Assembly: GCF_000474745.1 (NCBI RefSeq)
Contig: NZ_ASJR01000020.1
Coordinates: forward strand, 1-37,189
Length of the DNA stretch: 37,189 nucleotides
Source of the DNA: Chitinivibrio alkaliphilus ACht1
GTDB taxonomy: Bacteria > Fibrobacterota > Chitinivibrionia > Chitinivibrionales > Chitinivibrionaceae
Direction: 5' to 3'
Shown here: positions 1 to 37,189 of the stretch, piece after piece
Position numbering within the stretch: position 1 is the stretch's first letter
Layout: the number at the start of each line of letters is the position of its first letter
Translations under genes and position numbers: made by a program
The notes under the pieces: model-generated
What the model saw: only the letters and a program-made list of their open reading frames with translations
Databases searched by the model: none
Told to the model about the DNA's origin: nothing

Positions 1-4
1 ATTT

Positions 5-11
5 CCTCCTT
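5..11 (-). promoter_or_regulatory. Ribosome-binding site of a gene beyond the left edge
   Basis: Read on the minus strand this is a perfect AAGGAGG. The surrounding bases closely match the AAGGAGGAAATTATG start region of both flagellin genes to the right, so the start codon should lie one or two bases outside the window. The hidden gene is probably another flagellin; that identity is inferred from the matching leader only. Confidence 0.6.
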
Positions 12-60
12 GAATTATTATGCAAAGCCCGACGTCCTGTCAAAGCTGTGGTCATTACAC

Positions 61-89
61 TCTATCGTCAGAGGTGAGTCAAAACATTA
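61..89 (-). promoter_or_regulatory. Candidate flagellar (sigma-28-like) promoter for the gene off the left edge
   Basis: On the minus strand TAATGTTT lies 12 bases before GACGATAG. The sigma-28 pattern is TAAAGTTT, 11 bases, GCCGATAA, so both boxes resemble it with one extra spacer base. A sigma-70-like reading, TTGACT then 17 bases then TGTAAT, overlaps it and cannot be excluded. The site lies between the terminator of the first flagellin and the ribosome-binding site at the window edge. Confidence 0.35.
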
Positions 90-107
90 CTATTATTCAG
101 AAAAAAA

Positions 108-135
108 TAAAAAAAGGGCCCGAAGGCCCCCTTTT
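108..135 (-). terminator. Rho-independent terminator of the first flagellin gene
   Basis: On the minus strand a GGGCC / GGCCC stem closes a TTCG tetraloop and is followed by a long T run. It lies about 30 bases downstream of the flagellin stop codon. Its sequence is unrelated to the two other flagellin-region terminators at 1113-1147 and 2115-2149. Confidence 0.85.
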
Positions 136-162
136 GGAATGCAGCGGATAGATTGTTTTATC

Positions 163-987
163 CTACATAAGCAGTTGTAATACCCCTTGTGGCGCTTGGT
201 TAGCTTGTGCCAGCATTGATTGTGATGCTTGCTTAAGGATATTGTTTTTGGAGAACTCCGTCATCTCTGCAGCCATATCAACATCACGGATACGTGACTC
301 TGCAGCTTGGAGGTTTTCTCGGGAGTTGTCTGCGTTCCGTATGGTATGCTCAAGACGGTTTTGTACTGCCCCGAGGTTTGATCGTTCTTCTGATACAGAT
401 ATTATTGCATCGTTAATAAGCTGGATTGCCACGGATTGATTTGCCGTGATATTGCTGGCTGCAACAGTATTCACACCGAGGGCTTCTGCCTGCATATCGT
501 TAATGTTCAAGCTGATTATTTGTCCGCTGTTTGCTCCTACTTGAAATTCGAGGCCGTCTCCTGACTCTAGGTCTCCATCAAGCAAGGTTTGTGTGTTAAA
601 TTCTGTTTGCTCAGCAATACGGTCAATTTCATCTGAAAGTTGTTCTATCTCAGATTTGATAGACTCGCGATCCTTGGTAACATTGGTGTCGTTTGAAGCT
701 TGAACAGAAAGTTCACGCATTCGTTGAAGAATTGCGTGGGTTTCATTGAGTGCTCCCTCTGCAGTTTGGATAAGAGATACGCCGTCCTGTGCGTTCCGTG
801 ATCCCTGTTGCAGCCCGCGAATTTGTCCGCGCATTTTTTCAGAAATAGCAAGCCCCGCAGCATCATCCCCTGCTCGGTTAATCCGGAATCCCGAGGAGAG
901 TTTTTCCAGGGAGCGTCCGGTGCCTTGGTCGTTAATGCCGAGTTGTCTGTTTGCATTCATTGCCATAATGTTGTTGTTGATACGCAT
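163..987 (-). CDS. Flagellin, copy 1
   Basis: Structural subunit of the flagellar filament, exported through the flagellar type III apparatus. The 274-residue product has the classic N-terminal D0/D1 region (start MRINNNIMAMNANRQ, then LSSGFRINRAGDDAAGLAIS) and C-terminal D1/D0 region (AESRIRDVDMAAEM to LQLLM). Only a short middle is present, so the surface-exposed D2/D3 domains are essentially missing, a compact flagellin as in many spirochaetes and firmicutes. The start has a strong AAGGAGG site. It is nearly identical to the flagellin at 1173-1988 except around residues 130-195, where this copy reads DGDLESGDGLEF. It has its own terminator and a sigma-28-like promoter with a spacer one base short. 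I see no filament glycosylation gene next to it. Confidence 0.97.
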   Translation of the reverse strand: MRINNNIMAMNANRQLGINDQGTGRSLEKLSSGFRINRAGDDAAGLAISEKMRGQIRGLQQGSRNAQDGVSLIQTAEGALNETHAILQRMRELSVQASNDTNVTKDRESIKSEIEQLSDEIDRIAEQTEFNTQTLLDGDLESGDGLEFQVGANSGQIISLNINDMQAEALGVNTVAASNITANQSVAIQLINDAIISVSEERSNLGAVQNRLEHTIRNADNSRENLQAAESRIRDVDMAAEMTEFSKNNILKQASQSMLAQANQAPQGVLQLLM

Positions 988-1044
988 AATTTCCTCCTTG
1001 AAAATACGAAGCTACGCGTTTTGGCGTCACATGCCGTATTTATT

Positions 1045-1070
1045 GTTTCGGAAAACGGGGAGGTGCTTTA
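1045..1070 (-). promoter_or_regulatory. Sigma-28-like promoter of flagellin copy 1
   Basis: Minus-strand boxes TAAAGCAC and TCCGAAAC resemble TAAAGTTT and GCCGATAA of FliA/SigD promoters. The spacer is 10 bases, one shorter than the usual 11, because a G run on the plus strand has four instead of five bases compared with copy 2. Confidence 0.55.
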
Positions 1071-1112
1071 CTTTTTTTAAAAATTTAATTTTTTTTCAAT
1101 GGGTCGACATAT

Positions 1113-1147
1113 AAAAAGGCGGCCTCTGTTTCGAGACCGCCTTTTTT
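1113..1147 (-). terminator. Terminator of flagellin copy 2
   Basis: A nine-pair hairpin (GGCGGTCTC / GAGGCCGCC on the minus strand, one G-U pair) is flanked by A and T runs on both sides, so it could act in both directions. It begins about 25 bases after the stop codon of the flagellin at 1173-1988. Confidence 0.85.
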
Positions 1148-1172
1148 GGAAAAAAAGAACCGTTTTTTTGTT

Positions 1173-1988
1173 CTACATAAGCAGTTGTAATACCCCTTGT
1201 GGCGCTTGGTTAGCTTGTGCCAGCATGGATTGTGATGCTTGCTTAAGGATATTGTTTTTAGAGAACTCCGTCATCTCTGCAGCCATATCAACATCACGGA
1301 TACGTGACTCCGCAGCTTGGAGGTTTTCTTGGGAGTTGTCTGCGTTTCGTATGGTATGCTCAAGGCGGTTTTGTATCGCCCCAAGGTTTGAGCGTTCTTC
1401 TGATACAGATATTATTGCATCGTCAATAAGCTGAATTGCCACGGATTGGTCAGCAAGAATGTTGTTGTCTGCCACTTCGTGTACACCGAGGGCTTCTGCC
1501 TGCATGTCGTTAATACTCAAGCTGATGATCTGCCCACTATTTGCACCAACTTGAAGTTGGAGATCGTCTGCATTTCCTTGAAGCAAGGTTTGTGTGTTGA
1601 ACTCCGTTTGTTCAGCAATCCGGTCAATCTCTTCAGTAAGCTGTTCAATTTCAGATTTGATAGACTCGCGATCCTTGGTAACATTGGTGTCGTTTGAAGC
1701 TTGAACAGAAAGTTCACGCATTCGTTGAAGAATTGCGTGGGTTTCATTGAGTGCTCCCTCAGCAGTTTGGATAAGAGATACGCCGTCCTGTGCGTTCCGT
1801 GATCCCTGTTGCAGCCCGCGAATTTGTCCGCGCATTTTTTCAGAAATAGCAAGCCCCGCAGCATCATCCCCTGCTCGGTTAATCCGGAACCCTGAGGAGA
1901 GTTTTTCCAAGGAATTTCCGGTGCCTTGGTCGTTAATGCCGAGTTGTCTGTTTGCATTCATTGCCATAATGTTGTTGTTGATACGCAT
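1173..1988 (-). CDS. Flagellin, copy 2
   Basis: A second filament subunit, 271 residues, with the same D0/D1 ends as copy 1 and a slightly shorter, divergent middle (QGNADDLQLQVG instead of the longer acidic stretch). The nucleotide sequence matches copy 1 over the first 400 bases and the last 250, while the part coding for residues 115-195 differs more. That is the pattern expected when gene conversion or selection keeps the packing domains constant. The start has a strong AAGGAGG site. Its sigma-28-like promoter keeps the canonical 11-base spacer, so this copy may be expressed more strongly than copy 1. A multi-flagellin filament or stage-specific expression is possible; the sequence does not show which. 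Confidence 0.97.
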   Translation of the reverse strand: MRINNNIMAMNANRQLGINDQGTGNSLEKLSSGFRINRAGDDAAGLAISEKMRGQIRGLQQGSRNAQDGVSLIQTAEGALNETHAILQRMRELSVQASNDTNVTKDRESIKSEIEQLTEEIDRIAEQTEFNTQTLLQGNADDLQLQVGANSGQIISLSINDMQAEALGVHEVADNNILADQSVAIQLIDDAIISVSEERSNLGAIQNRLEHTIRNADNSQENLQAAESRIRDVDMAAEMTEFSKNNILKQASQSMLAQANQAPQGVLQLLM

Positions 1989-2045
1989 AATTTCCTCCTT
2001 GAAAATACGAAGCTACGCGTTTTGGCATCACATGCCGTATTTATT

Positions 2046-2072
2046 GTTTCGGAAAACGGGGGAGGTACTTTA
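2046..2072 (-). promoter_or_regulatory. Sigma-28-like promoter of flagellin copy 2
   Basis: Minus-strand TAAAGTAC, 11 bases, TCCGAAAC. The spacer matches the FliA/SigD consensus exactly, unlike the promoter of copy 1. FlgM, the sigma-28 inhibitor, is encoded in the same window at 22125-22439. Confidence 0.6.
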
Positions 2073-2114
2073 CTTTTTTTAAAAAATTTAATTTTTTTCA
2101 ATGGGTCGACATAT

Positions 2115-2149
2115 AAAAAAGGCGGCTTCTGTTTCGAGACCGCCTTTTT
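2115..2149 (-). terminator. Orphan flagellin-type terminator
   Basis: This hairpin is a slightly degraded copy of the one at 1113-1147: the GGCGG / CCGCC core is kept and one upper pair is lost. On the minus strand nothing lies before it but the plus-strand response regulator, so it terminates no recognisable gene. It looks like the remnant of a third array unit that has been deleted. It may now insulate the flagellin promoter. Confidence 0.65.
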
Positions 2150-2170
2150 CGTTAAAATAAGAGTGTGCTC

Positions 2171-2199
2171 TTGTGCGCTCACACTTTCTATGGTATACT
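2171..2199 (+). promoter_or_regulatory. Candidate sigma-70-type promoter of the response regulator
   Basis: TTGTGC and TATACT are separated by 17 bases, ending 34 bases before the GTG start of the response regulator. The -10 box is good and the -35 box only half matches. Confidence 0.4.
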
Positions 2200-2232
2200 T
2201 GAGTATGTATTAATTCTTCCACCGGGATTAGC

Positions 2233-2628
2233 GTGGCTCACATACTGATAATCGATGATGATCGGACATTCCTTTCGGTGTTCTCTCGCTTTTTGCGAAA
2301 GGCAGGGCATCAGGTTACCTCTGTTGATAATAGCCGGGATTTGTTTGACTATTTAAAGCAGGGCGGTTTTGACCTCCTTCTTCTTGACATGATTATGCCG
2401 GAACAGGACGGAGTTGATATCTTACGTACGCTTCGGCGTTATGGCTATACCATAGAAGTGATTGCCATGTCAGGTGGAGGACGGGTCACCGAGGGGGAGT
2501 TTTTCTTGGATTTTGCCCGTGCCATGGGAGTAACCCATCTTATACGCAAGCCAATTTATGATTTTAGAGAAGTATTAGAGCAGATACGAGGTGTAGCGGG
2601 AGAAGAGATCTCCCGCCGATATAGCTAG
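2233..2628 (+). CDS. Single-domain response regulator (CheY-like receiver)
   Basis: A 131-residue protein made of one receiver domain and no output domain. The acidic pocket is IIDDD at residues 6-10, the phosphoacceptor is Asp52 in LLLLDMIMP, the conserved Ser/Thr is in AMSGG, and the conserved Lys is in the RKP motif near residue 104. The start is GTG (residue 1) with only a weak upstream purine stretch. It is transcribed away from the flagellins. A role in motility is possible from position alone; it could equally pass phosphate for the sensor kinases further right. Its last four bases overlap the end of the convergent gene at 2625-3191. Confidence 0.9.
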   Translation: MAHILIIDDDRTFLSVFSRFLRKAGHQVTSVDNSRDLFDYLKQGGFDLLLLDMIMPEQDGVDILRTLRRYGYTIEVIAMSGGGRVTEGEFFLDFARAMGVTHLIRKPIYDFREVLEQIRGVAGEEISRRYS

Positions 2629-3191
2629 AAGCTTTTCGAGAAATTTACCAAGGGTAATACGGGAAAAACAGCACTGTTGCGTGCGATATTTCCCAAACCA
2701 ATCTGTATACCGTCAAGCTGGGTGGCATAATTAATGACACCAAACTGAATGCCTGTTACGCGTTGACCGATATTGACAAAGCCCCAATCAAAGCCCTCAA
2801 AAGAGTCAGCGTAGTTTACCACAGAAAATATACGAGCCCCTTGGGCAGACCCTTGGGTTATGTTTGCCCATGAACCAAGAGATATCATATCTGAATTCCC
2901 GCCGGTAAGATTCACTCCGGTAAAAAGAGAAAATCCGCTTGTGCTTCCTTCGTTTATGTTGGCAAGCCCCCAGAAGCGAAAACCATCAAAATCACTCGTG
3001 GTGTGTCCCACAAATAGATTTATATCGACACCGTTCACCCTGTTGTTTTTGGTATAGAGCAGACCAAGACGAAGCCCGTCAACATTTTCTGTGGGGCCGC
3101 CAATTTGGATGGGTGAGACAAGACCTAACTCAACCTTGTTTGCCATGATCATGCTGGTGCAGATAGCGAGCATAAAAAGTGCTTTTTTCAT
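2625..3191 (-). CDS. Exported protein with surface-type glycine repeats
   Basis: A 188-residue protein with a signal peptide (MKKALFMLAICTSMIMA, cleavage likely near residue 17). The rest consists of imperfect units of about 20 residues of the pattern hydrophobic-x-G-hydrophobic-x-x-G-hydrophobic-x-N, for example GFDWGFVNIG and GIQFGVINYA. This resembles the Leptospira LA_2272-type surface repeat proteins, and the final Phe suits an outer-membrane beta strand. The start is set by GGAGG five bases before ATG. No catalytic motif is visible. An outer-membrane or surface location is my inference; the function is unknown. Confidence 0.8.
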   Translation of the reverse strand: MKKALFMLAICTSMIMANKVELGLVSPIQIGGPTENVDGLRLGLLYTKNNRVNGVDINLFVGHTTSDFDGFRFWGLANINEGSTSGFSLFTGVNLTGGNSDMISLGSWANITQGSAQGARIFSVVNYADSFEGFDWGFVNIGQRVTGIQFGVINYATQLDGIQIGLGNIARNSAVFPVLPLVNFSKSF

Positions 3192-3343
3192 ATAACCTCC
3201 GTTTTGTTATGGTATGCGAGCAAAATATATCCGGTGAATCAGAAATGTATCGTCGGAATAGTTTTTTCTCTTTCTGGTTGATTTTCATATTTGTACTTCC
3301 CGTATGAGAGAGAGAGGATGTATCTTTTTGTATGGAGGTCTCT

Positions 3344-4057
3344 ATGGATTTGGAAAAATTGGGTAGTCGTATTCGGACACGAAGAAAGGCAAAAGGGTTG
3401 ACACAACAGCAGCTCGCTGCCTCTCTCTATATTTCTCCGCAAGCTGTTTCAAAATGGGAGCGTGGAGAAAATGCTCCAGATATCCTTGTCTTGCCGCGAT
3501 TATCTGTTCTTCTTGATCGCTCCATTGAATGGATTATCAATGGTGATATACCAAATCGAGAAGTGATTGATGCGGTGGTGCTTGTTACAAGCTTGCGTAA
3601 TTTTGTAACGCGGAGTCAAGAGCAGCCCCTTTCTCGTCTTGCCTTATGGATAAATCAGCTTTACCATGGCACTACGGAGGCCGTGTTAGCCTGTGAAGGG
3701 GTGGTTGTGAAATATACCGGGGATGGGGTGTTGGCATATTTTACCGGTGGGAATTATGTACAACGGGCACTTTCCTGCGGAGAGATGCTTCTCGAGCTTA
3801 TTGCAGAAGAAGACATGCTTCTTACGTTAAAGGCGGGGCAGATATACGTTGGGGCCATGGGGCATGCCGAGTTTACTGCTCCAGATATCCTTGGAGAGAC
3901 GGTGAATCAGGCATTTTTGTTGAATCGGTGGGCTACGGATGAACGGGAAGAACGAATGTTTGTTTCGGGACAGGCCTTTACAGGCATGCTCGCGCCTGTG
4001 GAGTACAAGCGCGATACAGCCCTGTCACATGAAGAGTTTCTGTATATTCGTCAATAA
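3344..4057 (+). CDS. XRE-type regulator fused to a degenerate class III nucleotide-cyclase domain
   Basis: The 237-residue protein has an N-terminal helix-turn-helix of the XRE/Cro type (residues 3-60: GLTQQQLA, then SPQAVSKWERG). A class III adenylate/guanylate cyclase homology domain follows at about 75-215. The second metal-binding Asp (VKYTGDGVLAYF, Asp127) and the GETVN motif (Asn188) are present. The first metal Asp, normally in the FxDIRGF motif, is replaced (VTSLRNF, Ser83). The transition-state Arg, normally four residues after the Asn, is Leu192. The domain is therefore probably not an active cyclase and may bind a nucleotide to control DNA binding. I chose the second ATG because GGAGGT lies four bases before it; an upstream ATG at 3332 adds four residues. 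Its end overlaps convergent rsfS. Confidence 0.88.
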   Translation: MDLEKLGSRIRTRRKAKGLTQQQLAASLYISPQAVSKWERGENAPDILVLPRLSVLLDRSIEWIINGDIPNREVIDAVVLVTSLRNFVTRSQEQPLSRLALWINQLYHGTTEAVLACEGVVVKYTGDGVLAYFTGGNYVQRALSCGEMLLELIAEEDMLLTLKAGQIYVGAMGHAEFTAPDILGETVNQAFLLNRWATDEREERMFVSGQAFTGMLAPVEYKRDTALSHEEFLYIRQ

Positions 4058-4446
4058 TTCTTCGGCGGGAGAAGTTTTTGGTACTCCTCTTCCGTAATTG
4101 TCATCTGACTATTTTCTTCGAGAAATGCTTCAATTTTGTAGTAGTTGCGAAGCTCGGGAAGCATTATGTGCACCACAATATCAAGATAGTCTAAGAGAAT
4201 CCACCGATTATGGTCTTGCCCTTCTGTATGGTCAACATACTGATCTTCCTGTTTCATCTCTTGTTTTATCGCCATGGCAATGGCTCGGACATGGTTGAAA
4301 TTTGTTCCTTCGCAGATGACCGTCCAATCGGATACTGTGGAGGTTTCTCCCGTGTGAATAACACGGATATTCTCAGCCTTTGTTTCTAGCATGAGGTTGA
4401 GAATAGAGAGGAGATGAGGTTCTTGTTGTATTGCTTCAAAAATCAT
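4051..4446 (-). CDS. rsfS: Ribosome silencing factor RsfS
   Basis: RsfS (Iojap/RsfA family) binds protein L14 of the large ribosomal subunit and blocks subunit joining when nutrients run low. The 131-residue product shows the family signatures: SDWTVICEG, VRAIAMAI, EGQDHNRWILLDYLDIVVHI and LRNYYKIEAFL. Start ATG at 4446 has AAGGA seven bases upstream; the open frame runs much further upstream, but that stretch overlaps the neighbour and lacks family similarity. The start overlaps the end of the LytR_C gene by 11 bases, suggesting translational coupling. The order purA, LytR_C protein, rsfS recalls the common LytR-rsfS pairing of other bacteria. Confidence 0.92.
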   Translation of the reverse strand: MIFEAIQQEPHLLSILNLMLETKAENIRVIHTGETSTVSDWTVICEGTNFNHVRAIAMAIKQEMKQEDQYVDHTEGQDHNRWILLDYLDIVVHIMLPELRNYYKIEAFLEENSQMTITEEEYQKLLPPKNY

Positions 4447-4885
4447 AAATAATCCTTTCGTAGTCGTGACCGACGATAAGTGTTGCATCATGGCGGGCGT
4501 CTCCCTGCCCGGGTCGGATAAATATGGGTGGTGGTGTGCCGAGAAGATTTGCAAGTTCTTCCGCAGTATCTGTGCCGGCTTTTCGCTGTACCACGATGGT
4601 TTGAGAGTAGTTCCAGCTTCTGGCGTTCCCCTCGGTAGTTCGAAACCCTTCACGGCGCAGGAGCTCCGCCACGGCACCGGCAACACCCGAGGTGCCGCAT
4701 CCATTTAAAATCTCTACAGAGCCTCGTCGTGGAATTGCCGATTCAGGAACACGGCTTTTTTCTTCAATCTGCCGCTGATGTTCCCGCTGCTCCTCCAAAA
4801 GATGAAAGCGTTTTTCCCCGAGGTGAAATGCAGAAATCAGGACAAGGCATGTCAGTATACAAGAGAGTACATACCCTGTCTTCAT
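4436..4885 (-). CDS. Membrane-anchored protein with LytR C-terminal domain
   Basis: A 149-residue protein with one N-terminal membrane segment (about residues 5-20), a charged helical stretch (25-45) and a LytR_C-type domain (54-140) that opens with VEILNGCGTSGVAG. That domain usually sits at the C terminus of LytR-CpsA-Psr wall-polymer ligases or stands alone behind a signal anchor, as here. The catalytic LCP domain is absent, so it is not a ligase; a cell-envelope role is inferred. It begins six bases after purA ends, has no strong ribosome-binding site and overlaps rsfS. Confidence 0.78.
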   Translation of the reverse strand: MKTGYVLSCILTCLVLISAFHLGEKRFHLLEEQREHQRQIEEKSRVPESAIPRRGSVEILNGCGTSGVAGAVAELLRREGFRTTEGNARSWNYSQTIVVQRKAGTDTAEELANLLGTPPPIFIRPGQGDARHDATLIVGHDYERIIYDF

Positions 4886-4891
4886 AGTCGT

Positions 4892-6184
4892 TTACTTTGT
4901 CGGCATAAGAATGGTTTCGTCCCGACCTGGCCCTACTGACACAAGAGATATGGGGACATTGTAACAGAGCTCCTGGAGACGCAAAACATAGTTCTTCGCT
5001 GCAGAAGGAAGCTCTGAAAAGCTACGGCAGGAAGAAATATCTTCAGTCCAGCCGGGCATGATTTCATAGATTGGTTTTGCCCGCTCGACTTCCTCCGTAA
5101 GAGCTGGATACTGTTCTGTTTTCTTCCCGTCTACTTCGTAATGAGTACAAATCTTGATTTCAGAAAACCCCGTAAGGACATCGAGTTTTGTGAGGGCAAA
5201 GGTGGTGAATCCGTTGAGTTGAACGGCTTTTCGCAGGAGTACCGCATCAAACCAACCGCATCGACGAGGGCGTCCCGTTGTTGCGCCCATTTCTCCGCCT
5301 TGTTTCTGAAGTTTTTCCCCTGTCTCATCGGTAAGTTCCGTGGGAAAGGGACCATTTCCTACACGCGTAACATAGGTTTTAACAATACCGATCACGTCTG
5401 ATACGATACGGGGTGAAACTCCCGAACCAGTGGCAATAGCTCCCAAGGTGGTGTTGGATGAAGTGACAAAGGGGAATGTTCCGTGGTCAATGTCGAGGAA
5501 TGTTCCCTGTGCCCCTTCAAAGAGGAGTACTTTTCCTGCCTGTGCCGCGGCAAAAATATGTGCAGCCGTGTCAATAATAAACGGTGCAAGTCGACGGGAT
5601 ATTTGGCGATATTCTGCAAGCATTTCGTCAAAATCAAGAGGGAAATCTTGTTTGTAGAACTGTTCTACCAAGTCTTTCTTCTCATCATAGTTACGGCGGA
5701 GTTTCTCTTCGAAAACCGCAGGGGTAAGGAGGTCACCGAGGCGAATGCCTGATCGTCCCACCTTATCCGCATAGGTGGGGCCGATACCACGACCTGTGGT
5801 GCCAATTTTTCCGCCTTGAGCGCGATAAGCCTCACGAGCCTTGTCAACTATCTTATGATAGGGGAGTACCAAATGAGCTAAGCTGGAGATAAAGAGCTGC
5901 TCTTCCACGGCAAAGCCCTTTTCCTTTAGCTCGTCAATCTCTTTCAGAAACTGTGGAGCATCAAAGACAACTCCATTACCGATCAAGCACTCTTTTTTCG
6001 GGTACATTATCCCGGAAGGGACCATATGGAAGACAAATTTCTTCCCATCTACAACCACGGTATGACCCGCATTTGCGCCCCCTTGGTATCGGATGATAAG
6101 ATCAGAATCTTTGGTGAGATAATCGATAACTTTGGCTTTTCCCTCATCACCCCATTGCGAGCCGATAACTACAGAATTGGACAT
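4892..6184 (-). CDS. purA: Adenylosuccinate synthetase
   Basis: Catalyses IMP + aspartate + GTP to adenylosuccinate, the first committed step from IMP to AMP. The 430-residue product has the usual family length. Visible motifs are the P-loop GSQWGDEGKAK near the N terminus, QGGANAGHTVV, GRGIGPTYADK, FEGAQGTFLDIDHGTFP and TTGRPRRCGWFD. The P-loop ends in GKAK where most relatives have GKGK. The start at 6184 was chosen because the protein begins MSNSVVIGSQWG, as in other PurA proteins, and a GGAG lies upstream; the frame could extend 12 residues further. It heads a three-gene minus-strand group with the LytR_C protein and rsfS. Confidence 0.97.
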   Translation of the reverse strand: MSNSVVIGSQWGDEGKAKVIDYLTKDSDLIIRYQGGANAGHTVVVDGKKFVFHMVPSGIMYPKKECLIGNGVVFDAPQFLKEIDELKEKGFAVEEQLFISSLAHLVLPYHKIVDKAREAYRAQGGKIGTTGRGIGPTYADKVGRSGIRLGDLLTPAVFEEKLRRNYDEKKDLVEQFYKQDFPLDFDEMLAEYRQISRRLAPFIIDTAAHIFAAAQAGKVLLFEGAQGTFLDIDHGTFPFVTSSNTTLGAIATGSGVSPRIVSDVIGIVKTYVTRVGNGPFPTELTDETGEKLQKQGGEMGATTGRPRRCGWFDAVLLRKAVQLNGFTTFALTKLDVLTGFSEIKICTHYEVDGKKTEQYPALTEEVERAKPIYEIMPGWTEDISSCRSFSELPSAAKNYVLRLQELCYNVPISLVSVGPGRDETILMPTK

Positions 6185-6302
6185 GAAAAACTCCAGAATA
6201 TGTCGCGTAGTGAAAACCACGCACTGACAAAAAGTGGTACATCAACACGGTAAAATAGTTTTAAGTTTCATATTACGCAAGGATTGGGCAGAAATACCCT
6301 GC

Positions 6303-8246
6303 TCAAGGGTATGAAGGGGTGGACTGCCATGTGGATGAGGTGTCTGCTTTGAGATAGGTTTTACAAAGGGGGTAGAGGCTGTTTTCATTCAGTGGTTTTA
6401 CAAGAAAATGATTCATTCCTGCAGCGAGGCAACGTCGTTTTTCAGCCATGGTTGCGCGGGCCGTTACGGCAATAATCGGTGTTTCTTTACAAATACTTTG
6501 CCGAATAATTTTTGCCGTTTCGATACCGTCAAGCTCTGGCATTTGAACATCCATAAGAATAAGGCGTATCGTATACGCCTGTACTGCCTTGAGCGCTTCT
6601 ATGCCGGTACGGGCTTCCACGACTCGTATATCAGGAAAATAATTTTCAAAGAAGTGGCGTAGAATGATCATGCTGAGCTCTTCATCCTCCACGAGAAGAA
6701 TGGTTGTACGGGTTTCCGTCGTTCCTTGAGTATGTTTCTCCTTTGTTATGTTTTGGAAAAGAGAGGTTATTTTTTCCGGGGTGAGAGGTTTTGGAAGTAG
6801 ATGGCACGCAGCATTGTTTTGAGCAATACGAGTGTAGTCTTTTGCATGAAACGGATTGTAGAGACAAACTGAATGAGCGGAGTTTCCGTTCTCCTTAAGA
6901 TCTGCTTCATCTGTAACGTGCGCGGCTGCGTCGAAAAAGCAAAGGTCTGCCTTGTTTCGAATCTCCGTTTCAACAGTAATGTTATACCGCTCAAGCTGTT
7001 TTCTTAATAGATATGTTGTATATTTTCCTATTCCTGGATCTATGTAGGCGTTCGTATAGGGCGGAGATATGAGTACTGGGGAAGATGCTTTTGCCTCGGA
7101 TATCAGATCTAGGGTAAAAAAGAATGTGCTCCCCATACCGGGGGTGCTTTCTACACGAAGGGTTCCTCCCAGTTTCTCAACAAGCAAGCGGGATATGGTC
7201 AGGCCAAGCCCAGTTCCGCCAAAATGGTGAGTTGTATCATCTTTGGCTTGTAGGAAGGGGGTAAATATCTTCTTCACCTCTTTCTTATTCATGCCAATTC
7301 CTGTGTCTGAAACGGAGAATGTCCACGTGTAGGATGGCGGTGTATGTGGCGTTGCTGTGAGGCATAGAAGGACTTCTCCACGAGGAGAGAATTTGATAGC
7401 GTTGGTTACAAGGTTCATGAGAATCTGTTTTATTCTCAGGGGATCGGTCTGGACAAATTGCGGAGCATCTTCGGGAAAATCAAGGATGACTTCTGTTTCA
7501 TTTTTAAAAGCCGTATGTTTAACCATCTCTAATATATCGTACGTGATACGGGAAAGATCTGTTTCTGTTGTATGTATGGGGAGTTCTCCTGCTTCAATTT
7601 TTGAAAGATCAAGGATATTATTGATAATAGAAAGAAGCATTTTTCCAGAGGTGTGAATATTATCAATATATCGTGCGGTATTTGGTGCGAGGGTTCTTTT
7701 CTTACTGAGTTCAGTACATCCGATAATACCACTGAGGGGTGTTCTAATCTCATGGCTCATGGTAGCCAAGAAGGCTGTCTTTGCACGAGTTGCCTCTTCT
7801 GCTTTTTTTTGCGCATTCTGAAGTTTTTTCTCATTTTGCTTTATCCGACTAATGTTGTGTGCTATGGCGTTTATTTCCAGAACAGTACCACCTGTATCAA
7901 GTAAGGGGGATACATTTGAAACATACCATGAAATCTTTCCATCGGCATGGATAACGCGGTATTCAAGACTTTCTGCTTTTTTCTTATGAATAGTTACGTG
8001 CTTGATAAAGTCGATGCATTGGGCTGTATCTTTGGGATGAACAAACTTGTTGAGGTGCGTGCCGATGGTTTCTTCTTCTGTATATCCCAGTTTTTCGGTC
8101 CAATTGGGAGAGACATGGGTAATAACTCCCTCGGGAGTTATGGTGAAGATAATGTCGTCGGTGTTTTCAACGAGGTTCTTATAGCGCAGAAGGGTGTGGG
8201 ATAGTTGCTCCTCTGTATGTAGTCTCGATATGGTTGTTGCAACCAT
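6303..8246 (-). CDS. Hybrid sensor kinase, C-terminal part (PAS - kinase - receiver)
   Basis: Carries a PAS domain (about 20-135), a coiled linker, a HisKA dimerisation helix with phospho-acceptor His165 (ATMSHEIRTPLSG), and a HATPase with DTGIGM and GGTGLGLTIS. A degenerate receiver-like segment (385-500) and a true receiver with LVEDEE and Asp566 (LILMDVQMPELDG) follow. The reading frame upstream of its ATG continues without a stop as a GAF-like C-terminal segment (GYTGNYDHPFFLRKG, LCELYAD). That segment joins the gene at 8138-9061 if one base is added to the T run at 8339-8341. I therefore regard the two as one gene of about 920 codons broken by a frameshift; the ATG used here is only the first in-frame one after the break. 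Confidence 0.85.
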   Translation of the reverse strand: MVATTISRLHTEEQLSHTLLRYKNLVENTDDIIFTITPEGVITHVSPNWTEKLGYTEEETIGTHLNKFVHPKDTAQCIDFIKHVTIHKKKAESLEYRVIHADGKISWYVSNVSPLLDTGGTVLEINAIAHNISRIKQNEKKLQNAQKKAEEATRAKTAFLATMSHEIRTPLSGIIGCTELSKKRTLAPNTARYIDNIHTSGKMLLSIINNILDLSKIEAGELPIHTTETDLSRITYDILEMVKHTAFKNETEVILDFPEDAPQFVQTDPLRIKQILMNLVTNAIKFSPRGEVLLCLTATPHTPPSYTWTFSVSDTGIGMNKKEVKKIFTPFLQAKDDTTHHFGGTGLGLTISRLLVEKLGGTLRVESTPGMGSTFFFTLDLISEAKASSPVLISPPYTNAYIDPGIGKYTTYLLRKQLERYNITVETEIRNKADLCFFDAAAHVTDEADLKENGNSAHSVCLYNPFHAKDYTRIAQNNAACHLLPKPLTPEKITSLFQNITKEKHTQGTTETRTTILLVEDEELSMIILRHFFENYFPDIRVVEARTGIEALKAVQAYTIRLILMDVQMPELDGIETAKIIRQSICKETPIIAVTARATMAEKRRCLAAGMNHFLVKPLNENSLYPLCKTYLKADTSSTWQSTPSYP

Positions 8247-9061
8247 GTCGGCATAGAGTTCGCAGAGTAAGGGAGAAGTAAGGTGGTGTCCTTTTCGCAG
8301 AAAAAAAGGGTGGTCATAATTTCCTGTGTACCCTTCTGTTTACCCAAGATTGCCACAGGAATATCCCCCCACCTTAGATATAGGTGATGGAGTATGGGGA
8401 GATCTGTGAGCCTATAGAGGCGGGAAAGGTCTGTATATTGCAGGGTTCCCTTCGTAAGAAAGGCGTCAAATTCAGGGTCGGGGGGTGGTGACTGCCCGTG
8501 CGTCTCATCCCAGAGAGTTTCTTCCTTTTCAAAATCATTTTTGTTCTGTATCTTAAAAACACCCTCTTTGGGCAAATAGTGTCCACATATGACGGTATGA
8601 GCATGGGATAACTCTCGAAAGGTTGCTGAAATGGATTGGTAGTTAAGGGTTTTCGGAGCTGTTGTTTTTAGGTGTTGCGCAGCCCGTGCAATTACTCGTT
8701 CGGGGGTGATGTCTGTAAAAAATGTTGCAAAATATCCCGATGTAAGGGAGGACGCAGTTATTTTAAACCACTTTTTGAGCGGAGCAAAATACTGTGAAAA
8801 GGAGGTGTCTTCCTTGGTGTCTGCTATTTCTGAATAAAAATTAATCCATGGGAAGTCTTCATGAACAATCTCAGGAAGTATCTCCCGTACCGTCTTACCA
8901 ACAATGTCCTCAGCTGAGAGCCCTGTGAGGAGTTCATATCCCCTATTCGCTTCAATAAACCGATAGTCTATGGGAATACCCTGAGACGAGTAGATAATCT
9001 TATGGTAGGCATAGGCAAATTCCTTTTGGTGTAGGAGGGGGTGTTCACGGTGCGCATGCAT
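8138..9061 (-). CDS. Hybrid sensor kinase, N-terminal part (PAS and partial GAF-like domain)
   Basis: The first about 125 residues form a PAS domain (IEANRGYELLTGLSAEDIVGKTV). A GAF-like region then breaks at about residue 241 (VAILGK), where the frame is lost. The remaining 65 residues, rich in Thr, Ser and Pro, are out-of-frame translation of the neighbour's coding region and are not a real C terminus. The true start has AAAGGAG six bases before ATG. Together with 6303-8246 it would form a soluble PAS-GAF-PAS-kinase-receiver protein; no membrane segments are visible, so it would sense a cytoplasmic cue. It follows the upstream kinase gene by 23 bases in the same direction. Confidence 0.8.
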   Translation of the reverse strand: MHAHREHPLLHQKEFAYAYHKIIYSSQGIPIDYRFIEANRGYELLTGLSAEDIVGKTVREILPEIVHEDFPWINFYSEIADTKEDTSFSQYFAPLKKWFKITASSLTSGYFATFFTDITPERVIARAAQHLKTTAPKTLNYQSISATFRELSHAHTVICGHYLPKEGVFKIQNKNDFEKEETLWDETHGQSPPPDPEFDAFLTKGTLQYTDLSRLYRLTDLPILHHLYLRWGDIPVAILGKQKGTQEIMTTLFFCEKDTTLLLPYSANSMPTWLQQPYRDYIQRSNYPTPFCAIRTSLKTPTTLSSP

Positions 9062-9084
9062 CCGAGGCTCCTTTCATGGTATGG

Positions 9085-11070
9085 TTATTTGGAAACGGTG
9101 TGGAGAATGTTCTCTATGTGTTGTGTCAGGGAGTCAATAGTAAAGGGTTTTTTAATGAATGCATCATTTTGAGTAAGCTCCGTGTCTTCAAGTGTTTCCA
9201 TGGTATATCCTGACATAAACAACACCTTGGTATGTGGCGAGTGTTGACGAATCTTTTTGGCAAGTGCAAGGCCATTCATTTCCAGCATAACCACATCGGT
9301 AATGAGTAAGTCTATGGTGTGGTGGGTCTGTTTTACGTATTCCACTGCACGGTTCGGATTTTTTTCTGCGATAACGGTATACCCTAAATGGTGGAGTATC
9401 TTCTCTGTCGTACTGAGAATAGATGGTTCGTCTTCCACGAGGAGCACCACTTTTTTCTCTTTCTTTTGAGGGGGGAGCTGTTGTTTTGGAGCTGCTTCCT
9501 CAAGAGGGAGTTGTTTCTCTTCATGAACTGGAAAATAGAGCTTGAAGGTTGTTCCTGTTCCAGGATTGCTTTCCACATCTATAAAGCCACTATTCTGACG
9601 CATAATACCGTACACCGTTGAGAGGCCAAGGCCGGTGCCGCGCCCCACCTCTTTAGTGGTAAAAAAGGGTTCAAAAATACTTGAGAGGGTGGTTTTATCC
9701 ATGCCGGAGCCGGTGTCCCGTACGGTGAGTTGGACATATTTCTGCAGGGGGACCTGTTTTTGAAGTCCGGCCCCGGATGCATAGGGGGGTGAACCGTGGG
9801 CTGCATAGGTGGCAATGTCTATGGTACCACTCCCTTCTATGGCATCCTGTGCATTAATACAGAGGTTCATGATAATTTGGCTTAATTGTGATGGGTCTAA
9901 GTGTATCACAAAGTCATGAGGAGCGGGGGTCCAGGAAATCTCTACGGAATCTCTTGTTATTCGTCGCAACATGGAAAGTTGTTTTTCTATTTCCCTGTTG
10001 AGGCGAATGAGGCGGGGAGAGGCTACGTCTTTACGAGCAAAGGCGAGGAGTTGCTGGGTTAATTTTGCAGAACGCTGAGCTAAGGTTCCAATTTCATGTA
10101 AATCATCTTGAATGGCCGATTCTTTCGGGAGTTTCTCCCGGGCAAGTTCGATATATCCGAGCATGCCGCCCAGGGCATTATTAAAGTCATGGGCGATTCC
10201 TCCGGCAAGACGTCCAATGGATTCCATTTTTTGAGATTGAAGGAGCTGCTGTAAGAGCTTTTCCTTCTCCGCCTCTGCTTTTTTAAGATCTGTAATATCA
10301 GTGCCCGTTGCCAACACGCGTGGTATGCCGTCTATTTCAATACAGTTAAGGCGCATCTGTTCCCATACGATGTTACCATCTTTTGTACAATTCCTCCATT
10401 CAAACTGCTGCATTCCTTCTCTACATACTTTTTTAATCCACCCAAGAACCTCTTCTCGAGAATAGGGGGGAGTGTCCCATAGGTTGTTTTGCTGCAATTC
10501 CTTTACAGAGGAGTAGCCAAACACCTTATATGCCTGTGGATTTGCATCAATAATCTCCGCCGAATCAATGTCCATAATATAGATGGAAACAGGAACATTC
10601 ATAAAGAGTGTTTTAAATTGTTCTTCACTGCGAAGAAGGGCCTCCTGTGTTCTTGTTAAGGTGTCTTCGGTGGTAAGAAGGTGCATTATGCGTTCAATGG
10701 CGGTGGGCAGTCGATCGAGAAAATCAATATCTTTCACTAAGTAATCTCTGGCTCCGCACTTCATCATTTCCACGGCAAGTTCTTCGCTTCCTTGGCCGGT
10801 CATGATAATAAAGGGAGGTAGACAGTGGTGTTCTTCCAAGCGTTGGATGACCTCTGTTCCTGACATCTCGGCAAGGGTGTTATCCAGTAACAGAAGGCTT
10901 TTTGGGGTTTGAATAACCCGTTCTATCGCACCTTTTCCGGTTGTTTCAATATGGAGAGAATATCCCTTAGCGGATAATTTATGTCGAATAAGTTCACCGA
11001 TGCCATGATCGTCATCAACAACGATAATGTGTCGTGAGGGAGGTGATGGCGATTTTTCTATGCTCCTCAT
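9085..11070 (-). CDS. Hybrid sensor kinase: receiver - PAS - kinase - receiver
   Basis: A 661-residue soluble phosphorelay protein. The N-terminal receiver (14-130) has VVDDD and phospho-acceptor Asp63 (LLLLDNTLAEMSG). A coiled segment leads into a PAS domain (150-265). The dimerisation helix is of the NtrB-like GGIAHDFNNALGG type with His294, and the ATPase has NAQDA, DTGSGM and GRGTGLGLS. The C-terminal receiver (540-655) has LVEDEP and Asp592. A receiver at each end suggests it takes phosphate from another kinase, most simply in concert with the response regulator upstream, whose stop overlaps this ATG by four bases. The signal is not identifiable. Confidence 0.93.
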   Translation of the reverse strand: MRSIEKSPSPPSRHIIVVDDDHGIGELIRHKLSAKGYSLHIETTGKGAIERVIQTPKSLLLLDNTLAEMSGTEVIQRLEEHHCLPPFIIMTGQGSEELAVEMMKCGARDYLVKDIDFLDRLPTAIERIMHLLTTEDTLTRTQEALLRSEEQFKTLFMNVPVSIYIMDIDSAEIIDANPQAYKVFGYSSVKELQQNNLWDTPPYSREEVLGWIKKVCREGMQQFEWRNCTKDGNIVWEQMRLNCIEIDGIPRVLATGTDITDLKKAEAEKEKLLQQLLQSQKMESIGRLAGGIAHDFNNALGGMLGYIELAREKLPKESAIQDDLHEIGTLAQRSAKLTQQLLAFARKDVASPRLIRLNREIEKQLSMLRRITRDSVEISWTPAPHDFVIHLDPSQLSQIIMNLCINAQDAIEGSGTIDIATYAAHGSPPYASGAGLQKQVPLQKYVQLTVRDTGSGMDKTTLSSIFEPFFTTKEVGRGTGLGLSTVYGIMRQNSGFIDVESNPGTGTTFKLYFPVHEEKQLPLEEAAPKQQLPPQKKEKKVVLLVEDEPSILSTTEKILHHLGYTVIAEKNPNRAVEYVKQTHHTIDLLITDVVMLEMNGLALAKKIRQHSPHTKVLFMSGYTMETLEDTELTQNDAFIKKPFTIDSLTQHIENILHTVSK

Positions 11071-11555
11071 TGGTTTTGTTGCTCCTGAGTCTTTTTGGGT
11101 AGCTGCAACTCTGGTATTTGCACGATTGATATAAACAGGCCGAGTTGTTGAATGGCTGTTACAAAGGCAGAATATTCTACCGGTTTCGTGATGTAACTAT
11201 TGCATCCCAAGGCATGGCACTCTTCTATTTCAAAGGGGTCATCCGTGGTTGTGACCATAATAACAGGGAGTTTTTTGAGCTCTGGGTCTTGCTTTATTTG
11301 ACGAAGGACTTCCATGCCATCCATGCGGGGCATGCGAATATCAAGAAGCAGTACGTATGGCGTATGTTCTTGGCGCTTGATAGCATTATTGCTGCGAAAG
11401 AAAAAGTCGATAACCTCTTGGCCGTTATAAAAACGATGTATGGTATTGGTGACGCCGGCACGACGAAGGTTCTGTATAATCAGTTCTGCATGACCATCAT
11501 CGTCATCAGCGATGAGCAGAACGACTTCCTTTTTTTCTCGTTCGGTCTCCGTCAT
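11067..11555 (-). CDS. Rcp1-type single-domain response regulator
   Basis: A 162-residue receiver-only protein of the Rcp1 class (the regulators paired with bacteriophytochrome-like kinases). It has IADDDDGHAELI at 15-26, an extended loop before the phospho-acceptor Asp72 (LLLDIRMPRMDG), MVTTTDD with the conserved Thr, and YITKPV with the conserved Lys. The extra Gln-rich tail (IPELQLPKKTQEQQNQ) has no known role. A strong AAAGGAG site precedes the start. It sits between two hybrid kinases and overlaps the next by ATGA, so it is probably a shuttle between them. Confidence 0.92.
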   Translation of the reverse strand: MTETEREKKEVVLLIADDDDGHAELIIQNLRRAGVTNTIHRFYNGQEVIDFFFRSNNAIKRQEHTPYVLLLDIRMPRMDGMEVLRQIKQDPELKKLPVIMVTTTDDPFEIEECHALGCNSYITKPVEYSAFVTAIQQLGLFISIVQIPELQLPKKTQEQQNQ

Positions 11556-11633
11556 TTTCCACTCCTTTGTTCGACTGCATGTATCTACAGTGTAGCACTA
11601 TTGGTTCCCCTTCGCAAGGAGAAAAATGGGGGA

Positions 11634-13202
11634 TTAGTTTCTACACGCTCTGAGTACCAATTCTGCAAGGTCAAACTTCTTAAAGGGTTTGTGAAGGAAA
11701 AACACCCGGCCTTTGGCGCGCAGTTGTTCCATGTCTTTTTCCTTGGTGAATCCCGATGAAATAATAATGGGAATATCCCTATGGACATCACGAAGAAGAG
11801 AGAAGGTTTCCTGCCCCCCCATGACGGGCATTATCATATCAAGGATAATACCGTCAATACGGTGGTGTTCTTTTTGGAAAAGCTCTATTCCCTCACGCCC
11901 GTTTGATGCAGTGAGTACGGTAAACCCCAAACTTTCTAACATGTGGGAGGCGGTTTTGCGAATGAGTTCTTCATCATCAATAATGAGGATGGTCTCGGTT
12001 CCCCGGGGGAGTTGTCGATTTTTCTCCTGTACCGGAAGAGAGAGTGGCTCGGCCAGAGGCAGGTATATATAAAAGATGGTGCCCTGCCCCGGCTCTGAAT
12101 AGACGGTTATTGCTCCGGCATGTTCTTGCACTGCACCGTACACTGCTGCTAAGCCCAGACCGGTTCCCTCTCCGGTGGGTTTTGTTGTAAAAAATGGTTC
12201 AAATATATGGGCCGATATGTCGGGAGACATGCCGCATCCGGTATCGCGCACCCCTATTTCCAAGTAGTCCCCTTCTTCAATATTGAAGGGGGAGGAGAGA
12301 CAGTACTCTTTGTCGAGATGGGTGTTTTTAAGCGAAAATGTGATAGTTCCGGTTTTTTCTATGGCATGGGACGCGTTAATTCCCATATTCATGAGGGCAT
12401 TTTGCAATAGAGAGGTGTTTCCGATGATGGTTGTGTCGCGAGCGGTTATCTCTGTGTTGAGCGTGATGGCCCGGTCTACGGTATGTCCTAATAGAGCTAC
12501 GGTTTCTGTTACAATATCTTGTGCATCAAGAGGGTATTTTTCGCTTACTTCAGCCCGCGAAAAGGTGAGCAGTTTTTTGGTTAGGTCTGTGGCGCGGTTT
12601 GCTGCGGTGAGAATAAGGGTAACAAACTCTTTTTCCTCTCCCTTAGAATGTTCTTCCGTAAGTATTTCAGCAGCTCCAATAATACCCGCTAAGGCATTGT
12701 TGAAGTCGTGAGCGATCCCTCCGGAAAGTCGTCCCAACGCTTCGAGCTTTTGAGTTTGGTGAAGCTGTTCTTCCAAACGCTTGCCTTCTAATTCAGCATT
12801 TCGTAATTCCGTAATATTTCGCATGGTGGATAGCACTCGATTTTCGCCCATGGGTGTATATCGAATTTCATAATATCGTTTTTCCTTTTGTATGGTTATC
12901 TCATATGTTGCGTAGGACTTTGTTCGGGTTTGTAGTACCTTTTCTATGTTATCGTGGGTGAGTTTTGCCACATACTCCGGGGCTACTTCGTCGATTGACT
13001 TTCCAAGAAACTCGTGAGGAGGCATAAGGTAGTCGTCGGTCATCTCCTTTGGGTGACAATCAAGAAGAATTCCTTCAGTAGAACAAACGATCATTATATC
13101 AGGATTTGCTTCCAAGAGTGCTTGGTTTCGTTCAAGTAAGTCGGCAAGTTCCCTGTTTTTAGCACTGAGATCCTGTTCTCTATTTTGCAGTTCCCGAAGC
13201 AT
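11634..13202 (-). CDS. Membrane sensor kinase, C-terminal part (PAS - kinase - receiver)
   Basis: Begins in the last helix of a HAMP domain (MLRELQNREQ), followed by coiled coil, PAS (25-135), an NtrB-like dimerisation helix with His165 (GGIAHDFNNALAG), ATPase (NASHA, DTGCGM, GEGTGLGLA) and a receiver with IIDDEE and Asp455 (GIILDMIMPVMGG). The upstream in-frame sequence before this ATG reads as the rest of the HAMP domain (LVSEAHELTLAFGN). It joins the gene at 13094-14416 if one base is added near the G run at 13244-13248. I treat both as one transmembrane hybrid kinase of about 930 codons with a frame break. Confidence 0.85.
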   Translation of the reverse strand: MLRELQNREQDLSAKNRELADLLERNQALLEANPDIMIVCSTEGILLDCHPKEMTDDYLMPPHEFLGKSIDEVAPEYVAKLTHDNIEKVLQTRTKSYATYEITIQKEKRYYEIRYTPMGENRVLSTMRNITELRNAELEGKRLEEQLHQTQKLEALGRLSGGIAHDFNNALAGIIGAAEILTEEHSKGEEKEFVTLILTAANRATDLTKKLLTFSRAEVSEKYPLDAQDIVTETVALLGHTVDRAITLNTEITARDTTIIGNTSLLQNALMNMGINASHAIEKTGTITFSLKNTHLDKEYCLSSPFNIEEGDYLEIGVRDTGCGMSPDISAHIFEPFFTTKPTGEGTGLGLAAVYGAVQEHAGAITVYSEPGQGTIFYIYLPLAEPLSLPVQEKNRQLPRGTETILIIDDEELIRKTASHMLESLGFTVLTASNGREGIELFQKEHHRIDGIILDMIMPVMGGQETFSLLRDVHRDIPIIISSGFTKEKDMEQLRAKGRVFFLHKPFKKFDLAELVLRACRN

Positions 13203-14416
13203 ATTCCCAAAAGCGAGGGTAAGTTCATGCGCTTCAGATACAAGGGGGCTGCATGAGGGGAGGGGGTATTGCGAGCTCCCCGGGATATTTTCTGTGCTAT
13301 TTCTGCGATAGTCTTTATGGGAACCAAGGCTTTGTGAAAAAGAAGAAACGCTGCAAAGGAGAAGGAAAGGAGAAGTGTAAAAACCATGATGCGGCTGTTT
13401 CGTTGACGCTGGCGAACATCTCCCATGAGTGCTGCCTCCGGCATGGCGACAACAATATTCCAGTGCAGATTGTCCTTATGAAAGGGCGTGCTGTTTACAA
13501 AAATTTCCTTGTTTTCTATAAGAAGGGCAAGGGAGTTTTTCTTGTCTTGAGTCTTTTGTGCAAGGGCTGTAGCGCTTTGTCGTAGCAAAGGGTGTCTTGA
13601 TTGCATGGCTTTGGGAAGACTCACTAAGCCATTTTCAGAGCGAGTAATGGTATCTTGGGTTTTGTAGGATGAAGCGAGGAGGCTGCCCTCTGATGTTGTA
13701 ATATACACAGCACCTCCCGGAGGAATCTCTTCTTCTTGAAGAAAGGCATGGAGCCGACCAAGCTTTACATCAACGATAGCCGCACCGTACAACGTATTTT
13801 GAGGAGAAAAAACAGGAAGCATATGAGTAATTGTAAGCTCAGCTTTCTCATCAAGGTTTACATATACCTCGGACCATTGTTTCGTGGGAGACTCAAAGAG
13901 CGGGGCAAACCAGGGCCGTTGGGTGGGGTCATACGCACCAAAAACAGCAGCTATTGGGCCGGAACGGTGCAGGGTTTCGTAGATATAGAGACTGTCATTG
14001 GTATGTGTATCCTGCACCATGAGATTGAGACTTTCGTCATCATTAATTCTGATGCCAAGGTAGTTTTTATAGATATTTCCATAGTTTACCGTGCTGATTT
14101 GAGGTGTGTGCTCACGGGCCTGCCGTGCGATTTCTTGAAACCACGGTTCAAGAGGTGAAAGATCATTCTCATCGTAGAGGCTCTGCATACGTATGTACGT
14201 TTTATTTGTGTAATTAACAAGGGCTGGTTCCTTCAACAGCTCGGAAATGCGCAGGGCTGTATGTTCAGTAATACCGTGGATGGTGTTTTTTCCCTGCTGG
14301 GTTAAAAGTGAGTCATAATCCATGTGTTGGGTATGCACAAATATAAAGAGAATACCCCCCGTGAGGAGCGCGAAAAAGAGAAAAAGTAAGGTTCCAAGAT
14401 GTATATGTAGTTTCAT
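13094..14416 (-). CDS. Membrane sensor kinase, N-terminal part (Cache sensor and HAMP start)
   Basis: Starts MKLHIHLGTLLFLFF with a transmembrane segment (about 7-26), followed by a large periplasmic double-Cache region (about 35-340). Motifs such as YDPTQRPWF and VYVNLDEKAELTITHMLPVF are typical of dCache_1 small-molecule sensors. A second transmembrane segment (MVFTLLLSFSFAAFLLF) and the first half of a HAMP domain (LVPIKTIAEIAQKI) come next. After about residue 392 the frame changes and the last 50 residues are spurious. Start 14416 was chosen over an upstream ATG at 14455 because AAGGA lies upstream of it and the membrane segment begins directly. Cache domains commonly bind amino acids, organic acids or other small molecules; the ligand here is unknown. 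Confidence 0.85.
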   Translation of the reverse strand: MKLHIHLGTLLFLFFALLTGGILFIFVHTQHMDYDSLLTQQGKNTIHGITEHTALRISELLKEPALVNYTNKTYIRMQSLYDENDLSPLEPWFQEIARQAREHTPQISTVNYGNIYKNYLGIRINDDESLNLMVQDTHTNDSLYIYETLHRSGPIAAVFGAYDPTQRPWFAPLFESPTKQWSEVYVNLDEKAELTITHMLPVFSPQNTLYGAAIVDVKLGRLHAFLQEEEIPPGGAVYITTSEGSLLASSYKTQDTITRSENGLVSLPKAMQSRHPLLRQSATALAQKTQDKKNSLALLIENKEIFVNSTPFHKDNLHWNIVVAMPEAALMGDVRQRQRNSRIMVFTLLLSFSFAAFLLFHKALVPIKTIAEIAQKISRGARNTPSPHAAPLYLKRMNLPSLLGICFGNCKIENRISVLKTGNLPTYLNETKHSWKQILI

Positions 14417-14473
14417 AGGAGTCTTCCTTGGGTGAGCGTTTAAATAGTGTACCATTCGGTATGATTCGATGCA

Positions 14474-14496
14474 CTGTTTTTTTTTCTTAAAAACAG
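14474..14496. other. A/T-rich inverted repeat between divergent transcripts
   Basis: CTGTTTTT and AAAAACAG form a perfect eight-base inverted repeat around a seven-base loop in the gap between the divergent membrane kinase and the Rrf2 operon. It could be a regulator site or a weak hairpin; nothing in the sequence decides between these. Confidence 0.35.
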
Positions 14497-14532
14497 AGTG
14501 ATGAGCAAAAACGACCGAACAGAGGAGGATAA

Positions 14533-14550
14533 TTGATTTTTTACAATCAA
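14533..14550 (+). promoter_or_regulatory. Candidate operator of the Rrf2 operon
   Basis: TTGATT and AATCAA form a six-base inverted repeat with a six-base gap, 44 bases before the Rrf2 start. A TATAGT -10-like box lies downstream at 14567-14572 without a clear -35 at normal distance. Autoregulated Rrf2 genes often carry such dyads; assignment here is inferred from position and symmetry only. Confidence 0.35.
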
Positions 14551-14594
14551 ATGTATATTTTTAGGGTATAGTTTTTTTTAGAAGGATGGGGACT

Positions 14595-15038
14595 ATGCGA
14601 TTATCCACGAAGACACGGTATAGCTTGCGGATATTAATTCAGCTTGCTACGGTGGGGCCCAACTCTCCCGCGTTGAAGGGAAAGGTTATGGCGCAAGAAC
14701 AGGAAATATCAGAGCCGTATCTGGAACAAATTATGATTCCCTTAAAAAGTTCCGGCTTGGTAAGCACAATTCGCGGGTGCAACGGTGGGTATGTGCTCAA
14801 TGCAGATCCGGAAAAAATCACAGTTCTTGATATAATTGAACTTTTTGATGGTCCCGTGCAATTTTCCAGTTGCAAGGAAGAAAATGATGGGAGTCCCTGT
14901 CGCCGTATCGCCAATTGCCCCAGTACGGCTGTGTGGGCACATTTATCAAAGGTGTTACGGGAAGAAGCGCAGAAAATAACAGTGAAAGAGTTAGCTGATA
15001 AGTGCACCACCTCTGAATTTCAGGAGTATGTCATATGA
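14595..15038 (+). CDS. Rrf2-family transcriptional regulator
   Basis: A 147-residue DNA-binding protein of the IscR/CymR/NsrR family. The N terminus is typical (MRLSTKTRYSLRILIQLA), followed by a winged helix (EISEPYLEQI, LVSTIRGCNGGYVL) and a dimerisation helix. Three cysteines in the pattern C-x8-C-x5-C (SCKEE to ANCPS, about residues 92-107) match the position of cluster-binding cysteines in IscR/NsrR-type proteins, although the first spacing is wider than the IscR pattern. It may therefore sense Fe-S or redox status rather than act as a cysteine-free CymR. Start at 14595 fits the family N terminus and follows AAGGA; an upstream ATG adds three residues. Its stop overlaps the cysK start by ATGA. 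Confidence 0.93.
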   Translation: MRLSTKTRYSLRILIQLATVGPNSPALKGKVMAQEQEISEPYLEQIMIPLKSSGLVSTIRGCNGGYVLNADPEKITVLDIIELFDGPVQFSSCKEENDGSPCRRIANCPSTAVWAHLSKVLREEAQKITVKELADKCTTSEFQEYVI

Positions 15039-15958
15039 ACATCCACGACTCAATTAGTGACTGTATCGGGAAAACGCCCTTGGTCCGTATGCGCTCTTTC
15101 CTCCCCGATGTTACGGCATCGCTCTTTGCAAAACTTGAGTTTTTCAACCCCACGGCGAGTATTAAAGATCGCACAGCGTACGGCATGATTCGTGCTGCTG
15201 AAGAGCGCGGTGAATTAACCCCGGGAGACACAATCGTTGAGCCAACAAGTGGTAACACGGGGGTTTCCCTTGCCATGATTGCTGCTGCACGGGGATATAA
15301 TCTTATTATTACCATGCCGGAATCTATGTCTATTGAGCGTCGACGTCTTATGGCATATCTTGGGGCAGAGGTCGTCCTTACTGATGCTGTTCGGGGTATG
15401 AAGGGAGCCATAGAAAAGGCAGAAGAGCTCTGTGCGGCGGAGAGCCGTTTTTATATGCCGCAGCAATTCAGAAATACGGATAATCCTCATATCCATTATA
15501 CAACAACAGCCCAAGAGATTTGGGATGATACAGACGGTGCTGTTGATGTTGTCGTCATGGGGGTTGGCACGGGAGGAACCATTACCGGTACGGCAGAGCG
15601 GTTAAAAGAGTTAAAACCCTCTCTTCGTGTTGTCGCGGTAGAGCCTGCTTCGTCGGCTGTGTTATCTGGAGAAACTCCCGGTAAACACGGTATTCAGGGA
15701 ATTGGTGCCGGGTTTGTTCCGGCCATTCTCAAGGCCGATCTTATTGATAGTATTGTGAAAGTGACCGATGCTCAGGCCCTTACGGCAGCACGAAAATGTG
15801 CCTCCACTGAGGGTGTTATTGCCGGTATTAGCTCCGGTGCTGCCTTATTTGGTGCTTCTCAAATTGCCAAAAAGAGCGAGAACCGGGGCAAAAACATTGT
15901 GGTCGTACTTCCTGATACGGGGGAGCGATACCTTTCCACAGACCTTTTTGAGCGGTAG
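15035..15958 (+). CDS. cysK: Cysteine synthase (O-acetylserine sulfhydrylase)
   Basis: Makes cysteine from O-acetylserine and sulfide with PLP. The 307-residue product is of normal length. The PLP lysine is Lys44 in NPTASIKDRTA; the substrate loop is EPTSGNTGVSLA; the phosphate-binding glycine loop is GVGTGGTITGTAE; the C-terminal signature SGAALFGA and PDTGERYLST is intact. No serine acetyltransferase is nearby. It is translationally coupled to the Rrf2 regulator and leads directly into a cysteine desulfurase, so the operon both makes cysteine and takes its sulfur. Confidence 0.96.
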   Translation: MNIHDSISDCIGKTPLVRMRSFLPDVTASLFAKLEFFNPTASIKDRTAYGMIRAAEERGELTPGDTIVEPTSGNTGVSLAMIAAARGYNLIITMPESMSIERRRLMAYLGAEVVLTDAVRGMKGAIEKAEELCAAESRFYMPQQFRNTDNPHIHYTTTAQEIWDDTDGAVDVVVMGVGTGGTITGTAERLKELKPSLRVVAVEPASSAVLSGETPGKHGIQGIGAGFVPAILKADLIDSIVKVTDAQALTAARKCASTEGVIAGISSGAALFGASQIAKKSENRGKNIVVVLPDTGERYLSTDLFER

Positions 15959-15981
15959 ATGCTACCGCAAAGGAGACCTTG

Positions 15982-17115
15982 GTGACTTCCTCTGTAATTT
16001 ATCTCGACAGTAATGCCACCACCCCGGTGAAATCTGCTGTTCTTGATGAGATGCTCCTTGTCTTTCAAAATTGCTTCGGAAATCCTTCCGCGCTCTACTC
16101 CTATGGGCAGGAGGCGGCGCAGCGCCTTGCCCATGCCCGCAGGCGTGTGGCGGGGAGTATCGGTGCAGAGATGGATGAGATTGTTTTTACCTCCGGGGGG
16201 ACTGAGTCAAACACCACGGCTCTCTTCGGTCTTTTGGAGCGGTTTCCCCATAAAAAACACATTGTCACCACTGCCGTGGAGCACAGCTCTGTCTATGAGG
16301 CTTGCTGTGTTCTTGAAAAACGCGGCTACGAGGTGACCCGCCTTGGAACCGACTCTGCGGGATTTATCTCTCCGGAAGAGTTTGCACGGGCTTTGCGTGA
16401 AGACACCCTTCTTGCTTCTGTGCTCTATGCCGGCAATGAAACCGGGGCTATTCAGCCCGTGGGTGAATTAGCACGAATGGCCGGTAAGAAGGGGGTCTTT
16501 TTTCATACCGATGCCGTACAGGCCATGGGAAAAATACCCCTTGATGTAAATGATCTTTCCGTGGATCTGCTCTCCCTGTCGGGCCATAAATTCGGTGGTC
16601 CCAAGGGGGCCGGAGCTCTTTTTGTCCGCCGGGGGATTCCCCTTACCCCTCTTTTGTACGGAGGTGGCCAGGAAAATAAGCGCCGCTCCGGTACGGAGAA
16701 TGTTCCCGCCATGGTTGGTTTGGGGGCAGCCTGTGAGCTTGCGCAGGAAAATCTTGGGGAAAATCATAAAAAACTGCAGGAGTTGAAACGCTTTTTCTGC
16801 GAAGCCCTGTCTTCTGCCATCTCCTCCGTGTGCTTTTACAGCGGGCAGGATGAAAGGTATCTCCCCAATACCGTTTATGCCGGTTTTCCCGGTGAGGATC
16901 AGGAGAGTCTGGCCATGGGGCTTGATCTGCAGGGAGTTTGTGTGGCCACGGGGTCTGCCTGCGGAAGTTCACGTCGCGAGGCATCCCGTGTGCTAAAAGC
17001 CATGGGAGTGTCCGGGGCAGAACTTTTCTCCGCCCTGCGTTTCTCCTTTGATACGGGAGTAACAAAAAAGGAGCTCCAGGAGACCGTCCGCGTCCTGGCA
17101 GATATTATTTTATAG
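15982..17115 (+). CDS. Cysteine desulfurase (NifS/IscS type)
   Basis: PLP enzyme that removes sulfur from cysteine as an enzyme persulfide and releases alanine. The 377-residue product has LDSNATTP at the N terminus, His101 (VEHSSV), PLP Lys203 (SGHKFGGPKG), the substrate Arg region (RRSGTEN) and catalytic Cys327 on the mobile loop (TGSACGSSRREAS), which defines group I desulfurases. The GTG start at 15982 has AAAGGAG six bases upstream; a TTG one codon earlier is less well placed. No IscU, SufU or other scaffold is in the window. Placement before nadA matches the nifS-nadA neighbourhood of other bacteria, where the desulfurase feeds the NadA cluster. Confidence 0.95.
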   Translation: MTSSVIYLDSNATTPVKSAVLDEMLLVFQNCFGNPSALYSYGQEAAQRLAHARRRVAGSIGAEMDEIVFTSGGTESNTTALFGLLERFPHKKHIVTTAVEHSSVYEACCVLEKRGYEVTRLGTDSAGFISPEEFARALREDTLLASVLYAGNETGAIQPVGELARMAGKKGVFFHTDAVQAMGKIPLDVNDLSVDLLSLSGHKFGGPKGAGALFVRRGIPLTPLLYGGGQENKRRSGTENVPAMVGLGAACELAQENLGENHKKLQELKRFFCEALSSAISSVCFYSGQDERYLPNTVYAGFPGEDQESLAMGLDLQGVCVATGSACGSSRREASRVLKAMGVSGAELFSALRFSFDTGVTKKELQETVRVLADIIL

Positions 17116-17140
17116 TTGAAACTATATTCATGAGGTAAAC

Positions 17141-18070
17141 ATGGCCGTTGATTATGTGGATACGCTTATTGCGGATATCCGACGATTGAAAAAAGAAAAA
17201 AATGCGATTATATTGGCACATAACTATGTCCTTGGTGATGTGCAGGATGTAGCGGATTTTGTGGGTGATTCCCTGGAATTGAGCAAAAAGGCCCGGCAGG
17301 TGGATGAAGAGGTGATTGTCTTTTGCGGAGTCTCCTTTATGGCGGAGACGGCAAAGATTCTTTCCCCGGAAAAAAAAGTGATTCATCCCGTGACTGCGGC
17401 GGGCTGTCCCATGGCCGATATGGCCGACGCTCCCGCCCTGCGCCGCTTCAAGCAAGACCATCCCGATGCCGTGACAGTCTGTTATGTAAACAGCTCAGCC
17501 AGCCTGAAGGCGGAGGTTGATATCTGCTGTACCTCTTCCAATGCAGAAGAAATCATAGGGTTGATCCCTGAAGATCGGCGGATTATCTTTCTGCCCGATA
17601 AAAATCTTGGCGCCAATGTGGCGCGCGCCACGGGGCGGCAGATGATCCTTTGGGAAGGGTTTTGTCCCACCCACATGCGCCTGCGTCCCGCCATGCTTGA
17701 GCGCAAAAAAGAGGAATTTCCCCATGCCGTGGTTATTGCTCATCCGGAATGCCGTCCTGAAGTGCTGGATCTGGCAGATTACTCCCTCAGTACGGGGGGG
17801 ATGCTCTCCTTTGCCCGCAGCACAGAGGCAAAGCAACTCATTGTGGCAACAGAACTGGGTATTATCCACCGCCTCCAGAAGGAAAATCCGGACAAACAGT
17901 TTATTCCCATATCTGAACAGGCGGTCTGTATGACCATGAAGATGATCGAGCTTGAGGATGTAAAGCGGTCCCTTGAAACCCTTACACCGAAGGTAGAGCT
18001 TGAGCCGGATATTATCACCCAGGCAAAGGCTCCCATTGTACGTATGATTGAACAGCGACTGGATATATAA
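17141..18070 (+). CDS. nadA: Quinolinate synthase A
   Basis: Condenses iminoaspartate with dihydroxyacetone phosphate to quinolinate for NAD synthesis, using an oxygen-sensitive [4Fe-4S] cluster. The 309-residue product has the three-fold repeat core with HNYVLGDVQDVADFVGDS, CGVSFMAETAKIL, and the three cluster cysteines Cys89 (AAGCPMADM), Cys175 (WEGFCPTHM) and Cys263. The last lies in CMTMK, where most relatives have CPNMK. No nadB (aspartate oxidase) or nadC is in the window; the iminoaspartate source may be encoded elsewhere, or may be an aspartate dehydrogenase suited to anaerobic life. The stop shares its last base with the bioB ATG. Confidence 0.96.
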   Translation: MAVDYVDTLIADIRRLKKEKNAIILAHNYVLGDVQDVADFVGDSLELSKKARQVDEEVIVFCGVSFMAETAKILSPEKKVIHPVTAAGCPMADMADAPALRRFKQDHPDAVTVCYVNSSASLKAEVDICCTSSNAEEIIGLIPEDRRIIFLPDKNLGANVARATGRQMILWEGFCPTHMRLRPAMLERKKEEFPHAVVIAHPECRPEVLDLADYSLSTGGMLSFARSTEAKQLIVATELGIIHRLQKENPDKQFIPISEQAVCMTMKMIELEDVKRSLETLTPKVELEPDIITQAKAPIVRMIEQRLDI

Positions 18071-19029
18071 TGACACAGGGAATCAGTGTAGCAGAGGCAC
18101 GGGAATATATGCAGCTGCCCCATGGGCAGGTTTTTGACCTGATCTCGCAGGCCCGCCGGGTGCGTGAGGAGTATTTGGGGTGTGAGGTATCCCTGTGCTC
18201 CATAGTAAATGCCAAGAGCGGCAACTGCCGGGAAGACTGCTCCTTTTGTCCTCAGTCGGTACATGCAGAGGCATCGGTGGAAACCTACCCCCTCATGGAT
18301 AAAAAGGATATTCTCGCTGCTGCCAAGCGTGCAGAGCTTCAAAATGCTCATAACATGGGTATTGTCACCTCGGGAAGAAAAATCTCCCCCCGTGAAATGG
18401 AGGATGTCCAGCGGGCCGTGGAGATGGTTGGCAAAGAGACATCCCTTGGAGCCTGTGCGTCCCTGGGGCTGGTGGATACCTTCTTTATGGAGGAATTGAA
18501 AGCGGCAGGTTTGCAGGCCATACACCACAATCTTGAAAGCTCACGCAGCTTCTATGAACAAATCTGTACCACCCGTACATACGATGAGAATCTTCGGGTA
18601 TTGCACCATGCAAAAGATGCGGGGTTGCGGGTGTGTTCCGGTGGCCTTTTTGGTCTGGGAGAAAGCAATGATCAGCGGGTGGAGCTCTTTGATGAGTTGC
18701 GCCGGGTGGAAGTGGATTCAGTCCCCATTAATTTCCTTCATCCCCGGGAGGGAACCCGGGCTGCCTCCTCTGCAAAAAAAATTACCCCCCTTGCGGGATT
18801 AAAAATTATTGCCGTGGCACGGCTCATGATGCCCCGCACCCAGATTCGCATTGCCGGAGGACGGGAGTATACCCTGCGGGATATGCAGTCCTGGATTTTT
18901 GCAGCCGGTGCAAACGCCCTCATGGTGGGAAATTATCTTACCACGGCAGGCAGAAGTATCGAAGATGACCTGCAGATGATTGCTGATGCGGGAATGATTG
19001 TTTCCGAAACGGGTGGATGCGGTGCCTGA
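18070..19029 (+). CDS. bioB: Biotin synthase with variant auxiliary-cluster ligands
   Basis: Radical SAM enzyme that inserts sulfur into dethiobiotin. The 319-residue product carries the CX3CX2C motif (Cys53, Cys57, Cys60; GNCREDCSFC), SGGLFGLGES, HHNLESS and TTRTY as in other BioB proteins. Of the four ligands of the sulfur-donating [2Fe-2S] cluster in E. coli (Cys97, Cys128, Cys188, Arg260), the second, third and fourth have clear equivalents (GACASLG, RVCSGG, QIRIAGGRE). The first aligns with Gly97 in MGIVTSGR. An extra cysteine lies at residue 43 (SLCSIV). This suggests an alternative auxiliary cluster. No other biotin gene is in the window. It overlaps nadA by one base and mnmA by eight. 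Confidence 0.95.
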   Translation: MTQGISVAEAREYMQLPHGQVFDLISQARRVREEYLGCEVSLCSIVNAKSGNCREDCSFCPQSVHAEASVETYPLMDKKDILAAAKRAELQNAHNMGIVTSGRKISPREMEDVQRAVEMVGKETSLGACASLGLVDTFFMEELKAAGLQAIHHNLESSRSFYEQICTTRTYDENLRVLHHAKDAGLRVCSGGLFGLGESNDQRVELFDELRRVEVDSVPINFLHPREGTRAASSAKKITPLAGLKIIAVARLMMPRTQIRIAGGREYTLRDMQSWIFAAGANALMVGNYLTTAGRSIEDDLQMIADAGMIVSETGGCGA

Positions 19030-20101
19030 AAAACGCCTTGTTGCCGCCATGAGCGGCGGGGTGGATTCCTCCGTTGCGGCAGCCCTCTATGCAGAGCAGG
19101 GCTATGAGGTAATTGGTATCACCCTCAAAATGAAAAATTGTGATAACAGTCGTGAAAAAACAAAGGCGTGCTGTGGCCTTGATGACAATATTCATGCCCG
19201 CCTTGCGGCGGAGAAGCTTGGCATAAAACACTATTTCCTTGATCTTCGTCATATTTTTGAGGAATCCGTATTGCGGTACGCCTGGGAGGAGTATTCCCGG
19301 GGGCATACCCCAAATCCCTGCGTAATGTGCAATGAGCATCTCAAATTCGGCGCTTTGATAGATTATGCGGATAAACTCAATGCGGATGGAGTTATTACGG
19401 GACATTATGCCCGAATTACTACTGATGAATCGGGAAGCCCCGCCCTGTTAAACGGTGTTGATGACACGAAAAATCAGACCTATTTTCTTGCAACTCTTAC
19501 CCGAAAACAGCTGGAGAAATCCTGCATGCCCCTGGGGGAGTATACCAAGGATATGGTGCGTGAGATGGCACGGAAGCGGGGGCTGGAAAATGCGGAAAAA
19601 ACAGAGAGTCAGGATGCCTGTTTTGGCTATCGGGGGGAAGCCTTTGCCGAAACCCTGGGGCGATATTTTGATGCTTCCTTTCACGGGGGTGAGATGGTGG
19701 ATGAAACGGGGCGGTTTCTCAGGCATCACGAGGGGATTCAACGCTATACTATTGGACAGCGCAAAGGCCTTGGAGTGGCCCTGGGAAAGCCCGCCTATGT
19801 CTCTTCCATTGATCCCGCCACGGGGCGGATTCGTGTTACCACACGGCAGGACGATCTCCTCTCACCGGCCCTGCAGGCAGAGTCTATGAACTGGCTGGTA
19901 GATATGCCCCATGAATTTTCCTGTTATGCACAGATCAGATACAATCAAACCCCCGTACCGGTGCAGGTGGTACGCAGGGGTGATAACGGGGTACGCGTTG
20001 TTTTTGAAGAGCCCGTCCGTGCTGCAACGGCGGGGCAACTCCTTGCATTGTACGAAAAGGATCGTCTCCTTGGGGGAGGATGGATTTGCCATGTTGAATA
20101 A
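19022..20101 (+). CDS. mnmA: tRNA-specific 2-thiouridylase MnmA
   Basis: Adenylates and thiolates U34 of certain tRNAs using sulfur relayed from a cysteine desulfurase. About 359 residues. The PP-loop is MSGGVDSSVAA at 10-20; the tRNA/ATP motifs TGHYAR and TIGQRKGLG are present. Cysteines are arranged as CxxC (Cys100, Cys103; TPNPCVMCN) plus Cys200 (ESQDACF), where E. coli has Asp-x-x-Cys and Cys. Three cysteines at these places resemble thiolases that hold a [4Fe-4S] cluster. I chose the GTG at 19022, which overlaps the end of bioB by eight bases and gives the family-typical short N terminus; the open frame extends further into bioB. Confidence 0.94.
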   Translation: MPEKRLVAAMSGGVDSSVAAALYAEQGYEVIGITLKMKNCDNSREKTKACCGLDDNIHARLAAEKLGIKHYFLDLRHIFEESVLRYAWEEYSRGHTPNPCVMCNEHLKFGALIDYADKLNADGVITGHYARITTDESGSPALLNGVDDTKNQTYFLATLTRKQLEKSCMPLGEYTKDMVREMARKRGLENAEKTESQDACFGYRGEAFAETLGRYFDASFHGGEMVDETGRFLRHHEGIQRYTIGQRKGLGVALGKPAYVSSIDPATGRIRVTTRQDDLLSPALQAESMNWLVDMPHEFSCYAQIRYNQTPVPVQVVRRGDNGVRVVFEEPVRAATAGQLLALYEKDRLLGGGWICHVE

Positions 20102-21209
20102 GAATGCCGCCCTCTTTGAAAAAATAGATCGGGGAGAGGAACTTACCCTCGCAGATCTTACGACATTGTTACATATGCAGGAGCCGGAAGAGCTGCATCG
20201 TCTTTTTTCCGCCGCCTACGAAGTAAAAAAGCGACACGTGGGAACAACTGTCTACTACCGGGGTATTATTGAAGCGGGAAATATCTGTGTAAAGGATTGC
20301 TACTACTGCGGGATCCGCCGATCAAACAGTGGGGTGGAGCGGTTTTTAATGGATCCTGAGGAGATTGTTCGTGAGGCCCTGTGGTGTTATGAAAATCACT
20401 ACGGTTCCCTGGTGATCCAAAGCGGCGAACGGCAGGATGGAGCCTTTACCGACATGATTACCGGGGTGATTCGGCGCATTCGTGCCGCTACGGAGGGAAA
20501 ACTGGGTATCACCCTCTCACTGGGAGAACAATCACGCCGGGTGTATGATGAGTGGTTTCAGGCGGGGGCCCATCGCTATCTTCTCCGTATTGAGACCTCA
20601 AATCCTGCGCTGTATACAGAACTTCACCCCGGGGATCATAGTTTTTCCACCCGCCTCGCGGCACTTCGTTTTCTGCAGGAGGCAGGCTATCAGGTGGGGA
20701 CAGGGGTGATGATGGGTCTGCCGGGACAAACCATGGAAGATCTTGCCCGCGATATATTGTTTTTACGTGATTTTGATATTGATATGGTGGGAATGGGTCC
20801 CTATATTCCCCATAAGGATACCCCTCTCGGGGCAGAATGCACTGGTCTCAGGGAGGATGAAAAAAAGGAACTTCTTCTCCTTGCAAAGAAGATGATTGCC
20901 CTGGTGCGCATTGTTTTAAATGATGTGAATATTGCCGCTACTACAGCCCTGCAGGCCCTGAAACACGATGGTCGAGAGGAAGGGCTTTTGGCAGGTGCCA
21001 ATATTATTATGCCCAATGTTACCAAAACAGACTATCGCCCCCACTATCAGCTTTATGAAAATAAACCCTGTATTGATGAAAATTCCACCATGTGCAGGGG
21101 CTGTCTGGAGGGTCGTATCGGCCGTATTGGTGAGACCATCGGCTATGATGAGTGGGGTGATTCCCCCCATTTTTTCCGTCGAAGCGGCCGTGTTTCCACA
21201 CATACATGA
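20091..21209 (+). CDS. hydE: [FeFe]-hydrogenase maturation radical SAM enzyme HydE
   Basis: HydE works with HydG and HydF to assemble the diiron subcluster of [FeFe] hydrogenase. The 372-residue product has the radical SAM motif Cys66-x3-Cys70-x2-Cys73 (NICVKDCYYCGIRR) and HydE-specific segments: RGIIEAGN, VIQSGERQD, TLSLGEQ, YLLRIETSNP, GLPGQT and MVGMGPYIPHKDTPLG. The optional second cluster motif C-x7-C-x2-C is also intact (KPCIDENSTMCRGC). HydF, HydG and hydrogenase subunits are not in the window. ATG at 20091 overlaps mnmA by 11 bases and follows a GGGGGAGG stretch at slightly long distance. PylB and BioB relatives were considered; the motifs fit HydE clearly better. Confidence 0.93.
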   Translation: MLNKNAALFEKIDRGEELTLADLTTLLHMQEPEELHRLFSAAYEVKKRHVGTTVYYRGIIEAGNICVKDCYYCGIRRSNSGVERFLMDPEEIVREALWCYENHYGSLVIQSGERQDGAFTDMITGVIRRIRAATEGKLGITLSLGEQSRRVYDEWFQAGAHRYLLRIETSNPALYTELHPGDHSFSTRLAALRFLQEAGYQVGTGVMMGLPGQTMEDLARDILFLRDFDIDMVGMGPYIPHKDTPLGAECTGLREDEKKELLLLAKKMIALVRIVLNDVNIAATTALQALKHDGREEGLLAGANIIMPNVTKTDYRPHYQLYENKPCIDENSTMCRGCLEGRIGRIGETIGYDEWGDSPHFFRRSGRVSTHT

Positions 21210-22104
21210 GATTCTTTCCTCCTACGACAAAGGGGTGGAAAAAATACTTCCGTCGCCTCTCTACGGGAGTCCCGAACGATCCCGTGCGCGATGCCTCTTT
21301 GAAACACCCCGGGGCAGTCGCTATATCCTTGAAGAGATCTCGCCGGAACAGGTTCAGCCCAGAAAAGAGATCTCCCAATGGCTTTTCCTCCTGAAAAACT
21401 CCCTCCCTGTGGCAGCCTATGAACAAAACAGGGACGGTGATTTTGTAACCTGCCATGGAAACAAATACTACCAGCTCCAGCCCTATATCCGCGCCCATGG
21501 CTGTAATCAGGCTACGTATTTTCACGATGCCTGGCGGGGGGAGAGTATGGCGGAGTATTGTATCTTTCTGAAAAAAGAGGGAACTAAGCTTCCGAAGGCT
21601 TCGGCAAACCGCCGCTTTCTTCCGGAATATATTGAAAATCTGTGTAAAACCCTGGCAGTTCACCGTCCCCAATTGTTGCGGGATATTACCCCGGTGTATC
21701 GCTTTGTGGCACGGCAGTATGATATTTTTTCTCAGCTTCCACAGGTGTTTTGTCACGGAGATTTTCATCCTGCAAACATCCTCTGGGGAAAAAGAACCAT
21801 TGCCGGAGTGATTGACTGGGAGTTTTCCGGCTTTGATTTTATTCTCTATGACGCGGCTCTTGCCTTTGGATGTATTGCCTCTGAGGGACCCGATGCCGCC
21901 GGAGGTGCAACGGCAGATGCCTTTTGCCGGACTCTTTTTTCAGACCCTGCATATAAAAAATATGCGGATTATTTTCCCTTGGCAGTGATAGCTTTGCGGT
22001 TTCCCTGGCTTTCGGAATGGCTGCGCAAAGAGGATGAAGAGATGGTGGAGTTTGAAGGGGAGTATCTGTATTTTCTTGCAGACTATTTTAAGATATCCTT
22101 GTAG
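21190..22104 (+). CDS. APH-fold small-molecule kinase, substrate unknown
   Basis: About 304 residues in the aminoglycoside phosphotransferase / choline kinase fold. The catalytic loop is FCHGDFHPANIL and the metal-binding motif is GVIDWEFSGFD, both intact, so it should be an active kinase. The N-lobe is less conserved. Starts are uncertain: the in-frame GTG at 21190 would overlap hydE by 20 bases and lacks a good ribosome-binding site; the frame is open well into hydE. Relatives include homoserine kinase II, methylthioribose kinase, CotS and antibiotic kinases; nothing shows which. Its place at the end of the sulfur operon suggests a metabolic substrate rather than resistance. Confidence 0.82.
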   Translation: MFPHIHEILSSYDKGVEKILPSPLYGSPERSRARCLFETPRGSRYILEEISPEQVQPRKEISQWLFLLKNSLPVAAYEQNRDGDFVTCHGNKYYQLQPYIRAHGCNQATYFHDAWRGESMAEYCIFLKKEGTKLPKASANRRFLPEYIENLCKTLAVHRPQLLRDITPVYRFVARQYDIFSQLPQVFCHGDFHPANILWGKRTIAGVIDWEFSGFDFILYDAALAFGCIASEGPDAAGGATADAFCRTLFSDPAYKKYADYFPLAVIALRFPWLSEWLRKEDEEMVEFEGEYLYFLADYFKISL

Positions 22105-22124
22105 TGCCTATGGAGCGCTAAGGG

Positions 22125-22439
22125 CTACCCGTCAAAGCCAAGATCTTTGATAAGACGATCTGCTAATTTATCAGCAAATTCTGAGGTGTTATAATACCCC
22201 TTTTCTATCTTGTTTTGCACATCCTGTATACGGTCCTGACGAACCTCAGGTTCTATGGAAACCCGTGCAGCAAGCTGCTTTGCTTGTCCTTGAGCAGGAG
22301 TCTTCGTGCCGCTGAATGTGGCAGAATCTTTTTGAGGAGCCTTGGTTTCTTTGGAGGCAGTGTCCCGGTTCTTTCGATTTGTCCGATCGATTTTGCGAAA
22401 CTCTGCTCCCATCATATTATTAATCGATTCCAGTCTCAT
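22125..22439 (-). CDS. flgM: Anti-sigma-28 factor FlgM
   Basis: A 104-residue mostly disordered protein, rich in Lys, Thr and Gln, with the conserved C-terminal FlgM helices (RQDRIQDVQNKIEKGYYNTS, then ADKLADRLIKDLG). FlgM holds sigma-28 inactive until it is exported by the finished hook-basal body, which then frees late genes such as flagellins. The start has a perfect AAAGGAGGTG. It is a solitary gene pointing at the end of the sulfur operon, 20 kb from the flagellins, not in a flgN or flgK group. The N-terminal opening MRLESINNMMG differs from the enterobacterial form, so identification rests on the C-terminal motif. Confidence 0.88.
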   Translation of the reverse strand: MRLESINNMMGAEFRKIDRTNRKNRDTASKETKAPQKDSATFSGTKTPAQGQAKQLAARVSIEPEVRQDRIQDVQNKIEKGYYNTSEFADKLADRLIKDLGFDG

Positions 22440-22486
22440 AGCACCACCTCCTTTCTTTGTTCAGGTCGCACTACGCTGTATTATGT

Positions 22487-22513
22487 ATATCGACCAATCG
22501 CGGCGAATCTGAA
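22487..22513 (-). promoter_or_regulatory. Weak sigma-28-like promoter of flgM
   Basis: On the minus strand TTCAGATT, 11 bases, GTCGATAT partly match both sigma-28 boxes with exact spacing. This would put the anti-sigma factor under its own target, a common arrangement. The -35 box match is poor (5 of 8). Confidence 0.35.
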
Positions 22514-22615
22514 GGAAAAAAATAGTTTTTTTCATTTTTCTCTGCAGTATACGAAGCCCATTTTAATAAGCCCGTTGTATGTATGCTCTTATGAACATGA
22601 ATAGGAAGATCAGGC

Positions 22616-23371
22616 TTAGTTTTTAATTTTATATCCCCGTTTAAAGAGGAGGGCAGTTAAAAAGAAGAGTACCATAAGGGTACCTCCGGTAATACAGAGA
22701 GATAGGAGCGGGGAAACATCGGACATGCCGAGAAAGGAGTAGCGCATAAGATCAATCATATAGTATATGGGGTTTACCCGTGACAGCTGCGCGTAGAGAG
22801 GAGGAAGAGACTGCACAGAATAGAAAATGCCGCTGAGAAATGTAAGGGGAGTGATAACAAAATTTGAAAAAATAGAGACATGGTCAAACTTTTCTGCCCA
22901 GAGACCAGCTAAAATACCAAGGGTTGAGAAGACCCCCGACACAAGTAGTGCCGTTGTTAGTGCCAGAAAAGGGTACGCTACGGCTCCTCCGTAAAAGAAG
23001 ATCGATACAAGGTAAATAACACTCCCCACCAGAAGGCCCCGGATGATTCCCCCAACCATGAAACCAATGGTGAGATCCCAGTGAGAGAGGGGTGCCAGGA
23101 TGAAATCCACAATATTCCCCTGATATTTGGCGATAATCAGTGATGAGGAACTATTCGCAAAGGCATTTTGCAGAAGGCTCATGAGGAGAAGCCCCGGGAT
23201 GATAAAGGTGATGTAGGGAATATCGTAGGCGGGAACCTCCCGACCTTGGAACGAGTAATCAAAAATAATGAAATAGAGGGTTGTTGATATCAGTGGAGCA
23301 AATACCGTCTGCACCGCAACCTTTGAAAACCGAAGAACTTCATGTTGTATCAGAAAATAGAGTGGTATCAT
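22616..23371 (-). CDS. ABC-2 type export permease
   Basis: A 251-residue integral membrane protein with about six hydrophobic segments, the ABC-2 pattern SGIFYSVQSLPPLY near residues 185-200, and RVNPIYYMIDLMRY, which is typical of YadH/NodJ-like permeases. The C terminus ends in a basic tail (FKRGYKIKN). It overlaps the ATPase gene by four bases (ATGA). The pair would form one exporter with two permeases and two ATPases. Substrate cannot be told from sequence; multidrug or polysaccharide/lipid export is usual in the family. Confidence 0.92.
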   Translation of the reverse strand: MIPLYFLIQHEVLRFSKVAVQTVFAPLISTTLYFIIFDYSFQGREVPAYDIPYITFIIPGLLLMSLLQNAFANSSSSLIIAKYQGNIVDFILAPLSHWDLTIGFMVGGIIRGLLVGSVIYLVSIFFYGGAVAYPFLALTTALLVSGVFSTLGILAGLWAEKFDHVSIFSNFVITPLTFLSGIFYSVQSLPPLYAQLSRVNPIYYMIDLMRYSFLGMSDVSPLLSLCITGGTLMVLFFLTALLFKRGYKIKN

Positions 23372-24288
23372 ACATCCTCCGTGTGAGGTCGTACAAGGGT
23401 CAGAAACACCTCTTCCAGGCGTGGGCTTGAAATATCCATGTCAAGAATGGTAACCCCTTGTGCAACTAAGGTGGTAATACAGGTGTTGAGATCTGCCTGT
23501 TTTAGTTCAAATTCGGCGGTGTGTTCTCCCAAGAGAGTCCCCCTGTTTCGTAGCTTCCAGGGAACCGTCTCTTGGCTCGGAAGGGTGCCACGATAGGTGA
23601 TTTTCAGGATTTTCCTATCCACAAGATTCATGAGGTTTTCCTTGGTGTCTATGGCGGTAATTTCCCCTCTGTCCAGAATGGCGATACGATCACAGAGTTC
23701 TTCTGCCTCTTCCAAATAATGGGTGGTGAGGATAATTGTTTTTCCCCGCTGGTTTAAGATACGGATGTACTCCCACAGAGAGTTGCGTAACTCTATATCA
23801 ACCCCCGCGGTGGGTTCATCAAGAACGATAATCTCTGGATCATGCACCAGGGCTTTTGCAATGAGAAGCCGACGTTTCATTCCCCCGGAAAGGTTTCTCG
23901 GATTAGCCTCTGCTTTGTCATGTAGCCCCAGAGCCGTCAGAATTTCATCGATGCGGTCTTCGTTTTTCCGTATGCCGAAATAGCCCGATTGAATACGCAA
24001 GGTTTGTCGCACATTGAAAAAGGGATCTAAGGCGATCTCTTGAGGAACAATTCCGATCTTTTTTTTCGCTTGAAGGGGGTTCTGCGCCAGATCAACCCCA
24101 TCAATGTGTACTGTCCCGCTATCACGACGCACCATATGCCCGAGAATGCCAATGAGGGTTGTTTTTCCGGCGCCGTTTGGGCCAAGAAGGCCGAAAAACT
24201 CACCCCTGTTAATTGTTAAGTTTGTTTCTTTCAGGGCACGCACATCGCCGTACTGTTTACTCACCTTATGAAACGTAATAATTGACAC
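23368..24288 (-). CDS. ABC-2 exporter ATPase
   Basis: A 306-residue ATPase with Walker A (GPNGAGKTT), Q-loop (IVPQE), signature (LSGGMKRR), Walker B (IIVLDEPTAG) and H-loop (TTHYLEEAE). The C-terminal extension of about 80 residues is of the DrrA/YadG kind. The start is taken as GTG at 24288 (VSIITFHKVSKQYG), which has AAAGGA eight bases upstream; the open frame adds 15 upstream residues that do not fit the family. Translationally coupled to the permease gene and transcribed divergently from the sulfhydrylase gene. Confidence 0.93.
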   Translation of the reverse strand: MSIITFHKVSKQYGDVRALKETNLTINRGEFFGLLGPNGAGKTTLIGILGHMVRRDSGTVHIDGVDLAQNPLQAKKKIGIVPQEIALDPFFNVRQTLRIQSGYFGIRKNEDRIDEILTALGLHDKAEANPRNLSGGMKRRLLIAKALVHDPEIIVLDEPTAGVDIELRNSLWEYIRILNQRGKTIILTTHYLEEAEELCDRIAILDRGEITAIDTKENLMNLVDRKILKITYRGTLPSQETVPWKLRNRGTLLGEHTAEFELKQADLNTCITTLVAQGVTILDMDISSPRLEEVFLTLVRPHTEDV

Positions 24289-24378
24289 AGGGCATATCCT
24301 TTCTCCGCGAATCTCATACAGGAAAAATACCATATGAAGCGGGGGGATCGAAGAAATATTAAAAAAACTATTTTAATG

Positions 24379-24408
24379 TTGACTTCATATATAAGGAATT
24401 AATATATT
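24379..24408 (+). promoter_or_regulatory. Sigma-70-type promoter of the sulfhydrylase gene
   Basis: TTGACT, 18 bases, TATATT, five of six matches to each consensus box, in the A/T-rich divergent gap 54 bases before the ATG. I found no riboswitch (SAM or other) in the short leader. Confidence 0.55.
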
Positions 24409-24461
24409 GAAATTTCAGATATGGTCTGTACCGAATAAAAATACATTGTCAAGGAGTTATT

Positions 24462-25742
24462 ATGGCGTATCATGCAGAAACAGTGGCAGTTCACGGGGGA
24501 CACACCCCTGACGAGACAACCCTAAGCCGGGGAGTTCCCGTCTATCGTACCAGTTCCTATGTATTTAAAAGCACGGAACATGCGGCAAATCTTTTTGGAT
24601 TGAAGGAGCTGGGAAATATTTACAGCCGCCTTACTAATCCCACCACGGAAATTTTGGAAAATCGCATCACTGAACTCGAGGGCGGTGCTGCAACGGTTGC
24701 CCTGGCGTCGGGAACCTCCGCAATTTTCAGTACTATCGTAACCATTGCTCGGGCTGGGGATCATCTCGTTTCGGCCAATAATCTCTATGGCGGAACCTAT
24801 ACGCAGTTTGATTCAATTTTGCCCGACCTTGGTATTACCACGACCTTTGTAGACCCAACAAATCCTCAAAATTTTGCAGCGGCGATTCAGGAAAAAACGC
24901 GGGCGATCTACATTGAAGCCATTGGAAACCCTGCCCTGGAAGTAACGGATATTGAAGCAGTGGCTTCCATTGCCCATGAGGCGGGGCTTCCCCTTATTGT
25001 AGATGCAACCTTTACAACACCGGCTTTGCTGCGAGCCATCGATCATGGAGCAGACATTGTTATCAACTCGCTCACCAAGTGGATTGGTGGACATGGAACC
25101 GGTCTGGGAGGAAGTATTACCGACGCCGGACGGTTTAACTGGGCCGGGGGAAGACACCCCTTGTTTACAGAGCCTGACTCAAATTATCACGGTTTACGGT
25201 GGGCCCATGATCTTCCTGAACCCTTGGCTCCCATCGCCTTTGCTCTCCGGGTGCGCACTGTGCCCCTGCGTAATCTCGGTGGTTCTATTAGCCCGGACAA
25301 CTCATGGCTGTTTCTCCAAGGGCTTGAAACGCTTCATTTACGTATGAAGAAACATGTGGAAAACACGCAGGCCGTGGCAGAATATCTGGAAGGGCATCCG
25401 GCCGTGGCGTGGGTAAAGTATCCCGGACTTGCGTCACATCCCACCCATGAAACAGCAAAGCGGTATTTAAAAAACGGCTTTGGCGGGGTGGTAGTATTTG
25501 GCCTGAAGAGTGGATACGACGGGGCAGTCCGGCTGATTGACTCAATCTCTCTTTTCTCCCATCTTGCCAATGTGGGAGATGCAAAGAGCTTAATTCTGCA
25601 CCCTTCGTCAACGTCACATAGTCAGCTTTCAGAGGAGCAGCTCACCGATGCGGGTATTACTCCCGACTTAATCCGTCTCTCCATTGGGATAGAACATGTG
25701 GATGATATTATTGGTGCCTTGGCAGAGGTACTTGATTCCTAA
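24462..25742 (+). CDS. O-acetylhomoserine sulfhydrylase (MetY family)
   Basis: PLP enzyme of the Cys/Met metabolism family, 426 residues, that makes homocysteine from O-acetylhomoserine and sulfide. Motifs: [10 protein letters not shown] at the N terminus, [16 protein letters not shown], the PLP lysine in [13 protein letters not shown], and [10 protein letters not shown] with SIGIEHVDD at the C terminus. The length of 426 and the H-G-T-G insert fit MetY rather than the shorter cystathionine gamma-synthase. A clear AAGGAG precedes the ATG. Not operonic with the Rrf2/cysK group 2 kb upstream, but it is the second sulfide-fixing enzyme in the window. Confidence 0.94.
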
Positions 25743-25763
25743 GACGTTTCTTACTCTGGCAAC

Positions 25764-25785
25764 AGGAAGGATTTCGGTCCTTCCT
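25764..25785 (+). terminator. Hairpin after the sulfhydrylase gene
   Basis: AGGAAGGA and TCCTTCCT form a perfect eight-pair stem with a six-base loop, 22 bases after the stop codon. There is no T run, so classic intrinsic termination is uncertain; it may serve to stabilise the transcript end. Confidence 0.5.
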
Positions 25786-25821
25786 CATAATCTGTAAGGA
25801 GTAGTTTGTCCCGCTGCTCCA

Positions 25822-25846
25822 TGCAGGAAAAGACCTTTCCTGCATC
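25822..25846. other. Perfect 10-base inverted repeat before the Wzi-like gene
   Basis: ATGCAGGAAA and TTTCCTGCAT flank a five-base loop, 69 bases before the start of the next gene. It lacks a T run. It could be a second processing hairpin, a leader structure or a protein-binding dyad. Confidence 0.5.
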
Positions 25847-25914
25847 CCCTTAGTGGCTGTGCGCGTGTGGTGGAGCATAACATATATTCCTCTTTCAATC
25901 ATTTTGGAGGTTAC

Positions 25915-27351
25915 ATGCGTGTCTACTCCCTCGCTCTTCTGTTTATCCTTGCTGGTATGGTTGCCACATCCCCCTTGCCTACATATGATGCGGCAAATCC
26001 CCTTCCCCTGTATTATCAAATTGAGCGATCGCCCCTTCACGGTCCTGCTTCATATACCTTCACAAGAGATTCTGAATTTCTCCGTGCTCATCATCTGGAA
26101 GGGGTTGTTTTTGGGGAGTTCCTTACGGGCTCATCCTCTCTTCTCACAGATCAACGCACCTTACTACTGTTGCGGGATTCCATTGTCTATGAGGATTTTT
26201 CTGTGGATATGCGTATCCGCATTGATAATATTCCCACGGGTGATCAGTATGATAATTTTGATGCCGCATGGATTCACCACTCCGATTCCATGAGTATGAT
26301 TTACGATCTGGATAAGATTTATCTGGAGTATCGCGCCCCCTCTGTTGTAACCCTTGGGGCGGGAAAACGCCGGTATAATTGGGGGCCCCTCATGCTTGGG
26401 GGACTCATGCTTTCAGACTGGAATGAAGGGTTTTTCTCGATCTATCAGCGGTATGATGCGGGTCCCTTTTCTCTCCAGGGGATGACTGCTCAGCTGGATA
26501 GTTACACCCCCGAAGGCGGAGATGGCCGGCATTTAGAAGATCGTGAACGGCTTCATCGGTATATTTCCGCAGCCCGCCTCTCCTATGAGCATGAACGGTT
26601 TTCTCTGGCCCTTTCTCAAGCTACGGTGTATGCCGGGGTGGGACGTTCCTGGGAGATTCAATATCTATTCCCCTTCATCCCCTTCCATTACGCCAAAATG
26701 TCTACGTGGCGCTATGCCAACTGGGGGAATAAATCCCTTGGGTCCATGGACGGTTCCGTTCGGTTTCTGGATGATCGTGTAACTCTGTATGGAGAGCTTC
26801 TGGTGGATGATTTACAACAGCGAAAAACCGAGTCCTCCAAGACCCGGCAGAATCACCTGGGTCGCATGGCCGGTCTGCGTGTGGATGATCTTGCGGATAT
26901 GTACGGATTCCTTGAGGGCGGCACCATTACCAGTTTTACCTATAATCATGTGAGCCCTCCCTTACGCTATCTCAATACGCGTGGGTTTATCGGCTCTCCC
27001 CTTGGGCCAGATACACAGCTGTTCTGGGGGCGCGTGGGACGACAGTTTCCACAGAATCTTTCAGCGGATGTTACGTGGTGGTTGAAGTGGAGTGGCGAGC
27101 GTCGTGATCTTTCCCGGGAGTATCCACACCCGTCGGTAAATAATACGATTGATGATCCCATCCCTTATGGGGTGGTTGAACGGGAAGCCTTACTTTTTTT
27201 ACGTTCATCCTGGAATAACCCCTGGGGGGCTCTCTCTGTCACCGTGGGGCATCTTGCCTATGATAACTATGAGAATCAGGAAGATCAGGAAAAGACAACT
27301 TTTTTTGCGGGGATTTCTTTAGAAACAGCCCTGCGTGCTCGGTGGGAGTAA
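25915..27351 (+). CDS. Wzi-like capsule assembly outer-membrane protein
   Basis: About 478 residues: signal peptide (MRVYSLALLFILAGMVATS), then a long region with alternating, aromatic-rich segments typical of an outer-membrane barrel. The segment GAGKRRYNWGPLMLGGLMLSDWN matches the Wzi/Caps_assemb_Wzi signature (aromatic-x-WG-P). Wzi proteins are lectin-like barrels that help attach capsule to the cell surface. The ATG at 25915 is set by GGAGG and by the signal peptide. It lies directly before, and converges with, the polysaccharide gene set, which supports the role. No terminal Phe is present (ends RARWE), so the barrel assignment is less secure than the family assignment. Confidence 0.8.
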   Translation: MRVYSLALLFILAGMVATSPLPTYDAANPLPLYYQIERSPLHGPASYTFTRDSEFLRAHHLEGVVFGEFLTGSSSLLTDQRTLLLLRDSIVYEDFSVDMRIRIDNIPTGDQYDNFDAAWIHHSDSMSMIYDLDKIYLEYRAPSVVTLGAGKRRYNWGPLMLGGLMLSDWNEGFFSIYQRYDAGPFSLQGMTAQLDSYTPEGGDGRHLEDRERLHRYISAARLSYEHERFSLALSQATVYAGVGRSWEIQYLFPFIPFHYAKMSTWRYANWGNKSLGSMDGSVRFLDDRVTLYGELLVDDLQQRKTESSKTRQNHLGRMAGLRVDDLADMYGFLEGGTITSFTYNHVSPPLRYLNTRGFIGSPLGPDTQLFWGRVGRQFPQNLSADVTWWLKWSGERRDLSREYPHPSVNNTIDDPIPYGVVEREALLFLRSSWNNPWGALSVTVGHLAYDNYENQEDQEKTTFFAGISLETALRARWE

Positions 27352-27392
27352 GGAGTGTTCTTTGGGGAGAATCTCCGAGAAGGGGGCATCTC

Positions 27393-28349
27393 TTATTTTT
27401 GAAAATACCCTGTATACCACTCTACAAAGCGGGGGATGCCCTCAGATATTGGGGTTTTTGGGGAATACCCCAGTTTTTTCTGAGCCTTTGCAATATCCGC
27501 ATAGGTCTCTTTTACATCCCCCGGCTGCATGGGAAGCAGTTCTATGGCAACTTTTTTACCTAAGGCAGTCCCAAGGGTGTTCACAAAATCCATGAGGTTT
27601 TCAGCCCTGTGGTTCCCCAAATTAAATATTTCATACTGATCAAGCCCTTCAGTAAAAAGCGCGGCCTCTATACCTGTTATAATATCATCAATATAGGTGA
27701 AATCACGTTTCATATCACCGTGATTAAAAACGGGAATAGTCATGTCCGCAAGAATCTTCTTCGTAAAGGTCCAGTAGGCCATGTCGGGGCGTCCCCAGGG
27801 GCCATACACGGTAAAAAAGCGCACCCCCACAGTCTGAATATCGTAGAGATGGGAATAGGTATGCGCCATGAGCTCATTTGCTTTTTTGCTTGCAGCATAG
27901 AGACTCACCGGAGAGTCTACTGTATCTGATTCTGAAAAAAAAACTTTCCTATTTCCCCCATAAACACTTGAAGACGATGCGTAGACAAGGCGTTTTACTG
28001 AGTAGTGGCGACACATCTCAAGAATGTTGAGAAAGCCTGTGAGGTTGGATTGGGCGTAGACATGAGGATTTTCAATCGAGTAGCGAACACCCGCCTGTGC
28101 TGCTAAGTTGCACACTACGTCAATCTTAAAACGTTTAAAAAGGCCCTGCAAGGAATTTAGACTTTCAAGGGAGAGGTGTACCCCTTCAAAATGTTCGTGG
28201 ACCGTGAGTTGTTTCCACCGCTCAACCTTTAGAGATACATCGTAGTAGTCATTAAAATTATCTACTCCTATGACGGAGTACCCCTCACGGAGGAGTCTTT
28301 GTGCAAGATGAAAGCCGATGAAGCCGGCTGCTCCGGTTATGAGAATCAT
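27393..28349 (-). CDS. NAD-dependent sugar epimerase, UDP-glucuronate 4-epimerase type
   Basis: Extended short-chain dehydrogenase, 318 residues. NAD-binding GAAGFIGFHLAQRLL at residues 6-20, VDNFNDYYDVSLK, the substrate-binding ASSSSVYGG and catalytic Tyr-x3-Lys (YAASKKANE), then RDFTYIDD. The NFNDYYD sequence is characteristic of UDP-glucuronate 4-epimerases, which make UDP-galacturonate, an acidic building block of capsules. Start 28349 fits the family N terminus (MILITGAAG) and has AAGG upstream; the open frame extends 38 residues further. Last minus-strand gene of the polysaccharide locus, facing the Wzi-like gene. Confidence 0.9.
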   Translation of the reverse strand: MILITGAAGFIGFHLAQRLLREGYSVIGVDNFNDYYDVSLKVERWKQLTVHEHFEGVHLSLESLNSLQGLFKRFKIDVVCNLAAQAGVRYSIENPHVYAQSNLTGFLNILEMCRHYSVKRLVYASSSSVYGGNRKVFFSESDTVDSPVSLYAASKKANELMAHTYSHLYDIQTVGVRFFTVYGPWGRPDMAYWTFTKKILADMTIPVFNHGDMKRDFTYIDDIITGIEAALFTEGLDQYEIFNLGNHRAENLMDFVNTLGTALGKKVAIELLPMQPGDVKETYADIAKAQKKLGYSPKTPISEGIPRFVEWYTGYFQK

Positions 28350-28542
28350 ACCAGTACCTTTTCTGTTTCCATGGGAGAAGCTCCATGGTATGTCTCTAAT
28401 ATAATATAAGGGGTGAGGGAATAGATTGAGAGGCACGTGATTCGTGTAGGTGAGAGAGCCCATGGAGTTATTGGCAATTGTGGTTATTCTGTACGCGACG
28501 ACACTTTTTTACCGGCAATACAAAGCGGATACTCTGTAGATT

Positions 28543-29295
28543 TTATTTATTCTTTCGAATACCGTGCCAGGTATAGTGAGCGATATAGTAGAGGCTCTGT
28601 GCCACGGAAATCCCCTCTATGCGCCGGTAAATATACCACTGTCCCCGAAGTTTTTTAAATTTGTTGCGCGACAGGGAGTGTTCTCCAATACGGTACCGTG
28701 CAAGATTTGCCGGAACACACCAGGCGTGGTCCACCTCTTTTAGCAGTTTCAGCCAGAGGGCATAATCCTGTCCCCGTCGAAGGAGCGGCATGGAAATGTC
28801 CGTAAAGGCGGTTCGATCTATCATCACGGTGAGACAGCCGATGGAGCAGGTCCGTAAGAGATCTCTATGGGAGACTCTTTCAGGAAAGCGCAGATCCCTG
28901 GGAAGATCATTTCCCCCATCATCTATCACCGAGTAGTGGGTATAGGTGAAGGCATGACCCTCTTCTTTCATATATGCAAGCTGTTTTTCCAGTTTATCCG
29001 GTGTCCAGAGGTCATCGGCATCGAGAAAGGCGATATATCTGCCCCGTGATTTTTTTATGGAGTTGTTTCGTGCCACGGCGGCACCGCTGTTTTTTTCAAG
29101 CTGAAAGACCCGGATGCGGGGATCTTTTTTGGCGGCAGCACGGAGAATGTCCATGGTGGTATCCGTGGAGCAGTCATCGGTAATGCAGAGTTCCCAGTTT
29201 TGAAACGTCTGAGCCTGTATGGAGGCTATGGTATGGGCCACAACATCGGCGCAATTATAGGCGGGGGTGATTATGGATACGACGGGAGTATTCAT
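28543..29295 (-). CDS. Family 2 glycosyltransferase
   Basis: A 250-residue inverting GT-A enzyme without membrane segments. It starts MNTPVVSIITPAYNCADVV; the nucleotide-sugar acidic motif is AFLDADDLW at about 90-98, and SIGCLTVMIDR and RGQDYALWLKLL match acceptor-site motifs. It probably adds one sugar to the lipid-linked repeat unit of the polysaccharide. The ATG at 29295 follows GGAGG and overlaps the stop of the preceding beta-propeller gene (ATGA). Sugar specificity cannot be read from sequence. Confidence 0.92.
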   Translation of the reverse strand: MNTPVVSIITPAYNCADVVAHTIASIQAQTFQNWELCITDDCSTDTTMDILRAAAKKDPRIRVFQLEKNSGAAVARNNSIKKSRGRYIAFLDADDLWTPDKLEKQLAYMKEEGHAFTYTHYSVIDDGGNDLPRDLRFPERVSHRDLLRTCSIGCLTVMIDRTAFTDISMPLLRRGQDYALWLKLLKEVDHAWCVPANLARYRIGEHSLSRNKFKKLRGQWYIYRRIEGISVAQSLYYIAHYTWHGIRKNK

Positions 29296-30554
29296 GCATC
29301 CTCCAGGGGAAGTATGGCCAGAGATCGGCGTCCTGCGTAGGAACAATCCACGGCAATACGATCTCCGGCACGATTCCATCGGGGATGGAGATCGGCCCGG
29401 AAGAGCTCCTGAAACCGAAAGGGGGCATAGAGCTTTGCCACGGGGTGTACCGTGGGATCGGGGGCAATGCCAGGCAAATAGAGCAGATGCTGATGCCGTT
29501 TTTTGTCCGGGTAGGTATCGGTGACAATACGACCCGTGGGGATATGGCAACAGGGATGCCCATCCACGGCAAGGGCGGGATGAGTGAGGGGAAACTTTTC
29601 TGAACCGTCTTTGTGCACTACCCCATAGTAGTCTGTTCCGTTCTTTCCTTCGTAAAAGGCAAGGATACCATGGGAATCAATCCAGCAGAAATGAGAGACC
29701 ATGGTGCCCGTGTCTGCAGCGGTGAGGGTGTGGGTGGTGAGATTGAGAAAATAGAGACGGGTTTCGTTTCGTTTTCCCCGATGTACCCACCGGTGGAAAA
29801 AGGCAACGGTATTGCTGTCGGGGGAAAATTGCGGGTGGGAAACATAGTGATAGGCTCCGTCCATGGAGGCCAAGGGATTTGTTTCGCGCAGTTGCGCTAT
29901 GGGAACGGTATGGATGGTGTCGGTAAAGCCTTCGTTCGTTCGTGCAAGAATAGAAAACCCACCGGTCTCTTGCGGTACATTCTCATTGCCCTCATCTTCC
30001 TGTACCCCTTGATACTCATAGCCGTGAAGTCCCGTTCCAAAACGATAGAAGCTGATGTGGGCAAGGTAGTTTCCACAGGGGCTTATGGCACCCGCCGCAG
30101 GACCGAAATCTTTTGCCGCTTCTCCGGCTGAGGCGATATGGTTCAGGCGTGGGGTCTTCTCTGCGCTGAGGTCATTATAAAATACTCCCCCATGAATTGG
30201 ATCCCATTGCAGCATGGCCCCCTGCTGCCAGTTCCACGCCCGGGTTGTTCCCAGGGGGGTGAAATGACGCAGTTGCACATCATCAAAATAGCCAATTTCC
30301 ACGGGTACGCCCCGTTTTCGTTCTTTTTCCGTGGCCGGCGCCCTGTGGGCCAGAAGCTTCGTATCATCACTATTCCAGGGGCATTTATCGTGAAAGCCGA
30401 AAAAGAATCCCGGCGCACAGGCAGCAACCGCTTCGGTATTAGATTTCTTTCCCGAAGGAAGCACGTGTACCGCCTGATAGGCATTTTTGAGAAACAGCTT
30501 CAGGCGGGGATTTCGTTTTACCAGGTTGTATACTCTTTGTACCGGGGTATTCAT
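29292..30554 (-). CDS. Beta-propeller-like protein in the polysaccharide locus
   Basis: About 420 residues with repeated beta-blade signatures of the TolB/PD40 kind: CPWNSDDTKLLAH, GAISPCGNYLAHISF, HPQFSPDSNTVAFFHRW, HPRWNRAGDRIAVDC. There is no signal peptide and no membrane segment, so a cytoplasmic protein. A conserved GFHDKCPWN segment opens the propeller. No lyase or transferase motif is recognised; function unknown. The start ATG at 30554 has GGAGG upstream and overlaps the preceding gene's stop by ATGA, so it is fully part of the operon. Possible roles are sugar binding, scaffolding or cleavage of a polysaccharide. Confidence 0.75.
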   Translation of the reverse strand: MNTPVQRVYNLVKRNPRLKLFLKNAYQAVHVLPSGKKSNTEAVAACAPGFFFGFHDKCPWNSDDTKLLAHRAPATEKERKRGVPVEIGYFDDVQLRHFTPLGTTRAWNWQQGAMLQWDPIHGGVFYNDLSAEKTPRLNHIASAGEAAKDFGPAAGAISPCGNYLAHISFYRFGTGLHGYEYQGVQEDEGNENVPQETGGFSILARTNEGFTDTIHTVPIAQLRETNPLASMDGAYHYVSHPQFSPDSNTVAFFHRWVHRGKRNETRLYFLNLTTHTLTAADTGTMVSHFCWIDSHGILAFYEGKNGTDYYGVVHKDGSEKFPLTHPALAVDGHPCCHIPTGRIVTDTYPDKKRHQHLLYLPGIAPDPTVHPVAKLYAPFRFQELFRADLHPRWNRAGDRIAVDCSYAGRRSLAILPLEDA

Positions 30555-31660
30555 GAAGCATCCTCCCCGGATAAAATCTCCGTGAGACGAGCAGTCCATG
30601 TGTGGTTTTCAAGCACCTTTTTTCGTGCCAGTGAGGCCTGTTCACAGGCCAAATCCCAGTGACTGACTACCCATTCGAGCCCCGTTCTAATTTCATCGGG
30701 GGAATCTATCTCAAAAAGCTGTCCCAGTGCCCCCTCTTCCAGAAGTTCCGTGGTCTGTTTTGTCTGTGCCGCCACTATGGGTCGAGCCGCAGCCATATAT
30801 TCAAAGAGCTTTGTGGGAGACTGGAAACTGTTGAAGGTGCTGGTGGGATAAAAAAGTACATCTGCCTTTACAAGGTGGCGAGGCATATCTGCAAAGTCAA
30901 TGGGGCCGGCCAGGTGAAGCCAGGGGCGTTTTTCAGCCATGTCGCGTAGCTGTGGCATAAGGGGGCCGTCACCATAGAAAATAAACTCCAGGGGGTGTTT
31001 GTCCACAAGGCCGTCCAGGGCTTCTACGGCTGTTTCAAGTCCATACTGCGGCTTCAAAAGTCCCGCATAGACTATCCGCAGGGGCGAGTGTGGTGTGAGA
31101 GAGGCTTTTTCTATGAGTTCTTCCGGTATCCGCTCTGGGCTGATACCGTTGGGAACAACCCGGCAGGGGATGGCAAGGGTGTTTTCCACATACTCTCCCA
31201 AAAGACGGGATATACATACAACCCGGTGAGCCATACCAAGCATTGGTTTGTCAAAAACACGCAGGATAGGCTTATGTTGCGAGCCCAGGCTGTTTACTTC
31301 CAGAATAAGTTTTGTGGTACCAAGGGCTTTTTTAAGGAGGGGAAAAAGAAGGGCGGCACTGGCAGAGTAGCGCATATACACCACATCGGGGGCATGCCGG
31401 TCAATCTCTTTTTTCAGGGCGGAGAAAAACCCCGCAAGCCAAAGGAGGCGAGATGCAGGCCCCGTAGTGGTTTTTGGATGGGTAATGACGGCATGGGTAT
31501 ACTCCTCCAGATGGGGGTATGACTCCTCACTCATAAAGAGTACCTCATGTCCCTGTTCTTTCATAGCTGCGAGTATGCCCATACAATGGGCGATATGTCC
31601 CCCCACACCGTCATGCTGGGAGAAAAAATGCGGATAGGGTATTGTGTAGAGTATCTTCAT
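30551..31660 (-). CDS. Family 4 (GT-B) glycosyltransferase
   Basis: A 369-residue retaining glycosyltransferase. The N-terminal acceptor domain begins MKILYTIPYPHF, with a glycine loop at GVGGHIAH. The C-terminal donor domain has AGLLKPQYGLE, FIFYGDGPLM, and the E-x7-E-type motif region SPTKLFEYMAAARPIVA. It is probably cytoplasmic. Coupled to the beta-propeller gene downstream and separated from the polymerase gene upstream by 15 bases. Confidence 0.92.
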   Translation of the reverse strand: MKILYTIPYPHFFSQHDGVGGHIAHCMGILAAMKEQGHEVLFMSEESYPHLEEYTHAVITHPKTTTGPASRLLWLAGFFSALKKEIDRHAPDVVYMRYSASAALLFPLLKKALGTTKLILEVNSLGSQHKPILRVFDKPMLGMAHRVVCISRLLGEYVENTLAIPCRVVPNGISPERIPEELIEKASLTPHSPLRIVYAGLLKPQYGLETAVEALDGLVDKHPLEFIFYGDGPLMPQLRDMAEKRPWLHLAGPIDFADMPRHLVKADVLFYPTSTFNSFQSPTKLFEYMAAARPIVAAQTKQTTELLEEGALGQLFEIDSPDEIRTGLEWVVSHWDLACEQASLARKKVLENHTWTARLTEILSGEDAS

Positions 31661-31675
31661 GAAAATCCTTTGTGT

Positions 31676-32773
31676 TTATTGCATAAGAACTGATTGATAG
31701 GGAATTATACTATGTGAGCCACTGCGAATATCCAGGAAGGCAAAGAGGGTGAAATAAGAGAGTATAAAAAATAGCAGAATAACCTTCAAATGTCTTTGTA
31801 TCCTTAAATAACTCAGAACATAGGGAATAAAGAGAGCTTGATAGATAAGAAAATATAGGGGAATGCGGTGGATACCATAATATCTGGACAAAAGGGATTG
31901 CAGAATAAATCCATAGACATAGAGATTGTAGAACACCCGACCTCGTGTATTATTCATAATCGATTGAGGTATCACAGAGACAATACCCACCAAAAGGACA
32001 GCTTCTCCTAAAAGGCGAGTCCCCCCTCCAACAAACCCTTCACGTGTGAGTATCCTGTAAATAAAACCGGAGTACATTTCCGGTATGAGGTGTTCAAGGA
32101 CAAGGAGTATTACTGCCATGGAAATAGCCGGAATTGCATAGACAATGAGGCCAGCCCCTGCTGCGCCTACAAGGAGCGGTTTCTTCCAGGGTATATTGGC
32201 AATAAAATAAAAGGGAAGCATCAAGATGGCAGAGGCATGAATAGATGCGCCCAGAAGACAGATGCCAAGATATTTAAAAAGGGAACGGGATATGATATAC
32301 CGTACTCCGTAGAAGGTTATGGCCATGGCCATAACCTGGCGCACCTGATTGGTCTGACGGAAGAAAAAACCCGTGCCAAAGAGGATCACCATGGAGAGGA
32401 AAAAATTGCGGCTTTCGTCACTGAGGGTTTTGAGGACGAGGAAATTTGTCACCACGGAACAGACAAAAAAGACTGCCCAAAAATCAAGACCCAGACCAAT
32501 TACCGCCAGATTTAAAATCTCATAGCCTATCTCTGCGGGAGGAAAATTACTCCCCGAGGCATAGCGTTCAAAATACCGCACATATCCCCTGTAGTCGGTA
32601 CCCACATTATAACGTAGCCCATATACAAGACTTATGATGATAAAAAAGAAGATCCACGGTTTAAAGATGGTATAGGACGACGGGGGTGCTCCCGGTGTGG
32701 AAACACGGGGCACGGCATAGATTCTTAGTGACAAAATCAGGGAGAGGAAAAACAGTCCAAGATAAAATTCCAT
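31676..32773 (-). CDS. EpsG/Wzy-like polysaccharide polymerase
   Basis: About 365 residues with ten or more hydrophobic segments. The EpsG-family hallmarks are YGLRYNVGTDYRGY near residues 48-62 and RQTNQVRQVMAMAI near 140-155, found in polymerases of secreted polysaccharides. This protein would join repeat units in the inner membrane. Start 32773 (MEFYLGLFF) with GGGGA upstream was preferred to a longer frame beginning 16 residues earlier. The presence of a polymerase, several transferases and a Wzi-like protein argues for a Wzx/Wzy-type locus, but no flippase is seen in the window. Confidence 0.88.
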   Translation of the reverse strand: MEFYLGLFFLSLILSLRIYAVPRVSTPGAPPSSYTIFKPWIFFFIIISLVYGLRYNVGTDYRGYVRYFERYASGSNFPPAEIGYEILNLAVIGLGLDFWAVFFVCSVVTNFLVLKTLSDESRNFFLSMVILFGTGFFFRQTNQVRQVMAMAITFYGVRYIISRSLFKYLGICLLGASIHASAILMLPFYFIANIPWKKPLLVGAAGAGLIVYAIPAISMAVILLVLEHLIPEMYSGFIYRILTREGFVGGGTRLLGEAVLLVGIVSVIPQSIMNNTRGRVFYNLYVYGFILQSLLSRYYGIHRIPLYFLIYQALFIPYVLSYLRIQRHLKVILLFFILSYFTLFAFLDIRSGSHSIIPYQSVLMQ

Positions 32774-32837
32774 ACTATTTCCCCGTTCCTGGTATTCTAC
32801 TATTGCTAACAAAAAAAACATGGGTGATGCTCATCGC

Positions 32838-33776
32838 TTACTCTCCGTGAATTGTTGTGTATTCATCGTGGAGAAACCCAAAAAGCCCCATAACAATACC
32901 GACAGCCCACCCCAGTTCGTACACTGCCCGGGCTTGCTGCCCCTTCTTTTGTATGAGCGTAGAAAAAAGGATTCCCCCCACGGCCCGGCCGGTCCAGCAA
33001 AAAAATCGGAGAACACATTTTGCCCGCATATACCATGGGTGTTTCCCGGTGAGGATTCCCGTGGCGGATGAAAGAGCCCCGGCGCGGAGGCCCCGTTTGT
33101 AGAGCCATTTATAGGTAAGGCGCGATGCCGGCACATGCTCATAGGAGCAGGCCGTGTGAGAATAGACAATGATAAAACCGGCACGATGTACCTGGGCGGC
33201 AAAGCGGGAGTCACTTCCGCCGCTTTTTTTCAGGCAAATATCAAAGGGGTATGGAAAATGCTCAAAGACCGTACGGTGAATCAGTACACCGTGGGTGTAG
33301 AAGTAAGCTATTTTTGCCCCGTGTACTTCCTTCTTTTGGAAAAAAAACGATTTCTTCCACCACTCAGGAGACCCAGGGGGCAAAACGTATTCCTGGCGAT
33401 TGTATACCACCTGTGCCGAGGTTTCCTCTGCCGTTTCCACCAAGGAGGCCACCCAGGAAGGAGCCACGGTCTGATCATCGTCAATAAAGGCAAGCCACTT
33501 TCCTGAAGTCTCCCGAAGAAAAAGCTCCACTACTTTGTTGCGGGCATAGGGAATACCTTGTTCTTCTTCTGTGCTGTATATTCCCTGTAAAGAGTGTTCT
33601 TCCAGTAGGGTGTACACCTGTTTTTCCGTATTGGGATTGCAGGCGTTATCTACAATAATAAGAGAAACAGAAAGCTCTTTTCTATCGAATTGTTGCCGTG
33701 CTATACTCTCGACCAACGCAGCAAGACCCCGGGGACGGTTGTAGGTTATTATGCCGATTACAATAGGCGTTCTCAT
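32838..33776 (-). CDS. Family 2 glycosyltransferase
   Basis: A 312-residue GT-A protein: PIVIGIITYNRPRGL at the N terminus, IVDNACN, acidic donor motif FIDDDQTVAPSW at about 107-118, and SDSRFAAQVHRAG as the acceptor/catalytic region. The last 60 residues contain two hydrophobic stretches (WTGRAVGGILFS and GWAVGIVMGLFGF) that may tie it to the membrane, as in rhamnosyl- and similar transferases. Its ATG shares one base with the stop of the preceding gene. Confidence 0.9.
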   Translation of the reverse strand: MRTPIVIGIITYNRPRGLAALVESIARQQFDRKELSVSLIIVDNACNPNTEKQVYTLLEEHSLQGIYSTEEEQGIPYARNKVVELFLRETSGKWLAFIDDDQTVAPSWVASLVETAEETSAQVVYNRQEYVLPPGSPEWWKKSFFFQKKEVHGAKIAYFYTHGVLIHRTVFEHFPYPFDICLKKSGGSDSRFAAQVHRAGFIIVYSHTACSYEHVPASRLTYKWLYKRGLRAGALSSATGILTGKHPWYMRAKCVLRFFCWTGRAVGGILFSTLIQKKGQQARAVYELGWAVGIVMGLFGFLHDEYTTIHGE

Positions 33777-34636
33777 TATGATCGTTCCAATTCCTCACAA
33801 ATGCTTGCAATCAATTCTTGGCGAAATTTATAGGCGCCGGTCACATGGTAGACAAAACTTTCATCATTTGGCATATCGTGAAATGTTTTTAATTGAACAC
33901 GTTCATGCGGCGGCAAGTTATCCCCCGGTTTGTTGTTAAAAGTCCCTGGCAATGATTTAAAGGGGATTTTATTCTGTATTTGCAAAAAATATACCAGCGT
34001 TTGTTCTGGGTAGTTTGAGAACAGTAGGGTAGAATGTTGTTGTATTTGTTCGGGAGAAAAAGCATTTCTGAATGATTTCGGGTATATTCGTACTCCACCA
34101 TTCCCATACCATTCGCGTTTGTACTTCTTTCCCGTGGGAAGAGGTATCTTGGCCTTTTTCATACTAAGATAGGAAAGCTTTCCCATACGATCCCCAAAGC
34201 GAATAATGTTCTTGGAAAACCGTGACGAATGTAGTATCGGACACTTTCGCAGCAGTGTATGTGTAGCTATGGTACTACAGGATATAAACCAGTGTTCAGC
34301 ACCTGTTCTCTTTGCACCTAAGGTGTTTTCTGGTATCTGATCAAATAAGTTTGGCGCAGACGGTCTAATACAGCAAGTATCATCTACAATAGCAACTTTG
34401 TCGTAATTTTTCAGATAGTGGTACGCAAGAAACGGTTTTAGGGCATACGCTTTTTTATTAGGTCTCCCCGGTGTATCAGGAAGGTCTGGGAAAGGGTATT
34501 CTCCTTCACTGGGATATGATGAGCAAAGTATAAAGTCAACATTATTATTGTGTGCATACTTTTTAAATAGGTTACTCGTATATTTTACCCATGGTCGATT
34601 TCCTATGGCAGGCATTACTATAGCTGTTTTGTTCAT
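33776..34636 (-). CDS. Putative glycosyltransferase-like protein of the polysaccharide locus
   Basis: A 286-residue protein beginning MNKTAIVMPAIGNRPW. It has a GT-A-like strand ending in two acids (VAIVDDTCCIRP at about 91-102), a late HSTLLFSNYPEQTLVYF segment like the acceptor part of GT8/mannosyltransferase-type enzymes, and a final VYHVTGAYK. I cannot place it in a named family with confidence. AAGGA precedes the start. Its base composition looks more A/T-rich than the neighbours to its left, which may mark a separately acquired module. Start of the co-oriented group; the next gene to the right reads the other way. Confidence 0.7.
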   Translation of the reverse strand: MNKTAIVMPAIGNRPWVKYTSNLFKKYAHNNNVDFILCSSYPSEGEYPFPDLPDTPGRPNKKAYALKPFLAYHYLKNYDKVAIVDDTCCIRPSAPNLFDQIPENTLGAKRTGAEHWFISCSTIATHTLLRKCPILHSSRFSKNIIRFGDRMGKLSYLSMKKAKIPLPTGKKYKREWYGNGGVRIYPKSFRNAFSPEQIQQHSTLLFSNYPEQTLVYFLQIQNKIPFKSLPGTFNNKPGDNLPPHERVQLKTFHDMPNDESFVYHVTGAYKFRQELIASICEELERS

Positions 34637-34762
34637 TCAGGTGTCCTTAGATTACACTGCTATCTGATGATTGGAAATATAAATTATGTAATCTTTTATT
34701 TCTTATATCTGTAAATTATGGACGGAAAATATATTTCTTCGGAATTAACACATGGAGATGTA

Positions 34763-35062
34763 ATGCCCAAGACGACCGATACGATAGTAAAAAAAATTGC
34801 AACTACTTATATGCAAGATCTTGCTCAGTATGGGTATATACTTCCCGGACATAATGGCCCCTATAAAGATCCGGAAACGCCCGTACGAAATACAGCTCAC
34901 GCTGCGGTGGTATTCCACTATCTTGCTCAGAAAACAGGGGAAGAGAAGTATGCTCACGCCCTTGCACAATGCGGCGAGTATTTGCTCTCCTCTGCGGCCC
35001 GGCCCATGGGGCAAACCTTTTTCTGCCGAAAAAATTACAGAAGGATTTTGCAAACGGTCTGA
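34763..35062 (+). CDS. Helical polysaccharide-locus protein, N-terminal part
   Basis: About 85 genuine residues of a helical protein (MPKTTDTIVKKIATTYMQDL, then NTAHAAVVFHYLAQKTGEEKY), ending out of frame. Start ATG 34763 has GGAG five bases upstream; an ATG at 34718 gives 15 more residues without a site. The frame is lost between about 35000 and 35045 and continues in the gene at 34969-35931; an extra A in the six-base A run at 35039-35044 would restore one protein of about 390 residues. The helix pairs recall alpha/alpha-barrel sugar-active proteins, but this is weak. Confidence 0.7.
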   Translation: MPKTTDTIVKKIATTYMQDLAQYGYILPGHNGPYKDPETPVRNTAHAAVVFHYLAQKTGEEKYAHALAQCGEYLLSSAARPMGQTFFCRKNYRRILQTV

Positions 35063-35931
35063 TTGGTCAGGCATGGGCCATTGAGGGGCTTCTTGCTGTC
35101 TACGAAGAACGTGGCGAAGAAAAATATCTTACCTGCGCAGAGGAAGTGTTTCTGCTTCACCCCTTCAAGAGGGCAAAAAAAGCGTGGCACATAGTAAACG
35201 TCGATGGAAGTCATGCAGAGATTGACCCCACCTTTAATCATCAACTTTGGTTTGCCGCAGCGGGGGCTCTAATATGGAAACATTCACAAAACCATGCTAT
35301 TAAATCGGTCTTAGATCTTTTCTTTGCAAATCTGAGTCGCGCCGTACGCACCTCTTCAACAGGGCGGATTCAGCACTCTTTACACAGGCCTAAATCACTA
35401 AAAGAGCGTATTGTCGGAAGCTTAACACTGCTCAAACGTACCAAAGCACGGCTTGTAGCAGGGCAAAGCATGCTCTATAAAGAGCAAGGGTACCACCTCT
35501 TTAACCTTTACGCCTTTGCGCTGATCTACTCAAATGGCTTTGACTCACTCCCCTTCTGGGACTCACCGCTATGGAAAAAAGCGCTCTCCTACTCATTTTC
35601 GTCAACACTCCTGAGTGATTTGGAGAAGAACAACCACTCAAAAGACGTTACAGCCCTCGGCAGCAAACAGACAGAGCTCTCAGTAAATCGATATGGATAC
35701 GCCTATAACGCGCCTGGCTTTGAACTCCCTTATATTTACTCTGTGTTCTCCTCCTTTCTTACCTCGAAGGAGAAAGAAATTATGCTAGCAGTACAGAAAA
35801 AACAGATCGATTTCACCTATGACAGTGAACAGGGGTGTTTTGGGATAAACACAGAAGATGCAAGAACCCTGACCGCCCGTATCTACGAGCTGACGCGGTA
35901 TTTATCTTTTGGGTTTGAGCAGAGATCCTAA
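34969..35931 (+). CDS. Helical polysaccharide-locus protein, C-terminal part
   Basis: From about residue 20 (PKKLQKDFANGLIGQAWAIE) this is the continuation of the broken gene to its left; the first 20 residues are out of frame. It has a periodic pattern of helices with aromatic and small residues, such as NHQLWFAAAGALIWKH, YHLFNLYAFALIYSNG and YAYNAPGFELPYIYSVF, typical of alpha/alpha toroids seen in unsaturated glucuronyl hydrolases, epimerases and VpsJ-like polysaccharide proteins. No signal peptide is seen. It is the only plus-strand gene in this part of the locus, so it has its own promoter. Its end overlaps the convergent glycosyltransferase by 30 bases. A sugar-related role is inferred from context. 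Confidence 0.7.
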   Translation: MRRVFALLCGPAHGANLFLPKKLQKDFANGLIGQAWAIEGLLAVYEERGEEKYLTCAEEVFLLHPFKRAKKAWHIVNVDGSHAEIDPTFNHQLWFAAAGALIWKHSQNHAIKSVLDLFFANLSRAVRTSSTGRIQHSLHRPKSLKERIVGSLTLLKRTKARLVAGQSMLYKEQGYHLFNLYAFALIYSNGFDSLPFWDSPLWKKALSYSFSSTLLSDLEKNNHSKDVTALGSKQTELSVNRYGYAYNAPGFELPYIYSVFSSFLTSKEKEIMLAVQKKQIDFTYDSEQGCFGINTEDARTLTARIYELTRYLSFGFEQRS

Positions 35932-36414
35932 AAACTTTATTTTGCGTTTGAATAACATCTTTTTTAGATGCTCTCGTACCCCCTTGTCTCGGAGGCAGGA
36001 GATTTTTCTGTTTTTATAGGCGGGTACTTCCATCTGTAAGGATATGTCACGACGACGATGTGCATAGGTTTGAATTTTCTTATGGACCTGTTTTTGATTT
36101 ACACCATGAGTGTATTCGTTATACCCTTCAAGCATGAGTATCATCCTGTCCAAATAGTCCAGCTGTTTTTTGTTGTCTGAGTAGATACGTTGATTCCACG
36201 AACCGTGAGTCCCAAGACGTCGTACAGACATAATCTCGTCAAAATAGACTATATCTCCGTGGTAGGCAAGAATGAGCTTTCGCGGCATATCTCCCACGGG
36301 TGATATCTGTTGGAAATGGGGGTGAATGTTAAGAAACTTACTGCGAAAAACCATAGATGCCGAAGGCGCAGAGCTGCCACCTTCATAGAAAAAACCGCCC
36401 TGAAAGCACTGCAT
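35902..36414 (-). CDS. Family 2 glycosyltransferase, C-terminal part
   Basis: The 170 residues continue the glycosyltransferase encoded at 36249-36920. They contain SSAPSASMVFRSKFL, VGDMPRKLILAYHGDIVYFDEIMSVRR and GTHGSWNQR, the usual acceptor and end motifs of family 2 enzymes that decorate capsules, followed by a basic tail (KKMLFKRKIKF). There is no sensible start in this frame; the Met is an internal residue after the break. Adding one base to the six-T run at 36417-36422 on the plus strand joins both parts into one gene of about 340 codons. Confidence 0.75.
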   Translation of the reverse strand: MQCFQGGFFYEGGSSAPSASMVFRSKFLNIHPHFQQISPVGDMPRKLILAYHGDIVYFDEIMSVRRLGTHGSWNQRIYSDNKKQLDYLDRMILMLEGYNEYTHGVNQKQVHKKIQTYAHRRRDISLQMEVPAYKNRKISCLRDKGVREHLKKMLFKRKIKFLGSLLKPKR

Positions 36415-36920
36415 GGTTTTTTATTTTTGGGTGCCGCTATTTCTGTGGACGAGATACGCTTGTTTGTTGAAGAATCGTAAGTGTAGATACGTGCTGCATG
36501 AAATGACATACTGCATCGTTCATTCTTTTCCATATAATCAATTTGTCTTTGCAACTTATGCGGAACAGTCCAGAAATCATCTCCTTCGCAGATAGCAATA
36601 TACTTCCCCTGCGCCCGATTATAATTATTTCCTCCCAGAGGCTTCCCTTGAGACTTCTGATTTTCAGTCTGATAAATCGGTTTAATCAGTGCTGGATATG
36701 CCATTTCATATTCCCGAATAATATCTGCGGTTTTATCAGTGGAGGCATCATCATGAATCAATATTTCAAAGGGAAAGTCCGTTTCTTGAATAAGAAACCC
36801 TTCCAAGGCATCTTCAATATAGGGTTCATGATTATAGGTGATACAGCAGATGCTTACCACGGGGGTGGTTTCCTTCCAGGTACGCATGATCTCTTCTTCA
36901 CTTCGCAGATGTTCTCGCAT
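36249..36920 (-). CDS. Family 2 glycosyltransferase, N-terminal part
   Basis: GT-A domain with VVSICCITYNHEPYIEDAL near residue 20, EILIHDDASTDKT, and the donor-binding CEGDDFW. It is in frame to about KNKKP (residue 168) and out of frame afterwards. ATG at 36920 was chosen because AAGGA lies six bases upstream; the frame remains open to a TTG at 36983 without a binding site. It forms one gene with 35902-36414. The gene is co-oriented with the partial gene at the right edge and with the rest of the locus beyond the helical protein. Confidence 0.8.
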   Translation of the reverse strand: MREHLRSEEEIMRTWKETTPVVSICCITYNHEPYIEDALEGFLIQETDFPFEILIHDDASTDKTADIIREYEMAYPALIKPIYQTENQKSQGKPLGGNNYNRAQGKYIAICEGDDFWTVPHKLQRQIDYMEKNERCSMSFHAARIYTYDSSTNKRISSTEIAAPKNKKPCSAFRAVFSMKVAALRLRHLWFFAVSFLTFTPISNRYHPWEICRESSFLPTTEI

Positions 36921-37037
36921 GAGTATTCCTTGTCGAATCTTTTCTTTAATGTGTTTTTTCATGGGTAAAATATACTTTTTCAAGCACGGAATGCGTTCAT
37001 CAAAGAAAAAGGCTGGGCCGAAGCCCTGCCATAGCGG

Positions 37038-37189
37038 TTACTCGTGAGAGTCATTTTCCTGTCGTGTTAAACGTGCCCGCACCCGCCGCACCAGGGGAGA
37101 AAGCTCAGACACCAGACTTTTATAGGTCTCTTCATACTCCTCAGGAGCCAGATCGGCAAAGTCCTGCACGTGATTAAAGATCATTTTGA
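37038..37189 (-). CDS. Unidentified protein, C-terminal end (runs off the window)
   Basis: An open minus-strand frame enters from the right edge and stops at 37038-37040. The visible end includes MIFNHVQDFADLAPEEYEET and LVRRVRARLTRQEND, a charged helical tail. The internal Met could be a start only if the gene were about 48 codons long, which I think unlikely without a ribosome-binding site. No family is recognisable from so little. Confidence 0.5.
   Translation of the reverse strand, partial: KMIFNHVQDFADLAPEEYEETYKSLVSELSPLVRRVRARLTRQENDSHE

Follow-up and report, generated by a model that had tools for sequence, protein, structure and literature searches.

A predicted Type II biotin synthase with Cys43 and Gly97 in Chitinivibrio alkaliphilus ACht1

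The auxiliary cluster of the Type I biotin synthase (BioB) of E. coli is a [2Fe-2S] cluster (PMC11099021), and the Type I ligand set comprises Cys97, Cys128, Cys188, and Arg260. What kind of biotin synthase, then, is a BioB that possesses Gly at position 97 and an extra cysteine at position 43? Such a protein is encoded in the window, the whole stretch of 37,189 nucleotides from Chitinivibrio alkaliphilus ACht1 analysed here. Biotin synthases of anaerobes utilize a [4Fe-5S] cluster instead of the [2Fe-2S] cluster (PMC11138216, PMC11099021) and are called type II (PMC11099021). The preliminary description had assigned the protein to a variant with an altered auxiliary cluster known in anaerobes, and the residue pattern and clade membership described below agree with it: the product is very probably a Type II biotin synthase, predicted from its sequence to convert dethiobiotin to biotin.

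A single open frame (18070–19029, forward strand) encodes, by translation, a full-length BioB of 319 residues; the features of the gene and its neighbours are collected in Table 1. The protein contains nine cysteines (38, 43, 53, 57, 60, 129, 166, 189, and 317). Cys43, the telling residue of Type II, is located ten residues ahead of the radical-SAM motif CxxxCxxC, and Gly97 is situated opposite E. coli Cys97 in two MAFFT alignments and in the HMMER alignments to 1r30, 8vdw, and 8vcw, none of which places another cysteine at this position. Both residues had been noticed by eye in the preliminary description, as had the retention of the Cys128, Cys188, and Arg260 equivalents, which are found here as Cys129, Cys189, and Arg260 in the numbering of the query. 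The query thus departs from the Type I ligand set by Gly at 97 and carries the Type II pattern (Cys43 with a residue other than Cys at 97), derived here from the sequences of 8vdw and 8vcw. Arg260, which serves as a ligand in Type I, is retained in the query and in most of the Type II clade. All 36 sequences lacking Cys97 contain Cys166, as do some Type I sequences, and Cys38 exhibits no conservation among the compared sequences.

Table 1. Features of bioB and the surrounding gene cluster (window coordinates).
Feature	Coordinates	Strand	Evidence
Rrf2-family regulator heading the gene cluster	14586..15038	+	TIGR00738 111 bits
cysK, cysteine synthase	15035..15958	+	TIGR01139 432 bits
NifS-like cysteine desulfurase, directly upstream of nadA	15979..17115	+	TIGR03402 433 bits, below its 531-bit cutoff
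nadA, quinolinate synthase; one base in common with bioB start	17141..18070	+	TIGR00550 344 bits
bioB, predicted Type II biotin synthase, 319 aa	18070..19029	+	TIGR00433 370 bits; best PDB matches 8vdw, 8vcw; AlphaFold2 model pLDDT 93.3
Cys43 codon (tgc), predicted auxiliary-cluster ligand; Ser43 in E. coli	18196..18198	+	alignment columns
Cys53-x3-Cys57-x2-Cys60, radical-SAM cluster motif CxxxCxxC	18226..18249	+	invariant in all compared sequences
Gly97 codon (ggt), E. coli Cys97 position	18358..18360	+	alignments
Cys129 codon (tgt), E. coli Cys128 equivalent	18454..18456	+	alignments
Cys189 codon (tgt), E. coli Cys188 equivalent	18634..18636	+	alignments
Arg260 codon (cgc), E. coli Arg260 equivalent	18847..18849	+	alignments
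mnmA, tRNA 2-thiouridine synthase, CxxC-C type; overlaps bioB end	19022..20101	+	TIGR00420 319 bits; PNPCVMC, DACF motifs
hydE-like radical SAM protein	20091..21209	+	TIGR03956 335 bits, cutoff 255

Among the sequences of the PDB, HMMER ranks 8vdw first for the query, followed by 8vcw and 1r30, and the same order (8vdw of V. parvula, 8vcw of B. obeum, E. coli 1r30) is returned by Foldseek for an AlphaFold2 model made from 39 aligned sequences (pTM 0.92). The Veillonella parvula enzyme shares with the query Cys43, a residue other than Cys at 97, the Cys128 and Cys188 equivalents, and Arg260, and superimposes on the model with a TM of 0.94 and an rmsd of 1.3 Å at 41% identity. The Blautia obeum enzyme displays the same five-position pattern (TM 0.87, 34% identity). 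Position 97 is occupied by Ser in both solved structures, whereas Gly is found in the query. Compared with these, the E. coli enzyme has in common with the query the fold (TM 0.90, 33% identity), the radical-SAM motif, Cys128, Cys188, and Arg260, but possesses Cys97 and Ser43 in place of Gly97 and Cys43. 8vdw and 8vcw are reportedly the structures from Lachowicz et al., JACS 2024 (doi 10.1021/jacs.3c05481), in keeping with their release on 2024-01-24; that work is cited by both later papers (PMC11138216, PMC11099021) for the [4Fe-5S] auxiliary cluster of anaerobe BioB. In the E. coli enzyme, Ser43 is listed with the residues that surround the [2Fe-2S] cluster (PMC11099021), and Cys43 of the query is accordingly a plausible cluster ligand. 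The nearest relatives of the query are the BioB proteins of Lentisphaerota and Kiritimatiellota (L003–L006; 53–56% identity), which share Cys43 and Gly97 and are closer to it than the BioB proteins of its own family (about 40%).

Across 50 BioB sequences covering position 43, Cys97 is absent from 36, with Gly, Ser, or Ala in its place, and every one of the 36 carries Cys43. Cys97 is kept in the remaining 14; half of these lack Cys43 and possess Ser, Asn, Tyr, or Gly there, and the other seven, six from Campylobacterota and one from a genome of the same family as the query (L015), contain both cysteines. Since Cys43 occurs in all 36 sequences lacking Cys97 but in only half of the 14 others, the pairing of Cys43 with a residue other than Cys at 97 is, as far as sequences can tell, not due to chance. 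The 36 sequences, including the query, 8vdw, and 8vcw, form one clade with a support of 94/90, just below the level that the program marks with a star; a smaller split in the tree is not firmly resolved. The state at position 97 changes once on this tree, and a covariation test between positions 43 and 97 contains only two independent pairs and has no power; therefore, the argument rests on clade membership and not on repeated coevolution. Within the 90%-conserved columns of the clade, residue 257 is the sole departure of the query.

Some of the compared sequences depart from both patterns. The six Campylobacterota proteins (L009–L014) possess both Cys43 and Cys97, but the Cys188 position holds Ile or Thr and the Arg260 position Met. 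Their Cys128 can be placed only to within two residues in the alignment (LIACN), and these proteins may have a third set of auxiliary ligands. L015, the second BioB of its genome (G001), contains the Cys43, Cys97, Cys128, Cys188, and Arg260 equivalents all together, and a Type II copy (L020) exists in the same genome. In L018 (G004) and L019 (G003), also from genomes of the same family, the Cys128 position is occupied by Ser and the Arg260 position by Lys, and residues 189–190 form a Cys-Cys pair.

The retained Cys128, Cys188, and Arg260 equivalents, together with the desulfurase in the same gene cluster, would also suit a Type I-like BioB, in which Cys43 replaces Cys97 around a [2Fe-2S] cluster consumed in every catalytic cycle and then reassembled with sulfur that the nearby desulfurase provides. 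We regard this as highly unlikely, because the query groups in one clade with 8vdw and 8vcw, and at columns 45, 100, 131, and 156, which are fixed in the Type II clade, it is distinct from the Type I sequences. Furthermore, the desulfurase adjoins nadA, and a NifS–NifU pair exists elsewhere in the genome: the single NifU-like scaffold is located beside a second NifS-like gene on another contig (C9), and no SUF match was found in the genome. The preliminary description had proposed that the desulfurase could rebuild a sacrificed BioB cluster. A role dedicated to bioB repair is unsupported, as nadA immediately follows this desulfurase gene and the genome encodes another NifS; as for the sacrifice, the published Type II model proposes the ligated extra sulfide on the [4Fe-5S] cluster as the source of the inserted sulfur (PMC11138216).

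Still less credible is an identity outside the biotin synthases, either as an inactive paralogue or as a different radical SAM enzyme resembling BioB, such as PylB or HydE; the strong matches of the model to the HydE and PylB folds and the hydE-like gene two genes downstream could be invoked in its favour. Against it, the TIGR00433 score of the product (370.3 bits) lies far above the curated cutoff of 225, whereas PylB, the next distinct family, reaches only 81 of 348; no second gene of the genome exceeds the BioB cutoff, and the catalytic cysteines are intact. In addition, bioD and bioA are located together on one contig (C1) and bioF and bioC together on another (C3), all away from bioB, thereby indirectly supporting the catalytic and pathway assignment.

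For the predicted Type II enzyme, the literature suggests the following mechanism. Cys53, Cys57, and Cys60 would hold the SAM-cleaving [4Fe-4S] cluster, and the 5'-deoxyadenosyl radical would take hydrogen from dethiobiotin. Cys43, Cys129, and Cys189 would hold a second, four-iron cluster, the type of which is taken from published work and is not readable from sequence. The fourth iron of this auxiliary cluster would carry the extra sulfide, giving [4Fe-5S], and the sulfide would enter the substrate in two radical steps; afterwards, the cluster could be recharged with sulfide instead of being rebuilt.

The gene cluster runs in the order Rrf2 regulator, cysK, NifS-like desulfurase, nadA, bioB, mnmA, and hydE-like, and the ends of nadA and bioB and of bioB and mnmA overlap (the likeliest start codon of mnmA is the GTG at 19022), which suggests that nadA, bioB, and mnmA are jointly expressed. 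The order nifS–nadA–bioB is also found in L003 (Lentisphaerae), and bioB–mnmA in L004 (Victivallaceae). No Rfam match bearing on regulation of the cluster was found, and promoter-like sites are no commoner there than in shuffles. In the MnmA of the window, Cys stands in place of E. coli Asp99 (PNPCVMC), and the protein belongs to the CxxC-C type, with a motif common to the MnmA of L004 and L077; this type is described as iron-sulfur dependent (PMC8584467). For both Type II BioB and CxxC-C MnmA, a four-iron cluster carrying a sulfide is the presumed cofactor. That cysK, nifS, nadA, bioB, and mnmA form a sulfide-supply unit under the Rrf2 regulator, with one sulfur source recharging both enzymes, is a speculative reading that we consider unlikely. 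A few kilobases downstream of the cluster, a PLP-dependent enzyme of Cys/Met metabolism is encoded (24462–25742; PF01053, 445 bits).

The GC content of window positions 15001–20000 is about 0.52, compared with 0.44–0.46 upstream, and the bioB and mnmA products are closer to Lentisphaerota proteins (54–56%) than to those of same-family genomes (about 40%); together these hint at lateral transfer of the region. The nadA product is only slightly closer to Lentisphaerota (60%, against 55% for same-family genomes).

In the class to which C. alkaliphilus ACht1 belongs, major parts of the electron-transport chain are missing, and its members are reported to be obligate anaerobes (PMC4704652); the genome appears to fit this. 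The query is a standard Type II example: its oddity is real yet already explained by a known form, described in 2024, and what is new here is that Type II gains one further anaerobic lineage. In most compared sequences the two BioB types are told apart cleanly by positions 43 and 97, with a few informative exceptions, and the location of bioB beside a CxxC-C mnmA gives a modest clue to the sulfide recharging of such clusters.
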